Positions 1 to 64,000 of a stretch of DNA of 64,000 nucleotides are shown piece by piece. The translations under genes and the position numbers were made by a program. The notes beneath the pieces were generated by a model that was given only the letters and a program-made list of their open reading frames with translations, did no database searches and was not told where the DNA came from. Source of the stretch: Gemmatimonadota bacterium (GTDB taxonomy: Bacteria > Gemmatimonadota > Gemmatimonadetes > Longimicrobiales > Gaopeijiaceae); NCBI GenBank assembly GCA_030428885.1, contig JAUIEJ010000003.1:1-64000 (forward strand), read 5' to 3'. Position 1 is the stretch's first letter. Every line of letters begins with the position of its first letter.

Positions 1-320
<320 letters not shown>

Positions 321-354
321 CCTCCCGGTCCCTGACCGAAGGACAGAAACGGAT

Positions 355-663
355 ATGGCCGACAGGATTCGGATTCGACTGAAGGCGTTCGATCACTGGA
401 TCGTGGATCAAACCGCGTCCGACATCGTTCGAACGGCTCAGAAGACGGGGGCGAGCGTGCGGGGACCCATCCCGCTGCCCACCCGCCGCCAGCGGTGGAC
501 CGTGCTCCGGTCGCCCCACATCGACAAGAAGAGTCGGGAGCAGTTCGAGCTGCGGACGCACAAGCGCCTCATCGACATCGTGGACAGCCGTCCGCAGACG
601 ATCGACGCGCTGACGAAGCTGGACCTTCCCGCCGGCGTGGACGTCGAGATCAAGGTCGATTGA
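355..663 (+). CDS. rpsJ: 30S ribosomal protein S10
   Basis: Small-subunit head protein of 102 residues, the usual family length; it doubles as NusE in transcription antitermination. The N-terminus [14 protein letters not shown] and the central loop [20 protein letters not shown] match the family closely. A purine-rich AAGGA stretch lies about 10 bases before the ATG. It is the first gene of the S10-type run and is followed by rplC after two bases. Confidence 0.98.
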
Positions 664-665
664 CG

Positions 666-1280
666 ATGGCCGGAATCATTGGACGAAAGGTCGGAATGAC
701 CCGCGTTTTCGACGAGAACGGGCGGCAGGTGCCCGTGACCGTCGTGGAGGCCGGTCCCTGTCCGATCACGCAGATCAAGACCGACGAGACCGACGGCTAC
801 CAGGCCGTGCAGGTCGGGTTCGGTACGAAGAAGGCGAAGCGGGCCCCCCGGGCCGAGGTCGGCCATGCCGCTCGGGCCGGTGTCGAGGGCGCTCCTCGCA
901 TCGTGCGGGAGATCCCGGCGAACGGGGAAGCCTACGAACTGGGCCAGACCCTCACGGTCGAGCAGTTCGAGGCCGGAGACCGGGTGAAGGTGACCGGCAC
1001 GTCGAAGGGCCGCGGCTTCCAGGGCGTCGTGAAGCGCCATGGATTCGCCGGCCGCCCCGGCGGACACGGACATCCCATGTCCCGGAACCCCGGATCCCTC
1101 GGGCCCGGTACGGACCCCTCCCGGGTGATCAAGGGCAAGAAGTTGCCCGGTCAGATGGGAGGAGCCCGGACCACGATCCGGAACCTGACGGTGGTCAGGG
1201 TCGACGGCGAGCGGAATCTGCTCTTCATCAAGGGCGGTCTCCCCGGCTCGCGTGACAGTTACGTCCTCATCACGAAGTGA
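666..1280 (+). CDS. rplC: 50S ribosomal protein L3
   Basis: Large-subunit protein of 204 residues that binds 23S rRNA early in assembly. The ATG at 666 gives the expected start [15 protein letters not shown]; the frame is open further upstream but that part is unrelated sequence overlapping rpsJ. The conserved segment TSKGRGFQG is at about residues 112-120 and the loop PGQMGG at about 161-166. That loop carries the glutamine methylated by PrmB in other bacteria. Confidence 0.97.
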
Positions 1281-1283
1281 CCG

Positions 1284-2057
1284 ATGTTCAAGGCGCGCTA
1301 CTACAAGACTGACGGCAAGAAGGGGAGGGCCCGGGCACTTCCGGACTCCCTCTTCGACGGCGTCGTGAACGAGCCGGTCCTGCACCAGGTGGTGAAGGCC
1401 TATCTCGCCAACCAGCGGCAGGGCACGGCGGCGGCGAAGAATCGCGCGGCCGTGCGCGGCGGAAGCCGGAAGCCCTGGCGGCAGAAGGGAACCGGCCGGG
1501 CCCGTCAGGGCACCATCCGGGCCGCCCAGTGGACCGGCGGTGGTCGGGCATTCCCCCCGATTCCCCATTCCTGGCGGCAGAAGCTTCCCCGGAAGGTGAA
1601 GGCGCTGGCCCGTCGGTCGGCGTTCAACGCCCGGGCCGAAGACGAGCGGGTGGTGCTCATCGACGGATTCTCCATCGAGACGCCCAGGACCGCCGTGATC
1701 CGGGACTACCTCGCCTCCATCGAATTGGGGGGCCGGAAGGTCCTGGTCCTGACCCACGGGCTGAAGGATTCGGTCTACCTGTCCGCCCGGAACCTCCCCG
1801 AGGTGGAAGTCCGGGCCTTCGGCACCGAGTCGGTCTACGACATTCTCTGGGCCGACACCGTGGTCATCGAGCGGGAGGCCATGGATGCCCTGGAGGCCGA
1901 GGCTCCCGCCGAGGCCGTGGCCGAGACCGAGGTGGTGGACGCCGAGCCCGAGGCTGTGGAGGCCGAAGCGGCGCCGGAGGAGGCCGAGAGCGAGTCCGAG
2001 GCCGCCGCCCACGAGGCGGAGTCGGCCGAGGCCACCGAGGAGGAAGACGATGCGTGA
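1284..2057 (+). CDS. rplD: 50S ribosomal protein L4 with long acidic C-terminal tail
   Basis: Binds 23S rRNA and lines the peptide exit tunnel; in E. coli it also represses its own S10 operon. Residues 1-200 are a normal L4, with the basic tunnel loop around 50-100 ([19 protein letters not shown]). Residues 201-257 form an extra tail made almost only of Ala, Glu, Asp, Val and Ser with no Lys or Arg. The family is normally near 205 residues. Its stop overlaps the start of rplW by eight bases. The extension is part of the same uninterrupted frame, so it is not an obvious frameshift product. Confidence 0.96.
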
Positions 2058-2358
2058 TCCCCGCGAAGTGATCGTGGAGCCGTTGATCACGGAGAAGAGC
2101 GCGCAGGCCATGGAGGAGAACGTCTACACGTTCGTCGTGGCCAAGAACGCCAACAAGATCGAGATCGGCCAGGCGGTGGAAAAGCTGTGGGACGTGAAGG
2201 TGAAGAACGTGCGCACCATGGTGTATGCCGGGAAGGCCCGGCGCGCCATGATGGGTCGCATGAGCCGCACCCGTCACGTCGGACGCCGGCCCTCCTGGAA
2301 GAAGGCCATGGTGACCCTCGCCGAGGGTGATCACATCGAGTTCTACGAGATCGGGTGA
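2050..2358 (+). CDS. rplW: 50S ribosomal protein L23
   Basis: Protein at the exit tunnel rim that in bacteria docks trigger factor and SRP; 102 residues, within the normal range. Start [17 protein letters not shown] carries the family signature near the N-terminus. The ATG at 2050 lies inside the end of rplD (eight-base overlap), which suggests translational coupling. The frame is open further upstream, but that is only the shadow of the Ala/Glu-rich L4 tail. Confidence 0.97.
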
Positions 2359-2369
2359 GGGACTGAACG

Positions 2370-3212
2370 ATGGCGATCAAGAAGTTCAAGCCCATGACGC
2401 CGGGGACCCGGTTCCGCTCCACCGTGGAGAGCACCGAGATCACCCGCCGCGGGCCCGAGAAGTCCCTGGTGGAGTCGCTGAGCAGCTCCGGGGGCCGGAA
2501 CCATCACGGCCGGATCACGATCCGTCGCCGTGGCGGCGGCCACAAGCGGAAGTACCGCCGGATCGACTTCAAGCGGGACAAGTTCGGCGTGCCCGGGCGA
2601 GTGGCCGCCGTGGAGTACGATCCGAACCGGACGGCCAACATCGCCCTGATCCAGTACGCGGACGGTGAGAAGCGCTACATCCTCCACGTTCGGGGTCTCG
2701 AAGTGGGCGCCGAAGTGACGGCCGGTCCCGAGTCGGACATCAAGCCGGGTAACGCCCTTCCGCTGGCCAACATCCCTCTGGGCACCACGGTCCACAACGT
2801 CGAGTTGAAGCCGAAGAAGGGCGCCCAGATGGCCCGCTCCGCGGGGGCGGGGGTCCAGGTGGTGGCGAAGGAGGGCGACTACGTGACTCTCCGCCTCCCC
2901 TCCACCGAGATGCGCCGGGTGCACCGGACCTGCATGGCCACCGTCGGCCAGGTGGGCAACGTGGACCACGAGCTGACCTCGGTGGGCAAGGCCGGGGCCA
3001 TGCGCTGGCGGGGACGCCGGCCCAAGGTCCGCGGTGTGGCCATGAACCCGGTGGATCACCCCCTGGGCGGGGGTGAGGGGCGCACGTCCGGCGGTCGTCC
3101 GCCGGTGTCGCCCTGGGGAACGCCCGACGGGAAGAAGACCCGCCACCGCAAGAAGAAGTCGAACAAGTTCATCGTCCGCGGCCGCAAGCGCGGCAAGTCG
3201 ACGAAGAGCTGA
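2370..3212 (+). CDS. rplB: 50S ribosomal protein L2
   Basis: One of the most conserved large-subunit proteins, needed for subunit association and the peptidyl-transferase region; 280 residues, family-typical. It shows the basic segment [15 protein letters not shown] and, near residue 225, [16 protein letters not shown], which contains the conserved histidine close to the catalytic centre. The C-terminus is strongly basic ([16 protein letters not shown]), as usual. Confidence 0.98.
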
Positions 3213-3239
3213 CGCTCCGGGAACCGAGGACGCAACGAC

Positions 3240-3524
3240 ATGGCGCGCAGCATCAAGAAGGGCCCGTACATCGACGACAAGCTCCTCCTGAAGGTGGAGG
3301 TGATGAACTCGCGGAACGAGAAGAAGGTCGTGAAGACCTGGGCGCGTGCGTCCACCATCTCGCCCGAGTTCATCGGACACACCGTCGCGGTGCACAACGG
3401 CAACAAGTTCATTCCGGTCTACATCACCGAGAACATGGTGGGCCACAAGCTCGGCGAATTCGCTCCGACCCGGCTGTTCCGCGGGCACGGCGGCAAGCTC
3501 GCCGACAAGCGGTCCAAGCGCTGA
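3240..3524 (+). CDS. rpsS: 30S ribosomal protein S19
   Basis: Head protein of the small subunit that forms a pair with S13; 94 residues. The N-terminus [16 protein letters not shown] and the run [23 protein letters not shown] are diagnostic. A GGAACCGAGGA stretch lies before the ATG. It is followed after a short gap by rplV. Confidence 0.98.
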
Positions 3525-3547
3525 GCGTGCTGGAGGAGATGAGAGCC

Positions 3548-3901
3548 ATGGAAGCCAGGGCAATCGCGCGCTTCGTGCGGATGAGTCCGCGCAAGGTCCG
3601 CCTGGTCGTCGACCAGATCCGGGGCAAGAGCGTCAATGACGCCTATGCCATTCTGCAGTTCTCCAAGAAGTCCGCTGCCGAGCCGGTGTCGAAGACGCTG
3701 CGCTCCGCCGTGGCCAACGCCCAGAACCGGGCCGAAGACCAGGGTGAAGTGGTGGACGTCGACGAGATGATCGTCCGCGAGGCCTACGTGAACGAGGGCC
3801 CCACGCTGCGCCGCTATCGCGCCGCCGCCATGGGCCGGGCCGCCCCGATCCGCAAGCGTACGAGCCACATCACCGTGGTCGTCGAACACAAGGACGCCTG
3901 A
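3548..3901 (+). CDS. rplV: 50S ribosomal protein L22
   Basis: Exit-tunnel protein of 117 residues with the conserved N-terminal [21 protein letters not shown]. The frame is open from a GTG at 3527 and has an ATG at 3539, but the strong Shine-Dalgarno GGAGGAG at 3532-3538 is too close to 3539 and is spaced nine bases from the ATG at 3548, so 3548 is chosen. The stop TGA shares one base with the rpsC start (TGATG), consistent with reinitiation. Confidence 0.95.
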
Positions 3902-4560
3902 TGGGACAGAAGACCCACCCGACCGGGTTCCGCCTGGGCATCGTCAAGGACTGGAAGTCCCGCTGGTACGCCGAGCGCGACTTCCCCCGCCTCCTCATGG
4001 AGGACGAGACGATCCGAAAGTACCTCTTCCGCCGACTGTCCCACGCCGCCCTGGCGGCCGTGGAGATCGAGCGGAAGCCGAGCAAGATCGTCGTGACGAT
4101 CCACACGGCCCGGCCCGGCGTGGTGATCGGAAAGCGCGGCTCGGAGGTGGACAAGCTGCGGGACGAGCTGGCGGTCCTGACGAACAGCGAGATCTCCGTG
4201 AACGTCGAGGAGATCAAGCGACCCGAGATCGACGCCCGGTTGGTGGCCGACAACGTCGCCCACCAGCTCCGGCAGCGGGTTTCGTTCCGGCGCGCCATGA
4301 AGCGGGCCGTGCAGAGCGCCATGCGGGCCGGCGCCGAGGGAATCAAGATCCAGTGCTCCGGCCGTCTGGGCGGAGCCGAGATCGCCCGTACCGAGGGCTA
4401 TAACGAGGGTCGGGTGCCGCTGCACACGCTGCGGGCCGACATCGACTACGCCCAGCTCGATGCCTTCACGACGTACGGCACCATCGGCGTGAAGTGCTGG
4501 ATCTTCAAGGGTGAGGTGGTAGAGGAGCGGCGGGGCCGCACCTATTCCACCGGCGCGTGA
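3901..4560 (+). CDS. rpsC: 30S ribosomal protein S3
   Basis: Lines the mRNA entry tunnel together with S4 and S5; 219 residues. The N-terminus [14 protein letters not shown] is typical, the type-II KH domain shows GVVIGKRG (GxxG loop at about 77-80), and the C-terminal domain contains [12 protein letters not shown]. Translationally coupled to rplV by a one-base overlap. Confidence 0.98.
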
Positions 4561-4574
4561 GGGAGGACTGAGCG

Positions 4575-4997
4575 ATGCTGGCGCCGAAGCGAGTAAAGCA
4601 TAGGAAGACGCACAAGGGCCGGATGCGCGGGAAGGCGCACCGGGGCAACCGTGTGTCGTTCGGGGAATACGGCCTCCAGGCCACCGAATGCGGGTGGATT
4701 TCCAACCGGCAGATCGAGGCCGCTCGTGTGGCCATGACCCGTCACATCAAGCGGGGCGGTAAGGTCTGGATCCGGATCTTCCCCGACAAGCCCATCACCC
4801 AGAAGCCCGCCGAGACCCGCATGGGGAAGGGAAAGGGCAACCCGGAGAAGTGGGTGGCGGTGGTGAAGCCGGGGCGGGTGATGTTCGAACTCGAGGGCGT
4901 GCCGGAGGACGTGGCACGCCGGGCCATGGAGCTGGCTTCGGCCAAGCTCCCCCTCAAGACCCGCTTCCTGGTGCGTGAGCGCCAGCTCGGAGCCTGA
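4575..4997 (+). CDS. rplP: 50S ribosomal protein L16
   Basis: Large-subunit protein near the A site, helping position tRNA; 140 residues. Start [19 protein letters not shown] and the central [24 protein letters not shown] are clear family signatures, and [13 protein letters not shown] follows as expected. A GGGAGGA stretch 11 bases upstream serves as ribosome-binding site. Fourteen bases separate it from rpsC. Confidence 0.98.
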
Positions 4998-5005
4998 CGG
5001 AGAGT

Positions 5006-5209
5006 ATGATGAAGGCGGACGAGATTCGGGACTGGGAGAATTCGGAGATCGAAGCCCGGCTCGGGGAGCTCAAGGAGGAGCGGTTCCGGCTGCGCTTCCG
5101 GAACGCGACCATGGAGCTGGAGAATCCCCGGATTCTCCGGCAGATCAAGCGGGACATCGCACGGCTGAAGACCATTCTCCGCGAGCGTGAGCTCGCGGGC
5201 AACGACTGA
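5006..5209 (+). CDS. rpmC: 50S ribosomal protein L29
   Basis: Small helical protein near the exit tunnel, 67 residues. It shows the normal two-helix pattern, with the [37 protein letters not shown] portion split by the conserved NP turn. Two ATG codons are adjacent (5006 and 5009) and either could start; the first is reported. It is in the standard L16-L29-S17 order. Confidence 0.95.
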
Positions 5210-5220
5210 TCGAGCGGCAC

Positions 5221-5508
5221 ATGGCTGACACCCAGGACCAGACCGAGGTCACCGAGACCCGTGCCCGCCGCAAGGTGCGTATGGGCGTCGTGACCAGCGA
5301 CAAGCAGGACAAGACCGTCACCGTGAGCGTGGAACGGCGGTTTCCGCATCCCCTGTACGGAAAGCAGGTGAAGCGGACCAAGAAGTACCACGCCCACGAC
5401 GAGAACAATGAATACCAGGTGGGCGACACCGTGCGGATCGTGGAGACCCGCCCGCTGTCCAAGACCAAGCGCTGGCGGGTGGTCGAGCTCATCGAGCGGC
5501 CCGCGTGA
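5221..5508 (+). CDS. rpsQ: 30S ribosomal protein S17
   Basis: Primary 16S-binding protein, 95 residues, with an OB fold. The conserved core begins at about residue 18 ([21 protein letters not shown]) and continues through [19 protein letters not shown] and [18 protein letters not shown]. The first 15 or so residues ([15 protein letters not shown]) are an acidic, poorly conserved extension compared with the usual 80-85 residues. RBS and spacing fit the ATG at 5221. Confidence 0.97.
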
Positions 5509-5521
5509 TCGGAGAAGGGAC

Positions 5522-5890
5522 ATGATCCAGCAAGAATCCGTGGTCCGCATCGCGGACAACAGCGGCGCGAAGGCGGCCCTGTGCATTCGTGTGCTCGGCG
5601 GCTCGAAGCGGCGATACGCCCGCGTGGGCGACGTCATCGTGGCCACGGTCAAGGATGCCATTCCCAACGCCGCCGTGAAGAAGGGCGACGTGGTGAAGGC
5701 CGTGATCGTTCGCACGAGCAAGGAGATGCGGCGGCGCGACGGGACCTACATCCGGTTCGACGACAACGCCGCGGTCATCCTGAACCCCAACGGCGAGCCC
5801 CGGGGCACGCGCATCTTCGGGCCCGTGGGCCGGGAGCTGCGTGAGAAGCGGTACATGAAGATCGTCTCGCTGGCTCCCGAGGTCCTCTGA
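5522..5890 (+). CDS. rplN: 50S ribosomal protein L14
   Basis: Subunit-interface protein that pairs with L19; 122 residues, exactly family-typical. Start [17 protein letters not shown] is the classic L14 N-terminus, and [30 protein letters not shown] the classic C-terminal half. The frame runs open upstream into rpsQ, but that part is a shadow. A GGAGAAGG ribosome-binding site lies before the ATG. Confidence 0.98.
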
Positions 5891-5892
5891 TT

Positions 5893-6249
5893 ATGAAGCA
5901 CAAGACCGGCGCCGGTGCGCGGCGCAAGATGAAGATCGGCCGAGGAGACCGGGTACGGGTCATTCGCGGCAACCATCGGGACCAGGAGGGCACCGTCCTC
6001 CGGGTTCTCTCCGACAAGGAGTCGGTGGTGGTGGAGGGCGTCAACATGCGCAAGCGGCACATGCGGCCGTCCCAGGCGAATCCCGATGGGGGAATCGTCA
6101 GCATGGAGGCCCCCATCCACATCTCCAACGTCATGCTGGTGGATCCGGCCTCGGGTGAGCCGAGCCGGGTGCGCACGCGGGTGGAGAGCGACGGCACGAA
6201 GGAGCGCATCGCCGTCAAGTCCGGCAACCCGATCCCCCGGGCGCACTGA
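5893..6249 (+). CDS. rplX: 50S ribosomal protein L24
   Basis: Assembly-initiator protein of the large subunit with a KOW motif. The core starts at KIGRGDRVRVIRGNHRDQEGTVL and includes VEGVNMRKRHMRPSQ. The ATG at 5893 gives 118 residues and has GAGGT about nine bases upstream. The in-frame ATG at 5929 would give 106 residues, nearer the family average, but has no visible ribosome-binding site, so the first is preferred with some doubt. It is followed by an unusually long, structured 100-base gap before rplE. Confidence 0.93.
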   Translation: MKHKTGAGARRKMKIGRGDRVRVIRGNHRDQEGTVLRVLSDKESVVVEGVNMRKRHMRPSQANPDGGIVSMEAPIHISNVMLVDPASGEPSRVRTRVESDGTKERIAVKSGNPIPRAH

Positions 6250-6252
6250 GCC

Positions 6253-6337
6253 CGGCCTTCGGGGCCGAAGCGCGCGAACGTGGACGTGAGGCGTCCGTCC
6301 ACGCGACCGACACACTGAACGCGGGCCCGGTGCCCGC
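6253..6337 (+). promoter_or_regulatory. Three successive hairpins in the rplX-rplE gap (possible S8-type control site)
   Basis: The 100 bases before rplE hold three inverted repeats: CGGCC/GGCCG at 6253-6257 and 6263-6267; GTGGACG/CGTCCAC at 6280-6286 and 6296-6302; and GCGGGC/GCCCGC at 6321-6326 and 6332-6337. The last ends 12 bases before the rplE ATG. In E. coli, S8 represses the spc operon at the rplE start, so this is the equivalent place. Whether this RNA binds S8 is an inference from position only. Confidence 0.4.
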
Positions 6338-6349
6338 GAACCGAGAGCC

Positions 6350-6931
6350 ATGGAAGCGACACCTAGACTGCTGACGCACTACCACGAGCACGTGCGGCCG
6401 AGGATGACGGAGATCTTCGGGTTCGAGAACCCGAACCAGGTCCCGTCCATCACGAAGGTGAAGGTCAACGTGGGCGTGGGTGAAGCGAGCAAGAACCAGA
6501 AGCTCCTCGAGTCCATTCTCGAGGAGCTGGGGATGATCACCGGTCAGAAGGCCCTGGTCACCCGGGCCCGGAAGTCCATCTCGAACTTCGGACTCCGTGA
6601 GGGCATGCCCGTGGGTGCGGCCGTGACCCTGCGGAAGCGCCGGATGTACGAGTTCCTGGACCGACTCGTCTCGGTGGCGATTCCCCGGATCCGGGACTTC
6701 CGGGGACTGAGCACCCGTTCCTTCGACGGCCGCGGCAATTACACCATGGGCGTGAAGGAACAGATCATCTTCCCCGAGATCAATTACGACCGGGTGAACC
6801 GGATCCACGGGATGGACATCTCCGTGGTGACGAACACGGACAAGGACGACGAGGCGCTGGCGCTGCTCCGGGAGATGGGTTTCCCGTTCCGTGGCGAGGA
6901 GCCGGTCATCATCGGAGCGAACGGCAAGTGA
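6350..6931 (+). CDS. rplE: 50S ribosomal protein L5
   Basis: 5S rRNA-binding protein of the central protuberance; 193 residues (family about 180, here with a few extra N-terminal residues). Signatures are VPSITKVKVNVGVGEASKN, the segment GQKALVTRARKSISNFGLREGMPVG, and the ending GFPF. The ATG at 6350 follows the only large structured gap inside the spc part of the cluster. No strong Shine-Dalgarno is visible (only CCGAGAG), so the upstream hairpins could influence initiation. Confidence 0.97.
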   Translation: MEATPRLLTHYHEHVRPRMTEIFGFENPNQVPSITKVKVNVGVGEASKNQKLLESILEELGMITGQKALVTRARKSISNFGLREGMPVGAAVTLRKRRMYEFLDRLVSVAIPRIRDFRGLSTRSFDGRGNYTMGVKEQIIFPEINYDRVNRIHGMDISVVTNTDKDDEALALLREMGFPFRGEEPVIIGANGK

Positions 6932-6972
6932 TCGCCGTGTATATCCAGCATCATCGACAGGTGGGGGCTTGA

Positions 6973-7158
6973 ATGGCCAGGAAGGCGCTGATCGAACGCC
7001 AGAAGGGCAAGCAGAAGTTCCAGGTACGGCACCGGAACCGCTGTCAGCGGTGCGGTCGTCCCCGGGCGTTCATCCGGAAGTTCGGAATCTGCCGGGTCTG
7101 TTTCCGCGAGATGGCACTTCGCGGTGAGATCCCCGGCGTTCGAAAGTCCAGTTGGTAA
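6973..7158 (+). CDS. rpsN: 30S ribosomal protein S14, zinc-binding type
   Basis: Short S14 of 61 residues. Cysteines at about 24, 27, 40 and 43 (CQRCG and CRVCF) form the zinc site, so this is the C+ form and not the longer zinc-free paralogue. Start [16 protein letters not shown] is typical, preceded by GGTGGGGG. It lies in the standard place between L5 and S8. Confidence 0.97.
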
Positions 7159-7170
7159 GGCGAAACGACC

Positions 7171-7563
7171 ATGATGACTGATCCCATCGCGGACATGCTC
7201 ACGCGGATCCGGAACGCCGGCACGGCGGGCCACCGCTGGGCCGACATGCCCGTGTCGAAGCTGAAGGTCGAGGTCGCGAAGCTGCTCAAGGAGCAGGCCT
7301 TCGTCTTCGACTACAAGGTTCTGGACGACGGGAAGCACGGCGTGCTTCGCGTCTACCTCAAGTATCACGACGGGGCGCCGGTGATCCGGCACCTCGAGCG
7401 CGTGTCGCGTCCCGGCCGCCGGCACTACGTGGGAGCGTCCGACGTTCCCTCGGTCCGGAACGGTCTCGGCATGGCCATCCTCTCGACGTCGCGGGGACTT
7501 CTGTCCGATCGCGGCGCTCGTCAGGAAGGCGTCGGGGGCGAGCTCATGGCGCTGGTCTGGTAA
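7171..7563 (+). CDS. rpsH: 30S ribosomal protein S8
   Basis: Central 16S-binding protein of 130 residues; in E. coli it represses the spc operon. N-terminus MMTDPIADMLTRIRNAG and the C-terminal NGLGMAILSTSRGLLSDRGAR are diagnostic. Two ATG codons are adjacent (7171, 7174). The structured gap upstream of rplE makes autoregulation by this protein worth testing. Confidence 0.97.
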   Translation: MMTDPIADMLTRIRNAGTAGHRWADMPVSKLKVEVAKLLKEQAFVFDYKVLDDGKHGVLRVYLKYHDGAPVIRHLERVSRPGRRHYVGASDVPSVRNGLGMAILSTSRGLLSDRGARQEGVGGELMALVW

Positions 7564-7577
7564 GGGAGCCGCAGACG

Positions 7578-8117
7578 ATGTCTCGAATCGGAAAACAGCC
7601 CGTGGCGGTGCCGAAGGGAGTCGACGTGGCTCTCGACGGCCAGGTGCTCCGGGTCAAGGGCTCGAACGGTGAGCTCACCCTCGACGTGCACGCCGAGATG
7701 GGGGTGGAGATCGACGACGGGGAGATCCGCGTGACGCGGCCCTCCGACGCCGGTCGCCACAAGGCCCTGCACGGCCTGACCCGGTCTCTCGTCGCCAACA
7801 TGGTGGAGGGTGTGACCGAAGGCTTCAGCCGCACCCTCGAGATCGTGGGCGTGGGGTACAAGGCCGAGGTGAAGGGGAAGTCCCTCGTCATGGCTCTGGG
7901 GTTCTCCCATCCGGTGAACTTCGATCCGCCCGAGGGCGTCACCATCGAAACCCCCAACCAGACCACGGTCGTGGTGAAGGGGGCCGACAAGCAGGCCGTG
8001 GGGCAGGTGGCTGCGGTGATCCGCGGCTTCCGTCCGCCCGAGCCCTACAAGGGCAAGGGCGTGCGCTACCAGGGTGAACAGATCCGCCGCAAGGCCGGAA
8101 AGACGGCAGGGGCCTGA
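7578..8117 (+). CDS. rplF: 50S ribosomal protein L6
   Basis: Two-domain protein near the factor-binding site, 179 residues. Start [17 protein letters not shown] and the end of domain 2 with [22 protein letters not shown] are classic. The conserved linker [21 protein letters not shown] is present. AGGGAG lies 9 bases before the ATG. Confidence 0.98.
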
Positions 8118-8119
8118 TC

Positions 8120-8506
8120 ATGAGCGTGTTCGCGAAGCAGAAGAAGAGCAGGAGGACGGCCCGGCTGCGGCGGCACCGGAGCATCCGGGACCGCATCTCG
8201 GGAACCGCCGAGCGGCCCCGTCTGGTGGTCTACCGGTCTCTCAAGAACATCGAGGGACAACTGGTCGACGACGAAGCCGGCCGGACGCTGGTGGGGCTCA
8301 GCACCCTCCACCCCGATCTGAAGGACTTCGAGGCCGAGGGGTCCAACCGGAAGGTCGAGCACGCCTTCGCCGCCGGGAAGCTCCTGGCCGAGAAGGCGAA
8401 GGAAGCCGGAGTCGACACCGTGGTCTTCGACCGCGGTGGCTACAAGTATCACGGCCGGGTGAAGGCGTTCGCCGACGGGGCCCGCGAGGGAGGACTGAAG
8501 TTCTGA
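8120..8506 (+). CDS. rplR: 50S ribosomal protein L18
   Basis: 5S rRNA-binding partner of L5; 128 residues. It carries the basic N-terminus ([21 protein letters not shown]), [20 protein letters not shown], and the C-terminal [26 protein letters not shown]. Its stop TGA shares a base with the rpsE start (TGATG). Confidence 0.97.
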
Positions 8507-9027
8507 TGGCCAGAGATCGCAAGCAGAGCCGTGACCGGGACAACCTGGTCGAGAACGTGATCCACATCAATCGCGTGGCGAAGGTGGTGAAGGGAGGCCG
8601 TCGGTTCTCCTTCTCCGCTCTCGTGGCCGTGGGTGACCAGAACGGAAAGGTCGGCATCTACCTGGCCAAGGCCAACGAGGTGTCCGAGGCCATCCGGAAG
8701 TCCCTGGATCATGCCCGACGCAACATGGTGGACGTGCCCATCGTCAACGGCACGCTTCCCCACGAGATCCTGGGACAGTGGGGAGCCGGTCAGGTTCTCC
8801 TCCGTCCGGCCGCGCCGGGTACCGGCGTGATCGCGGGGGGCCCGGTTCGGGCCGTCCTCGAGGCCGCCGGGGTCACCGACGTCCTGACCAAGAGCCTGGG
8901 GACCAACAATCCCATCAACGTCGCCCGGGCCACGCTGAACGGCCTCACCCACCTCGTGACGCCAGAGCGGGCCGCGGCGGAGCGCGGTGTGCCGGTGGAG
9001 TCCCTGGGAGTGGTGCGACATGGCTGA
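8506..9027 (+). CDS. rpsE: 30S ribosomal protein S5
   Basis: Decoding-fidelity protein of 173 residues. It shows the N-terminal dsRBD-like domain ([27 protein letters not shown]) and the C-terminal domain with [43 protein letters not shown], shown here by its key runs only. The ATG at 8506 is chosen because the sequence upstream in the frame is unrelated to S5. The end overlaps rpmD by eight bases. Confidence 0.98.
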
Positions 9028-9211
9028 CAAGAAGCTCGAAATCACGCAGGTCCGCAGCGGCATCGGGAGGCAGACGAAGCATCGTCGCACCCTCGAGGCC
9101 CTGGGGATCCGGCGGCACCAGCAGAGTGTAGTCCACGACGACACGCCGGCGATCCGCGGGATGCTCCGGCAGGTGGTTCACCTCGTCTCGGTTCGCGAGA
9201 TCGAGGAGTAA
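9020..9211 (+). CDS. rpmD: 50S ribosomal protein L30
   Basis: Small large-subunit protein, 63 residues, family-typical. Signatures are [27 protein letters not shown] and [20 protein letters not shown]. The ATG at 9020 lies inside the end of rpsE, so translation is probably coupled. L30 is lost in several lineages but is present here. Confidence 0.96.
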
Positions 9212-9220
9212 GGAGAGATC

Positions 9221-9676
9221 ATGGCGGAATTGCACGAGCTCAGCCCGGCCGACGGATCGCGGCGCGATCGCAAGCGTGTGGGCCGGGGTCCCGGTTCCGG
9301 GACGGGCAAGACGGCAGGGCGGGGGGAGAAGGGCCAGAAGGCTCGTTCCGGGGGTTCGGTCCCGGCGGGCTTCGAGGGTGGCCAGATGCCCCTGCACCGG
9401 CGGATCCCCAAGCGGGGCTTCCACAACTTCAACCGGGTCGAGTACCAGGTGGTCAACGTGAGCCAACTGGAGGGTCTGTCCGGCGACGTGGGCCCCGAGG
9501 CTCTGCGCGCGGCGGGACTCATCCGCTCGCTGCGTCGGCCCGTCAAGGTGCTGGGCAACGGTGACCTATCCTCGGCGGTGAACGTGACGGCGCACGCGTT
9601 CAGCGGCAGCGCCTCCAGGAAGATCGAGGCGGCCGGAGGCTCGGCGACCGTGCTCGGCGCCCAGGACCAGGCGTAA
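9221..9676 (+). CDS. rplO: 50S ribosomal protein L15
   Basis: Late-assembly large-subunit protein, 151 residues. It shows the glycine- and arginine-rich N-terminal part ([27 protein letters not shown] region), then [13 protein letters not shown] and a C-terminal domain ending in [26 protein letters not shown] precedes the ATG. It is followed by secY after six bases. Confidence 0.97.
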
Positions 9677-9682
9677 GCCGCG

Positions 9683-10996
9683 ATGGACAACTGGCTCGGA
9701 AAACTCTGGCGGTCTCCGGAGGTCCGCGAGAAGCTGACCTTCACCGTCTTCATGCTCCTCATCTACCGGATCGGTGCGCACATCGCCGTTCCGGGGCTGG
9801 ATGTGGGCGTGTTGCAGGAGCAGTTCGGTGCACTGTCGGGGACGCTGTTCGGCGTCTACGACATGTTCACCGGGGGCGGACTGAGTCGGGCGACGATCTT
9901 CGCCCTGGGCATCATGCCCTATATCTCGGCCTCCATCATGTTCCAGCTCCTGGCTGCGGTCTTCCCCACGGTGGAGAAGCTGCAGAAGGAGGGCGACGAG
10001 GGACGGAAGAAGCTCACCCAGTGGACCCGGTACACCACCGTGGTCCTCTCGGCGCTCCAGGGATACGGCTACGCCGCGTTCCTCCAGAGCTTCCCCGAGG
10101 CCGTGCGCAATCCGGGCTTCGGCTTCGTGTTCACCACGGTCCTCATGCTGACCGTCGGTGCCATGTTCGTGATGTGGCTCGGTGAGCAGATCACGGATCG
10201 CGGGGTGGGCAACGGCATGAGCCTGCTCATCTTCTTCAGCATCATCCAGGGTCTGCCCGGTGAGATGGTGCGGACCTGGGAGTCGTTCCGGATCGGCGAG
10301 ATCGGGCCCTTCGCCCTGGCCGCCCTGGTGGCGGTGATCATCGGCGTGAGCGCCGGTGTGGTAGCCATGACCATGGCCGCCCGGAAGATCCCGGTGCAGA
10401 TCCCCCGCAAGGTGGTGGGCCGGGGCCGGATCCAGGAGGGGCAGAAGAGCTTCATCCCCCTCCGGGTGAACTCGGCGGGCGTCATGCCCATCATCTTCGC
10501 CCAGTCGTTCATCATCGTGCCGGGCACCATCGCCGCGTTCTCCTCCCTGGAGTTCATGCGGGGTGTGGCCGACGTCTTCCAGCCGAACAACTGGGTCTAC
10601 TACACGACCTACGCGGTCCTCATCCTGTTCTTCACGTACTTCTACACGTCCATCATCTTCAATCCGGTGGACCTGGCGGAGAACCTGAAAAAGCAGGGTG
10701 CCTTCGTGCCCGGGGTGAAGCCCGGAGCCCGGACGGCGGAGTACATCGACCGGATCCTCACCCGGATCACCCTTCCGGGCTCGATCTATCTGGCCCTCAT
10801 CGCGCTGTTCCCGTTCTGGATCTTCGACATCTTCGGGATCACCACCTTCATCTTCGGAGGCACGAGCCTCCTCATCGTCGTGGGCGTGGGGCTGGACACC
10901 GTCCAGCAGATCCAGCAGCTCCTGCTGGTGCGCCACTACGACGGCTTCATGAAGAAGGGGCGGGTGAAGATGCGGGGACGTCAGAGGTATATGTGA
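9683..10996 (+). CDS. secY: Protein translocase subunit SecY
   Basis: Channel-forming subunit of the Sec translocon; 437 residues with about ten membrane helices. Family marks are the N-terminal amphipathic segment before PEVREKLTFTVFMLLIYRIGAHI, GIMPYISASIMFQLL, the cytosolic loop NGMSLLIFFSIIQGLPG, and VNSAGVMPIIFAQS. The location after rplO is standard. Its last bases overlap the GTG start of adk by four bases. The partner ATPase SecA is encoded at 22.4 kb and the TatC pore of a second export route at 43.3 kb. Confidence 0.98.
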   Translation: MDNWLGKLWRSPEVREKLTFTVFMLLIYRIGAHIAVPGLDVGVLQEQFGALSGTLFGVYDMFTGGGLSRATIFALGIMPYISASIMFQLLAAVFPTVEKLQKEGDEGRKKLTQWTRYTTVVLSALQGYGYAAFLQSFPEAVRNPGFGFVFTTVLMLTVGAMFVMWLGEQITDRGVGNGMSLLIFFSIIQGLPGEMVRTWESFRIGEIGPFALAALVAVIIGVSAGVVAMTMAARKIPVQIPRKVVGRGRIQEGQKSFIPLRVNSAGVMPIIFAQSFIIVPGTIAAFSSLEFMRGVADVFQPNNWVYYTTYAVLILFFTYFYTSIIFNPVDLAENLKKQGAFVPGVKPGARTAEYIDRILTRITLPGSIYLALIALFPFWIFDIFGITTFIFGGTSLLIVVGVGLDTVQQIQQLLLVRHYDGFMKKGRVKMRGRQRYM

Positions 10997-11637
10997 TCGT
11001 CGTCCTGCTCGGCCCTCCAGGCGTCGGGAAGGGAACCCAGGGCGTCCTGTTGTGCGAGGCCCGGGGCTTCACCCACCTCTCCACGGGCGACCTGCTTCGG
11101 AAGGCCCGTCGGGAGGGTACGCCCCTCGGACGGGAGGCCCAGGGGTACATGGACCGGGGCGAGCTCGTCCCCGACTCCGTCATCATCGGTATGGTGCGTG
11201 AGGCCCTGGCGGAGCTGGGCGACGGAGGCGTGGTGTTCGACGGTTTTCCCCGCACGGTGGCCCAGGCCGAAGCGCTGGACGACGTGCTGGACGAGCTCGG
11301 TCGCTCCGTGGGTCGGGTCGTGGTGCTGCACGCCGACGACGAGGTGCTGGTGAAGCGCCTCTCGGGACGCCGGAGCTGCCCGGATTGCGGGGCGGTCTAC
11401 AACGTGCACTTCAACGCCCCGGCCACCGAGGGCCGGTGCGATCGGTGCGAGGGGACCCTCACGCAGCGGCGCGACGACCACCCCGAAACGGTGCGCACCC
11501 GCCTGGATGTGTACCGGGCCCAGACCGAGCCCCTGGTGGCCTTCTACGAAGACCACCCGGCCCCGGTGGCCACCGTCGAGGCAGACCGGCCGGTGGACGA
11601 GGTCCAGGCCGGCCTCCTGGCGGCGCTGGACGGGTGA
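10993..11637 (+). CDS. adk: Adenylate kinase, long zinc-type
   Basis: Converts ATP and AMP to two ADP. 214 residues: P-loop GPPGVGKGT at 7-15, AMP-binding FDGFPRT at about 82-88, and a full-length LID whose four cysteines at about 129, 132, 149 and 152 (CPDC, CDRC) should bind structural zinc. The start is GTG, overlapping the secY stop as GTGA. Gene order secY-adk-map is typical. Confidence 0.97.
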   Translation: MIVVLLGPPGVGKGTQGVLLCEARGFTHLSTGDLLRKARREGTPLGREAQGYMDRGELVPDSVIIGMVREALAELGDGGVVFDGFPRTVAQAEALDDVLDELGRSVGRVVVLHADDEVLVKRLSGRRSCPDCGAVYNVHFNAPATEGRCDRCEGTLTQRRDDHPETVRTRLDVYRAQTEPLVAFYEDHPAPVATVEADRPVDEVQAGLLAALDG

Positions 11638-11644
11638 GGTCGCC

Positions 11645-12442
11645 ATGATCCACCTGCGCAGCGCCGCCGAGATCGATGCCATCGGCCGGGGCGGAGCCAT
11701 CATCGGTGCGCTCTTCGACGAACTCCAGCTCCGGGTGACGCCCGGCGTCTCCACCGGGGAGTTGGACCGGGTGTGCGAAGAGTTCATCCGAGCCCACCCC
11801 GGGGCGGTCCCGGCCTTCCAGGGCCTCTACGGCTTTCCCGGGGCGGTGTGCATCTCGGTCAACGAGGAGATCGTCCACGGGATTCCCCGGCCGGACCGGA
11901 TCCTCGGGGACGGCGACATCGTGTCGGTGGACGTGGGGGTCACGCTGGACGGGTGGTGTTCGGACTCGGCCTACACGTTCGAAGTGGGCGAGGTGGATGC
12001 CGAGACCCGGCGGCTGCTCCGGACCACGCAGGCGGCGCTGGACGCCGCCGTGGCCGCAGCGGTCCCCGGCAACCACGTGGGCGACATCGGGGCCGCCGTC
12101 ATGGCGACGGTGGAGGGCACGGGCATGGGGATCGTCCGCGACCTGGTGGGACACGGCGTGGGCCGGGAGGTCCACGAGGAGCCCCAGGTGCCCAACGTGG
12201 GGCGGGCGGGGTACGGGCCCCAGCTCCGAGCGGGAATGGTGCTGGCCATCGAGCCCATGTTGTCGCTGGGAACGGACCGGATCAAGACGCTGAGCGACCG
12301 CTGGACGGTGGTCACGGCCGACGGAACCCGGTCGGCGCATTTCGAACACACGGTGGCCGTCACGACCGACGGTCCCCGGATTCTCACAGGCTCGACCCGG
12401 CAGGCGGAGGCCGGGGTCGAATCAGGCCTCGGGACGCCTTGA
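11645..12442 (+). CDS. map: Methionine aminopeptidase, type I
   Basis: Removes the initiator methionine from nascent proteins. 265 residues with all five metal ligands in place: Asp at about 96 and 107, His at 170 ([12 protein letters not shown]), Glu at 203 (AIEPM) and Glu at 234 (EHTVAV). The active-site His is in VHGIP near 78. The ATG at 11645 has GAGGT a few bases upstream. In most bacteria infA follows; here it does not. Confidence 0.97.
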
Positions 12443-12467
12443 ATCAAGGTCGCCCGGCCGTTATCAT
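12439..12467 (+). promoter_or_regulatory. Probable sigma-70-type promoter for the rpmJ-rpsM-rpsK-rpsD run
   Basis: A -35 TTGAAT (12439-12444), a 17-base spacer and a -10 TATCAT (12462-12467; five of six consensus bases) stand in front of rpmJ, in the 62 bases where infA would be expected. The -35 box overlaps the map stop. Transcription should begin near 12474, about 30 bases before the rpmJ ATG. This is the best-matching promoter seen in the window. Confidence 0.55.
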
Positions 12468-12504
12468 ATCAAGCTCTGCCAGATTCGGACGTGGAGCGCG
12501 TGTC

Positions 12505-12621
12505 ATGAAGGTTCGTAGCAGCGTCAAGCCGATTTGCGAGCACTGCAAGGTGATTCGTCGCCGTGGAGTCGTTCGTATCATCTGCAGCCGTAACCCGAAG
12601 CATAAGCAGCGGCAGGGATAA
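12505..12621 (+). CDS. rpmJ: 50S ribosomal protein L36, zinc-binding type
   Basis: Smallest ribosomal protein, 38 residues: [15 protein letters not shown], then two basic stretches. The zinc ligands Cys11, Cys14, Cys27 and His33 are all present, so this is the C+ form. It is separated from map by 62 bases that hold a promoter, and from rpsM by two bases. Confidence 0.96.
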
Positions 12622-12623
12622 CC

Positions 12624-13001
12624 ATGGCTCGTATCGCCGGTGTCGATCTTCCCCGTGGGAAGCGGATCGAAGTCGCCCTCACCTACATCTTCGGAATCGG
12701 GGATGCCCGTGCCCGGGAGATCCTCGAGGTGACGGGAATCGATCCGTCGCTCCGTACGCAGGACCTGGGGGACGACGACGTGAACCGTCTTCGTCGCCAG
12801 ATCGAGACCTACAAGGTCGAAGGTGCGCTCCGCACCGAGGTGTCCATGAACATCAAGCGTCTCATGGACATCGGGTGCTACCGCGGTCTCCGCCATCGCC
12901 GGGGTCTCCCGGTGCGGGGCCAGCGCACCCACACCAACGCCCGGACCCACAAGGGTTCCCGGCGGCCCATCGCGGGCAAGAAGAAAGCTCCGAAGAAGTA
13001 A
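12624..13001 (+). CDS. rpsM: 30S ribosomal protein S13
   Basis: Head protein contacting the P-site tRNA and L5 across the subunit bridge; 125 residues. It shows [26 protein letters not shown] at the N-terminus and the C-terminal [19 protein letters not shown] followed by a Lys-rich tail. Starts two bases after rpmJ. Confidence 0.98.
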
Positions 13002-13033
13002 TCCGATTCGCCAGGACCGAGAGGAACGACATC

Positions 13034-13426
13034 GTGGCCAAGGGCAAGCCGACCCGCGCCAAGCGCAGCAAGAAGGTCGTGGAGGCCGACGGCGTCGCGC
13101 ACATTCAAGCGACGTTCAACAACACGATCATTACGATCACCGATTCCAGCGGGAACGTGGTCGTGTGGGGCTCCGCCGGTAAGGCGGGATTCAAGGGGTC
13201 CAAGAAGTCGACGCCCTTCGCCGCCACCGTGGCCGCCGAGCAGGCGGGCAGGGAGGCCGTGGGCCTCGGGGTCAAGCGGGTCTCCGTCCGGGTCCAGGGG
13301 CCCGGCTCCGGCCGTGAATCGGCCATTCAGGCCCTGGCTTCCGCCGGGCTTCACATCAAGTCGATTCAGGATGTGACGCCCCTTCCGCACAACGGGTGCC
13401 GGCCGCCCAAGAAGCGCCGCGTCTGA
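13034..13426 (+). CDS. rpsK: 30S ribosomal protein S11
   Basis: Platform protein near the E site, 130 residues. The core [19 protein letters not shown] and the ending [15 protein letters not shown] are diagnostic. No ATG is available near the family N-terminus. The GTG at 13034 with GAGAGGA about nine bases upstream gives a normal-length protein starting with [13 protein letters not shown] after the initiator. Confidence 0.95.
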
Positions 13427-13436
13427 GGGGAGTACG

Positions 13437-14072
13437 ATGGCTCGATATACTGGACCGGTCTGCAAGCTCTGCCGGCGCGAAGGTCAAAAGCTCTTCTTGA
13501 AGGGGCAGAAGTGTTATACGGAGAAGTGCCCCGTGGATCGGCGCACGTATCCTCCGGGACAGCACGGGCCTGCCCAGGCTCGGCGGCGGAAGCAGTCGGA
13601 GTACGCCAACCAGCTCCGTGAGAAGCAGAAGGTGAAGCGCATGTACGGCCTGCACGAGAAGCAGTTCCGTACGCTCTTCGAGCACGCCAACCGACAGCAC
13701 GGCGTCACGGGTGAGAACCTTCTCGTTCTGCTGGAGACGCGGCTGGACAACGTCATCTTCCGCATGGGCTTCGCTCAGTCGCGCAACCAGGCGCGTCAGC
13801 TCGTTCGCCACCGTCACGTCGAAGTGAACGGTCGGGTGACGGACGTGCCGAGCTACCAGGTGCGGCCCGGCGACGAGATCGCCGTGAAGTCGGCTTCGAA
13901 GGATCTGGCACTGGTGCAGGGAAGCCTGGAGGCTCGGACCCGTCCGACCCTCGTGGAGTGGCTGACCCTGGACGAGAAGAACCGCCTGGGCCGGGTGACG
14001 CGTCGCCCGACCCGCCAGGACGTGCCCATGGCCGTCCAGGAACAGCTCATCGTCGAGCTGTACTCGAAGTAA
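13437..14072 (+). CDS. rpsD: 30S ribosomal protein S4, zinc-binding type
   Basis: Assembly-initiator of the small subunit; in E. coli it represses the alpha operon. 211 residues with cysteines at about 9, 12, 26 and 31 forming the N-terminal zinc site (C+ form). The S4 RNA-binding domain is around 100-160 (LETRLDNVIFRMGFAQSRNQARQLVRHRHVEVNG region), followed by the ending VQEQLIVELYSK. A strong stem-loop follows before rpoA. Confidence 0.98.
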   Translation: MARYTGPVCKLCRREGQKLFLKGQKCYTEKCPVDRRTYPPGQHGPAQARRRKQSEYANQLREKQKVKRMYGLHEKQFRTLFEHANRQHGVTGENLLVLLETRLDNVIFRMGFAQSRNQARQLVRHRHVEVNGRVTDVPSYQVRPGDEIAVKSASKDLALVQGSLEARTRPTLVEWLTLDEKNRLGRVTRRPTRQDVPMAVQEQLIVELYSK

Positions 14073-14083
14073 TCGCAGGTTCC

Positions 14084-14116
14084 ACCGCCGGGGCTCCATT
14101 CCGGGGCCCCGGCGGT
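14084..14116 (+). terminator. 11-bp stem-loop between rpsD and rpoA (attenuator or weak terminator)
   Basis: ACCGCCGGGGC at 14084-14094 is perfectly complementary to GCCCCGGCGGT at 14106-14116, with an 11-base loop. No T-run follows, so a classical intrinsic terminator is not shown. It may reduce read-through into rpoA, stop RNA decay, or act with S4 in autoregulation. Those roles are inference from position. Confidence 0.4.
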
Positions 14117-14162
14117 CGCTTGCCTGAACGTGATACCGGTTCCTCGGCACGAGGAGGAGTTT

Positions 14163-15206
14163 GTGGAGATCGATCTGACCGGCCTGGTTCTTCCCGAGCG
14201 TGTGGAGGCCGTCGAGACGTCCGAGGACGGGCGTTCCGCACGGTTCGTCGTCGAGCCCCTGGAGCGGGGCTACGGGCACACCCTGGGCAACTCGGTGCGT
14301 CGCGTCCTCCTGTCGTCCCTTCGGGGCTCGGCGGTGTGGGCGTTCCGGATCGACGGCGTGGTGCACGAGCACCAGACCATCCAGGGCGTGGTGGAAGATG
14401 TGCACCAGGTGATCCAGAACCTGAAGTCTCTGGTCGTGACCCTCGACGACGACGTCGAGGAGGCCACGCTGGAGATCAAGGCCACGGGGCCCGGTGCCGT
14501 CACGGCCGAGCTGATCCAGGCGCCCGCGGGCGTGGAGGTCCTGGACCCCGAACACCACATCATGACCCTGCAGGACGATCGTGAGCTCAACGTGGAGCTC
14601 TACGTGAACAAGGGTCGGGGCTTCCTGCTGTCGGATCAGCACGAGCTGCCCCGGGGCGCGCCGGTGGACCTCGTCCGCATCGACGCGATCTACAATCCCG
14701 TCCGTCGCGCCAATTTCACCGTCGAGGAGACGCGGGTCGGGCAGCGCACCGACTTCGACCGCCTCACCCTGGTGGTGGAGACCGACGGATCGCTTTCGCC
14801 GGAGGATGCCGTTCGCTACGCCTCGGCCCTCGTGCAGAAGCACCTCGAGTACATGCTGTACTTCGGCGAGGGGGGCATTCCCCAGCCGACGCCTCCCGGC
14901 GCCGTGGCCGTGCCGGAGCGGCTGCAGGATCTGTTCTCCCGTCCCATCGAGGACCTGGCGGAGCTGAGTGTCCGCTCCCGGAACTCGCTGCAGAAGGAGA
15001 ACATCCGCACCCTGGGCGACCTGGTCCAGAAGACCGAGGCCGCCATGCTGGGGATCGAGAACTTCGGGAAGAAGTCCCTGAAGGAGATCTCCGACTTCCT
15101 CGAGGAGCACGGACTCCGGTTCGGCATGAAGCTCGAAGAGGGTGAGGACGGCCAGATGTACTTCGTCGAAGAAGAGGAAGAGGCCGAGACGGCCGACGCC
15201 GACTGA
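14163..15206 (+). CDS. rpoA: DNA-directed RNA polymerase alpha subunit
   Basis: Assembly platform of RNA polymerase; 347 residues from the GTG at 14163. That start is preferred over the GTG at 14130 because GGAGG sits 5 bases before it and the protein then begins [14 protein letters not shown] as family members do. The N-terminal domain has [18 protein letters not shown] and the [10 protein letters not shown] region. The C-terminal DNA-binding domain runs [22 protein letters not shown] to [17 protein letters not shown]. The last 15 or so residues are an acidic tail ([12 protein letters not shown]). Confidence 0.97.
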
Positions 15207-15216
15207 GGCGTTTTTT
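15195..15216 (+). terminator. Intrinsic terminator overlapping the rpoA stop codon
   Basis: ACGCC (15196-15200) pairs with GGCGT (15207-15211), with a flanking G-T wobble. The six-base loop GACTGA contains the rpoA stop codon. TTTTTT follows directly at 15211-15216. This is the only hairpin plus T-run I found in the window, and it lies between rpoA and rplQ, 16 bases before the rplQ ATG. Confidence 0.55.
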
Positions 15217-15231
15217 CCCGGGAATATCACG

Positions 15232-15585
15232 ATGCGTCATCGCAAGAAGGGCAGGAAGCTGTCCCGGACGGCCAGTCACCGGCGTGCCACGCTGCGGAAC
15301 ATGGCCCAGAACCTGTTCACGCACGGGCGGATCGAGACCACCACGGCCAAGGCCAAGGAGCTCCGTCCCTACGCCGAGCGTCTGATCACCCTGGCGAAGC
15401 GGGGGGACCTGCACGCTCGTCGCCTGGCCGGAACCAAGATCGGCGATCGCGCCGTTCTGGGCCGCCTGTTCGACGAGATCGGGCCGCGGTTCGCCGACCG
15501 CCCGGGGGGCTACACCCGCATTCTGAAGCTCGGGGCCCGGAAGGGTGACGCGGCCGACATGTCGCTCATCGAGTTGGTGGATTAA
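15232..15585 (+). CDS. rplQ: 50S ribosomal protein L17
   Basis: Exit-tunnel-proximal large-subunit protein, 117 residues. Start [28 protein letters not shown] is diagnostic, followed by [25 protein letters not shown]. The ATG at 15232 comes directly after a terminator-like hairpin; the sequence GGGAATATCACG before it offers only a weak ribosome-binding site. It closes the alpha-operon gene order. Confidence 0.97.
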
Positions 15586-15631
15586 GTTGGGCCCTCTCCC
15601 CACCCACTCACACGGCGAAAGGAACGCGAAC

Positions 15632-16186
15632 ATGGCGCAGATCGGTCGACGGGGTTCCTCGAACATGACGATTCCCCTGATGGTCGGGGCCTTCGTCCTC
15701 CTCGCGGGATTCCTCTACTGGTTGTCCATCACGGCCGAACCCACGGCGCCTCCCGAGATCGTGGAGGAGGACCCGCAGGAAGAGCTGTCCGTGGAGGCGC
15801 AGTCCGTGGATCCCGCGTCCCTGGAGACCGGGGCCTCGGGGTACGTCGGCCTCACCGTTCGGCTCGACGACGTCAACGTCGCCCAGGGCATCGGCGGTCA
15901 CGCGTTCTTCATCGATCTGCCCCGGACCCCCTTCCTGGTGCACATGTCGCCGGAAGCGGCCGCTGCGGGTGCGCCGCCGGCGGCGGGGACCACCATCACC
16001 CTCGCGGGTGACGTGATGGAGATGAACGACAGCACCATCAACGCGTGGGCGGAGGCGCAGCAGTTCACCGACAACGACCGCCCCCTCATCGAGTTCGCGA
16101 CCCACTACATCGAAGCGCTCCAGATCCTGTCCGACGGCGGCGCGGCCGCTCCGGCCGGGGGAGCCGACGCCGGCGACGGCGGCTGA
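15632..16186 (+). CDS. Hypothetical single-pass membrane protein
   Basis: 184 residues, not recognised. A basic N-terminus is followed by one membrane helix at about residues 12-32 ([19 protein letters not shown]), then an acidic segment ([12 protein letters not shown]) and a soluble domain at about 65-165. The end is a low-complexity Ala/Gly tail. The layout predicts an anchored protein with most of its mass outside the cytoplasm. AAAGGA precedes the ATG. It lies between rplQ and rpmB, so it is probably transcribed with ribosomal genes, but I see no ribosomal-protein signature. Confidence 0.75.
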
Positions 16187-16218
16187 TCCCGCGCTTCACG
16201 ATACGGAAGAGAAGAACC

Positions 16219-16431
16219 ATGGCTCGAGTGTGCTACGTGTGCGGCAAGGGCCCCGCTACGGGGAACAACGTCAGCCACGCCAACAACAAGACCCGGCGGC
16301 GCTGGCTGCCGAACCTCCAGTCGGCGAAGATCATCGACCGGGAGGGCAACCGCCGGCGGGTGCGGGTGTGCACGTCGTGCATCTCGGCGGGGAAGATCAC
16401 CAAGGCTCCGGCGATCAAGTCCACGGACTGA
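16219..16431 (+). CDS. rpmB: 50S ribosomal protein L28, zinc-binding type
   Basis: 70-residue large-subunit protein. [29 protein letters not shown] is the family start. Cysteines at about 5, 8, 51 and 54 (CYVC, CTSC) make the C+ zinc form. AGAAGAGAAG serves as ribosome-binding site. In many genomes rpmB pairs with rpmG; no rpmG is next to it here. A long GC-rich hairpin follows. Confidence 0.96.
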
Positions 16432-16450
16432 CGTCGACCGCCTTCGTCGA

Positions 16451-16491
16451 CCGCCGCCCCCGGCGCCCTTCGCGGGTGTCGGGGGCGGCGG
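16451..16491. terminator. Strong bidirectional hairpin between rpmB and the convergent membrane-protein gene
   Basis: CCGCCGCCCCCG (16451-16462) and CGGGGGCGGCGG (16480-16491) form a perfect 12-bp stem. The bases between add a smaller CGCCC/GGGTG stem around TTCGC. The hairpin lies in the 70 bases between two converging stops, so it can serve both strands. There is no clear T-run. Confidence 0.55.
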
Positions 16492-16501
16492 CGTTTCGGG
16501 C

Positions 16502-17323
16502 TCACGCCCTCCGGGCCCAGGACGGCCGGAGCGACGCCGCACCCACCGCCGCCACCGCCGCCCAGACGGTGATCAGGGAGGCGGGGTCGGGGCCCATCCC
16601 CGCGGCGGTGGGCCACAGGACGGCCAGCGGCACCAGCATTCCCCCTCGGACCCGGGCGGCGGAGAGGGCGCCGCCGCCCGTATCCGGCGGCGACCCGAGA
16701 CGGCGGGTCCGGATCACGGCGCTCAGGTAGACGGCGGCCACCAGCGCGCTCCCCCACAGAGCCCAGCCCTCCGGGAGGGCGGGATCGGGGCCCGTGGCGG
16801 CTCCCAACACGGCCCACCCGCCGAAGGCCACCGCCAGGGCCCGGTGCACACGGGGCCCGGGGTGGGCCAGGAGTGTGTCGGCACCGAACGCCAGGGCTGC
16901 GGCCGCCGCCAGGGGCCACCCGCCGCCGGCCAGCACGGCCCAGATGGCCAGCCCCGCCGCCGCCACCGTGTCGGGCGGCCGACACGGCGGCCCCACCGTG
17001 CGGTTCACCACGCGGGTGAGCATGAGGAGTGCGAACCCCGGCAGGAGGGCCGGACGGTCCACCACCGCCAGGGCCGCCACGGCCAGGCCCATGGCCACGA
17101 AGGCGGCGGGGTTGTCGTCGGGGGCCAGTTCGCGAGTCAGGGCCCAGCCGAGGAAGGCCGACCCGGCGCCCAGGAGTCCCCCGACCACCACGCCCAGGGG
17201 CGACAGAACAGCCCCCGCCACCGCGGCGATGGGAAGAAGAAGGACGACGGCCCGGTTGGTGGGGTAGGCCGGATCGAGGGGCCGGCCCAGGGATGTCCAG
17301 CGGGTGGATTCGGATGCGGGCAT
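16502..17323 (-). CDS. Hypothetical polytopic membrane protein
   Basis: 273 residues, not recognised. I count about eight hydrophobic stretches, for example AVVLLLPIAAVAGAVL, GVVVGGLLGAGSAFLGWAL and GWALWGSALVAAVYLSAVIR. Polar loops include ELAPDDNPAAF and a central RPPDT segment. The polarity suggests an inner-membrane protein without large soluble domains. No transporter, glycosyltransferase or protease motif is visible. It is transcribed away from the dehydrogenase gene at 17.4 kb and toward rpmB. Confidence 0.75.
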   Translation of the reverse strand: MPASESTRWTSLGRPLDPAYPTNRAVVLLLPIAAVAGAVLSPLGVVVGGLLGAGSAFLGWALTRELAPDDNPAAFVAMGLAVAALAVVDRPALLPGFALLMLTRVVNRTVGPPCRPPDTVAAAGLAIWAVLAGGGWPLAAAAALAFGADTLLAHPGPRVHRALAVAFGGWAVLGAATGPDPALPEGWALWGSALVAAVYLSAVIRTRRLGSPPDTGGGALSAARVRGGMLVPLAVLWPTAAGMGPDPASLITVWAAVAAVGAASLRPSWARRA

Positions 17324-17445
17324 GGACGGGACGCGGGGTGGAACGAGGGAGCCTCGCCCAGGCTACCCGGCGGGCCTTGCGGGGGGTCCGGTGAATCGGA
17401 CAACTTTGAAGGTCTGTCCCGTCTCACCGCCCTCCGAGTTCGCCG

Positions 17446-18795
17446 ATGTCCACTTCTGCCGACGCCGTGTCCGCCATCGAGTCCCACATGAAGGACGGCC
17501 AGCCGTTGCTGGGCGTCGTGGGCCTCGGGTACGTGGGCCTTCCCCTGGTGGTGGAGTGCGCCGAAGCCGGCCTCACCGTGCTGGGATTCGACGTGAACCC
17601 CGAGGTCGCGGCGCTCATCGAGCGGGGCGAGAGCCACATCCAGGACGTCCCCGCCGAGCAGGTGGCCCGCCTGGTGGAGAAGGGCCTCATCTCGGCCACC
17701 ACCGACATGACGCGCCTGAAGGAGTGCGACGCCATCTCCATCTGCGTGCCCACCCCTCTCTCCAAGACCCGGGACCCCGACGTCTCGTACATCCTCTCCG
17801 CCACCGAGGCGGTGCAGGCCGGGCTCCGGAAGGGGCAGCTCATCGTCCTGGAGTCCACGACCTACCCGGGCACCACGAAGGAACTCATGCTGCCCAAGCT
17901 CGAGGAGACGGGACTCCGGGTGGGAGAGGACTTCTTCCTCTGCTTCTCGCCCGAGCGGGTCGACCCGGGGAATCCCACCTGGCAGACCCGGAACACGCCC
18001 AAGGTCATCGGGGGCGTCACCGAGGCCTGCACCCGGGTGGGGGTGGCCCTCTACGAGCGGTTCATCGACACCATGGTGCCCGTCTCGTCCACCGAGGCCG
18101 CCGAGCTCACCAAGATCCTGGAGAACACCTTCCGGGCGGTGAACATCGGCCTGGTCAACGAGACGGCGCTCATCGCCGATCGCCTGGGCGTGGACGTCTG
18201 GGAGGTCATCGACGCCGCGGCGACCAAGCCCTTCGGCTTCATGAAGTTCACGCCCGGACCGGGTCTGGGGGGGCACTGCATTCCCATCGACCCCCACTAC
18301 CTCGCCTGGCGCATGAAGGAGCTCAACTACCGCACCCGGTTCATCGAACTGGCGTCGGAGGTGAACGGCGAGATGCCGTACTTCGTGCGGGAGAAGGTGC
18401 GGGACGCCCTCAACTCGGTGACCAAGCCGGTCCGGGGTTCGGGGGTGCTGGTCCTGGGCGTGGCCTACAAGCGGGACATCGAAGACGTGCGGGAGTCGCC
18501 GGCGCTGGACATCATGCGCCTCCTCCGGGAGGACGGGGCCGATCTCTCCTACCACGATTCCTACGTGCCCACGCTGGAACACGAGGGTCTGGACCTCACG
18601 TCGGTGGAGCTCACCGACGAGGCCCTGGAGAAGGCCGACATCGTCCTCATCATCACCGACCACACCGACGTGGACTACGCTCGCGTGGTGGATCGGGCGC
18701 CCATCGTGGTGGACACGCGCAACATCACCGCCTCGGTTCTCCCCTCGGCGCGACGGTCCCGGCCCCAGGGCTGGATCGTGAAGTGCGACGCCTGA
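17446..18795 (+). CDS. Nucleotide-sugar dehydrogenase, UDP-N-acetyl-D-glucosamine 6-dehydrogenase type
   Basis: Oxidises C6 of a UDP-sugar to the uronic acid with two NAD+. 449 residues: Rossmann motif GVVGLGYVGLP at about 23-33, the lysine-containing motif GFMKFTPGPGLGGHC with the catalytic Cys at about 278 (GGHCIPIDPHY), and the C-terminal NAD-binding domain GVLVLGVAYKRDIEDVRESPA. The GGHCIPIDPHY form and the TTYPGTT segment resemble the WbpA/TviB/WecC branch rather than the UDP-glucose branch encoded at 31.7 kb. With the aminotransferase at 19.8 kb it could make a diacetamido-uronic acid; the exact substrate is unproved. Confidence 0.9.
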   Translation: MSTSADAVSAIESHMKDGQPLLGVVGLGYVGLPLVVECAEAGLTVLGFDVNPEVAALIERGESHIQDVPAEQVARLVEKGLISATTDMTRLKECDAISICVPTPLSKTRDPDVSYILSATEAVQAGLRKGQLIVLESTTYPGTTKELMLPKLEETGLRVGEDFFLCFSPERVDPGNPTWQTRNTPKVIGGVTEACTRVGVALYERFIDTMVPVSSTEAAELTKILENTFRAVNIGLVNETALIADRLGVDVWEVIDAAATKPFGFMKFTPGPGLGGHCIPIDPHYLAWRMKELNYRTRFIELASEVNGEMPYFVREKVRDALNSVTKPVRGSGVLVLGVAYKRDIEDVRESPALDIMRLLREDGADLSYHDSYVPTLEHEGLDLTSVELTDEALEKADIVLIITDHTDVDYARVVDRAPIVVDTRNITASVLPSARRSRPQGWIVKCDA

Positions 18796-18820
18796 GTCGT
18801 TCGGGAGGCTCTCACGGGGC

Positions 18821-18848
18821 GGGGCGGTGTAGCAGAACCGGTCGCCCC
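18821..18848 (+). terminator. Possible hairpin after the nucleotide-sugar dehydrogenase gene
   Basis: GGGGCG (18821-18826) can pair with CGCCCC (18843-18848), or CGGT with ACCG inside it. It lies in the 77 bases before the TPR lipoprotein gene. There is no T-run, so this is a weak call. Confidence 0.3.
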
Positions 18849-18872
18849 ACCCTGTCCCGGGTTCTGCCGTCC

Positions 18873-19826
18873 ATGCGCCGCTTCGTTCTTCCCGCGCTCC
18901 TGCCCCTCGTCGTCGCCCTCCCGGCCTGCGCGCCGGGCGGCGAGGACTCGGCGGTCCGGCGGGGCGACGTGGCCTTCGCCGCCGACTCCCTGGAGGAGGC
19001 CCTGGCCGAGTATCAACTGGCCGTGGCCCAGGGCGACGACGACCCGGAAGTCTACGCCCGGGTGGCCCACACCTTCGCCCTCCTGGGGCGCGTGGACCCG
19101 GCGGCGGAGAACTACCGCATGGCGGCCGAAGGCGACGAGCGCTTCGCCGACCAGGGGGCCGCGGACCTCATGCATCTGGCCCGGGTGGCCGAGGCGGAGA
19201 ACGACCGGTTCCGCATGGCCACGGCGGTCCTCCAGGCGCTGGAACTCCGCCCGGGGCTGGGGCTGGGAGATCTGGCTCTCCCCCTGGCTCGCCACTTCTG
19301 GCGGAACGGCGAATACGGTCGGGCACTGCCCCTCTATCAGCGGGTGCTGGTCCAGGCCGACACCGTGCCCCGGATCCTCTTCGAGGTGGGCCTGGCCTAC
19401 GAGGAGACGGGGGACTGCCGGCAGGCGCTGCTCTTCTTCGAGCGCTACCGCGACGAGGCCCCCCGGGCCGAGCGCGGCGATGCCGACTGGTACATCGGGA
19501 CGTGCGGGTTCGAGGTGGCCACCGAGCTCCTGGAGTCGTCCCAGCGGGCCGGCGGCGGGGCGTCCATGGAGGAGGCCCTCCGCATGATCGACCGCATGAT
19601 CGAGGTGGGCGAGCCCCGGCACCTCATGAGCCAGGCCCTCTTCCACAAGGGCCGGATCCTGGCCGAACTGGGCGACTGTTCCGGGGCCATGGACGCCTTC
19701 GCCGACGTGTGGGCCCTGGAGCCGGGGGGAAGCGGCGCCCTGGCCAGCCAGGCCCGGGAGCGCTACGACGCCATTCGTTTCGGGCGGGGACTGTCCTCGC
19801 TCCGGGGCGGCACCCGCTGCTACTGA
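18873..19826 (+). CDS. TPR-repeat lipoprotein
   Basis: 317 residues. The start MRRFVLPALLPLVVALPAC ends in a lipobox with the acylated Cys near residue 19, so the protein should be a periplasm-facing lipoprotein. The rest is a chain of about six TPR-like helix pairs (for example ALAEYQLAVAQGDDDPEVYARVAHTFALLGRVDPA and RALPLYQRVLVQADTVPRILFEVGLAYEETGDCRQAL, in part). The ATG at 18873 is chosen for the signal peptide; the frame is open far upstream only as a shadow of the dehydrogenase gene. It lies between two genes for nucleotide-sugar synthesis, which hints at a scaffold role in polysaccharide export, but that is inference. Confidence 0.85.
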   Translation: MRRFVLPALLPLVVALPACAPGGEDSAVRRGDVAFAADSLEEALAEYQLAVAQGDDDPEVYARVAHTFALLGRVDPAAENYRMAAEGDERFADQGAADLMHLARVAEAENDRFRMATAVLQALELRPGLGLGDLALPLARHFWRNGEYGRALPLYQRVLVQADTVPRILFEVGLAYEETGDCRQALLFFERYRDEAPRAERGDADWYIGTCGFEVATELLESSQRAGGGASMEEALRMIDRMIEVGEPRHLMSQALFHKGRILAELGDCSGAMDAFADVWALEPGGSGALASQARERYDAIRFGRGLSSLRGGTRCY

Positions 19827-19841
19827 CCCCCGGGCTCTTCC

Positions 19842-20972
19842 ATGGCCGACACCCCCGTTCCCCTTCTCGATCTCACCGCCCAGTACCGGGCCCACCGGCA
19901 GGAACTCGACGAGGCCGTGGCCCGGGTGGTGGAGTCCCAGTACTTCGTCCTGGGGCCGGAGGTCGAGGGGCTGGAGCAGGAGATGGCCCGGTACCTGGAC
20001 GTGCCCCACGCCGTGGGGGTGGCCAGCGGCACCGACGCCCTCCTCCTCCCGCTCCTGGCGCTGGACCCCCGCCCGGGCGACGAGGTGATCGTCCCGGCCT
20101 TCACGTTCTTCGCCACGGCGGGTGCCGTGTGGAATGCGGGCTTCCGTCCCGTCTTCTGCGACGTCGATCCCCACACCTTCAACGTCACCGCCGAAACCCT
20201 GGAGGCGGCCCGCACCCCCCGGACCCGGGCGGCCATTCCGGTCCACCTCTTCGGCCAGATGGCGCCCATGGGGGAGATCACGGCGTGGGCGGAGTCCCAT
20301 GGCATCACCCTCGTGGAAGACGCGGCCCAGGCGGTGGGAGCCCGGCAGCGCGCCCCCGACGGGACGCCGGTCATGGCGGGTGCGGTGGCGCCCGTCTCGG
20401 CCTTCTCGTTCTTCCCCACGAAAAACCTGGGGGCCTTCGGGGACGGGGGCATGGTCACGGCCCGGGACGGCGAATTGGCGGAGCGGGTCGCCAAGCTCCG
20501 GGTCCACGGGGGCCGACAGATGTACCACCACGACATGGTGGGGACCAACTCCCGCCTGGACGCGCTCCAGGCCGCGGTGCTTCGGGTGAAGCTGCGGTAC
20601 CTGGACGGCTGGGCCGACGGGCGCCGTGCCAACGCCTGCGCCTACGAGGGCCGTCTCGCCGAGGTCGCCGAGGTGCTCACCCCCGTGGTGGCCGAGGGCA
20701 ACTACCACGTGTACAACCAGTACACGATCCGCACCCGGCGCCGCGACGAACTCCGGGCCCATCTCGCCGACCGGGGAATCGGGTCCGGGGTGTACTATCC
20801 CGTGCCCCTCCACCTCCAGGCCTGCTTCGCCGAACTGGGCGTGGGCGAAGGCCGGCTTCCCGTGTCGGAACAGTTGTGCCGCGAGGTCCTGAGCCTTCCG
20901 ATCTTCCCCGAGTTGGGAGAGGACCGCCTGGCCCGGGTGGCCGACGCGATCCGGGGGTTCTTCGGGACCTGA
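19842..20972 (+). CDS. DegT/DnrJ/EryC1/StrS-family sugar aminotransferase
   Basis: PLP-dependent transfer of an amino group to a keto-sugar nucleotide. 376 residues: LDLTAQYRAHR at the N-terminus, ASGTDAL phosphate-binding loop at about 61-67, VEDAAQAVGA with the PLP-N1 Asp at about 160, and the Schiff-base Lys at about 194 in FFPTKNLGAFGDGG. It lies 16 bases after the TPR lipoprotein and one gene after the UDP-GlcNAc-type dehydrogenase. That pairing is known from the WbpA...WbpE route to UDP-2,3-diacetamido uronic acids; here the oxidoreductase and acetyltransferase steps are not in the window. WecE-like and perosamine-type activities are alternatives. Confidence 0.9.
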   Translation: MADTPVPLLDLTAQYRAHRQELDEAVARVVESQYFVLGPEVEGLEQEMARYLDVPHAVGVASGTDALLLPLLALDPRPGDEVIVPAFTFFATAGAVWNAGFRPVFCDVDPHTFNVTAETLEAARTPRTRAAIPVHLFGQMAPMGEITAWAESHGITLVEDAAQAVGARQRAPDGTPVMAGAVAPVSAFSFFPTKNLGAFGDGGMVTARDGELAERVAKLRVHGGRQMYHHDMVGTNSRLDALQAAVLRVKLRYLDGWADGRRANACAYEGRLAEVAEVLTPVVAEGNYHVYNQYTIRTRRRDELRAHLADRGIGSGVYYPVPLHLQACFAELGVGEGRLPVSEQLCREVLSLPIFPELGEDRLARVADAIRGFFGT

Positions 20973-20998
20973 ACAACCGGGGCCCGATCGGGTATCTT
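20969..20998 (+). promoter_or_regulatory. Possible promoter with -10 TATCTT before the BamD-like gene
   Basis: TATCTT at 20993-20998, preceded by CTGAAC at 20969-20974 (18-base spacer), lies 42 bases before the GTG start of the BamD-like gene. TATCTT recurs at two other gene starts (25737, 49675). The -35 match is weak. Confidence 0.25.
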
Positions 20999-21039
20999 CA
21001 ACGGATGCCGTTCCCTCCACTCGAAACCCTGTCCGCTGC

Positions 21040-21813
21040 GTGACCCGATCCATACTGTTCCGGACGACCATCCGGGCCGCTCTGATGTTCACGGCCCTGG
21101 CCGCCACGGCGTGTGCGTCGGGCTCCCGATGGGACGGCCTCACCGCCGCCCAGTTGTTCGAGGTCGGGCGAGGGGAGTACGACGCCGGGGAGTACGGCGA
21201 CGCCGTGCAGACCCTGGAGCGCCTGCTCCTGGCGAGCCCCGGCTTCGAGCAGGCTGCCGAGGCCCAGATCATGCTCGCCCGGTCGTACTTCCACGACGAG
21301 CAGTTCATCCTCGCCCAGTCCGAGTTCACCCGGTTCCTGGACCGCTATCCGGCCCACCCCCAGGCCCCGGCGGCGGCCCTGGGCGTGTGCCGATCCAACG
21401 AGGCCCTGTCTCCCATCTCCCAGCGGGACCAGACCTTCACGGAGCAGGCCGTCCAGGTGTGCCGCAACGTGGCCGCGGACTGGCAGGGGACGGCCCAGGG
21501 CGACTCGGCCGCCACCGTGGCCGTGGAGATGCGGGCGAAGCTGGCCAAGAAGCAATACGACACCGGGCTGTACTACCTCGACCATCTCGGGGTCCCCGAC
21601 GCCGCCATCCTCTACTGGGAAGACCTGGTGGTGAACTACCCCGAGACGGAGTGGGCGCCGGCCGCCCTGGCGGGCATCATCGACGCCTACACCCGGATCG
21701 GGTACGAGGACGAGGTGGAGGCCACGAAGCAGCGCCTCGTGGACGCGTACCCCGAATCGCCCCAGGCCCGGGAGGTCGGCGTCGACGGCGGAGACCCGGC
21801 CGGGGGAGGGTGA
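21040..21813 (+). CDS. bamD: BamD-like outer-membrane assembly lipoprotein
   Basis: 257 residues. The GTG at 21040 gives a signal peptide MTRSILFRTTIRAALMFTALAATAC with a lipobox Cys near residue 25; starting at the ATG at 21085 would leave too short a signal. The mature part begins with the arrangement ...AAQLFEVGRGEYDAGEYGDAVQTLERLL and has five TPR-like units with FTRFLDRYPAHPQAPAA and the conserved late segment LYYLDHLGVPDAAILYWEDLVVNYPETEWAPAAL (shown in part), as in YfiO/ComL proteins. It would work with BamA, not in the window. It is followed after four bases by nadD. Confidence 0.85.
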   Translation: MTRSILFRTTIRAALMFTALAATACASGSRWDGLTAAQLFEVGRGEYDAGEYGDAVQTLERLLLASPGFEQAAEAQIMLARSYFHDEQFILAQSEFTRFLDRYPAHPQAPAAALGVCRSNEALSPISQRDQTFTEQAVQVCRNVAADWQGTAQGDSAATVAVEMRAKLAKKQYDTGLYYLDHLGVPDAAILYWEDLVVNYPETEWAPAALAGIIDAYTRIGYEDEVEATKQRLVDAYPESPQAREVGVDGGDPAGGG

Positions 21814-21817
21814 CCGG

Positions 21818-22395
21818 GTGCGGGTGGGCGTCCTCGGCGGCACCTTCGATCCCCCTCACGTGGGGCATCTGGTGGCCGCCCGCGACGCGCTGGAGGCCCT
21901 GGGCCTTCACCGCGTCCTCTTCGTCCCCGCCCACCGGTCGCCGTTCAAGCCCGGCGACGACGCGACGTCACCGGCGCTGCGGACGGCCATGGTGGAGGCG
22001 GCCGTGGCCCACGACCCGGACTTCGAGGTGAGTCGGGTCGAGGTGGACCGGCCGCCGCCGTCGTTCACCGTGGACACGCTCCGCCTCCTGGCCCGGCGGG
22101 AGCCCGAAGTGCAATGGACCCTTCTCCTGGGCGTGGATCAGTGGGCCGCGTTCGGAGAGTGGAAGGAACCCCGTGAGATCGCGCGTCTGGCGCACATCGC
22201 GATCCTGACCCGGGACGGTCGGGACCCCGCGACCGTGGATCCGGGTGTGGAGGTCCCGTGGACGGCGGTCCCGGTCACGCGCCTCGACGTGTCGTCGTCG
22301 GAGCTGCGGGAGCGGGCTGCGGCGGGCCGGACCCTCCGCCACCTGGTGCCCGATGCGGTGCGCGCATTCATCGAATCGAAGGAACTGTACGCCCC

Positions 22396-22402
<7 letters not shown>
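21818..22402 (+). CDS. nadD: Nicotinate-nucleotide adenylyltransferase
   Basis: Makes nicotinate adenine dinucleotide in NAD synthesis. 194 residues: the nucleotidyltransferase motif GGTFDPPHVGH at 7-17, FVPAHRSPFKP, LLGVDQWAAFGEWKEPREI and the C-terminal VSSSELRERAAAG, which replaces the usual ISSTxIR. The start is GTG at 21818. Its end overlaps the secA ATG by seven bases, an unusual coupling of NAD synthesis with protein export. Confidence 0.95.
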
Positions 22403-25701
<3,299 letters not shown>

Positions 25702-25713
25702 CCCGCCTCCGGA

Positions 25714-25742
25714 TCGCCCGCGGGGCGGTGGGGTCCTATCTT
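25714..25742 (+). promoter_or_regulatory. Possible promoter with -10 TATCTT before rel
   Basis: TATCTT at 25737-25742 with TCGCCC at 25714-25719 (17-base spacer) lies in the 83 bases between secA and rel. TAGAAT at 25746-25751 is an alternative -10. Evidence is sequence likeness only. Confidence 0.25.
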
Positions 25743-25784
25743 CGGTAGAATCCCGCCGCCCCTTCCCGGATTCCCGATCCCTCC

Positions 25785-27992
25785 ATGGTGTTCTCCTCCG
25801 CCAGTTCCCCTCCGACCCCCACCATTCGGGGTGTGCCCCGGCCCCTGGCCCGGGCGTTGGAGGCGTACGCGGATCGTCTCGACGTCGACCTGATCCGGAG
25901 TGCATACGACCTGGCCGTGGAGGGCCATGCGGGGCAGGTGCGGGCGTCGGGCGAGGAGTTCGTGTCCCACACGGTGGAGGTGGCCACGATCCTGGCGGGA
26001 CTCCGCCTGGACACGGCCACCATCGTGGCCGGCCTGGTCCACGACATCGTGGAGGACACGGCCTTCACCCTGGCGGAGTTGGAGGAGCGGTTCGGGCGGG
26101 AGGTGGCCGCCCTGGTGGACGGGGTCACCAAGATCGGCAAGGTCCAGTTCCGGTCCCACACCGAGCAGCAGGTGGAGAACTACCGCAAGCTGCTCCTCTC
26201 CATGGCCGAGGACGCCCGGGTCATCCTCATCAAGCTGGCCGACCGGCTCCACAACATGCGCACGTTGGAGCACCTCCCCGAGGGCAAGCGGCGGCGCATC
26301 GCCCTGGAGACCCGGGAGATCTACGCGCCCCTGGCCCACCGGCTGGGGATCTTCTCCATCAAGTGGGAGCTCGAGGACCTCTCCTTCAAGTTCCTCGAGC
26401 CCGAGGTCTACGACGACCTCACCCGGAAGATCCAGCAGCGGCGCCGGGAGCGGGAACGGCAGATTCTCGAGCTGAAGATGCCCCTGGAGGAGGAACTCCG
26501 GACCCACGGCATCCCGGCGGAGGTCACGGGCCGGCCCAAGCACCTGTGGTCGATCTACAACAAGATGCGCATCCGCGGTCTGCCGTACGAGGAGATCTAC
26601 GACCTCATGGCCATGCGGATCATCACCGACTCGATCCAGCACTGCTACGCGGCCCTGGGCGTGATCCACTCCCGGTGGGCGCCGGTCCAGGAGCGGTTCC
26701 ACGACTACATCGCCACGCCCAAGTCCAACATGTACCGCTCCCTCCACACCACGGTGGTGGGACCCCATGGACGCCGGTACGAGATCCAGATTCGCACCGA
26801 GGAGATGCACCGGACGGCCGAGTACGGGATCGCGGCGCACTGGAAGTACAAAGAAGGGGGCGCGGGGGCGCGGGACGAGGTGGACGAGGCCCTCACCTGG
26901 TTCCGCCAGGTCCTGGAGTGGCAGCAGGACACGAACGAGCCGGAGGAGTTCATGGAATTCCTCCGCATGGACCTCTTCCAGGGCGAGATCTTCGTGTTCA
27001 CGCCCAAGGGGGAGGTGAAGCAGCTCCCCACCGGCGCCACCCCCATCGACTTCGCCTTCGCGGTCCACACCGAGGTGGGATTCCACTGCGCCGGAGCCAA
27101 GGTCAACGGCCGCATCGCCCCCCTCTCCCGGGAACTGCGGAACGGGGACACCGTGGAGATCATCACGAACCCCCGCCAGTGGCCGAACCGGGACTGGCTC
27201 GCCTTCGTGAAGACCTCCCGGGCCCGGGGCCGGATCCGCCAGTGGATCCGGAAGCAGGAGTTCGACTCCGCCGCCGATCTGGGGAAGGAGTTCCTGGACC
27301 GGGAGCTCAAGAAGGCCCGGACCGATCGTCCCACCGAAGCGGTCCTGGGCCGGGCGGCGGAGGAGCTGGGCTACCCCGACTTCGACCACGTCCACGCCGC
27401 CCTGGGACGGGGGGACGTGGGGCCCACCGCGGTGCTGCGGGCCCTCTTCCCGGATCAGGATCCGGTGGAGATGACCAAGCGCCAACCCACGGCGCTGCAG
27501 CGGCTCGCCGAGAAGCTGATCCGCACCAACCGGGGCGTGCGGATCCAGGGAATGGAGAACCTCATGGTTCGCTATTCCCAGTGCTGCCAGCCCGTGCCCG
27601 GCGACGACGTCATCGGGTACGTGACCCGGGGGAGGGGGGTGTCCATCCACCGGGCCGATTGCCCCAACATCCTGAACCTCCCGGACCCGGAACGCCGCAT
27701 CGAGATCGAGTGGGCCGCCGAGAAGGGCGACCGCTTCATGGTGCGGGTGTACATGCGGGGCACGGACCGCCGGGGGCTTCTCTCCGACGTGGCCAAGGCC
27801 ATCACCGACACCGGCACCGACATCCAGCACGCCGACATGCGGAGCGTGGACGGCGGGATGAACGGCGAGTTCGTGGTGGAGGTCCAGGACCTGGCCCACC
27901 TCAAGAAGGTCCTCAAGTCCATCGCCCGGGTGAAGGGCGTCCTCGGCGTCGAGCGCCGGGAGAGTTTCCAGGAAACGGATCTGACCCTCTGA
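25785..27992 (+). CDS. rel: Bifunctional (p)ppGpp synthetase/hydrolase
   Basis: Makes and degrades the stringent-response alarmones. 735 residues: the HD hydrolase domain with the metal motif HDIVEDT at about 86-92, the synthetase domain with [31 protein letters not shown] and the substrate motif [18 protein letters not shown], then TGS ([28 protein letters not shown] region), the zinc-finger/helical part with [14 protein letters not shown], and a C-terminal ACT domain. Both catalytic sites look intact, so a single long RSH enzyme is likely. Being upstream of uvrB with two bases between suggests one transcript. Confidence 0.96.
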
Positions 27993-27994
27993 CC

Positions 27995-29986
27995 ATGTCG
28001 CTCTTCCAGCTCGAGTCCACCTATCGGCCCGCCGGAGACCAGCCCGCCGCCATCCGGGAACTGGGCGACGGTCTGGCCCGGGGAGACCGCCACCAGGTGC
28101 TCCTGGGGGCCACCGGGACGGGGAAGACCTTCTCCATCGCCCACGTCATCGCCGAACACGGGCGTCCCACCCTGGTGATGAGCCACAACAAGACCCTGGC
28201 GGCCCAGCTCTACGGCGAGTTGAAGTCCCTCTTCCCGCGCAACGCGGTGGAGTACTTCATCAGCTACTACGACTACTACCAGCCCGAGGCCTACGTCCCG
28301 GCCACGGACACCTACATCGAGAAGGACTCCTCCATCAACGAGGACATCGAGCGGCTCCGGCTCCGGGCCACGTCGTCGCTCATGGAGCGGGAAGACGTCA
28401 TCGTGGTGGCCTCGGTGTCCTGCATCTACGGCCTGGGGAATCCCCGGGACTACCGGGAGCTCATGCTCCACCTGACCGTGGGCGAAGAGAAGCCCCGGAA
28501 GGCGATCCTCGAGGGGCTGGTGGCCATCCAGTACTCGCGGAACGACTACGTCTTCGAGCGGGGCACCTTCCGGGTCCGAGGCGACACGGTGGAGATCTTC
28601 CCGGCCTACGACGAGCAGGCCGTGCGGGTGGAGCTGTGGGGGGACGAGGTGGAACGCATCACCCGCTTCGACCCTCTCACCGGCGAGACCATCGTCCAGA
28701 TGGACCGCACGGCCGTCTACCCGGCCAGCCACTACGTCACGCGGCGCCGCACCATCGACCAGATGATCCCCTTGGTGAAGGACGAGCTCGGGCACCAGGT
28801 GGTGAAGTTCCAGGCCGAGGGACGTCTGCTCGAGGCCCAGCGCATCGAACAGCGCACGACCTTCGACATCGAGATGATGCGGGAGATCGGGACCTGCCCG
28901 GGGATCGAGAACTACTCCCTCTACACCTCGGGGCGACAGCCGGGGGAGCGCCCCGCCTGTCTCTTCGACTACTTCCCCGACGACTTCCTCCTCATCGTCG
29001 ACGAGAGCCACGTCTCCGTGCCCCAGATCGGCGGGATGTACAACGGCGACCGGGCCCGGAAGCTCACCCTGGTGGACCACGGGTTCCGACTGCCGTCGGC
29101 CCTGGACAACCGGCCCCTCAAGTTCGAGGAGTGGGAGGGCCTGGTGAACCAGGCCATCTTCGTTTCGGCGACCCCGGGGGAGTGGGAGCTGGGCAAGGCC
29201 GGCGGGGTGGTGGTGGAGCAGATCATCCGGCCCACGGGGCTGGTGGACCCGGAGGTCCACATCCGTCCCGTGAAGGGACAGGTGGACGACCTCCTGGCCG
29301 AGATCCGGGAGCGGGAGGCCCGGGGCGAGCGGGTCCTGGTCACCACCCTCACGAAACGCATGGCCGAGGACCTCTTCGAGTACCTGGCTTCGGTGGGGGT
29401 CCGGGTGCGCTACATGCACTCGGACATCAACGCCATCGAGCGCATGGACATCCTACGCACCCTGCGGCTCGGGAAGATCGACGTCCTGGTGGGCATCAAC
29501 CTCCTCCGGGAGGGCCTGGACCTTCCCGAGGTGTCGCTGGTGGCCATCCTGGACGCCGACAAGGAGGGCTTCCTCCGGGACGGGCGCTCCCTGATCCAGA
29601 CCATCGGGCGGGCGGCCCGGAACGTGAACGGCAAGGCGATCCTGTACGCCGACAAGGTGACCCGCTCCATGCAGACCTGTCTCGACGAGACGAACCGGCG
29701 GCGGGAGATCCAGATCGCCTACAACGAGGAGCACGGGATCACCCCCGAGACGATCCGGAAGAGCGTGGAGCAGATCGAGTTCTCCACCCGTGTCGCCGAC
29801 GCGCGCCAGAAGCCGGCCAAGGTGGCGGAGGCGCCCACCACCTACGCCGACGAAGTGGATCGAGAGGCCTACATCAAGATCCTGGAAGCCGAGATGGCCG
29901 AGGCCGCCGAGGCCCTGGACTTCGAGCGGGCGGCCCTCATCCGGGATCAGCTCTTCCAGTTGCGCTCGGAGTTCCAGGCGTCGTGA
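27995..29986 (+). CDS. uvrB: UvrABC system protein B
   Basis: Damage-verifying helicase-like subunit of nucleotide excision repair. 663 residues: Walker A GATGTGKT at about 38-45, the beta-hairpin that is inserted into DNA with [12 protein letters not shown], motif [17 protein letters not shown], helicase motif [19 protein letters not shown], and the UvrC-binding UVR domain at the C-terminus ([21 protein letters not shown]). The ATG at 27995 is two bases after the rel stop. Its stop overlaps the GTG of tsaE. Confidence 0.98.
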
Positions 29987-30468
29987 GTCCCGGGACCGCG
30001 GAGTTGGGCGAGGCGGCGATGGAGGCGTGGGGCCGGGCCATCGGGTCCGCCGCGGCGGCGCCCCTCTTCCTGGCCCTGGACGGACCCCTGGGCGCCGGCA
30101 AGTCGGTCCTGGCCCGGAGCATCGCCCGGGGGGTGGGGGTGACGGGGCCCGTGCCCTCGCCCACCTACACCCTGGTCCAGATCTACGAGCCCCGGGAGGG
30201 GCGCCGCCTGATCCACATGGACCTGTACCGCCTGGACCACGCCGACGACGTGCTGGAACTGGGATGGGACGACATCGTGGCCGACCCCGACGCCCTGGTG
30301 GTGGTGGAGTGGGCGGCCCGGGCCGGGCCCCACCTGCCGCGGGATCGCTGGTCGGTGGCCCTGGGCCCGGTGGAGGGGGCGCCGTCGCTCCGGCACGTGG
30401 AGTGGCACTCGGTGGGGCGGCCCCCGGCGCTGCCGGCGCCCGCCGGCACCGACCCGGCGGTCCCGTGA
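29983..30468 (+). CDS. tsaE: tRNA threonylcarbamoyladenosine biosynthesis ATPase TsaE
   Basis: ATPase that cycles the TsaB-TsaD complex in t6A37 tRNA modification. 161 residues: Walker A GPLGAGKS, the segment [12 protein letters not shown] and [20 protein letters not shown], which holds the Walker B-like DLYR motif, and VVVEWAARA. Starts at the GTG overlapping the uvrB stop as GTGA. The N-terminal helix and the Pro/Ala-rich tail are variable. Confidence 0.95.
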
Positions 30469-31190
30469 GGTCCGTCGTGGTGGCCCTGGAAACCTCGGGC
30501 CCGGTGGGCTCGGTGGCCGTGGCCGTGGACGGTCGCGTCCGGGCCCGCCGCTATCTCGAGGCCCGGGGCCGCCACGCGGCGGCGCTCCCCGAGGCCCTCC
30601 GCCAGCTTCTGGCCGAGGCCGACGCCACCCCCGCCCAGGTCACGGGGGTGGCCGTGGGCGCCGGGCCCGGGTCGTTCACCGGCGTGCGGGTGGCGGCGGC
30701 GGCGGCCAACGGGTTCGCCCACGCCCTGGGGTGTCCCGTGCATCCGGTCTCGAGCCTGGCCGCGGCGGCCGTGTCTCCCGAGGCCCTTCCCGCCGGGGAC
30801 GGCCCCTGGGACGCCCCGGCCGAGGGGCCGTGGCCGCCCCGGCGCCGGGTGCTCTTCGACGCCCGGGGCGACCGCCTGTTCACCGCCGTCTATCACGTGA
30901 CGCCCGGAGGGCTGGACGAGGTGTCGCCGCCCACCTTCGCCCGGCTGGGCGAGGTCCTCACCGCCCCCGGGGCGCCGGCGGTGTGCGGCGACGGGGCCCT
31001 GCGCCACCGGGACGTCCTGGAGGGGATGGGGCTGGAGATCTTGAGCCCGCCCGCCGGGGTGCCCACGGCCGACGGCGTCCTCCGGGCCCTGGCCTGGGGC
31101 GCCGGCGAAGGGCCCGTGGCCGCCGGCGCGTGGGAGCCGCGCTACCTCCGGGAGACCGGGGCCGTTCGGGCCCGGGGCGGGGGGGCGTGA
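30465..31190 (+). CDS. tsaB: tRNA threonylcarbamoyladenosine biosynthesis protein TsaB
   Basis: Non-catalytic ASKHA-fold partner of TsaD in t6A synthesis. 241 residues: VALETSGPVGSVAVAVDGR at the N-terminus and the family motif GVAVGAGPGSFTGVRVA at about 62-78, followed by VLFDARGDRLFTAVY. The GTG start overlaps tsaE by four bases and the end overlaps rimI by four. tsaD itself is not in the window. Confidence 0.95.
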   Translation: MRSVVVALETSGPVGSVAVAVDGRVRARRYLEARGRHAAALPEALRQLLAEADATPAQVTGVAVGAGPGSFTGVRVAAAAANGFAHALGCPVHPVSSLAAAAVSPEALPAGDGPWDAPAEGPWPPRRRVLFDARGDRLFTAVYHVTPGGLDEVSPPTFARLGEVLTAPGAPAVCGDGALRHRDVLEGMGLEILSPPAGVPTADGVLRALAWGAGEGPVAAGAWEPRYLRETGAVRARGGGA

Positions 31191-31636
31191 ACGCCACGGC
31201 CGCGGTGCGCCCCATGGAGGCCGCCGACGTCGAGCGGGTGGTGGCCATCGAGACCGAGGCGTTCACCTCGCCGTGGAGCGCCGAGACCTTCGAGACCCTC
31301 CTGGGACGGGACGGGGCCGAACTGTGGGTCCTGGACCTTCCCGACGCGCCGGTGGTGGGATACGCCATGCTGTGGTGCATCCTGGACCAGGGGGAACTGG
31401 CCAACATCGCCATCGCCGCCGAGTGGCGCGGCCGGTCCCTGGGCGCCTTCCTCCTGGACCGGGTCCTGGAGGTCGCCCGGGACCGGGGCGTGCGCAGCCT
31501 CTATCTCGAGGTGCGGGAGTCCAACGCCGTGGCCCGGCACCTCTACGGAAGCCGAGGGTTCATCGAAGTCGGCCGACGAGCCGACTATTACGATCACCCC
31601 CGGGAAGACGCCCGGGTGCTCTTGAAGCAGTTCTGA
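31187..31636 (+). CDS. rimI: Ribosomal-protein-alanine N-acetyltransferase
   Basis: GNAT-family enzyme, 149 residues, expected to acetylate the N-terminal alanine of S18. It has the acetyl-CoA loop region [19 protein letters not shown] (Q/RxxGxG/A type), [20 protein letters not shown] and the terminal [20 protein letters not shown] at 31187 overlaps tsaB. The neighbour order tsaE-tsaB-rimI is common in bacteria, which supports the name over a generic acetyltransferase. Confidence 0.92.
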
Positions 31637-31656
31637 CCACACGCAGCCAACCGATC

Positions 31657-31673
31657 CGGGGGCGCCGCCCCCG
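31657..31673 (+). terminator. 7-bp stem-loop between rimI and ugd
   Basis: CGGGGGC (31657-31663) and GCCCCCG (31667-31673) form a perfect 7-bp stem with a three-base loop. It directly precedes the Shine-Dalgarno GGGAG of the next gene, so it could end the rel-to-rimI transcript or modulate ugd expression. No T-run follows. Confidence 0.4.
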
Positions 31674-31688
31674 AAGGGAGTCGTTTCG

Positions 31689-33026
31689 TTGAACGTCGCA
31701 GTCGTGGGAACCGGATACGTGGGCCTCGTCGCCGGAGCGGGCCTCGCCGAAACGGGCAATCAGGTCGTCTGCGTGGACATCGACGAAGAGAAGGTCGAGG
31801 CGCTGCGGCGCGGGGAGATCCCCATCTACGAGCCGGGACTGGAAGAGCTGGTGAAGCGCAACGTCGAAGCCGGGCGGCTGTCGTTCACCACCGAACTCCC
31901 CCAGGCCGTGGCGTCGGCCCGGGTGGTCTTCATCGCCGTGGGAACGCCGCCCGACGAGGACGGCAGCGCCGACCTCCAGCACGTGCTGGCGGTGGCCCGG
32001 GACATCGGCCGGGCCATGACCGGCGAGCTGGTGGTGGTGACCAAGAGCACCGTCCCGGTGGGCACGGCCCGGCGGGTGCGGGACGCCATCCAGGCCGAGA
32101 CCGACCTCCCGGTGCACGTCTGCTCCAACCCCGAGTTCCTGAAGGAAGGGGCCGCGGTGGACGACTTCATGAAGCCCGACCGGGTGGTGGTGGGGGTGGA
32201 TCATCCCGTGGCCGAAGCGGCCCTCCGGGAGCTGTACGAGCCCTTTCTACGCACGGGCAACGCCCTCATGGTCATGGACATTCCCTCGGCCGAGATCACC
32301 AAGTACGCCGCCAACGCCATGCTGGCGACCCGCATCAGCTTCATGAACGCCATCGCCCGTCTCTGCGAGCACACCGGCGCCGACGTGGACGCCGTGCGAC
32401 GGGGCGTGGGATCGGACCAGCGCATCGGCTCCGCCTTCCTCTTTCCCGGGGTGGGCTACGGCGGGTCGTGTTTCCCCAAGGACGTCCAGGCCCTGATCCG
32501 GACGAGCCGGGAACTGGGCGCGCCGGCCGAGATCCTGGAGGCCGTGGAGGCGGTGAACGAGTCCCAGAAGCGACTGCTCCTGGAGCGCATCGTCCGGCAC
32601 TTCGGCGAAGACCTCTCGGGCCGGACCGTGGCCGTCTGGGGGCTGGCCTTCAAGCCCAACACCGACGACATGCGGGAGGCCCCGTCCCGGGTGACCATCG
32701 AGGGACTCCTGGAGCGGGGGGCCCGGGTCGTGGCCCACGATCCCGAGGCGCTCCACGAGGCCCGGCGCATCTTCGGCGACCGGGTGGAGCTCCGGGAGCG
32801 CAACTACGACTGCCTCGACGGCGCCGACGCTCTCGTGATCCACACCGAGTGGCTGCCCTACCGACGCCCCGATTTCGCCGGCATGCGCCGTCGCATGGCC
32901 CGGCCCCTCATCTTCGACGGCCGCAACCTCTACACTCCGGCGAGCATGGCCGATCGGGGCTTCGAGTACCACTCGGTGGGGCGCCCCCATGCGGAGCCCT
33001 CGCCCGCGGCGGAGGTGGACGCATGA
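31689..33026 (+). CDS. ugd: UDP-glucose 6-dehydrogenase
   Basis: Makes UDP-glucuronate. 445 residues: Rossmann motif [12 protein letters not shown] at 3-14, [24 protein letters not shown], and the catalytic Cys at about 261 in [17 protein letters not shown], the form typical of the UDP-glucose enzyme. The start is a TTG at 31689 with GGGAG eight bases upstream; no ATG or GTG fits. The end overlaps the decarboxylase gene by four bases, so UDP-glucuronate probably flows straight into UDP-xylose. Confidence 0.95.
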
Positions 33027-33982
33027 GGATTCTCGTCACCGGCGCCGCCGGCTTCCTGGGGTCCCATCTCTCGGACCGCCTCCTGGACGACGGCCACGCG
33101 GTGGTGGGCCTGGACAACTTCATCACGGGGTCCCGCTTCAACATCGAGCGACTTCGGCGCCGGGACGGCTTCACCTTCGTGGAGCACGACATTTCCCGGC
33201 CCTTCGATCTCGAGGGACCCCTGGAGGGCATCTTCCACTTCGCGTCGCCGGCGAGCCCGGTGGACTACCTGGAGATCCCCATCCAGACCCTCAAGGTGGG
33301 GAGCCTGGGCACCCACCACTGCCTGGGCATGGCCAAGGCCAAGGGCGCCCGCTTCCTCCTGGCCTCCACCTCGGAGGTCTACGGCGATCCCCAGGTTCAT
33401 CCCCAGCCCGAGTCCTATTGGGGCCACGTGAATCCCGTGGGACCCCGGGGCTGCTACGACGAGGCGAAACGGTTCGCCGAAGCCCTGACCATGGCCTACC
33501 ATCGGCACCACGGCCTCGACACGCGCATCGTCCGGATCTTCAACACCTACGGGCCCCGCATGCGGCCCGGCGACGGGAGGGTGGTGTCGAACTTCATCGT
33601 CCAGGGACTGCGGGGTGAGCCCCTCACCGTATACGGCGACGGCTCCCAGACCCGCTCCTTCTGCTACGTCTCCGACGAGGTGGACGGCATCGTGCGCCTC
33701 TTCCACTCCGACGAGACCGAGCCGGTGAACGTGGGCAACCCCGGGGAGTTCACCATCCGGGAACTGGCCGACATCGTGGTGGAGGAGACCGGGGGAGGCT
33801 CCACGGTGGAGGAACGCCCCCTTCCCACCGACGACCCCAAGGTGCGGCAGCCCGACATCACCCGGGCCCGAACCCTTCTCGGTTGGGAGCCGAAGGTGGG
33901 ACTCCGGGAAGGCCTCCGGAAGACGATCCCGTGGTTCCGGGAGCAGGTGGAGGGCGCCGACGCCCGGGCCCGGACCCTCTGA
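33023..33982 (+). CDS. uxs: UDP-glucuronate decarboxylase (UDP-xylose synthase)
   Basis: Decarboxylates UDP-glucuronate to UDP-xylose. 319-residue extended SDR protein: [10 protein letters not shown] at 7-16, [12 protein letters not shown], the catalytic STSEVYGDP...YDEAK with Tyr about 145 and Lys about 149, [21 protein letters not shown] and [14 protein letters not shown]. The ASPASP and GPRMRP runs are characteristic of UXS over 4-epimerases. ATGA overlap with ugd. It does not show the long N-terminal region of the membrane-bound type. Confidence 0.93.
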
Positions 33983-34136
33983 CGCCACGTCGGTGCTTCG
34001 GCGGGGCCCCGGCCCTGCCGATACTCGGGGAGCCCCCCGCCGCGCCCCCCGCTCGGCGCGGGCATTGCGTAGCCGCGCGTCGAGGGAGCACCCTTGAGCA
34101 TACGCGGCGCGATCCACTCGCCCTCCAGTGTCGAGC

Positions 34137-34862
34137 ATGAGCACCTTCTCGGTCCCCACGGTCCAGCAGCGCATCGCCCAGGGTATGGTGGCCTGGGAGC
34201 GCGACGACTACGACGCGGCCCTCGCGGTCTTCCAGGAGGTCCTCCAGGACCACGCGGACTTCGCCGACGTCCACAATCGCATGGGGTTGTGCCTGGCCAT
34301 GCTCGGACGCCACGCCGAGGCTCTGGCCGCCTTCCAGGAGGCCGTCCGCCTCGCGCCCACCTACGCCGAGGCCCATCTGAATCGGGGCATCGTCCTCACG
34401 GAGCTCGGGCGCCACGAAGAGGCCCAGGCGGCCTTCGACGAGTCGTCCCGGTTGGACACCCGGGACGGCACGGCGTTTCCGTCCCACGTGGGCAATCAGA
34501 TCGCCGTGACCCACGCCAAGCTCGGCGACCTCTACCTGGTGGCCAATCGTCCGGCGCTGGCGGCCGAGCAGTACCGTTCGGCGCTGGAGGTGCGACCCCG
34601 TTTCCTGGACATCCGGACCAAACTCGCCGAGTCCCTCATGGAGATGGGCGAGGTGGAGGGGGCGCTGAAGGAGCTCGCCGACGTCCTGGAGGCCAATCCC
34701 GAGTTCACCGGCGCCCGACTGCGCATGGGGGTGGTGCTCCACCGCCTGGGCCGCACCGAGGACGCCGTGCGGGAGTGGACCCGCTGCAGCGCCGAAGACC
34801 CCCAGGACCTGCGCCCCCGGGCCTATCTGGTGTCGGTGGGTGCCCGTGCACCCGGCGCCTGA
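34137..34862 (+). CDS. TPR-repeat protein
   Basis: About 240 residues, without a signal peptide, so probably cytoplasmic. Five to six TPR units are visible, such as DYDAALAVFQEVLQDHADFADVHNRMGLCLAMLGRHAEAL. A GTG at 34128 is an alternative start; the ATG at 34137 is preferred because neither has a clear Shine-Dalgarno. Its last codons form one arm of a hairpin shared with the convergent hldD. A partner cannot be named from sequence. Confidence 0.8.
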   Translation: MSTFSVPTVQQRIAQGMVAWERDDYDAALAVFQEVLQDHADFADVHNRMGLCLAMLGRHAEALAAFQEAVRLAPTYAEAHLNRGIVLTELGRHEEAQAAFDESSRLDTRDGTAFPSHVGNQIAVTHAKLGDLYLVANRPALAAEQYRSALEVRPRFLDIRTKLAESLMEMGEVEGALKELADVLEANPEFTGARLRMGVVLHRLGRTEDAVREWTRCSAEDPQDLRPRAYLVSVGARAPGA

Positions 34863-34883
34863 GAACCGGGTCGGCTCAGCGCC
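34854..34883. terminator. Bidirectional hairpin carrying both stop codons (TPR gene and hldD)
   Basis: GGCGCCTGAG (34854-34863) pairs with CTCAGCGCC (34875-34883) with one bulged C. The TGA stop of the TPR gene is in the left arm, and the TCA complement of the hldD stop is in the right arm. Convergent genes 13 bases apart thus share one stem. No T-run. Confidence 0.45.
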
Positions 34884-35856
34884 AGCGTCCCGGAGTCAGG
34901 AACCGGTGCACGTAGTCGGGCACGGCGTCCTCCACGGCGCGGAACTCCCCCGGGTACCCGGCCTCCCGAAGGCGGTCCATCCGGGCCTGGGTGAAGTACT
35001 GGTACCGGTCCCGGATCTCCTCCGGGGTGTCGACCCAGCGCACCTCCAGGTCGTGGCCCACGGCGCCGTAGAGGGCCCCCATCAGTTCGAGCCAGGTCTG
35101 GGCCCGGCCCGTGCCCAGGTTGAACAGCCCCGACACCTCGGGGTGATCCAGCAGCCAGAGCATGACGTCGACGCAGTCCTCCACGTAGACGAAGTCCCGC
35201 ATCTGGCCCCCGTCGGGGTAGTCGGGATGGTGGGAGCGGAAGAGGGTCACGGGCTCGCCCCGGGCGGCCGCCGGGAAGGCCTTGGTGACCACGCTGCGCA
35301 TGTTCCCTTTATGGTGCTCGTTGGGTCCGTAGACGTTGAAGAACTTCAGGCCGACCCAGGCCGGAGGCGTGGGTTCGCCCCGGGCCACCCGGCGGGCGAC
35401 CCAGCGGTCGAAGAGGTGTTTGCTCCACCCGTAGGCGTTCAGGGGAAGGAGCGTCGCCAGGGCCTCGGGGCTGCCGTCGTCGTCGAAGCCCTGGGCCCCG
35501 TCTCCGTAGGTGGCGGCGGACGAGGCGTAGACCAGGGGCACCTCGTGACGGGCGCACCACTGCCAGATGCGCTGGGAGAGCCGGACGTTGGTCTCCACGA
35601 TGAGATCGGCGTCGGTTTCGGTGGTGGCCGAGATGGCGCCCATGTGGACCACGGCCTCCACCTCCCGGCCGCCGCCCGTCAGGAACGCGTCGAGCCCCTC
35701 GGGGGCCACCAGGGCCTCGAGTTCCCGGCGCCGCAGGTTCTTCCACTTGTCGTCCGAACCCAGGCGGTCGCAGACCGCGACCCGGCGCCCCTGGTCGTCC
35801 AGGGCCGCCACGAGATTGGAACCGATGAAGCCGGCGCCGCCGGTGACGAGGATCAT
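34876..35856 (-). CDS. hldD: ADP-L-glycero-D-manno-heptose 6-epimerase
   Basis: Last step in making ADP-heptose for the LPS inner core. 326 residues: NADP-binding GGAGFIGSNL at 6-15, the specific segment DRLGSDDKWKNL, and catalytic YGWSK with Tyr about 142 and Lys about 146. Further marks are GLKFFNVYGPNEHHKGNM and TLFRSHHPDYPDGGQMRDFVYV, in part. The start is the ATG whose complement is at 35854-35856. The frame runs open well beyond that only as a shadow of the next gene. Its presence is strong evidence for a heptose-containing LPS. Confidence 0.96.
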   Translation of the reverse strand: MILVTGGAGFIGSNLVAALDDQGRRVAVCDRLGSDDKWKNLRRRELEALVAPEGLDAFLTGGGREVEAVVHMGAISATTETDADLIVETNVRLSQRIWQWCARHEVPLVYASSAATYGDGAQGFDDDGSPEALATLLPLNAYGWSKHLFDRWVARRVARGEPTPPAWVGLKFFNVYGPNEHHKGNMRSVVTKAFPAAARGEPVTLFRSHHPDYPDGGQMRDFVYVEDCVDVMLWLLDHPEVSGLFNLGTGRAQTWLELMGALYGAVGHDLEVRWVDTPEEIRDRYQYFTQARMDRLREAGYPGEFRAVEDAVPDYVHRFLTPGRWR

Positions 35857-35988
35857 GGGGGAGCGGGGCGGGGGACGGGTGTTGCCACGGGGCGGGGCCG
35901 GGGCCAGCTTCCGGCGTCCGCTCCCGGGGCCGCGGATCGTGGTTGGAAGGTATGGGTCCCGGGGTCCGCCGCCACCTCCTCCGCCCTC

Positions 35989-36804
35989 ATGCGTCGAATC
36001 CTGCCCCTCGTCCTCGTGGCGGCCGCCGTTCAGGCGGCGCCGGCGTCGGCGACCCAGGCCGACACGACGCGGGTCGGAGGCGTGGTGGTCCAGCGAGGCG
36101 GGGCGGACGTGGGCTTCGATCCCTCGGCTCCCCGGCCCGTGCGTCGCGCCGGTCCCCGGTTCGAGGGCCCGGCGGTGTCGGCCCTCCCGGCGGCGGTGGT
36201 GGAGGCGGCGCCCTTTCCCGTGGATCCCAACCGGCCTCCCACCGACTCGGTGGCGGCCCCCACCGCGGGTCTCCGGGTCGGAGCCCGGGTGTGGATCCGG
36301 GGCGCGGGTGCCCACGCCCCCGGCACTCGACTGCAGGCCTGGCGCCCGGGCTCGGACGTGGACGGTGTGGGCCCGGTGGCCGTGCCCACGGCCACCTTGA
36401 CCGTGACCTCCGCCCGCGAGGGCGGGGTGGACGCCGTGGTGGACGCCCTCCACGATCGCCTGGCCCCGGGCCAGCCGGTCCGGCTCCTTCCTCCGGCCCC
36501 CGTGGTGGTGGCCTCCGCCCTGGACGCCGTCTCGTCGGGACGCCGGGTCCGGCTCCTGGGTGCGCCGACGCCCCGGGCGGTCCTCCAACCCGGCGACTGG
36601 GTGTTCCTGGACGCCGGAGCCTCGGCGGGGCTCCGCCCGGCCGACGAGTTCGTTCCCGTGGACGGTCCCACCGACGTGCGGGAAGGTGCCCGCCTCCAGG
36701 TGGTGGCGGTCCATCCCTCCACGGCCATGGCCCGGATCCTGCGGGTCGGCCCCGTACTTCTCCAGCCCGGCCGCATGGTGCGCCTCGATCGGCGTGCCCG
36801 CTGA
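35989..36804 (+). CDS. Hypothetical secreted protein
   Basis: 271 residues, not recognised. A signal peptide MRRILPLVLVAAAVQAAPASA with an A-x-A cleavage site predicts export. The mature protein is rich in Val, Pro, Arg and Ala. It seems to hold two related beta-rich units (GLRVGARVWIRGAG and QPGDWVFLDAGASAGLRPADEF). The second looks like the wall- or envelope-binding repeats of FlgT/CsgG-type C-terminal domains, a guess from pattern only. It is divergent from hldD (132-base gap) and is followed by an epimerase gene. Confidence 0.7.
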   Translation: MRRILPLVLVAAAVQAAPASATQADTTRVGGVVVQRGGADVGFDPSAPRPVRRAGPRFEGPAVSALPAAVVEAAPFPVDPNRPPTDSVAAPTAGLRVGARVWIRGAGAHAPGTRLQAWRPGSDVDGVGPVAVPTATLTVTSAREGGVDAVVDALHDRLAPGQPVRLLPPAPVVVASALDAVSSGRRVRLLGAPTPRAVLQPGDWVFLDAGASAGLRPADEFVPVDGPTDVREGARLQVVAVHPSTAMARILRVGPVLLQPGRMVRLDRRAR

Positions 36805-36845
36805 CCCGTCCCCGGCGGCCTCACTCCCCCCAACCCCCTGAGATC

Positions 36846-37817
36846 ATGTCCGAATCCCAGCGCGTCGTCGTCACCGGCGGCGCCGGCTTCATCGGGAGCC
36901 ACGTCGTCGATGCCTACCTCTCCCGCGGCCACCGGGTCTGGGTCGTGGACGACCTCTCGTCCGGGCGCCGGGAGAACCTCTCGCCCGACGCCGAGCTCCT
37001 GGTGGCCGACATCGGTTCGCCGGAAGTGCGGGAGCTCTTTCGCGAGGTGCGGCCCGACATCGTGAACCACCACGCCGCCCAGATCGACGTCCGGGTGAGC
37101 GTGGAGGACCCGCGCCGGGACGCCTCGACCAACGTGCTGGGGCTTCTCAATCTCACGGAGGCGGCGCTGGAGGTGGGCACGCGGCGGTTCGTGTACGTGT
37201 CCAGCGGCGGCGTGGTCTACGGCGAGCCCGAGGTGCGCCCCACCCCCGAGGGCATGCCCAAGCTGCCCCTCTCGCCCTACGGCGTCACCAAACTCTCCGG
37301 CGAGTACTATCTCAACTACTACCGCCGGGTGCACGGGCTGGAGTATGTGGCACTTCGCTACAGCAACGTGTTCGGTCCGCGACAGGATCCGCACGGCGAA
37401 GCGGGGGTAGTAGCCATCTTCTGCAACCGCCTCCTCGCCGGTGAGGCTCTGACGATCTTCGGCGACGGCGAGCAGACGCGGGACTACGTGTTCGTGAAGG
37501 ACGTGGCCGCGGCGAACATGCTGGCTTCCGAGATGACCCTGCCGGTGGGCGACGGCGCCGAGGGTCTCGACGAGGTGGCGTTCAACGTGGGCACGGGGCT
37601 TGCTACCAGCGTCAACCGGCTCGCCGACGCGCTGGAGGAGATCGCGGGCATCCATCCGGGCCGGGACTACCGGGCCGGACGCCCGGGAGAGCTCCGCCAC
37701 AGCACCCTGGACGCCGGCAAGGTCCGGTCGAGAGGGTGGGCCCCGCAGGTCACGATCACCGAAGCCCTCCAGGAAACCTACCAGCACATCGCACAGACCC
37801 GGACCCAGCCGACGTGA
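36846..37817 (+). CDS. NAD-dependent sugar epimerase, UDP-glucose 4-epimerase-like
   Basis: Extended SDR enzyme of 323 residues: GGAGFIGSHV at 11-20, VDDLSSGRRENL typical of GalE-like proteins, HHAAQIDVRVSVEDP, the catalytic Ser-Ser-x...Tyr-x3-Lys with Tyr about 145 and Lys about 149 (SPYGVTKL), and RYSNVFGPRQDPHGEAGVVAIF. This set is usual for GalE or UDP-GlcNAc 4-epimerase homologues in polysaccharide clusters. The last bases overlap tolQ as GTGA, so it heads the Tol-Pal operon or is translated with it. Confidence 0.88.
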   Translation: MSESQRVVVTGGAGFIGSHVVDAYLSRGHRVWVVDDLSSGRRENLSPDAELLVADIGSPEVRELFREVRPDIVNHHAAQIDVRVSVEDPRRDASTNVLGLLNLTEAALEVGTRRFVYVSSGGVVYGEPEVRPTPEGMPKLPLSPYGVTKLSGEYYLNYYRRVHGLEYVALRYSNVFGPRQDPHGEAGVVAIFCNRLLAGEALTIFGDGEQTRDYVFVKDVAAANMLASEMTLPVGDGAEGLDEVAFNVGTGLATSVNRLADALEEIAGIHPGRDYRAGRPGELRHSTLDAGKVRSRGWAPQVTITEALQETYQHIAQTRTQPT

Positions 37818-38530
37818 CCCTTCCCATCCTGCTGGCCCAGCTCCGCATGCCCACGAGTCCTCTGGACATGGTGCTGGGGGCTTCGCTCTCCACGAAGATC
37901 GTCCTCGCCACCCTTCTCCTCTTCTCCCTCCTGTCCGTCTGGATCATGTGGACCAAGGCGCGGCAGTTCCGGAAGGTGCGCCGGCTGGGCGACGAGTTCA
38001 TCGGCTCCATGGAGCGGGCCCAGCGTCTCGAGGACGCCTACAAGGCGATCCTGTCGTTGCCCGAGTCGCCGTACGGGCGCGTGTTCCGGCAGGGCATCAA
38101 CTTCTTCAGCGAACTGCGTCCCGGGGGACTCCGGGAAGGAGCCCAGGTCCAGGGGCTGTCGGCGGCTCAGCTCGAAGCGCTCCGTCTCGTGCTGGAGAAG
38201 GAGGAGGCCGAGGAGCGGGACGAGCTGTCCCGGGGCCTCCCCTGGCTCGCCGTGGTGGCGTCGGTGTCGCCTCTCCTGGGACTCCTGGGCACGGTGATCG
38301 GCGTCATGAACGCCTTCCTGGGCATCACGGCCACGGGGTCCACCAACATCGGGGCCGTGGCCCCGGGCGTGGCCGAAGCCCTCATCACCACGGTGGCGGG
38401 TCTCTTCGTGGCCATCCCCGCCGTCATCGCCTACAACCACTTCGTGTCGCGGCTGAACCTGGTGAGCAACGAGCTCGAAGGCTTCTCCAGCGAGTTCATC
38501 GGCACGCTGGCGAGGGAAGGGCGCGTATAG
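37814..38530 (+). CDS. tolQ: Tol-Pal system proton channel subunit TolQ
   Basis: 238-residue inner-membrane protein of the MotA/ExbB/TolQ family. Three membrane helices: about 25-45 (KIVLATLLLFSLLSVWIMWTK), about 150-170 (LPWLAVVASVSPLLGLLGTVIGVMNAF, in part) and about 190-215 (VAEALITTVAGLFVAIPAVIAY). The GTG at 37814 overlaps the epimerase stop. Its stop TAG shares one base with the tolR GTG. With TolR it uses the proton gradient to energise outer-membrane constriction. Confidence 0.94.
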   Translation: MTLPILLAQLRMPTSPLDMVLGASLSTKIVLATLLLFSLLSVWIMWTKARQFRKVRRLGDEFIGSMERAQRLEDAYKAILSLPESPYGRVFRQGINFFSELRPGGLREGAQVQGLSAAQLEALRLVLEKEEAEERDELSRGLPWLAVVASVSPLLGLLGTVIGVMNAFLGITATGSTNIGAVAPGVAEALITTVAGLFVAIPAVIAYNHFVSRLNLVSNELEGFSSEFIGTLAREGRV

Positions 38531-38949
38531 TGGCCCGCCACCGCCGCAACCGGAGCGACCTGCCCCTCACGGCCGACATCAACGTCACCTCGCTGGTGGA
38601 CGTGGCGTTCACCCTGCTGGTCGTGTTCATCATCATCGCCCCGGCCCTCCAGGGCGGCATCGAGATCGACGTGCCCGAGGCCGACGTCTCGCCCATCACG
38701 GCGGTGGACGACCCCCTGGTGGTGACCCTCACCCGGGACGGCACGGTCTACGCCGAAGACCGGCCCATGACCATCGAGGAGTTTCGCAGCTTCTTCAGCG
38801 GGGTCATGGAAACGGCGCCCCGGGAAGTCGTCTACGTGCGGCCCGACGCCCGCTCCACTTCCGAGCACCTCCTTCAGGTCCTGGGCATCGTGAACGCGGC
38901 GGGCATCACCCCGTCGATCCAGGCGGAGCAATGGAACACCTCCAACTGA
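38530..38949 (+). CDS. tolR: Biopolymer transport protein ExbD/TolR
   Basis: 139 residues: a basic N-terminus, one helix at about 20-40 starting DINVTSLVDVAFTLLVVFIII, with the conserved Asp (LVD) in the membrane that carries the proton path, and a periplasmic domain ending AGITPSIQ. Start GTG at 38530. Overlaps the next gene by 19 bases. Tol versus Ton assignment is by context. Confidence 0.94.
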   Translation: MARHRRNRSDLPLTADINVTSLVDVAFTLLVVFIIIAPALQGGIEIDVPEADVSPITAVDDPLVVTLTRDGTVYAEDRPMTIEEFRSFFSGVMETAPREVVYVRPDARSTSEHLLQVLGIVNAAGITPSIQAEQWNTSN

Positions 38950-39683
38950 GACGGGACCGGGGCCGGCTGCCCCGGACCGGGCTCGTGGCGTCGGGGGTGA
39001 TCCATGCGTTGATCTTCCTGGCCATTCTCTTCGGGCCGGCTCTGCGGCCCCCCATGCCCGAGTTCCAGACCTTCAAGATCGAGCTGGTGGCGACCTCGCC
39101 CGATCCGGTGCCCCTTCCGCCGGTGACGGAGGAGCTGGTCATCGAGACGCCCGATCCCGCGCCGCCTCCGCCCCCGGAGGTCCCGCCGCCCGACCCCCGG
39201 CCCGATCCCGACGCCACCCCGCCGCCGCCGGACCCCGAGCCCGAGCCGGCGGATCCCGATCCCGAACCCGAGCCCGAGGAGACCCCCCCGGCGGAGGAGA
39301 CCCGGCCCACGCCTCCGCCGGAGCAGCCGGTGGACGAGGCGCCGGAGGAGGAGACGGGCTCCAACGTCACGGCCCGCCTCGAGGGCCTGCGCCGGGACTA
39401 CCCCGAGTACTACGGCAACATCGTCCAGCAGATCTCCAACTGCTTCCGTCCGCCGCCGGGCAACGACCGGTGGGAGGCGGTGATCTACTTCGAGATCCGG
39501 GAGGACGGGACCGTTCGGGGCGTTCGGCCTGTAGAACGGTCGGGCAGTGCGGCGTTCAACCTCGCCGCCATCGGGGCCGTGGCCGACTGCGCCAGCGGCC
39601 GGTTCGGTCCGCTCCCCGACGAGTTGCCCTACGAAGTGCTGCCCGTCCAGTTCACCTTCCGGCCCCGGGGCATCGGCCGGTGA
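38931..39683 (+). CDS. TonB/TolA-family energy-transducing protein
   Basis: 250 residues: one membrane helix at about 17-38 (GLVASGVIHALIFLAILFGPAL), a long Pro/Glu/Asp-rich periplasmic spacer at about 55-150 with many PDP, PEP and PPP repeats, and a globular C-terminal domain of the TonB type (NCFRPPPGNDRWEAVIYFEIREDGTVRGVRPVERSGS, in part). In this position, between tolR and tolB, it should do the job of TolA. Its C-terminus looks like TonB/TolA, so the name is left open. Confidence 0.88.
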   Translation: MEHLQLRRDRGRLPRTGLVASGVIHALIFLAILFGPALRPPMPEFQTFKIELVATSPDPVPLPPVTEELVIETPDPAPPPPPEVPPPDPRPDPDATPPPPDPEPEPADPDPEPEPEETPPAEETRPTPPPEQPVDEAPEEETGSNVTARLEGLRRDYPEYYGNIVQQISNCFRPPPGNDRWEAVIYFEIREDGTVRGVRPVERSGSAAFNLAAIGAVADCASGRFGPLPDELPYEVLPVQFTFRPRGIGR

Positions 39684-39712
39684 GCCATCGTCGTCCTTCG
39701 ACCCACCCGTCC

Positions 39713-41080
39713 ATGACCGTCGTGTCGACTCTCCGAACCCTCCGCTCGTCTTCCGCCGCGGTGCCCGCCGCCCTGGCGCTGCTCCTGGCCCTTCCCGGCG
39801 GCGCCGCCGCCCAGGAGGACTTCCCCGGGGTGGCCCTGGGCATGGTGTACGACGCCGTGGCGCCTCCCGGACTGGCCATCCAGCCCTTCGAGGGGCGGTT
39901 CGGCGGTCAGGGCGTGGCCAGCGGCATCGAAGCCATCGTGGGCCGGGACCTGACCTACTCGGATCGTTTCGCGGTGGTGGACTCCCTCCCGGCGTCCATG
40001 GGGGGCGAGGGCGTGGACTATGCCCTCTGGGACCGCCTGGGGGCCACGTACCTCCTGCGGGGCCGGGTGGAGGGCACGGGCGACGGCTTCGTGCTGGTGC
40101 TGGAGCTCCACGACGTGCTCTACACCCGCCTGGCCCACGAAGGCCGCTTCGACCTGCCGCGCCGGGAGGCCGACGGATTCCGCATGGCGGTTCACCGGGC
40201 GTCGGACGCCGTGGTGGAGTGGGCCTTCGGCGAGCCGGGCATGGCGGCGTCGCGCATCGCCTTCAGCATGATGCGGGACGACGGCAACCGGGAGATCTAC
40301 GTGGTGGACTCGGACGGGGAGAACCTGGAGCGGGTCACCAACCACAACGATCTGGCGGTGTCGCCGGCGTGGTCGCCCGACGGGCGGTACATCGCCTACC
40401 AGGCCTGGCCCGACCTCATGGGCATCTTCGAGGTCGACCTGACGACCCGGCAGACCCGCCAGCTCGATCCGGGACGGGACGGGAACTACCTCACCCCCAC
40501 CTATCACCCCGACGGCCAGACCCTGGCCTTCGGCGTGCAGGGGAACAACAACCGCTCCGGGATCTTCACCTTCAACGTGCGTCGGGACTGCTGCCTCACC
40601 AGCCTCACCGAGGGTCGGTTCAACGACCTGAGCCCGGTCTACTCTCCCGACGGACGCCAGTTGGTCTTCAACTCCAGCCGCCTGGGCACCGCCACGCCCC
40701 AGATCTACGTCATGAGTGCCAGCGGCGGCGATCCCGAGGTGCTGTCGCCGTATCGGTACGGAGCCGGCGGCTACTACAACGCCCCGGACTGGTCGCCCTA
40801 CGGTGACCTGGTGGCCTTCCACGGCCGGGTGGGGCGGAGCGGGGCCTACCACATCCTGGTGGCCCGCATGGGGCGGAACCGGGAGCTCCTGAAGCTCACG
40901 GTCGAGGGCAACAACGAAGACCCGTCGTGGGCCCCCGACGGCCGCCACATCGTCTTCGTGGGGGAGCGGAACTGGGGCAAGGGCCTCTTCGTGGTGGACT
41001 CCGGGTCGGGGGCCATTCGGGCCATCCTCCGGGGGGTGGACGTGGGGGAGCCCGACTGGTCTCCCGCGCTGGGGAATTGA
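39713..41080 (+). CDS. tolB: Tol-Pal periplasmic protein TolB
   Basis: 455 residues. A signal peptide is followed by an N-terminal alpha/beta domain (about 45-170) and then a six-bladed propeller with repeats of the form SPAWSPDGRYIAYQ, TYHPDGQTLAFG, SPVYSPDGRQLVFNSSR and DPSWAPDGRHIVFVG. It links Pal to TolA in the periplasm. The ATG at 39713 lies 29 bases after the TonB/TolA-like gene and gives a normal signal peptide ending GGAAAQ. Confidence 0.95.
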   Translation: MTVVSTLRTLRSSSAAVPAALALLLALPGGAAAQEDFPGVALGMVYDAVAPPGLAIQPFEGRFGGQGVASGIEAIVGRDLTYSDRFAVVDSLPASMGGEGVDYALWDRLGATYLLRGRVEGTGDGFVLVLELHDVLYTRLAHEGRFDLPRREADGFRMAVHRASDAVVEWAFGEPGMAASRIAFSMMRDDGNREIYVVDSDGENLERVTNHNDLAVSPAWSPDGRYIAYQAWPDLMGIFEVDLTTRQTRQLDPGRDGNYLTPTYHPDGQTLAFGVQGNNNRSGIFTFNVRRDCCLTSLTEGRFNDLSPVYSPDGRQLVFNSSRLGTATPQIYVMSASGGDPEVLSPYRYGAGGYYNAPDWSPYGDLVAFHGRVGRSGAYHILVARMGRNRELLKLTVEGNNEDPSWAPDGRHIVFVGERNWGKGLFVVDSGSGAIRAILRGVDVGEPDWSPALGN

Positions 41081-41100
41081 CGAATCGACTACAAATGTTT

Positions 41101-41153
41101 ACGGTGGGGCGAAGCGGAGGGCCCATCCCCCGAGGGATGGGGGTGCCCACCGT
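41101..41153 (+). terminator. Two-tier stem-loop between tolB and pal
   Basis: An outer stem ACGGTGGG/CCCACCGT (41101-41108 with 41146-41153) encloses an inner hairpin CCCATCCC/GGGATGGG (41122-41129 with 41134-41141) with a CCGA tetraloop. The structure lies 20 bases after the tolB stop and touches the -35 box of the promoter for pal. It may end the tolQ-to-tolB transcript. Confidence 0.45.
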
Positions 41154-41181
41154 TGCGCGGTACCGCATTTCGGGGTATAGA
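41153..41181 (+). promoter_or_regulatory. Probable promoter of pal
   Basis: TTGCGC (41153-41158), a 17-base spacer and TATAGA (41176-41181) lie in the 226-base gap before pal. Transcription would start near 41188, giving a leader of about 120 bases. pal may thus be made at higher level than the other Tol proteins. Confidence 0.5.
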
Positions 41182-41306
41182 CAATGCGGCGATTCCCGGC
41201 CCCACGGCGGGTCGGTGCCGTCCGCAGCGCAGCCCCTTCGGACCGGAGTCCACGGATTCCGAGCGCGGGTAGGAACACCGATTTCACCACTCACCCTGGA
41301 GCAGGA

Positions 41307-41903
41307 ATGACTCACCCCCGTCTTCTTCTCACCGCGCTGGCTGCCTCGCTCGTGCTCGTCGCCTGCGGTGGCGATCCGCCCCCTCCCCCCGCGCCCACCG
41401 GTCCCACGGCCGAAGAGCTCGCCGAGATGGCGCGGCAGGATTCGATCCGCGCCGCCGAGGCAGCGGCTCGCGAGGCCGCGGCGCGCGCCGACTCCATCCG
41501 CCGCGCGGAGGCCGACGCGGCCGCCCGCATGCAGGCGGCCCGGAGCACCCTCGAGGAGATGGTCTTCTTCGACTACGACGAGGCCACCCTCCGTCCCGAC
41601 GCCGAGCGGCTCCTGCGGCAGAAGGCCGAGATCCTGCGCAACAGCCCGGCGGTGCGCATTCGCATCGAGGGGCACGCCGACGAGCGGGGGTCCACGGAGT
41701 ACAACATCGCCCTGGGCAACGCCCGGGCCGAAGCCGTACGCCAGTTCTTCACGTCGTTCGGTCTCGACGCCAGCCGGTTCGCCATCACCTCGTACGGTGA
41801 GGAGCGGCCCCTGGCCCAGGGAAGCACCGAGTCGGCGTGGGCCCGGAACCGCCGGGTCGAGTTCGTGATCACCGCCGGCGCGGACCAGATCAACCCGATG
41901 TAA
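41307..41903 (+). CDS. pal: Peptidoglycan-associated lipoprotein Pal
   Basis: 198 residues. Signal peptide MTHPRLLLTALAASLVLVAC with the lipobox Cys at 20; a Pro linker; a strongly charged Ala/Arg/Glu helix at about 35-78; and an OmpA-like peptidoglycan-binding domain (VFFDYDEATLRPDAE, RIEGHADERGSTEYNIALGNARAEAV, in part, and RNRRVEFVI). The ATG at 41307 has GGAGCAGGA upstream. An in-frame ATG at 41184 exists, but it falls near the predicted transcription start and lacks a signal. The long charged helix before the OmpA-like domain is longer than in E. coli. Confidence 0.95.
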   Translation: MTHPRLLLTALAASLVLVACGGDPPPPPAPTGPTAEELAEMARQDSIRAAEAAAREAAARADSIRRAEADAAARMQAARSTLEEMVFFDYDEATLRPDAERLLRQKAEILRNSPAVRIRIEGHADERGSTEYNIALGNARAEAVRQFFTSFGLDASRFAITSYGEERPLAQGSTESAWARNRRVEFVITAGADQINPM

Positions 41904-41916
41904 CGATCCCACCGCC

Positions 41917-41949
41917 CCCCACCCCCGGGCTTCGGTCCCGGGGGTGGGG
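41917..41949 (+). terminator. Strong 13-bp hairpin after pal
   Basis: CCCCACCCCCGGG (41917-41929) and CCCGGGGGTGGGG (41937-41949) are perfectly complementary, with a seven-base loop CTTCGGT. It lies 14 bases after the pal stop and 17 before the cpoB ATG. The T-run is missing, so it may act as an RNA stabiliser or as a partial terminator. Confidence 0.6.
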
Positions 41950-41965
41950 CGAAGCGGGTTCCTGG

Positions 41966-42754
41966 ATGACGACGATGACGATTCGATTCCCGGCGGGGAG
42001 GACTGCGGTCCTGCTCGCCGCCGTGTTCTCCACGGGGTGCGCCACCAAGGGCGACCTCCGGAACCTCCAGACCGAGCTCCGGGCCCTGTCGGCCCAGAAC
42101 GACTCCCTCGTGATGGAGTTGCGCCGGCAGAACCGCTCCACCCAGGACACGATCCGCCGCACCTCGGATCAGCTCTTCGAGATCCGGGGTGACGTCTCGT
42201 CCCGTCTCGCGGGCATCGAGGACGCCCTGGACCGCCTGACCGAACTGGTGGGGCAGAACCAGCGCACCATGGCGTCGGTTCGGGATCAGCTCGAGGCCGG
42301 CGGCAACCGCCGCATGACGGGCGGGGGCGGATTCGACGATCCCATGGCCGGGGGCGGGGACGCCTCCGACGCCGTGGCCCTCTACAACGCCGCGGTGGGC
42401 AGCTACCAGCAGGGCCAGTACACGGCGGCCCGCTTCGGCTTCGAGGAGTTCATCGAGGCCTTCCCCGGCGACGCCCTGGTGGCCTCGGCGTGGTTCTACG
42501 TCGGCGAGTCCCTGGTGCAGCTCGAAGACCTGGAAGGGGCGCTGGATGCCTACCAGCGGGTGGTTCAGGACTGGCCCAACGACGACCGGGCCCGCGACGC
42601 CCGCCTCGGGCTGGGCCTGACCCATCGGGACCTGGGCGACACCACCCAGGCCCGCATCGAGCTGGAGCGGGTCATCAACACCTGGCCCGACACCGATCAG
42701 GCGGCCCGGGCCCAGGAGGCGCTGTCGGGCATCGGCGGCCTCCCTCGGCCCTGA
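41966..42754 (+). CDS. cpoB: CpoB/YbgF-like TPR lipoprotein
   Basis: 262 residues. A short signal ends at a lipobox (AAVFSTGC, Cys near 20). Then comes a coiled coil at about 25-110 (LQTELRALSAQNDSLVMELRRQNRSTQDTIRR, in part), a Gly-rich linker, and TPR units from about 130 (ALYNAAVGSYQQGQYTAARFGFEEFIEAFPG). E. coli CpoB coordinates peptidoglycan synthesis with Tol constriction and is periplasmic, not a lipoprotein; the Cys here suggests an anchored version. The start may also be the ATG at 41975. Confidence 0.9.
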   Translation: MTTMTIRFPAGRTAVLLAAVFSTGCATKGDLRNLQTELRALSAQNDSLVMELRRQNRSTQDTIRRTSDQLFEIRGDVSSRLAGIEDALDRLTELVGQNQRTMASVRDQLEAGGNRRMTGGGGFDDPMAGGGDASDAVALYNAAVGSYQQGQYTAARFGFEEFIEAFPGDALVASAWFYVGESLVQLEDLEGALDAYQRVVQDWPNDDRARDARLGLGLTHRDLGDTTQARIELERVINTWPDTDQAARAQEALSGIGGLPRP

Positions 42755-42772
42755 TCCCGGGACCGTCTCGAC

Positions 42773-43273
42773 GTGCGGTGCCCCGAGTGTGACGCGACCG
42801 AAAACCGCGTCGTCGATACCCGGACCTCCCGTGGCGGGAGGGCCGTGCGCCGGCGGCGCGAGTGCCTGGTGTGCGAGACCCGCTTCACCACCTACGAGTA
42901 CGTGGAGGAGCGGCCGGTCCAGGTGCTGAAGCGCGACGGCAGCGCCGAGGAGTTCGACCGGGCCAAGCTGCTGCGATCCCTCAAGATCGCCTGCGCCAAA
43001 CGGCCGGTGTCGGCGGCCACCATGGACCGCATCGTGGAGCGGGTGGAAGAGGTCGTGGCCCGCTCCGCCGGCGTCGAAGTGCCCTCGGAACGGCTGGGGG
43101 AACTCATCATGGATGCCCTCCGCCCCCTGGACCGGGTGGCCTACGTGCGCTATGCCTCGGTCTACCGGAATTTTCAGGACATCGGCGAGTTCCAGGACTT
43201 CGTCGATGAGCTGACCCTTCGACAGCAGCGGGAGCTCGAGGCCAGGAACCAGGTCGAGCTCCCCTTCGCCTGA
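42773..43273 (+). CDS. nrdR: Transcriptional repressor NrdR
   Basis: 166 residues. Zinc ribbon with Cys at 3, 6, 31 and 34 (RCPECD, CLVCETRF), then an ATP-cone (VLKRDGSAEEFDRAKLLRSLKIACAKRPVS region). In studied bacteria it senses ATP/dATP and represses ribonucleotide reductase genes. Start GTG at 42773. Position between cpoB and tatC is not functionally explained. Confidence 0.96.
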   Translation: MRCPECDATENRVVDTRTSRGGRAVRRRRECLVCETRFTTYEYVEERPVQVLKRDGSAEEFDRAKLLRSLKIACAKRPVSAATMDRIVERVEEVVARSAGVEVPSERLGELIMDALRPLDRVAYVRYASVYRNFQDIGEFQDFVDELTLRQQRELEARNQVELPFA

Positions 43274-43281
43274 CGTCGCCC

Positions 43282-44088
43282 GTGACGCCCACGACGCCCA
43301 ACCCCCGGGGTGAAATGCCGTTCCTCGATCACCTCGAGGAACTGCGCTGGCGCATCTTCAAGGCGGTGGGCGCGCTCTTCGCCGCCACCATGGTCGGGTT
43401 CTTCCTGGTGTACCGGTACCAGGTCATCGACCTCCTCATCGAACCGGCCAACCCGTACCTGCCCGAGGATGGACTGGCGTACTTCAGTCCCACTACGCCG
43501 TTCTTCTTCATCCTGAAGCTGTCGGTGCTGGCGGGGCTGATCATGGCCTTCCCGGTGATCCTGTACCAGGTCTGGGCCTTTCTGTCGCCGGCGCTGGAGA
43601 AGCGGGAGAAGCGGCTGATCGTTCCCGCCCTCTATCTCGGCATGGGACTCTTCGCCGTGGGCGCCTGGCTGGCCTACGAGATCGCCCTCCCGGTGAGCAT
43701 GCGGTTCTTCACGGGACTCCAGAGCGACGTGCTCTACCCGGTGCTGGGGGCCGACGAGTACCTGTCGTTCGCCGTCCGCCTCCTCATGGGCTTCGGGATC
43801 ATTTTCGAGCTCCCGGTAGTAATTCTGATCCTGTCGGTGCTGGGCCTGGTGACGCCCCGGTTCCTCCGCACGAAGCGCCGCCACGCCATCGTCATCAGCA
43901 CGATCGTGGCCTCGCTCCTGAGCCCCGGCGACGTGATCACCGTGACGCTCCTCATGATGGCCCCCCTGATCCTCCTCTATGAACTCGGCATCCTCCTCTC
44001 GTGGCTCGTGACCCGGGGTCGAGACGACGGCGATCACCGGATCCTGCCCGATCCGGAGCCCCCCGAGGGTTCCGTCGAGGTCGGATGA
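43282..44088 (+). CDS. tatC: Sec-independent translocase subunit TatC
   Basis: 268 residues with six membrane helices. Marks are FLDHLEELRWRIFKAVGAL (the conserved cytosolic Glu that binds the twin-arginine signal), FKAVGALFAATMVGFFLVY, FPVILYQVWAFLSPALEKREK and YELGILLSWLV. The GTG at 43282 and the ATG at 43315 are both possible starts; the longer is reported. tatA is not adjacent. The end overlaps lptD as ATGA. An acidic tail follows the last helix. Confidence 0.94.
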   Translation: MTPTTPNPRGEMPFLDHLEELRWRIFKAVGALFAATMVGFFLVYRYQVIDLLIEPANPYLPEDGLAYFSPTTPFFFILKLSVLAGLIMAFPVILYQVWAFLSPALEKREKRLIVPALYLGMGLFAVGAWLAYEIALPVSMRFFTGLQSDVLYPVLGADEYLSFAVRLLMGFGIIFELPVVILILSVLGLVTPRFLRTKRRHAIVISTIVASLLSPGDVITVTLLMMAPLILLYELGILLSWLVTRGRDDGDHRILPDPEPPEGSVEVG

Positions 44089-47075
44089 CCCGGTGCGGGA
44101 GGAGGGTCCTCGCGGCCCTCCTGGCCGGGGCGGGGGTGAGTGTGGCGGCGCCGGCGGCGGGGCAGGACCCCGTGGCCGACACCCTGGCCGCCGACACGGT
44201 GGTGGTGGACTCCACGGCCTTCCGCATCCGGCAGCGCCTCCAACTCCTGAACCGGGCCCCCGGGGCCGACTCGGTCCGGGCCCAGGCCTACGCCGACAGC
44301 GTGACGGCGGCCCAGGGCGCCGCCCGGCCGGCTTCGCCCCGCCTGGCCGGTCCCGGCGCGGCCCCGGACCTCTACGGCCGCCTCCGGGGGCTGGAGGGCT
44401 ACACCGTCACCGAGTACACCGGGCGGGCGGCCGAGTACTCGGCCGACGAAGGAGTCCTCCTGCTCCACGGCGACAGCGCCATGGTGGCCACCGTGGGGTT
44501 CGCCCAGGGGCAGCTCACGGCGAAGGAGCGGATCCGCTACGTCGAGGAGACGGGCGACCTGGAGGCCGTGGGAGAGCCGGTGTACGTCCCGGTGAACGGC
44601 GATCAGATCGAGGCCGAGGGGCTCACGTGGAACACCACCGCCGACAAGGGTTCGGCGCGCCAGGCGGTGACCAAGTACTCGGAAGGCGCCCAGTGGAACA
44701 TCACCAGCGACTTTCCCGAGCTCACCACGAATCTGGCCTACGGGCACAAGGCCCGGTTCACCTCGTGTGAGGAGGACGAACCCCACTACCACTTCGAGGC
44801 GTCCCAGCTCAAGGTGGTGCGGGGGAGCATCCTGGTCGCCCGCAACGTGCGCCTCTACTTCGGCGACGTCCCGGTGGCGTGGTTGCCCTTCATCGCCCAG
44901 GGACTGGGGCGGGGCCGGTCGTCGGGGCTCCTCACCCCCCGCTTCAGCGTCAACGACGTGGTGCGCACCAGCGGCGGGTACCGACGGCGGGTGAGCAACC
45001 TGGGCTTCTACTGGGCCATGAGCGACTACTCCGACGCCTCCATCGCGTTGGACTGGTTCGACGACAACTACACGGCCATCACCGGCACCGCCCAGTACAA
45101 CTGGGCTCGGAAGTTCCTCCGGGGGAACCTGGGCTTTCGCCAGTACTGGCGGGCCGAGGGGGGAACGGAGCTGACGCTGCGGACCAACCACGACTGGGAG
45201 ATGTCGGAGCGGACCCGGATGAGCGCGCAGGTGGCCTACGCCTCCAGCAGCCGGTTCGTCACCCAGAACTCGTTCAACCCCACCGAGGTCACCCAGTCCA
45301 TCGACTCCCAGGGCGGGCTCCAGCATCGCTTCGACTGGGGCAACCTCTCGGTGAGCGGCAACCGGCGGCAGTTTCTGAGCGACGACCGGGTGGAGCAGAC
45401 GCTGCCCCAGCTCAGCCTCTCCCTCTCCACCATCACCCTCTTCCCGGCGCCCCAGAACCGGGCCGGGCCGTTCAACAACATGACCCTGTCGGGGAGCGGC
45501 ACCCTGCGGCGCTCCACCACCAGCCGGGCCGAGGACGACCTCCAGCCCGACCTGGCCAACACCAACGGCAGCCTCCGGGCCGGGGTGAACCTGGGGCGCC
45601 TCTCGGTGGGGGGGAGCGTCCAGTACCGGGAAAACGCCAGCCTCGGCGTGCTCCTGAACGACCGGGGGGCCCTGCTGAAGACCGACAGCCTCGACGCGGC
45701 GGCCGAGCTTCCCGAGGCCATCGCCCTCCGGGGCGCCCAGGTCTTCCAGGACCCCACCATGCGGCAGATGCTGCTCCAGAACTACGCCGAGGCCGCCGAC
45801 ATCGCCGACACGCGCCTCGCCTGGACGGCCTCGGTGGACTACCAGCAGAACCTGGTGGGCTCCACCACTCTGACGCCCAGCATCTCGTGGGACGGCGAGA
45901 TGCGGAAGGCCGACACCCTGGCCCTGGCCCAGGACTTCGTGGCGGCCCCCACCCGGCTGTCGTTCGGGGCGACGCTGCGGAGCGACCTCTACGGCTTCTT
46001 CCCGGCCTTCGGGAAGTGGGACCGGATCCGCCACAAGGTGTCGCCGTCGTTCAGCTACTCGTATTCCCCGGAGGTGGAGCCCACCGAGTTGCAGGAGAAG
46101 GTGTTCGGCTCGTCGGTCATCTTTCCCCGCAACGTGCTCACGGTGGGGCTCAACCAGACCTTCGAAGCCCGGGTGCGGGCCGACCAGCCCGGTGAAGAGG
46201 GGGACTCGGCCACGGCGGGACTGGCAGGCGGCGGTCCCCAGCGCACGGAAGACGGCTTCCTCATTCCCGAGCAGGCCGAGACCGAACTCCTTCTGGGCAT
46301 CCAGACCTCGGCTCTGGCCTACGACTTCGTGGCCGACTCCACGGGGCGCTTCGTCGACGGACTCACCACGGCGTCCCTCAACAACACGATCCGCTCCGAC
46401 TACCTGCGGGGGCTCACCATCTCCATGCGCCACGATCTCTTCGACGAGACCGTGGACGCCGAGTCGGGCACCAGCGACAAGAGCTTCGCCCCCCACCTCG
46501 AGGGCATGAATTTCAGCTACTCGTTCAGCAACCGGTCGGCGATCTTCCGGTGGCTGGGACTCGGGAGCGGCGGCGACGATCCCCGGGCCGGGGGCGGGGG
46601 ACCGCCCACCGATCCCTTCGCCGACCCCACGGGGGGCGACCCCCAGACCCTGGCGCCGGCGACCCAGGAGTCCATCGTGCCCGACGCCACGCCCCGCCGG
46701 GGGACGGCCGGGGGAAGCGGCGCCGCCGTGGGAAGCTGGGACCTGAACCTGGGCTACTCCCTGATCCGGCCCCGCACGAGTTTCGGCGGCGCCAACAACG
46801 CCAGCCAGAATCTCACGGTCAACATGAACCTGGTGCCCACCGAACAGTGGGAGATGGCGTGGCGCACGAGCTACGACCTGGAGAACGGCGGATTCAACGA
46901 CCACATCATCAGCCTGAAGCGCAAGCTCCACCGCTGGGAGGCCAACTTCGACTTCCTCCAGACCGCCAGCGGCAACTGGACGTTCCGCTTCGAAGTGCGC
47001 CTCACCGACAACCAGGACCTCAAGTTCGACTACCAGCAGCGCAGCCTGGATCGCCTCGATTCCGGGAGCCGCTGA
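44085..47075 (+). CDS. lptD: LPS-assembly outer-membrane protein LptD-like
   Basis: 996 residues. A signal peptide is followed by an extended segment, then an OstA/LptA-like domain at about 100-230 (GYTVTEYTGRAAEYSADEGVLLLHGD) and a long C-terminal barrel. Diagnostic is ARFTSCEEDEPHYHFEASQLKV followed by LYFGDVPVAWLPFI and the SSGLLTPRF run, as in LptD. The barrel strands are visible as alternating motifs (SIALDWFDDNYTAITGTAQYNWARKF, in part). Low-complexity loops lie around residue 830-880. Together with hldD it supports an LPS-bearing outer membrane. It begins inside the tatC end. Confidence 0.92.
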   Translation: MTRCGRRVLAALLAGAGVSVAAPAAGQDPVADTLAADTVVVDSTAFRIRQRLQLLNRAPGADSVRAQAYADSVTAAQGAARPASPRLAGPGAAPDLYGRLRGLEGYTVTEYTGRAAEYSADEGVLLLHGDSAMVATVGFAQGQLTAKERIRYVEETGDLEAVGEPVYVPVNGDQIEAEGLTWNTTADKGSARQAVTKYSEGAQWNITSDFPELTTNLAYGHKARFTSCEEDEPHYHFEASQLKVVRGSILVARNVRLYFGDVPVAWLPFIAQGLGRGRSSGLLTPRFSVNDVVRTSGGYRRRVSNLGFYWAMSDYSDASIALDWFDDNYTAITGTAQYNWARKFLRGNLGFRQYWRAEGGTELTLRTNHDWEMSERTRMSAQVAYASSSRFVTQNSFNPTEVTQSIDSQGGLQHRFDWGNLSVSGNRRQFLSDDRVEQTLPQLSLSLSTITLFPAPQNRAGPFNNMTLSGSGTLRRSTTSRAEDDLQPDLANTNGSLRAGVNLGRLSVGGSVQYRENASLGVLLNDRGALLKTDSLDAAAELPEAIALRGAQVFQDPTMRQMLLQNYAEAADIADTRLAWTASVDYQQNLVGSTTLTPSISWDGEMRKADTLALAQDFVAAPTRLSFGATLRSDLYGFFPAFGKWDRIRHKVSPSFSYSYSPEVEPTELQEKVFGSSVIFPRNVLTVGLNQTFEARVRADQPGEEGDSATAGLAGGGPQRTEDGFLIPEQAETELLLGIQTSALAYDFVADSTGRFVDGLTTASLNNTIRSDYLRGLTISMRHDLFDETVDAESGTSDKSFAPHLEGMNFSYSFSNRSAIFRWLGLGSGGDDPRAGGGGPPTDPFADPTGGDPQTLAPATQESIVPDATPRRGTAGGSGAAVGSWDLNLGYSLIRPRTSFGGANNASQNLTVNMNLVPTEQWEMAWRTSYDLENGGFNDHIISLKRKLHRWEANFDFLQTASGNWTFRFEVRLTDNQDLKFDYQQRSLDRLDSGSR

Positions 47076-47094
47076 GGCCTCGACCCCTCAGCGG
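47069..47094. terminator. Bidirectional hairpin carrying both stop codons (lptD and M23 peptidase)
   Basis: CCGCTGAGG (47069-47077) and CCTCAGCGG (47086-47094) form a perfect 9-bp stem with an eight-base loop. The lptD TGA is in the left arm; the complement TCA of the peptidase stop is in the right arm. A second stem GGGCCG/CGGCCC follows at 47093-47108. Confidence 0.55.
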
Positions 47095-47546
47095 GCCGTG
47101 GGCGGCCCGCCCAACAGGGGCACCGGGTCCTTCTGACGTCCCCAGCGCCAGATCTCGAAGTGGAGATGGGGCCCTGCGGCGTTGCCGCTCCGGCCGCTGA
47201 GCCCCACCACGCCGTCCCTCTCCACCCGCTGTCCCGTGACGACCCGGGCCTCGGAGAGGTGGGCGTACACCGTGAGGACGTCGCCGCCGTGGTCCATCCA
47301 CACCACGGTGCCGTAGCCCGACATGGTGCCGGAGAAGCGCACCGTGCCCGGGGCCATGGTCACCACGGGGGTGCCGTCGGGGACCGCGATGTCGATTCCC
47401 CGATGGACTTCGGGCAGCCACCCGCGCCAACGGACGCCGAACGCCGAGGTCACGGGCCCCTCCACGGGCCACCGGGGCACCACGCAGGCCCCGGCGCCCC
47501 ACGTGGCCACCAGAAGCGGCAGCGCCCGGGCCAGACCCCTCTTCAC
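47088..47546 (-). CDS. M23-family peptidase lipoprotein (LytM domain)
   Basis: 152 residues. The GTG start overlaps the moeA stop by four bases. The signal KRGLARALPLLVATWGAGAC ends in a lipobox Cys near residue 21. The LytM domain follows at once: VHRGIDIAV (His about 48, Asp about 52), VYAHLS (His about 96) and GPHLHFEIW (His about 127 and 129). All zinc ligands and catalytic residues are present, so a working cell-wall endopeptidase is likely. It is unusually small, with no extra targeting domain. Confidence 0.92.
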   Translation of the reverse strand: MKRGLARALPLLVATWGAGACVVPRWPVEGPVTSAFGVRWRGWLPEVHRGIDIAVPDGTPVVTMAPGTVRFSGTMSGYGTVVWMDHGGDVLTVYAHLSEARVVTGQRVERDGVVGLSGRSGNAAGPHLHFEIWRWGRQKDPVPLLGGPPTAR

Positions 47547-48871
47547 GACGCGGCGGCGGTGAAGCCCGCCTCGACGCCTCCCGGCGTCCCGTCCAGGAGG
47601 ATCACCTCCACGTCGGCTCCGGGTTCCAACGCCGCGATCCCCTCGGGCACCACGGCCAGGCCCCGAGCCGGGCCGAGACTCTGGACCAACCCCGAGCCCG
47701 GGTGCCCGGCGAAGCGGGCCACGGGGCGGGGGTCGTCCCCCTCGGGGGTGAGCACCACCCGATGGAAGTGGCAGAGGCGGGCGGTGGAGTGGAGTCGCTC
47801 CCCGGCCCGGGCGCGGATCACCGGGAGGTGGGGGGCGGGGTCGCCGGAGAGGCGGCGGATCAGGGGCCGGACGAAGAGCTGGAAGGTGACCCAGGCCGAG
47901 GCCGGATTGCCGGGAAGGGAGAGGAGGGGCAGGGCGGGGCCGCCCCCGGGGCGGGGGAGTCGACCGTAGGCCAGGGGGCTCCCGGGGCGGATCCGGACCC
48001 GCCAGAAGTCCACCTCCAGACCGTCGTTCTCCAGGGTGCGCTTCAGGATGTCGGCTTCCCCCATGGAGGCGCCCCCCACCGTGACCACGATGTCGGCGTC
48101 GGCCGAGCGGGCCAGGCACCGGCGCACGTCGTCGGGGTCGTCCCGGGCCGGGCCCGGCAGCCGGGGTCGGCCCCCGGCCTCCCGCACCGCCGCCGCCAAC
48201 ATGGGGCCGTTGGTGTCGGGGATGGCCCGCCCCTCCACCACGTCCTGGAACGACGACAGGGGGCGGAGTTCGTCGCCCCCGGTGAGGACCAGCACCACCG
48301 GTTCCCGGTGCACGGGCACGGGGTCGACGCCCGCCGCCGCCAGGGCCGCGATCCACCCCGGGGTGATGCGCGTGCCCCGGGGCACCACCACGTCGCCGGG
48401 CTCCATGTCCTGGCCCCCCGGGCGCACGTTGCGCCCGGCGTCGTGGTCGGAGCGGATCCGCACCCGTCCCGGCGTGCCGGCCTCGCCGTCGGTGTGCTCC
48501 ACCCGGATCACCCCGTCGGCTCCGGGGGGGAGGGGGGCGCCGGTCATGATCCGGCACGCCTGGCCGGCACCCAGGGGGGGAAGCTGGGCCGATCCGGCCA
48601 GAATGCGCCCCACCACCTCGAGCTCCACCGGGGCCGTCTCGGAGGCGCCGGCCACGTCCCGAGCCCGCACGGCGTAGCCGTCCATGGCCGAGTTGTCCCA
48701 CGGGGGCAGGCGGGCTCGAGCCCGGGCGTCTTCGGCCAGGGTCCGCCCCGGGGCGTCGGAGAGGGGCACCGCCCCGGCGGTCAGGGGCGCCCACCCGTCC
48801 AGGACCCGCGCCCGGGCCTCGTGGACGCCGAGCCAGTCGGCGTCCCGGCTCTCGAAGGAGGGCGCCCTCAC
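47543..48871 (-). CDS. moeA: Molybdopterin molybdenumtransferase MoeA
   Basis: Inserts molybdate into adenylyl-molybdopterin. 442 residues: PPWDNSAMDGYAVRARD in domain I, the MoCF domain with VVLVLTGGDELRP and VTVGGASMGEADIL, and SLPGNPASAWVTFQLFVRPLI before domain IV. The GTG at 48871 is chosen because upstream codons overlap the barrel protein gene. No other cofactor gene is adjacent. A molybdenum enzyme is encoded at the end of the window (63.2 kb). Confidence 0.95.
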   Translation of the reverse strand: MRAPSFESRDADWLGVHEARARVLDGWAPLTAGAVPLSDAPGRTLAEDARARARLPPWDNSAMDGYAVRARDVAGASETAPVELEVVGRILAGSAQLPPLGAGQACRIMTGAPLPPGADGVIRVEHTDGEAGTPGRVRIRSDHDAGRNVRPGGQDMEPGDVVVPRGTRITPGWIAALAAAGVDPVPVHREPVVLVLTGGDELRPLSSFQDVVEGRAIPDTNGPMLAAAVREAGGRPRLPGPARDDPDDVRRCLARSADADIVVTVGGASMGEADILKRTLENDGLEVDFWRVRIRPGSPLAYGRLPRPGGGPALPLLSLPGNPASAWVTFQLFVRPLIRRLSGDPAPHLPVIRARAGERLHSTARLCHFHRVVLTPEGDDPRPVARFAGHPGSGLVQSLGPARGLAVVPEGIAALEPGADVEVILLDGTPGGVEAGFTAAAS

Positions 48872-48878
48872 GACCGAC

Positions 48879-49568
48879 CTAGAACCGCCAGGCCAGGCCC
48901 ACGGAGAGCGCGCGGTTCGACATCCACTCGTCCTCCGGAATCCCCACGAAGCCCCGCTCCTCGTCCCGCCAGCCCGACGGATAGCCGAGCTTGTAGAGCA
49001 GGAGTCCCCCTTCGGCCCGAAGCATCCACCGGTCGGAGAAGGCGAAGCGGAACCCACCCCCGAAGGTGCCGGTGAAGCGGGTCCCGTACTCGTAGCGGTC
49101 CCCCTCCTCCAGCAGGAAGTCCTCGTCCTGGTCTCCCAGGGTGTCGAACGAGATGCCGCCGCCGAGGAACGTGTAGGGTTGGATCCGGTGCCAGCTCCGG
49201 CGGCCCGTGAGGGCGAACTGCAAACGGGCCTCCAGGATCACGAGCCGGACCTCGGCCTCGTCCACCACCCGGTCACCCTCGGCCCGGGCCGGATTCACCA
49301 CGTCCCGGGGCCCGAAGGTGGTGGTGGTGGAGCCCTCCAGGGAGAAGGCGTTGGATACCACCACGGCGTACCGGGCGCCCACGAACTGCTGGTCGCCGGG
49401 TCCGAAGCCGAAACGCCCCGGATCGGTGTCCAGGATTCCGGCGTAGAGGCTGACTTCCTGCCCCTTCTCCATGTAGCGGTAGGGGGAGGGCACGTCCTGG
49501 GCGGCCATGCCCCCGGGGTGGACGGCGAGAAGGACGGCGAGGGCGAGGAACGGTCGAAGCCGGTACAT
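48879..49568 (-). CDS. Outer-membrane beta-barrel protein
   Basis: 229 residues. A signal peptide ending GGMAAQD and a C-terminal strand ending in SVGLAWRF (terminal Phe) show a barrel for the Bam machine. Alternating strands include EVSLYAGILDTDPGRFGFG, ARLQFAL, GGGFRFAFSDRWMLRAEGGLLLYKLG. About eight strands are likely. Function is not recognisable. It lies seven bases before moeA, so the two share a transcript. Confidence 0.82.
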   Translation of the reverse strand: MYRLRPFLALAVLLAVHPGGMAAQDVPSPYRYMEKGQEVSLYAGILDTDPGRFGFGPGDQQFVGARYAVVVSNAFSLEGSTTTTFGPRDVVNPARAEGDRVVDEAEVRLVILEARLQFALTGRRSWHRIQPYTFLGGGISFDTLGDQDEDFLLEEGDRYEYGTRFTGTFGGGFRFAFSDRWMLRAEGGLLLYKLGYPSGWRDEERGFVGIPEDEWMSNRALSVGLAWRF

Positions 49569-49594
49569 GGATTCCGGATGGGAGTGGCGAGGCT

Positions 49595-49612
49595 GGACCC
49601 GTCCACGGGTCC
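49595..49612. promoter_or_regulatory. Hairpin in the shared upstream region at 49.6 kb
   Basis: GGACCCG (49595-49601) and CGGGTCC (49606-49612) form a 7-bp stem with a TCCA loop, 27 bases upstream of the barrel-protein start (minus strand). It could be a leader structure. A second stem CTGCT/AGCAG is at 49617-49631. Confidence 0.3.
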
Positions 49613-49651
49613 GTTCCTGCTACACGAGCAGTCGGTCGTTCGTTTCCCGGG

Positions 49652-49680
49652 TCGGCACGGAGGGCCCGACGGTGTATCTT
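49652..49680 (+). promoter_or_regulatory. Probable promoter with -10 TATCTT before the zinc-ribbon membrane protein
   Basis: TCGGCA (49652-49657), a 17-base spacer and TATCTT (49675-49680) lie in the divergent gap. Transcription would start near 49687 and leave a leader of about 110 bases. The leader contains a 9-base tandem repeat at 49714-49731. Confidence 0.35.
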
Positions 49681-49713
49681 GGAACCGAGTCCCCGGGTTC
49701 GGTGCATGAATCC

Positions 49714-49731
49714 TTCCGGACGTTCCGGACG
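49714..49731. repeat. 9-base tandem duplication TTCCGGACG in the leader of the zinc-ribbon gene
   Basis: TTCCGGACG occurs twice without a gap (49714-49722 and 49723-49731). A TATAGG follows at 49732 and could be a second -10 element. Function unknown. Confidence 0.6.
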
Positions 49732-49798
49732 TATAGGGACGGGTATGTGGCGGGTCGATCTCGGCTCGCGCGAACGACGACGGAGGCCACGGGCGCCC

Positions 49799-50605
49799 AT
49801 GATGCGCTGTTCCACCTGCGGGGAGCGACTCTCTCCCGACACCGACCGCTGCCCCACCTGTGGGACGGCGGTCCCCCGGGCCCAGGCCCCGGCGCGTCTC
49901 GACGGACCCATGGCCGGTGCGATGCAGGGCCCCCAGCGGTGCCCCCGGTGCGGGTATCAGGGACAGGGTGTGCCCTACTTCAGCCGCACGGGCCACGTGG
50001 GACTCCTCATCGGCGTCAGCCTCTTCACCTACGGCCTCGGCGGACTCGCCTACTGGCTGGCTCGACGGCGCCACTACATCTGCCCGAACTGCGGGCTGGG
50101 GTGGGAGCACGCCGCGCGGGCTCTGCCGTCGTCCACCGGCGGGCGGGGCGGGGCCGTGGCCCTCCAGGAAGCCGACACCCCCCTCCCGTCGGGAGGCGTG
50201 AAGCGTCGAGTCCTGGGTGCGGCCATGATCCTCTTCGCCTCGTTTCTCATCATGATGGGGATCATCGAGGTGGAGGCCGCCGCCGTCATCGTGGGAAGCG
50301 TCTTCGGCGCCGGCGGGTCGGGCATGTTCTTCTGGGGGTGGAAGGCCCTGCAGGAGCGCCGGCAGGCCCTCACCACCGGACTGCAGCGCAAGATCCTGCG
50401 CCTGGCCACCAAGCGGGGCGGGACCCTGACCGTGACCGAGGTGGCCGCCGACCTGAACCTGTCGCTTCCGGCGGCGGAGAAGGTGCTGCTCCAGATGGAC
50501 GACGGGTTCCGGGTGCGGTCCGACGTGACCCGCGACGGGATCCTCCTCTTCGAATTCCCCGAGGTGCTCCACCGGAAGCGGCTGGAGTCGGGGGGTACGG
50601 CGTAG
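49799..50605 (+). CDS. Zinc-ribbon membrane protein with winged-helix-like C-terminus
   Basis: 268 residues, not recognised as a known family. CxxC pairs at about 4/7 and 18/21 form an N-terminal zinc ribbon; another ribbon has 48/51 and 95/98, split by a hydrophobic hairpin (GHVGLLIGVSLFTYGLGGLAYWLA). A two-helix membrane segment follows at about 150-190. The last 75 residues (LQRKILRLATKRGGTLTVTEVAADLNLSLPAAEKVLLQMD, in part) look like a small winged-helix fold. The first ATG of the MMRC start is used; the frame is open further upstream. It could be a membrane-bound regulator, but no target is visible. Confidence 0.75.
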   Translation: MMRCSTCGERLSPDTDRCPTCGTAVPRAQAPARLDGPMAGAMQGPQRCPRCGYQGQGVPYFSRTGHVGLLIGVSLFTYGLGGLAYWLARRRHYICPNCGLGWEHAARALPSSTGGRGGAVALQEADTPLPSGGVKRRVLGAAMILFASFLIMMGIIEVEAAAVIVGSVFGAGGSGMFFWGWKALQERRQALTTGLQRKILRLATKRGGTLTVTEVAADLNLSLPAAEKVLLQMDDGFRVRSDVTRDGILLFEFPEVLHRKRLESGGTA

Positions 50606-50608
50606 CCG

Positions 50609-51463
50609 TCAGGCGGCTGGACGGCGGGACCGGGTGAGGCGCAGTCCCCCGAGAATCACGGTCGCCCCCACGAGCTGGAGGAGCTGGGGGCGTTCCCCCA
50701 GCGCCACCCACGCCGCCCCCAGGGCCACCACCGGCACCAGGTTGGAGTAGACGGCGGTGCGGCTGTTGCCCAGGCGCTGAACGCCCCGGTTCCACAGGGC
50801 GTAGGCCACGGAAATGGAGAGGACGCCGGCGTACACCACGGTGAACCAGAGGCCCGGGGAGTAGCTCCCCACGTCCTGCCCCAGGAGGGGGACGGCCCCC
50901 ATGGCCACCACGCCCACCGTTCCGATCCAGAGGGTCCACGCCGTCACCGGCATGGCGCCGTAGCGGCGCACCAGGGGGCGGCTTCCCACGGTGTAGGCCG
51001 CCCACGCCCCGGACGCCGCCATCATGAGGAGGTCGCCGGTGAGGGTGTCGGCGCCGAACGACAAGCCCCGGCCACCCACCACCACCAGTCCCATGCCCAC
51101 GATGGTGGAGGCCACGCCGATCCAGACCCGACCCCCGGGGCGCTCCTGGCCGGTGAGCACCGACAGGAGCACGGTCCACGCCGGGCTCGTGGCCAACACC
51201 AGACTGGCGTTGCCCGCCGACGTCCGGGCCACCCCCAGGATGAACAGCAACTGGTAGACCACGTTGCCCAGGAGTCCCAGGGCGATCACGGCCCCCACGT
51301 GACGGCGCTCCAGGCGCAGGTCGACCCCCATGCGGCGCACCAGGACGAGAAGGGTCAGGGCCGCCAGGGGAAAGCGCAGGGCGTTGAACGCCAGCGGCGG
51401 CACCACGTCCAGGGCGGCTTTGATCAGGGGGAAGTTCACCCCCCAGATGACGGCCAGGACCAC
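50609..51463 (-). CDS. EamA/DMT-family transporter, start uncertain
   Basis: Ten-helix inner-membrane transporter of the drug/metabolite superfamily with two EamA halves: VVLAVIWGVNFPLIKAALD near the N-terminus and ASGAWAAYTVGSRPLV at the start of the second half. Substrate cannot be predicted. No ATG or GTG stands before the first helix in a usual place. A GTG at 51463 puts the start inside that helix, while the frame is open to an ATG at 51688, which would overlap the divergent gene and its promoter. A rare CTG at 51526 is another option. 284 residues from the GTG. The stop is three bases from the convergent zinc-ribbon gene. Confidence 0.8.
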   Translation of the reverse strand: MVLAVIWGVNFPLIKAALDVVPPLAFNALRFPLAALTLLVLVRRMGVDLRLERRHVGAVIALGLLGNVVYQLLFILGVARTSAGNASLVLATSPAWTVLLSVLTGQERPGGRVWIGVASTIVGMGLVVVGGRGLSFGADTLTGDLLMMAASGAWAAYTVGSRPLVRRYGAMPVTAWTLWIGTVGVVAMGAVPLLGQDVGSYSPGLWFTVVYAGVLSISVAYALWNRGVQRLGNSRTAVYSNLVPVVALGAAWVALGERPQLLQLVGATVILGGLRLTRSRRPAA

Positions 51464-51541
51464 CAGGCCGATCTCGGTGCTCCGGGAATCCCCGTGGGAG
51501 AGGGGCGGATCGGAGGATGCGCTCAGCGTGCGCGTTCCGTA

Positions 51542-51571
51542 TTGCGGGGTGCGGGTTTGCGATCCTACTAT
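51542..51571 (+). promoter_or_regulatory. Probable promoter of the large TPR protein
   Basis: TTGCGG (51542-51547), an 18-base spacer and TACTAT (51566-51571) end 38 bases before the ATG at 51610. Start of transcription near 51578. This is one of the better promoter matches in the window. Confidence 0.5.
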
Positions 51572-51609
51572 GGAGGAGACGCCACGGGAAGCTACTCGAA
51601 ACGCCGTCC

Positions 51610-53340
51610 ATGTCCACGACCACGCCGGTCCTTCAACTCGGGGATCACCGCAGCCGCCGCGACCGGCGGCTCCGGAATACGCTCGCACTCCTGGAGTTCG
51701 ACGCGCGCCGCATGCGTCTGGCCTCCCAACTGGCCGACCTGCTGGGGCGGGTGGGGGGAGACCGGGGGGTGCTCGCCTGGGTCGACGAGTTCGATCCCGT
51801 GGCGCCCCGGGCCCACATCGTGGTGGACCTGCTCCGGGATCGACCCCGGCGGGAGCTCGAACTGGCCCCTCTCCTGGACGCGTGGGACCGGGGCGTGCCG
51901 GGCATCCTGGATCTGCCCGAGGCCCCGCGCCCCGGCCGGACCACTCCGGGCAGCCTCGCCGTGGTGTCTCTCGGCAGCGACGGACGGCGGGCCTGGTTCG
52001 CCCTGGTGGAGGGATCCCACCCGCGCAAACCCTTCTCCACCGCCCTCGTCGACGAACTGGCCTTCCGTTCTGGGGCCATCGCCGGTGAGTTGCTCCATCC
52101 CGAGGACGGAGAGGCCTTCGCCGGGTGGGGCGCCCTGGCCGGTGCCGCGGGCTCCGGCGACCCGGCGTCGGGAGAGCGCTCCACCGTGCGGTTCATGGTG
52201 CTGCGATTCCTCCGTTCCGCCCTGGCCGACGACCTGGTGCCGGACCCGGAGACCCTGGACGAACGGATCGATCTTCTGGGCGATGAAGTGGAGCCGTGGC
52301 GGGACGACCCCGAAGGCGCCGTGTGGGCCCGGGTCCTGGACGCCGTGGCCCACCGTCACCTCGACGAGCTCGAGTCGGCCTGTCACGACCTGGGGGCGCA
52401 GACCGCCGACGCCGGAGAACACGGGGCGGCGGTCGAGGCCTATCGGGCGGCCCACGAACTGGCGGTGGCGGTGGGCGACGTGGACGGAGCCGGGCGGGCC
52501 GCCCGGAGCCTGGGGCGCACCCACCGGAACGTCGGCGCCTGGGACGAGTCCGAATCGTGGTACACCACCGCGGTGTCCCTGGCCCGGGTCGCGGGCGACC
52601 TCGAGGCCGAGGCCGTGGCCGTGGACGGGTGGGCGAACACGCTCCGGGTGAAGGGGGCGTTCCCCCGGGCTCGGCGACTGCACGTGCGGGCGCTGGACCT
52701 CGCCCGGCGGTCGGGCTCGGCGTACGCGGTGGGGTCCGCGCACCACTCGCTCCTGACCCTGTCGGCCATGACCGGCGACCGGGATCAGGCGGTGGAACAC
52801 GGCTGGGCCGCCGTGGAATCGTACGCCGAGCCCCGGGACCAGTTGCGGGCGCTGGTGTCGGTGGCCGCTGCGCTCGTGGAGGCCGGCGACGCCGAGGTGG
52901 CCGAACGGGCCTACGCCGTGGCCCTTCGCCACGTGGTCGAGCCCTACTACCATCTCTTCGCCCTGGACGGATACGCCCACGCAGCGGCCCTGCAGGGCGA
53001 CCGCCAGGCGTATCTGGAGCGCACGGCGGCGCTGGACGCCGTCGACTGGCGCCCCGGGGGACCCGACTTCGAGGGCCAGGTCTACCTGTATCGGGGCCGG
53101 GCCTGGGCCCACCTCGGCGAGCCCGTCGAGGCCCGCCGCTGGTTCCGACGCGCGCTGGACTTCTCCGAGGCCCAGGGTCTCAGCCAGACCCTCTTCGCGG
53201 CCCAGGACGGGCTCGACACCCTGGACGCCGGCCACGCCCCCGCCGCCCGCCAGCCGGTATCCGGGGATGCGCGGTCGAGAGCGCGGGCATTCGACCGGCT
53301 CGAGCGGGCGGACCGGAGGCTGGCGGGCGTGGGCGGGTGA
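51610..53340 (+). CDS. Large TPR-repeat protein of unknown role
   Basis: 576 residues with no signal peptide. The first 240 or so are not recognised; they contain LEFDARRMRLASQLADLLGRVG and the segment VWARVLDAVAHRHLDELESACHDLG leading into repeats. From about 260 onward there are six to eight TPR pairs (AAVEAYRAAHELAVAVGDVDGAGRAARSLGRTHRNVG, DQAVEHGWAAVESYAEPRDQLRALVSVAAALVEAGDAEVAERAYAVAL, in part). It resembles TPR sensor parts of large regulators, but I see no DNA-binding domain, kinase or NB-ARC motif. It has its own promoter and a convergent lipoprotein gene five bases after its stop. Confidence 0.75.
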   Translation: MSTTTPVLQLGDHRSRRDRRLRNTLALLEFDARRMRLASQLADLLGRVGGDRGVLAWVDEFDPVAPRAHIVVDLLRDRPRRELELAPLLDAWDRGVPGILDLPEAPRPGRTTPGSLAVVSLGSDGRRAWFALVEGSHPRKPFSTALVDELAFRSGAIAGELLHPEDGEAFAGWGALAGAAGSGDPASGERSTVRFMVLRFLRSALADDLVPDPETLDERIDLLGDEVEPWRDDPEGAVWARVLDAVAHRHLDELESACHDLGAQTADAGEHGAAVEAYRAAHELAVAVGDVDGAGRAARSLGRTHRNVGAWDESESWYTTAVSLARVAGDLEAEAVAVDGWANTLRVKGAFPRARRLHVRALDLARRSGSAYAVGSAHHSLLTLSAMTGDRDQAVEHGWAAVESYAEPRDQLRALVSVAAALVEAGDAEVAERAYAVALRHVVEPYYHLFALDGYAHAAALQGDRQAYLERTAALDAVDWRPGGPDFEGQVYLYRGRAWAHLGEPVEARRWFRRALDFSEAQGLSQTLFAAQDGLDTLDAGHAPAARQPVSGDARSRARAFDRLERADRRLAGVGG

Positions 53341-53345
53341 TCGCG

Positions 53346-53483
53346 TCAGTTCCCGGTGGTGGGGAAGCCTTCGCACAGTTCGGGGTTCGTCTCGCAGTCG
53401 TCGTCCCCGGCCGTGGGGGAGCTGCATGCCGCGAAGGTGAGGGAGGCGACGAGCATCAGGGCCGACAGTCGGAAATACCGCAT
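53346..53483 (-). CDS. Small lipoprotein, 45 residues
   Basis: Start MRYFRLSALMLVASLTFAAC ends in a lipobox (FAAC, Cys 20). The mature part is only about 25 residues, with two further cysteines (DDDCETNPELCEGF) that may form a disulfide. A GGAG sequence lies about eight bases before the ATG. The frame is open further upstream, but a signal peptide right after the internal Met decides the start. Function unknown. Confidence 0.65.
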   Translation of the reverse strand: MRYFRLSALMLVASLTFAACSSPTAGDDDCETNPELCEGFPTTGN

Positions 53484-53623
53484 GGGGGTTCTCCAGGAGC
53501 AGGGATGGAAGAACAGCGTCTCGGTGCGACGCCTCGGAGTGTGCCCCCATGGACGGATCGGACGGGCATCGTTTCCGTCGTCGACTATGTCTTTTCCGAA
53601 CATGAACCCTTCGCGCCGCCGTC

Positions 53624-54424
53624 ATGGCCCTGACGGCCGTGGTGACGCGGGACCCCGAAGTGGAGGATCGTGCCCGGGCCGCTCTCGACCCGGATCGGCA
53701 CGACGTCCTCACCACCCGGACCCTCTCCTTCGCCCGGAGGCAGCTCCGGGAACGGCCCGTCTCGGCGCTGGTGGTGGACTCCCGCGAGCTTCCGGGATCG
53801 CCCCGGCGGGCGGCGGCGGTCCTCCAGGGGGTGTGGCGACAGTTCCCCTCGGTGCCGGTAGGGGTGCTGGCGTCGGCCCGGGAGCCGCTTCTGCTCCACG
53901 AACTCGGCGTGGTGGGGCTGCGCCATCTGGGCCTCCGGGAGGAGGGCGGCGCCCGGGCGTTTCGCCGGCTCCTCCTCGATCTGCTGGGTGAGGTCGCGGC
54001 GGCGCGGGTGGTTCGACACCTGTCTCCCGTGCTGCGGCGGACCCACGTCGACATCGTGCGGGCGGCGATGGATCTCACCCACCGCTGTCCGGGGGCCGAG
54101 GACTTCGCCGCCGAGTTCGGGGTCACCCGCCCCCACCTGAGCCGGGTGCTCCGGGAGGCGGGGCTGCCGTCGCCGGGCCAGCTCCTGGGGTGGGCCCGGA
54201 TGCTTCACGCGGGGCACTGGCTTCCGGATCCGGGCCGGTCGGGAGAAAGCGTGGCGCGTCAGCTCGAGTTCGCCAACGGATCGACCTTCCGCCGGTCCCT
54301 GCGAACGTACGTGGGTGTCACCCCCACCGAACTGGCGGCGTCGGGGGGGCTGGAGCGGGTGCTGAACGCCCTGGTGCAGGATACGGGACTCGCGGCGGCC
54401 TCTCCCGTCCAGCGGGTCGCCTGA
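53624..54424 (+). CDS. AraC-type transcriptional regulator with receiver-like N-terminal domain
   Basis: 266 residues. The C-terminal 110 form an AraC double HTH (AEDFAAEFGVTRPHLSRVLREAGLPSPGQLLGWARMLHAGHWL and VARQLEFANGSTFRRSLRTYVGVTPTEL, in part). The first 120 follow the receiver pattern: VVTRDPEVEDR, ALVVDSRELPG with Asp 52 where the phosphoacceptor would be, and VPVGVLASA for strand 4. The lysine of the usual YLxKP is missing, and only one or two acidic residues stand near the N-terminus, so it is probably a degenerate receiver. No kinase is adjacent. It precedes two small paralogous genes by one base. Confidence 0.82.
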   Translation: MALTAVVTRDPEVEDRARAALDPDRHDVLTTRTLSFARRQLRERPVSALVVDSRELPGSPRRAAAVLQGVWRQFPSVPVGVLASAREPLLLHELGVVGLRHLGLREEGGARAFRRLLLDLLGEVAAARVVRHLSPVLRRTHVDIVRAAMDLTHRCPGAEDFAAEFGVTRPHLSRVLREAGLPSPGQLLGWARMLHAGHWLPDPGRSGESVARQLEFANGSTFRRSLRTYVGVTPTELAASGGLERVLNALVQDTGLAAASPVQRVA

Positions 54425-54425
54425 G

Positions 54426-54650
54426 GTGCGGCGCTTCGACGACGACGAGGGCCGGAGTTGGGAGGTGGTGGCAGGGAGGGAGTCCTGGGGGGCCCTCTTC
54501 GCTATCTTCGTACCGGTGGCCGCCGGCCCCGACGTGCGGCAGGCCCCCCTGGTCGCGGCCTCGTACGAGGAGGCCGTCGCCCTCTTCGACCGCTTGGACG
54601 ACGGGGCGCTCCGGGATCTCCTGGCGCGCTCCGAACCCAAGCAGCTCTGA
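54426..54650 (+). CDS. Small conserved-looking protein, paralogue A
   Basis: 74 residues, GTG start one base after the regulator stop. It begins RRFDDDEGRSWEVVAGRESWGALFAIFVP and ends LFDRLDDGALRDLLARSEP. It aligns with the next gene over its whole length: both have R-x-FDD-x-x-GR-x-W-x-V at the start and a helix ending in LRxLL/RRRL. No known domain is visible. Probably cytoplasmic. I believe similar proteins occur in Gemmatimonadota, but this is memory, not a search. Confidence 0.75.
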   Translation: MRRFDDDEGRSWEVVAGRESWGALFAIFVPVAAGPDVRQAPLVAASYEEAVALFDRLDDGALRDLLARSEPKQL

Positions 54651-54681
54651 CCTCTCCACCGGCCCGGGGCCGGAGGGAACC

Positions 54682-54942
54682 ATGCGCGAGTTCGACGATC
54701 GGCAGGGACGGACCTGGGTGGCCACCGTGGCCGAGACCCGGGGTTCGGACTACAAGGGACGCTACCACCTGGTGATGCGGCCCCCCGACGGTGGCGACGC
54801 GGTGGAGCTGGTCGACGTGCGCTGGAATTCGGAGCGCACCGCGGCACGGACCCTCTCCACCATGTCGGTGGTGGAACTCCGTCGCCGGCTGCGCTCGGCC
54901 CGGGGCCGCAGTCCCGAGGGAGAGGCCGCCGGGGTCGCGTGA
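54682..54942 (+). CDS. Small conserved-looking protein, paralogue B
   Basis: 86 residues. MREFDDRQGRTWVATVAETRGSDYKGRYHLVMRPPDGGDAVELVDVRW, in part, looks like a small beta-sheet domain; then NSERTAARTLSTMSVVELRRRLRSARG is a helix. GGAGGG eight bases before the ATG is a strong Shine-Dalgarno. Its stop overlaps the aminotransferase GTG by four bases. The pair suggests a recent duplication or a heterodimer. Confidence 0.78.
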   Translation: MREFDDRQGRTWVATVAETRGSDYKGRYHLVMRPPDGGDAVELVDVRWNSERTAARTLSTMSVVELRRRLRSARGRSPEGEAAGVA

Positions 54943-56093
54943 CCGACCCGGTTCTGGATGCCTTCCGGCGCCGGGAGTACCCCGACGTCCCCGAGGTCCA
55001 CTTCGACTCCGCCAGCTACGGCCTGATCCCCCGGGTCACCGTCGAGGCGGTGACGTCCCTCACGGCCCGGAGGAACCGTCCGGGCGGGATTCCCGATCCC
55101 GAGCCCGGGGCGGCGCTACGCCGGGCCCGGGGCGCCGCGGCGCGCCTCCTGGGCGCCGACCCCGCCGAGATCTCCCTGGTTCCCAACACGACCTTCGGCC
55201 TCCACATCGGCGTGGCGCTGGTGGCGGCGGGGCCCCCGGGAGTGGTGGTGGTCTCCCAGGGCGAGTTCCCGGCCAACGTGCTCCCCTGGCTGGCCCTCCG
55301 GGATCGTGGCTTCGAGGTCCGGGTCGTCCCCCTGGCCGGCGACGTGCCCGACGAGGCCCGGTTGATGCGGGAGGCCCGCTCGGAAGAGGTGCGGGCCGTG
55401 AGCGTTTCGGCGGTGCAGTACGCCTCGGGGTTCCGGGTGGACCTGGGTCGCCTCGGTCGAGCCTGCGGGGAGGGGGGAACCTTGCTCGTGGTGGACGCCA
55501 TCCAGGCCCTGGGAACGGTGCCTCTGCGGCCGGCGGAGCTGGGCGTGGACGTCCTGGCCACCGGCGCCCAGAAGTGGCTCCTGGGACCCTGGGGCGCTGG
55601 GTTCGCCTGGGTGGCCCCCCGCCACCGCACCCGGATCCCCCCGCCGGTGGTGAGCTGGCTCTCGGTGGAGGGGGGCGGGGGCTACTCCACCCGGGACGGG
55701 TACGCCCTGGAGTTCCTGGGCGACGGCCGCCGCTTCGAGCCCGCCACCCTCGGAGTCCAGGACTACCTGGGGATGGCCGAGTCCCTGGAGGCGCTCCTGG
55801 ACCTGGGCGTGGACCGGATCCGGGCCCACCAGCAGAGCCTGCAGGGGCGGGTGTCGGCCTGGGCCCGGGGCCGGGGCGTGAAGATCGTGGGGCCGTCCCA
55901 TCCCGATGCCCGGGCGGGGATTCTCTCCCTCGCCCTGGAGGACGCCCCCGGAGCCCAGAGAGCCCTGGCCGGTGCGGGAATCCGGGCGGCGGTGCGGGAG
56001 GGGTGGCTTCGTCTCGCACCCCATCTCTACGTGGGCGAGGGAGAGGTGGAGCGGGCGCTGGCGGTCCTGGATGGAGTCGTGTCCGGGAGCTGA
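54939..56093 (+). CDS. Aminotransferase class V (PLP-dependent)
   Basis: 384 residues. It has VHFDSASYGLIPR at the N-terminus, PNTTFGLHIGVAL, VVDAIQALGTV with Asp about 186, and the Schiff-base Lys about 212 in ATGAQKWLLGPWGAGF. It belongs to the CsdA/NifS/isopenicillin-epimerase branch; the catalytic Cys loop of desulfurases is not visible, so a desulfurase role is not favoured. GTG start overlapping the small gene. With it and the regulator it makes a four-gene operon. Confidence 0.88.
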   Translation: MTDPVLDAFRRREYPDVPEVHFDSASYGLIPRVTVEAVTSLTARRNRPGGIPDPEPGAALRRARGAAARLLGADPAEISLVPNTTFGLHIGVALVAAGPPGVVVVSQGEFPANVLPWLALRDRGFEVRVVPLAGDVPDEARLMREARSEEVRAVSVSAVQYASGFRVDLGRLGRACGEGGTLLVVDAIQALGTVPLRPAELGVDVLATGAQKWLLGPWGAGFAWVAPRHRTRIPPPVVSWLSVEGGGGYSTRDGYALEFLGDGRRFEPATLGVQDYLGMAESLEALLDLGVDRIRAHQQSLQGRVSAWARGRGVKIVGPSHPDARAGILSLALEDAPGAQRALAGAGIRAAVREGWLRLAPHLYVGEGEVERALAVLDGVVSGS

Positions 56094-56152
56094 GTCGTCG
56101 ACCGGTCCCGTGGGCCCATGGAAGCGCCCGCGGCGGGGGCTCATCGTGCCCC

Positions 56153-56833
56153 ATGCACACCGATCACTCCGCCGTCGGGGCCGAGCGCCCCCGGGAACGC
56201 CTCCGCCGTCTGGGCGGCCGGTCGCTGGCCCTCCACGAATTGGTGGCCCTCCTCCTGGGCGCCGGCGTCCGGGGGGTGTCGGCGGTGTCGGCGGCCCACG
56301 GGATCGTCACCCGGGCGGGGGGGACCGTCCGGGGCCTGGCCCGAATGGGCCTGGAGGGGATGGCCGGGGTGGAGGGGGTGGGCCCGGCCCGGGCCGCGCG
56401 CCTCGTGGCGGCGCTGGAACTGGGCCGACGAGCCGCCGTGGAACGATCCGATCCGGGGGAGCGCATCCGGGGGCCCGCCGACGTCTGGCGCCGGGTGGGG
56501 CCGTCGCTCCGGGATCTGGATCAGGAGGAGTTCCACGCCCTGCTCCTGAACACCCAGCACCGGGTGGTGCGGGAGGTCTTCGTCACCCGGGGCATCCTGG
56601 ACGCCTCCCTGATCCACCCCCGGGAGGTCTTCCGCCCGGCGGTGGCCGCCGGGGCCGCCGCCGTGATCCTGGTGCACAACCACCCCTCGGGCGACCCGTC
56701 CCCTTCACCCGAGGACCGCGCCGTGACCCGACAGTTGGCCGGGGCGGGGCGGACCCTGGGCATTCCCGTTCTGGACCACGTCATCGTGGGGGACGGCCGC
56801 TGGGCCGCCCTCTCCGACGAGGGTCCCCTGTGA
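56153..56833 (+). CDS. radC: RadC/JAB-domain protein
   Basis: 226 residues. N-terminal helix-hairpin-helix region (LARMGLEGMAGVEGVGPARAARLVAALELGRR) and a C-terminal JAMM metalloprotease-like domain with HNHPSGDPSPSPED (His about 175 and 177, Asp about 188). All metal ligands are present. Despite the name, a role in DNA repair is not established for the family. It starts 60 bases after the aminotransferase. Confidence 0.92.
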   Translation: MHTDHSAVGAERPRERLRRLGGRSLALHELVALLLGAGVRGVSAVSAAHGIVTRAGGTVRGLARMGLEGMAGVEGVGPARAARLVAALELGRRAAVERSDPGERIRGPADVWRRVGPSLRDLDQEEFHALLLNTQHRVVREVFVTRGILDASLIHPREVFRPAVAAGAAAVILVHNHPSGDPSPSPEDRAVTRQLAGAGRTLGIPVLDHVIVGDGRWAALSDEGPL

Positions 56834-56844
56834 CGGGGGCGGCC

Positions 56845-58500
56845 CTACTCCACCCCGGACCAGGCCGCCAGCGCGGCGCCGATCTCGTCTTCCAGTCGCT
56901 TGGCCCCCCAGGCCGACGGGAGGTCGTTGCCCAGGATGGAGAAGATCAGGGGGCGACCGTCGGCGGAACGGACGATGCCCGACAGGGCCGAGACCCCTTC
57001 GATGGTGCCCGTCTTGGCCCGGAGGTTCCGGGCTGCGGCCGTGCGGGTCATGCGGCGCATCTGGCGGGTCCCGGCCTCCGGGAGCGTCTCCAGGAGCGCC
57101 TCCCCCAGCGGCGACGAGAGGGCGTGGCGGAGGGCGGCCACCAGGGAGGCGGCCGAGGCCCGATCGTCGGCGGCGAGACCCGAACCGTCGTACATCTCCA
57201 CCACCCCTGCCGGGACGCCGATCTCGTCTTCCAGGAAGCGGCGGACCACCCGGGCTCCCCCCTCGAAGGAGCCGTCGCCGTCCACCACCCGCCCCAGCGT
57301 CTTGAGAACCAGGTCGGCGTAGAGGTTGTGACTCTCCAGGTTCACCACGGCCAGGGCGTCCAGGAGAGGAGGGGAGCGGTGGCGGGCCAGAACCCGGTGC
57401 TGGGCGCCGGTGAAGACCCGGGCGGCGGAGAGGGGCGAGGCCGCCCGGTCCCGAATGGTCCCGACGCCGCCCGTGACCTCGATGCCCACGTCGGAGAGCG
57501 CCTCCAGGAAGGCGTGGGTGGCGAAGCGCACCGGGTCCTGGACGGTCATGGTGCGATAGACGTCCCGTCCCGTGGCGGCGATCTCCCCCTCCACCCGGAT
57601 GGGCTCCAGGGGGGCATCCCGGAGCATGTGCATGCGGGCCGCCGGACGGCCCGCCACCGTGAGGGCCCGCATCTCCACGTCCACACCGCCCACCGGCGGG
57701 TCGAAGTGGACGGTGGGGACGTGACCCGCCGGCCCGGCCTCCACCCGGAGCTGGACGACGTTGGCGTTGAACCCCAGCGCCGGCGAGGCGGCGGCGAACC
57801 AGTCGTTCAGGTCCCGGGGGTCCCATCGATCGACCCGGTCCGGGCCCTGGAAGTAGGAGGCGTCGCCCACCAGGCGCCCATCGATGCGACGGATGCCCCG
57901 GGCGCTCAGGGCCGCCGCCAACTCGTCGAAAGCCCCGGACTCGGAGCGGGACCCGGGCCCCAGGGTCGGATCGCCCGTGCCGTACACCACCACATCGCCC
58001 TGGACCACCCCCTCCACCACGGGCGCCTCGGTGGTCACCCAGGTCATCCAGCGAAAGTCGGGGCCCAGATGGTGGAGGGCCGCGGCCGTGGTGAGGACCT
58101 TGAGGTTGGACGCCGGGATCATGGCCTCGTGGGCGTTTCGGGCGTAGACCGTATCGCCGGTCTCGCCGTCCACGGCCAGGACCGCGAAGCGGGAGCGGCG
58201 CCACCGGGATCCGGCCAGGATGCCGTCGATGCGGGTCGCCAGGGCGGCCCGGGCTTCGGCGGCAGGGGCGGGGCGACGCGCTGCCGCCGACAGCACCCGG
58301 CCCACGTCTCCCGGGGCGGCGAGGTCGCCGGGGTGGGGCAGGGGGCCGCCCCCGGGATCGGCGGGCCCGCCACGGGGGTCCTGGACCGGGGACGCCGAGG
58401 GGGGATCGCCGGGCTCCTGGGGCCCCTGGGGCTCGGAGACGGGAGCCGGCCGGCCGGCAAGAAGGACCAGCGTCAGGGCCGAGGTGAACCAGGGGCGCAC
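56845..58500 (-). CDS. dacB: D-alanyl-D-alanine carboxypeptidase/endopeptidase (PBP4 type, S13)
   Basis: 551 residues. A signal peptide and Pro/Gly-rich linker (about 20-75) precede the catalytic domain: SxxK in IPASNLKVLTTAAAL (Ser about 131, Lys about 134), SHNLYADL as SxN, and KTGTIEGV as KTG. The big insert between SxxK and SxN is as in E. coli PBP4. It trims peptidoglycan in the periplasm. GTG start two bases after the GlcD-type gene stop. Convergent with radC. Confidence 0.93.
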   Translation of the reverse strand: MRPWFTSALTLVLLAGRPAPVSEPQGPQEPGDPPSASPVQDPRGGPADPGGGPLPHPGDLAAPGDVGRVLSAAARRPAPAAEARAALATRIDGILAGSRWRRSRFAVLAVDGETGDTVYARNAHEAMIPASNLKVLTTAAALHHLGPDFRWMTWVTTEAPVVEGVVQGDVVVYGTGDPTLGPGSRSESGAFDELAAALSARGIRRIDGRLVGDASYFQGPDRVDRWDPRDLNDWFAAASPALGFNANVVQLRVEAGPAGHVPTVHFDPPVGGVDVEMRALTVAGRPAARMHMLRDAPLEPIRVEGEIAATGRDVYRTMTVQDPVRFATHAFLEALSDVGIEVTGGVGTIRDRAASPLSAARVFTGAQHRVLARHRSPPLLDALAVVNLESHNLYADLVLKTLGRVVDGDGSFEGGARVVRRFLEDEIGVPAGVVEMYDGSGLAADDRASAASLVAALRHALSSPLGEALLETLPEAGTRQMRRMTRTAAARNLRAKTGTIEGVSALSGIVRSADGRPLIFSILGNDLPSAWGAKRLEDEIGAALAAWSGVE

Positions 58501-58502
58501 GG

Positions 58503-60029
58503 TCAGGCCTCCGCCGGGGCGACCCGGGCGAGCCGCTGGAGGTCGGGCCCTTCCGCCAGTCCGTCCAGGGCGTCCTGGCCCTGCAGCGGGAGAACCACGC
58601 CCGGGTTCAGGATGCCCTCCGGATCCAGCGCGTCCTTCACCAGGCGGAAGGCCGCGACGTGCGCCTCCCCCCAGATCCGCTCCAGGAGGGGGGCCCGGAG
58701 GCGACCGTCGCCGTGCTCTCCGGACAGCGTGCCTCCCAGTCCCGCCACGAAATCCACCACCTCGTCCAGGGTGTCCCGGACGGTGGTGCGCCAGCGGGGG
58801 TCGGCCAGCTCCACCAGGGGGTTCACGTGGAGGTTGCCGTCGCCGGCGTGGCCGAAGATCACGGCGTCGAGCCCGTGGCGGGCCAACGCCGCCTCCACGC
58901 CCCGGACGAAGTCGGGAAGGGCGGTCCGGGGCACCACGCAGTCCTCCATGAACTGGATCGAGCGCCGATCCCCCGCCGCCCGGGCGATGGCCGGGGAGGC
59001 GTCGTGGCGCAGCCCCCAGAGCCTCGCCATGGTGGGGGCGTCCGTGGAGGCCATCCGGGGCTCGGGCCAGGCCGCCAGCCCGGCGGCCACGTGGTCGGCC
59101 GAACCGCCGTATTCCACCAGGAGCACGCCGGCCCTCCCGTCGAGCCGCGCCACCCGGGGATCGTCCACCAGGCCACCGAGCTCCAGGAGGCGGCGCCCCA
59201 GGTACTCGCAGGTGACGGCTCCGGTGGCGTCGGCTCGCTCGGCGGCCTCGGGGAGGGCGTCCACGGTGGCCACCCCCACGAGCACCACCCCCCGGGCCTC
59301 GGGCAGGGGCTCGGTGTCCAGGCGCACGTCGGTGACCACGGCCAGCGTGCCTTCGCTTCCCACCAGGAGTTGGATCGGGTCTCCCGTGTCCACGAAGCGG
59401 TGCACGGCGTACCCGGAGGAGTTCTTCCGCACGGGAGGAAGGGGGGCGAGAGCTCGGGCGGCGAGTCGGGTGCGCAGCGCGCCCCAGGGGGGAGCGTCCG
59501 TCGGTGCCCGATCCCGGTCCAGGGAGGCCGTGGCCCCGTCGCTCCCCACGATCTCCAGCCCCCGGGTCCAGGCGTGGATGGGGCCGAACCGGAACGAGCG
59601 GGCTCCGGCGGCGTCGGTGGCCACCATTCCCCCCACGCTGCACCACGGGGCCGACGAGGGGAGGGCCGGAAGGTGGCGGCCGTGCTCCCGAGCCCGGGCG
59701 TCGGCGGCGGCGGCCAGGACCCCGGCCTGGGCCGAGAGCGTGCCGTCGCTCTCCAGGGTCAGGCGGTTCAGGGCCGAGAGGTCCAGAACCACGCCGGGCC
59801 CCACGTTTCCGCCGGGCATGCCGGTCCCGCCACCCCGGGGAGTGAGGGACAACCCCTCGGCTCCGCACCACGCCACCGTCGCCGCCACGTCGTCCACGTC
59901 CCGGGGGCGGGCTACGGCCCGGGGCGGCATCCAGATGGGGCCCCGGGAGCCCGACACCGCTCGGACCGCGGCGGGGTCGGAGGAGACGACGCCCGCCAAC
60001 TCCGGCGGGGGCGGGGGGAGGGCGTCCAC
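58503..60029 (-). CDS. FAD-linked oxidase, GlcD / D-lactate dehydrogenase type
   Basis: 508 residues. N-terminal PCMH-type FAD-binding domain (PRAVARPRDVDDVAATVAWC, LTPRGGGTGMPGGNVGPGVVLDL) and a C-terminal domain with FGHAGDGNLHVNPLVELADPRW and LSGEHGDGRLRAPLLERIWG. These fit flavoproteins that oxidise D-2-hydroxy acids such as glycolate or D-lactate. No Fe-S partner (glcF) is adjacent, so it may be the single-protein type. Starts at a GTG, 13 bases from the Fur-type gene. Confidence 0.9.
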   Translation of the reverse strand: MDALPPPPPELAGVVSSDPAAVRAVSGSRGPIWMPPRAVARPRDVDDVAATVAWCGAEGLSLTPRGGGTGMPGGNVGPGVVLDLSALNRLTLESDGTLSAQAGVLAAAADARAREHGRHLPALPSSAPWCSVGGMVATDAAGARSFRFGPIHAWTRGLEIVGSDGATASLDRDRAPTDAPPWGALRTRLAARALAPLPPVRKNSSGYAVHRFVDTGDPIQLLVGSEGTLAVVTDVRLDTEPLPEARGVVLVGVATVDALPEAAERADATGAVTCEYLGRRLLELGGLVDDPRVARLDGRAGVLLVEYGGSADHVAAGLAAWPEPRMASTDAPTMARLWGLRHDASPAIARAAGDRRSIQFMEDCVVPRTALPDFVRGVEAALARHGLDAVIFGHAGDGNLHVNPLVELADPRWRTTVRDTLDEVVDFVAGLGGTLSGEHGDGRLRAPLLERIWGEAHVAAFRLVKDALDPEGILNPGVVLPLQGQDALDGLAEGPDLQRLARVAPAEA

Positions 60030-60042
60030 CGGGCGGGAGCCG

Positions 60043-60501
60043 TCACGCCGGGGCGGCGGAGGTCGGGGTGTCGCACCCGGGGCAGTAGCCCGTGAGCTCG
60101 AGACGCACCCCCGTGACCCGGAATCCCTCGGCCGAGGCCTCCAGGCGATGGACCTCGTGGGCGTCGACCCGGCCCGGGAGGTCCACGACGCTGCCGCACT
60201 CGAGGCAGCGGACGTGATGGTGATCGTCGGTGCGCCCGTCGTATCGCGCCGAGCCGTCGCCGTAGGTGAGTTTGGCGGCGAGCCCGCACCCCACCAGGGT
60301 TTCCAGGCTCTTGTAGACGGTGGCGAGGGAGATCCCGGGGACGTCGGAGCGGACTCGCAGGAACACCTCGTCCGCGGTGGGATGGGATTCGGTGCTCCTC
60401 AGGAAGCGGAAGACCGCGGACCGTTGCTCCGTGAACCGCTGGCCACTGGCTTCCAGCGCCCGTCGCAGAATCGCTTCGGTGTCGGTGTTGTGGTCGCCCA
60501 T
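60043..60501 (-). CDS. Fur-family transcriptional regulator (PerR-like)
   Basis: 152 residues: winged-helix N-terminal domain (RFTEQRSAVFRFLRSTESHPTADEVF, LATVYKSLETLVGCGLAAKLTYGDGSARYD), then the DDHHHVRCLECG motif with Cys about 99 and 102 and a second CPGC at about 140 and 143 that bind structural zinc. Asp/His-rich DDHHHVRC is shared by Fur, PerR and Zur. The short length and adjacent oxidase favour PerR, which is only a suggestion. The start is the ATG at 60501. A promoter and a palindrome lie upstream. Confidence 0.9.
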   Translation of the reverse strand: MGDHNTDTEAILRRALEASGQRFTEQRSAVFRFLRSTESHPTADEVFLRVRSDVPGISLATVYKSLETLVGCGLAAKLTYGDGSARYDGRTDDHHHVRCLECGSVVDLPGRVDAHEVHRLEASAEGFRVTGVRLELTGYCPGCDTPTSAAPA

Positions 60502-60525
60502 TCCTCGCTTCTCCCTGCGGCCGAT

Positions 60526-60539
60526 TTCCGGTTCCGGAA
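60526..60539. promoter_or_regulatory. Palindrome TTCCGG-TT-CCGGAA, probable operator for the Fur-type gene
   Basis: A 6+6 perfect inverted repeat with a two-base spacer lies between the ATG of the Fur-family gene and its predicted -10 box, within a GATTT...AATC context. The place is right for autorepression. It does not match the E. coli Fur box in sequence, so specificity would be different. Confidence 0.35.
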
Positions 60540-60554
60540 TCGTTACACCGGGCC

Positions 60555-60584
60555 ACGGTACGGAGTTTCTCGTGGGGGCGTCAA
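60555..60584 (-). promoter_or_regulatory. Probable promoter of the Fur-family gene
   Basis: On the minus strand TTGACG (60584-60579), an 18-base spacer and TACCGT (60560-60555) precede the gene. The same -10 TACCGT and spacer are seen before acs. Confidence 0.35.
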
Positions 60585-60638
60585 CCGCAGCCGGACGACG
60601 CGTTGCCCCGGGGTGGTCGGACCGATAGCGTGAGCTCC

Positions 60639-61181
60639 ATGAGCGACAGCATCGACACCCTGGAGCCCCTGATCGAGGCCGTGCGCGACGGCGTCGAATC
60701 CCGGGGGTGGTCCCTGTCGGGCCTCCAGAAGACCACGAGCTACGAATTCGAGGGCCGCTGGGCCGGCGACTCCACCCGGAGCGCCTACCTCTTCTTCCAC
60801 CGGGACGCACACGATGACGTGTCGGTGGACGTCTTCCTGGACGAGACCCCCCGGGGCCTCCAGGGGAATCTGGCCCTGGTGCTCGACCTCCGGTCGCTGG
60901 GCGACCTTCCGGGGGTTCCCGAGACCCTGGAGGCGTTGGGGCGGCGCGCGGCGACCCATCTGCCCCCGGGCTACCGCACGCCCGTGACCCTCCGTCTCCG
61001 CCTGCGAGGGCCGGAGCAGGGTGTGGCGGAGGCGGACCTGGAGGCACGGCTCAAGCTCGTGCTCCCCCGGGCGGCGCTGGACGCCGGCGCCTCGGCCGTC
61101 TCGGCCCTCAGCTCGGCCACCGTCGACGCCTTCGACGCCCTTCTCGCCGATCCCGCTCTGCATCGCCTCCGGGACGTCTGA
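60639..61181 (+). CDS. Hypothetical soluble protein
   Basis: 180 residues, not recognised. No signal or membrane segment. It looks alpha/beta: [50 protein letters not shown], and Ala-rich helices at the end. The ATG at 60639 is divergent from the Fur-type gene, 137 bases away, so it could share the operator. A GTG at 60630 and other upstream codons are possible starts. Confidence 0.72.
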
Positions 61182-61188
61182 CGTCGGC

Positions 61189-61218
61189 TTGCCGCCGTCG
61201 GCGCCACGGGTCTACCGT
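61189..61218 (+). promoter_or_regulatory. Possible promoter of acs
   Basis: TTGCCG (61189-61194), 18-base spacer, TACCGT (61213-61218), 43 bases before the acs ATG. GGAGG at 61249-61253 is the ribosome-binding site; it lies inside a short CCTCCCGGAGG self-complementary run. Confidence 0.35.
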
Positions 61219-61261
61219 AGCAGATCCTTCACCGCATCCACGCCTCCCGGAGGTCGTTTCC

Positions 61262-63220
61262 ATGTCCGAAGCCGGCGCCCTCGACTCCCTGCTCCACGAA
61301 GACCGCCGCTTCCCTCCTCCCGACGATTTCCGGGCCGACGCCCTGGTCTCGGACCCGGGGATCCATGCCGAGGCCGACGCCGACATCGAGGCGTGGTGGG
61401 CGCGCTGGGCCGAGGAACTGGACTGGTACGAGAAGTGGGACACGGTGCTGGAGTGGACGCCGCCCCACGCCAAGTGGTTCGTGGGCGGGAAGCTCAACGT
61501 CTGCCACAACTGCCTGGACCGTCACCTCGAAGGGCCCCGGCGCAACAAGGCGGCGTTGATCTGGGAAGGGGAGCCCGGCGACGTCCGGGTCATGACCTAC
61601 TACGGGCTCCATCGGCGCGTGGCGAAGTTCGCCCACGTGCTACGGAACCTCGGCGTCGAGAAGGGCGACCGGGTGGCCATCTACCTCCCCATGGTACCGG
61701 AGGCGGCCATCGCCATGCTGGCCTGTGCCCGCATCGGGGCCGTGCACTCGGTGGTGTTCGGCGGGTTCAGCCCCGACTCCCTGGCCGACCGGATCGTCGA
61801 TGCGGGGGCGAAGGTCCTCATCACCGCCGACGGCGGCCACCGCCGGGGAAGCCTGATCCCCCTGAAGAACAACGCCGACAAGGCGCTGGAGCACACGCCG
61901 TCCATCGAGCACTGCATCGTGGTGGCCCGGGACACCCACATCGCCCGGGAACTCGACGTCCGCATGAAGCCCGGCCGGGACCTGTGGTACCACGAGCTCA
62001 TGCGGGACATCGAGGGCGGTGTGCCCTGCGAGCCCATGGACGCCGAGGACAACCTCTTCGTGCTCTACACCTCGGGAACCACGGGCAAGCCCAAGGGCGT
62101 GGTCCACACCACCGGGGGGTATCTCACCCAGGCCTACGCCACCACGAAGTGGGTGTTCGACCTCAAGGAGGACGACCGCTTTTGGTGCACCGCCGACGTG
62201 GGGTGGATCACGGGGCACAGCTACATCGTGTACGGGCCCCTGGCCAACGGGTCCACCGTGTTCATGTTCGAGGGCGCGCCCGACTGGCCCAACCGGGGCC
62301 GCTTCTGGCACCTCTGCGAGAAGTACGGCATCACGGTGTTCTACACGGCGCCCACCGCCATCCGGGCCTTCATGCGGTGGGGGGAGGAGTGGCCCGAGAA
62401 GTACGACCTGTCGCAGTTGCGACTCCTGGGGACCGTGGGCGAGCCCATCAATCCCGAGGCGTGGATGTGGTACCACGAGGTCATCGGCAAGAAGCGCTGC
62501 CCCATCGTGGATACGTGGTGGCAGACCGAGACCGGGGCCATCATGATCACGCCGCTCCCCGGGGTCACCGAGACCAAGCCCGGCACGGCCACCACGCCGT
62601 TCCCGGGGATCCGGGCCGAGATCCGCAACGAGGCCGGAGAGGGGGTCCAGGCCGGGTACCTGGCCATCACCCACCCCTGGCCGTCCATGCTCCGGACGAT
62701 CTGGGGCGACGATCAGCGCTTCCGGGACACCTACTGGTCGAAGTGGGACGGGACCTACTTCCCCGGGGACGGCGCCCGGACCGACGACGACGGCTACTTC
62801 TGGATCCTGGGCCGGGTCGACGACGTCCTGAACGTGGCGGGGCACCGGATCGGCACCATGGAGGTGGAGAGCGCCCTGGTGGACGACCACCGGGTCGCCG
62901 AAGCCGCGGTGGTGGGGAAGCACCACGAAGTGAAGGGGCAGTCCATCGCCGCCTTCGTGACCCTCAAGGAGGGCCATGCCGCCTCCGACCTCATGGCCGA
63001 CGAGCTCAAGCAGCACGTGGTGGAGAAGATCGGGGCCATCGCCCGTCCCGAGGCGATCCTCTTCACGGCCGACCTCCCCAAGACCCGGTCCGGGAAGATC
63101 ATGCGCCGCCTGCTCCAGGACATCGCCGAGGGGCGGGCCGTGGGCGACACCACCACCCTGGCCGACCCCGAGGTGGTGCGGCAGTTGAAGCAGCGCTACG
63201 AGGAGGGCTCGGCGGGCTGA
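61262..63220 (+). CDS. acs: Acetyl-coenzyme A synthetase
   Basis: Activates acetate with ATP to acetyl-CoA. 652 residues: P-loop [15 protein letters not shown] at about 268-282, [29 protein letters not shown] with the acetate pocket Trp, [14 protein letters not shown] hinge and [13 protein letters not shown], whose Lys about 612 is the acetylation site that silences the enzyme in many bacteria. The ATG at 61262 has GGAGG at eight bases. The last 25 bases overlap, tail to tail, the gene on the other strand. Confidence 0.97.
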
Positions 63221-64000
63221 AGCAGGGGGGACAGCCCCACCCGGTGGACCTCGTTGTTGCCGTAGCCCAGGTCGTTGGTCCAGGTCTCCAGGGGTTGGAC
63301 GGCGCCGAAGGCGTCGGTGGCCCGAGCCACCACGGACGGGGTCGGTCCCTCGGGGGCCGGCCCGGTCCAACTCCAGCGCTGGGCGGTCCACCGCTCCCGG
63401 GGGGGCTCGACCTGGGCGGGGGTCCAGGTCGTGCCGCCGTCCACCGACACCGCCACCTCGGTGACCGGCGCGGCGCCGCTCCAGGCGATGCCCGAGGCCG
63501 CGAGGGAGTCCCCTTCGGGAACCGGGTCACCCTCCGCCGGATCCAGGACCAGAGCCCGGACCTTCATGCGGGTCACGGGCCCCAGCACCGCGCCGTCCCG
63601 GACGTAGAGGTAGCGATCGGTCTGGAAGCGGCCCTGGAAGGGCTCGGTGAGGGCTTCGACACCCACGAGCCACTTCACCGACGCCACCGCGTACCACCCC
63701 GGCACCACCAGCCGCACCGGCGCACCGTGGCGCAGCGTCAGGGGGCGGCCGTTCAGGGCCCAGGCCAGGAGCGGGCCGTCGGGCCCCGGGGTCACCGCCT
63801 CGGCGGGAAGGGATCGCTGGAAGGGCACCGTGCCCCAGGGTCCGGCCTCACCCACGTCCGCGCCGGTGAAGCACCACTCCACCACGTCGGCGCCGACCCC
63901 GCTCCGGGCCAGCACCTGGGCCAGGGGCACGCCCGTGAAGACCGCCGTCCCCGTGGCGCCCAGGGTCCAGGGCGTGCCCGACACCGGCGGCTCGATGAAG
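63196..64000 (-). CDS. Sulfite-oxidase-family molybdopterin protein, C-terminal part (5' truncated by window edge)
   Basis: About 268 residues of an open frame that continues beyond the window. It has [22 protein letters not shown] and [17 protein letters not shown], typical of the sulfite-oxidase Mo-cofactor domain. A C-terminal immunoglobulin-like dimerisation domain follows ([42 protein letters not shown]). The Mo-binding Cys lies upstream of the window. It could be a sulfite or nitrate-reductase-type enzyme. The moeA at 47.5 kb supplies part of the cofactor pathway. Confidence 0.87.

Follow-up and report, generated by a model that had tools for sequence, protein, structure and literature searches.

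We describe a small protein, S86, that occurs in nearly every member of its bacterial family and in most of the order, and that is absent from Pfam and NCBIfam. S86 is the constant core of its locus, kept across the order and nearly confined to it. We consider it probable that S86 and its neighbour S74 represent an undescribed small-protein family at a variable locus, where an AraC-type regulator gene (REG, often with a TPR-repeat protein gene) and a gene for a class V PLP enzyme (AT5) are recurrent but dispensable, and that S86 serves as an accessory binder and not as part of a sensor-effector unit.

The locus lies in the window (the whole stretch of DNA that was analysed, 64,000 nucleotides), from a Gemmatimonadota genome (G000) of 5.39 Mb in 23 contigs, the order being probably Longimicrobiales. 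The features are as follows.

51610-53340, + strand: gene for a TPR-repeat protein (PF13424, E 6.8e-12), upstream of REG and a frequent partner
53346-53483, - strand: gene for a tiny lipoprotein, divergent from REG
53624-54424, + strand: REG, AraC-type regulator, 266 aa, ATG start
54426-54650, + strand: S74, acidic small protein, 74 aa, GTG start, predicted beta4-alpha2 domain
54682-54942, + strand: S86, small protein, 86 aa, ATG start preceded by GGAGGG
54939-56093, + strand: AT5, class V PLP enzyme, 384 aa, GTG start
56153-56833, + strand: radC (NF000642, 208.6 bits against a cut-off of 180), a genus-level downstream neighbour

The four genes from REG to AT5 have the coordinates and the gaps (1, 31 and -4 nt) that were given in the initial annotation. 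The GTG of S74 is one base past the TGA of REG, S86 is preceded by a good ribosome-binding sequence (GGAGGG), and the AT5 start overlaps the S86 stop codon (GTGA). Given this close packing, the four genes are likely to form one operon with translational coupling, the transcript of which we infer. No sigma-70-type promoter or intrinsic terminator patterns were found in positions 53300-56300, such patterns not being informative for this phylum, and the only repeats at the locus were GC-rich chance pairs. A fifth gene in the same orientation, radC, lies 3' of AT5, as it also does in G042, G043 and G045, and the TPR gene is located 5' of REG in loci L046, L047, L049, L050 and L074. The divergent lipoprotein, seen directly in the sequence, has about 45 residues (MRYFRLSALMLVASLTFAACSS...) with the lipobox LTFAAC; its start is probably the internal ATG ahead of this lipobox, the start of the listed 85-aa open reading frame being too far upstream. 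It is weakly similar to a lipoprotein in L050.

Our survey covered 121 genomes of the window's own family (f1) and 395 genomes drawn from the phylum. We observed S86 in 103 of the 121 f1 genomes, representing 36 of 40 genera, and, among the 395 genomes, in 11 genomes of f2 and about 14 of f3 (most of the latter family), both of which belong to the same order; outside the order the 395 genomes gave two weak matches only. S74 was found in 22 genomes and adjoined S86 in 21 of these (21/121 in f1). At the loci of f1 and f2 that we read it precedes S86, and in f2 the two genes are adjacent in 7/7 loci read. In f3 they are apart from each other, with S74 often 3' of a TlpA-like gene and S86 located 23-147 nt 3' of an RNase D gene (assigned by PF01612 plus HRDC) in 11 of 12 called loci. 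Another family of the class, f5, has S74-type proteins as well; at three f5 loci (L210-L212) the S74-type gene is directly ahead of a SET-domain gene.

The start motif (MRRFDDDEGRSW / MREFDDRQGRTW) and the C-terminal helix that had been noted as common to the two small proteins are indeed present in both. Across genomes, S86 has the signature MREFxDxxGRxWxAxVxExxGxDYKGRxxLV...VxLxDVRWNSExTAxRTLxTMSxVELRRRLRSAxGR, and S74 the signature MRRFxDxxGxxWDVVVGRESWGxFxALFVP...RQxxL...ELxxLLxRSxP. Comparison of the S74 and S86 profiles with hhalign gave a probability of 97.2% (E 4e-11, 76 columns), and the S74 profile recovered S86 in G000 (E 1.1e-4, or 3.2e-7 with a broader profile) as well as in dozens of other genomes. 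With respect to profile homology and shared predicted fold, S74 and S86 are thus confirmed as true paralogues of a common family, and the earlier suggestion that they are duplicates is borne out; profile searching found them related to each other. The two proteins have different charges. The mean net charge of S74 is about -5, and S86 is basic in f1 and f2 (means of +2.4 and +2.0, respectively), where its C-terminal helix is basic; the f3 S86, which lacks the DYKGR and RWN motifs, has a mean of -0.3. The charge of S86 was the same in genomes with and without S74, so nothing indicated that the two form an obligate heterodimer through charge pairing, and that proposal was rejected.

AlphaFold2 models predicted the same order of strands and helices, beta4-alpha2, for S86 (E2-5 E11-18 E28-33 E41-48 H51-60 H63-74, pLDDT 77) and for S74 (E2-5 E11-18 E24-30 E38-41 H47-56 H59-67, pLDDT 92.6). 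The inputs were three-row alignments, each of which included the other paralogue, so the agreement in fold is not fully independent. Neither protein could be placed in a described family, as the initial annotation had supposed. There was no convincing Pfam match among 24 S86 and 17 S74 sequences, no NCBIfam or PHROG match for the S74 and S86 of the window, and no solved relative by sequence in the PDB. Foldseek searches of both models against the PDB, and of the S74 model also against viral models, returned nothing at E<=0.001; PADLOC gave generic domain matches only; the viral contigs scanned contained no relative of the small proteins; and we found no description of such a family in the literature searched. 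For both models the top VIA-align 2 match was to the C-terminal repeats of topoisomerase I (Toprim_C_rpt; 6pcm), with Z 4.5 and rmsd 2.2 over 51 residues for S74 and Z 3.8 and rmsd 2.7 over 52 for S86, which are Z values in the range of common arrangements. Homology to these repeats had no support from sequence, as hhalign of the S74, S86 and superfamily alignments against 23 repeats gave probabilities of <1%. The PUR-alpha repeats (beta4-alpha), compared by fold only, have a strand order similar to that of S74 and S86, with weak Foldseek rows (3nm7 and 3n8b, E 1.5-3.8) and a VIA Z of ~3. DUF1508 (YegP), for which only 7 domains were compared, reached an hhalign probability of 2.6% at best and likewise had no support from sequence.

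A broadened S74 profile gave near full-length matches, with E between 1e-3 and 6e-6, in genomes of f4, f5, f7 and f9, and the enlarged profile found members that were not in its build (for example in G124, 2.3e-19, and G132, 8.9e-17). Features that these sequences mostly have in common are a W about 10 residues in, a strand in the centre reading LxF or similar, an Arg that precedes the fourth strand and, at the end, an (S/D)xxxLxxLLxxSxP helix. Of the representatives searched, nine against Pfam and eight against NCBIfam, none had a convincing match. This weaker evidence, with its modest E-values, suggests that S74 and S86 belong to a Gemmatimonadota-wide small-protein superfamily absent from both collections. 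Two further copies are present in G000, at C10:181392-181616 (L248) and C13:280281-280505, and tandem pairs are found repeatedly in f9 and f7. A broader proposal, which we put forward tentatively and consider less likely than not, is that S74 and S86 represent two lineages within an undescribed beta4-alpha2 superfamily that spans the phylum and has several paralogues per genome, often in tandem, which would be general accessory or regulatory modules sharing one binding chemistry and a fold not previously seen. Several superfamily members have distinctive surroundings. The C10 copy has two such neighbours, a DnaJ-like gene and an MnmA-like gene encoded on the opposite strand; at L190, L195, L201, L206 and L209, tandem pairs (about 78 and 63-90 aa) are followed by an NAD-dependent epimerase-like gene; and in f4 and f5 (L191, L197, L198, L203, L205 and L214-L219) a related VTQYDRDEF-type small protein is encoded in a conserved cluster, flanked by a 2-oxoacid dehydrogenase E2-like gene region on one side and by a PHP-domain gene on the other.

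REG had been described as a receiver-like AraC regulator with an Asp at the phosphoacceptor place and without the usual Lys. Its C-terminal helix-turn-helix, at residues 162-237, matches HTH_18 (PF12833) with 50.8 bits against a cut-off of 33.6 (E 2.1e-13), and is the part that REG has in common with AraC/XylS regulators; REG differs from these in its N-terminal region, which is degenerate, receiver-like and without a profile match. The alignment agrees with this: Asp52 is present in the window REG, and its N-terminal region contains no Lys at all. The receiver itself was not detected, there being no Response_reg match in Pfam even at E<=1, and the Asp is not invariant: it is found in 5 orthologues and replaced by His in L047. 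The acidic pair is missing, represented by a single D10 that is not conserved in orthologues. From its sequence, the N-terminus can be regarded as a degenerate receiver at best, and a mechanism driven by phosphorylation is unlikely.

AT5, by its sequence, is a PLP enzyme of the class V aminotransferase fold, in agreement with its first assignment: it matches PF00266 (103.1 bits, E 2.1e-29), and the PLP lysine, K212, is invariant in 12 orthologues, as are D186, H362 and R353. It shares PF00266 and this lysine with the SufS/NifS cysteine desulfurases, cysteine/cystine C-S lyase, EgtE and kynureninase, and the solved proteins nearest to it in sequence belong to the cysteine desulfurases (6wci, E 1e-20). 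Unlike SufS/NifS-type enzymes, AT5 has no conserved C-terminal Cys; the widely conserved Cys176 (11/12) is upstream of the PLP lysine. It also falls far under every NCBIfam equivalog cut-off, and for these two reasons cysteine desulfurase (SufS/NifS/IscS or DndA/SspA) was rejected as its identity. Kynureninase was rejected on a KYNU_C score of 23.7 bits against a cut-off of 27.

The small genes lie in DNA of 74% GC with many long overlapping frames at the locus, as might be expected if they were spurious open reading frames. We regard that explanation as exceedingly improbable. S86 is conserved at 50-71% identity across the 103 family genomes, and changes per codon between G000 and G043 are concentrated at position 3 (0.53, compared with 0.20 and 0.23 at positions 1 and 2); by these two measures S74 and S86 are not chance frames, and conservation at the protein level in 36 of 40 genera is already sufficient to refute the proposal. 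Being small, adjacent and opposite in charge (S74 acidic, S86 basic), they would also suit a toxin-antitoxin-like pair, which we judge highly improbable, as the two proteins have the same predicted fold and a common ancestry, S86 is near-universal in the family and occurs without S74 in most genomes, and neither protein was convincingly matched in PADLOC or PHROG.

Two further explanations concern the neighbours of S86. In f1 the order is c4/EamA, TPR and REG, S74, S86, AT5, DacB and FAD oxidase, of which TPR-REG, S74 and AT5 are optional and the other genes vary too. The initial annotation had combined the four genes into a sensor-effector unit, in which a receiver-like REG would sense a signal and the small pair and AT5 would respond, and the neighbourhood does recur in other genomes. 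The tight packing of the genes is consistent with such a unit. REG matches were found at E<=1e-18 in 25/121 f1 genomes (24/121 without G079, whose one weak match is located elsewhere), and in most genomes carrying REG it is just 5' of S74 or S86; REG and AT5 co-occur above expectation (8 shared; Fisher p 0.0035, with genomes treated as unrelated). However, all four genes are found together in only 2/121 f1 genomes (G000 and G043), S74 shows no association with either REG (p 0.56) or AT5 (p 0.15), the receiver region is without a profile match and its catalytic residues are not conserved. S86 is near-universal regardless of the other genes, and the one-contig genome G042, of the same genus, has neither S74 nor S86 that we could find. 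There (L222), REG ends in RVA*, its stop codon and the start codon of AT5 overlap (TGATG), and radC follows. In the AT5 tree, which has a genus clade (100/98) and an f2 clade (99/98), the sister of G000 is G042 (91/93) and G043, having all four genes, is outside, a position from which it follows that S74 and S86 were lost in G042. As REG and AT5 persist there, the small pair is not needed for their persistence, and S86 is not essential in that organism. By these criteria the sensor-effector proposal did not hold up, and we now think it quite improbable. The main rival to our reading is that S86, alone or together with S74, acts as a translationally coupled regulatory or delivery subunit of AT5. 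AT5 is present in 16/121 f1 genomes, 14 of them S86-bearing, and in these 14/14 it is directly 3' of S86; chance would give this at ~1e-5 per genome, so the linkage is real. The same order occurs in two f2 genomes, and 4-nt overlaps of S86 and AT5 are seen in the window, L069 and L073. Yet 89 of the 103 S86-bearing f1 genomes are without AT5 at the threshold used, and AT5 is kept without S86 in G042 and in G045, where AT5-radC remains and REG, S74 and S86 were not found. We judge a subunit role unlikely.

In the reading that we prefer, S86 would be a small accessory binding protein. S74, its acidic paralogue, is generally the next gene on the 5' side when a genome of f1 or f2 has it, and lies apart in f3; it may be a diverged copy with a different or competing partner; through co-transcription with REG, the dose of S74 and S86 may follow the REG signal. 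The most likely partner of S86, though still a doubtful one, would be RNA or an RNA-handling protein, a first choice suggested by the proximity of RNase D in f3 and by the C-terminal helix, which is basic in f1 and f2. The indications for this link consist of a single gene neighbour in one family and of charge; against it, the f3 S86 beside RNase D is not basic and has neither the DYKGR nor the RWN motif. The suggestion that the locus contains an undescribed system is retained with respect to the small-protein family, which is unnamed, and not with respect to REG and AT5, which are only occasional neighbours at a variable locus. Should the wider superfamily hold up, a phylum that has received little study would prove to carry many small proteins without annotation, and S86 would be a good entry point, having a strict motif and a natural loss, in G042, that displays the locus without it.
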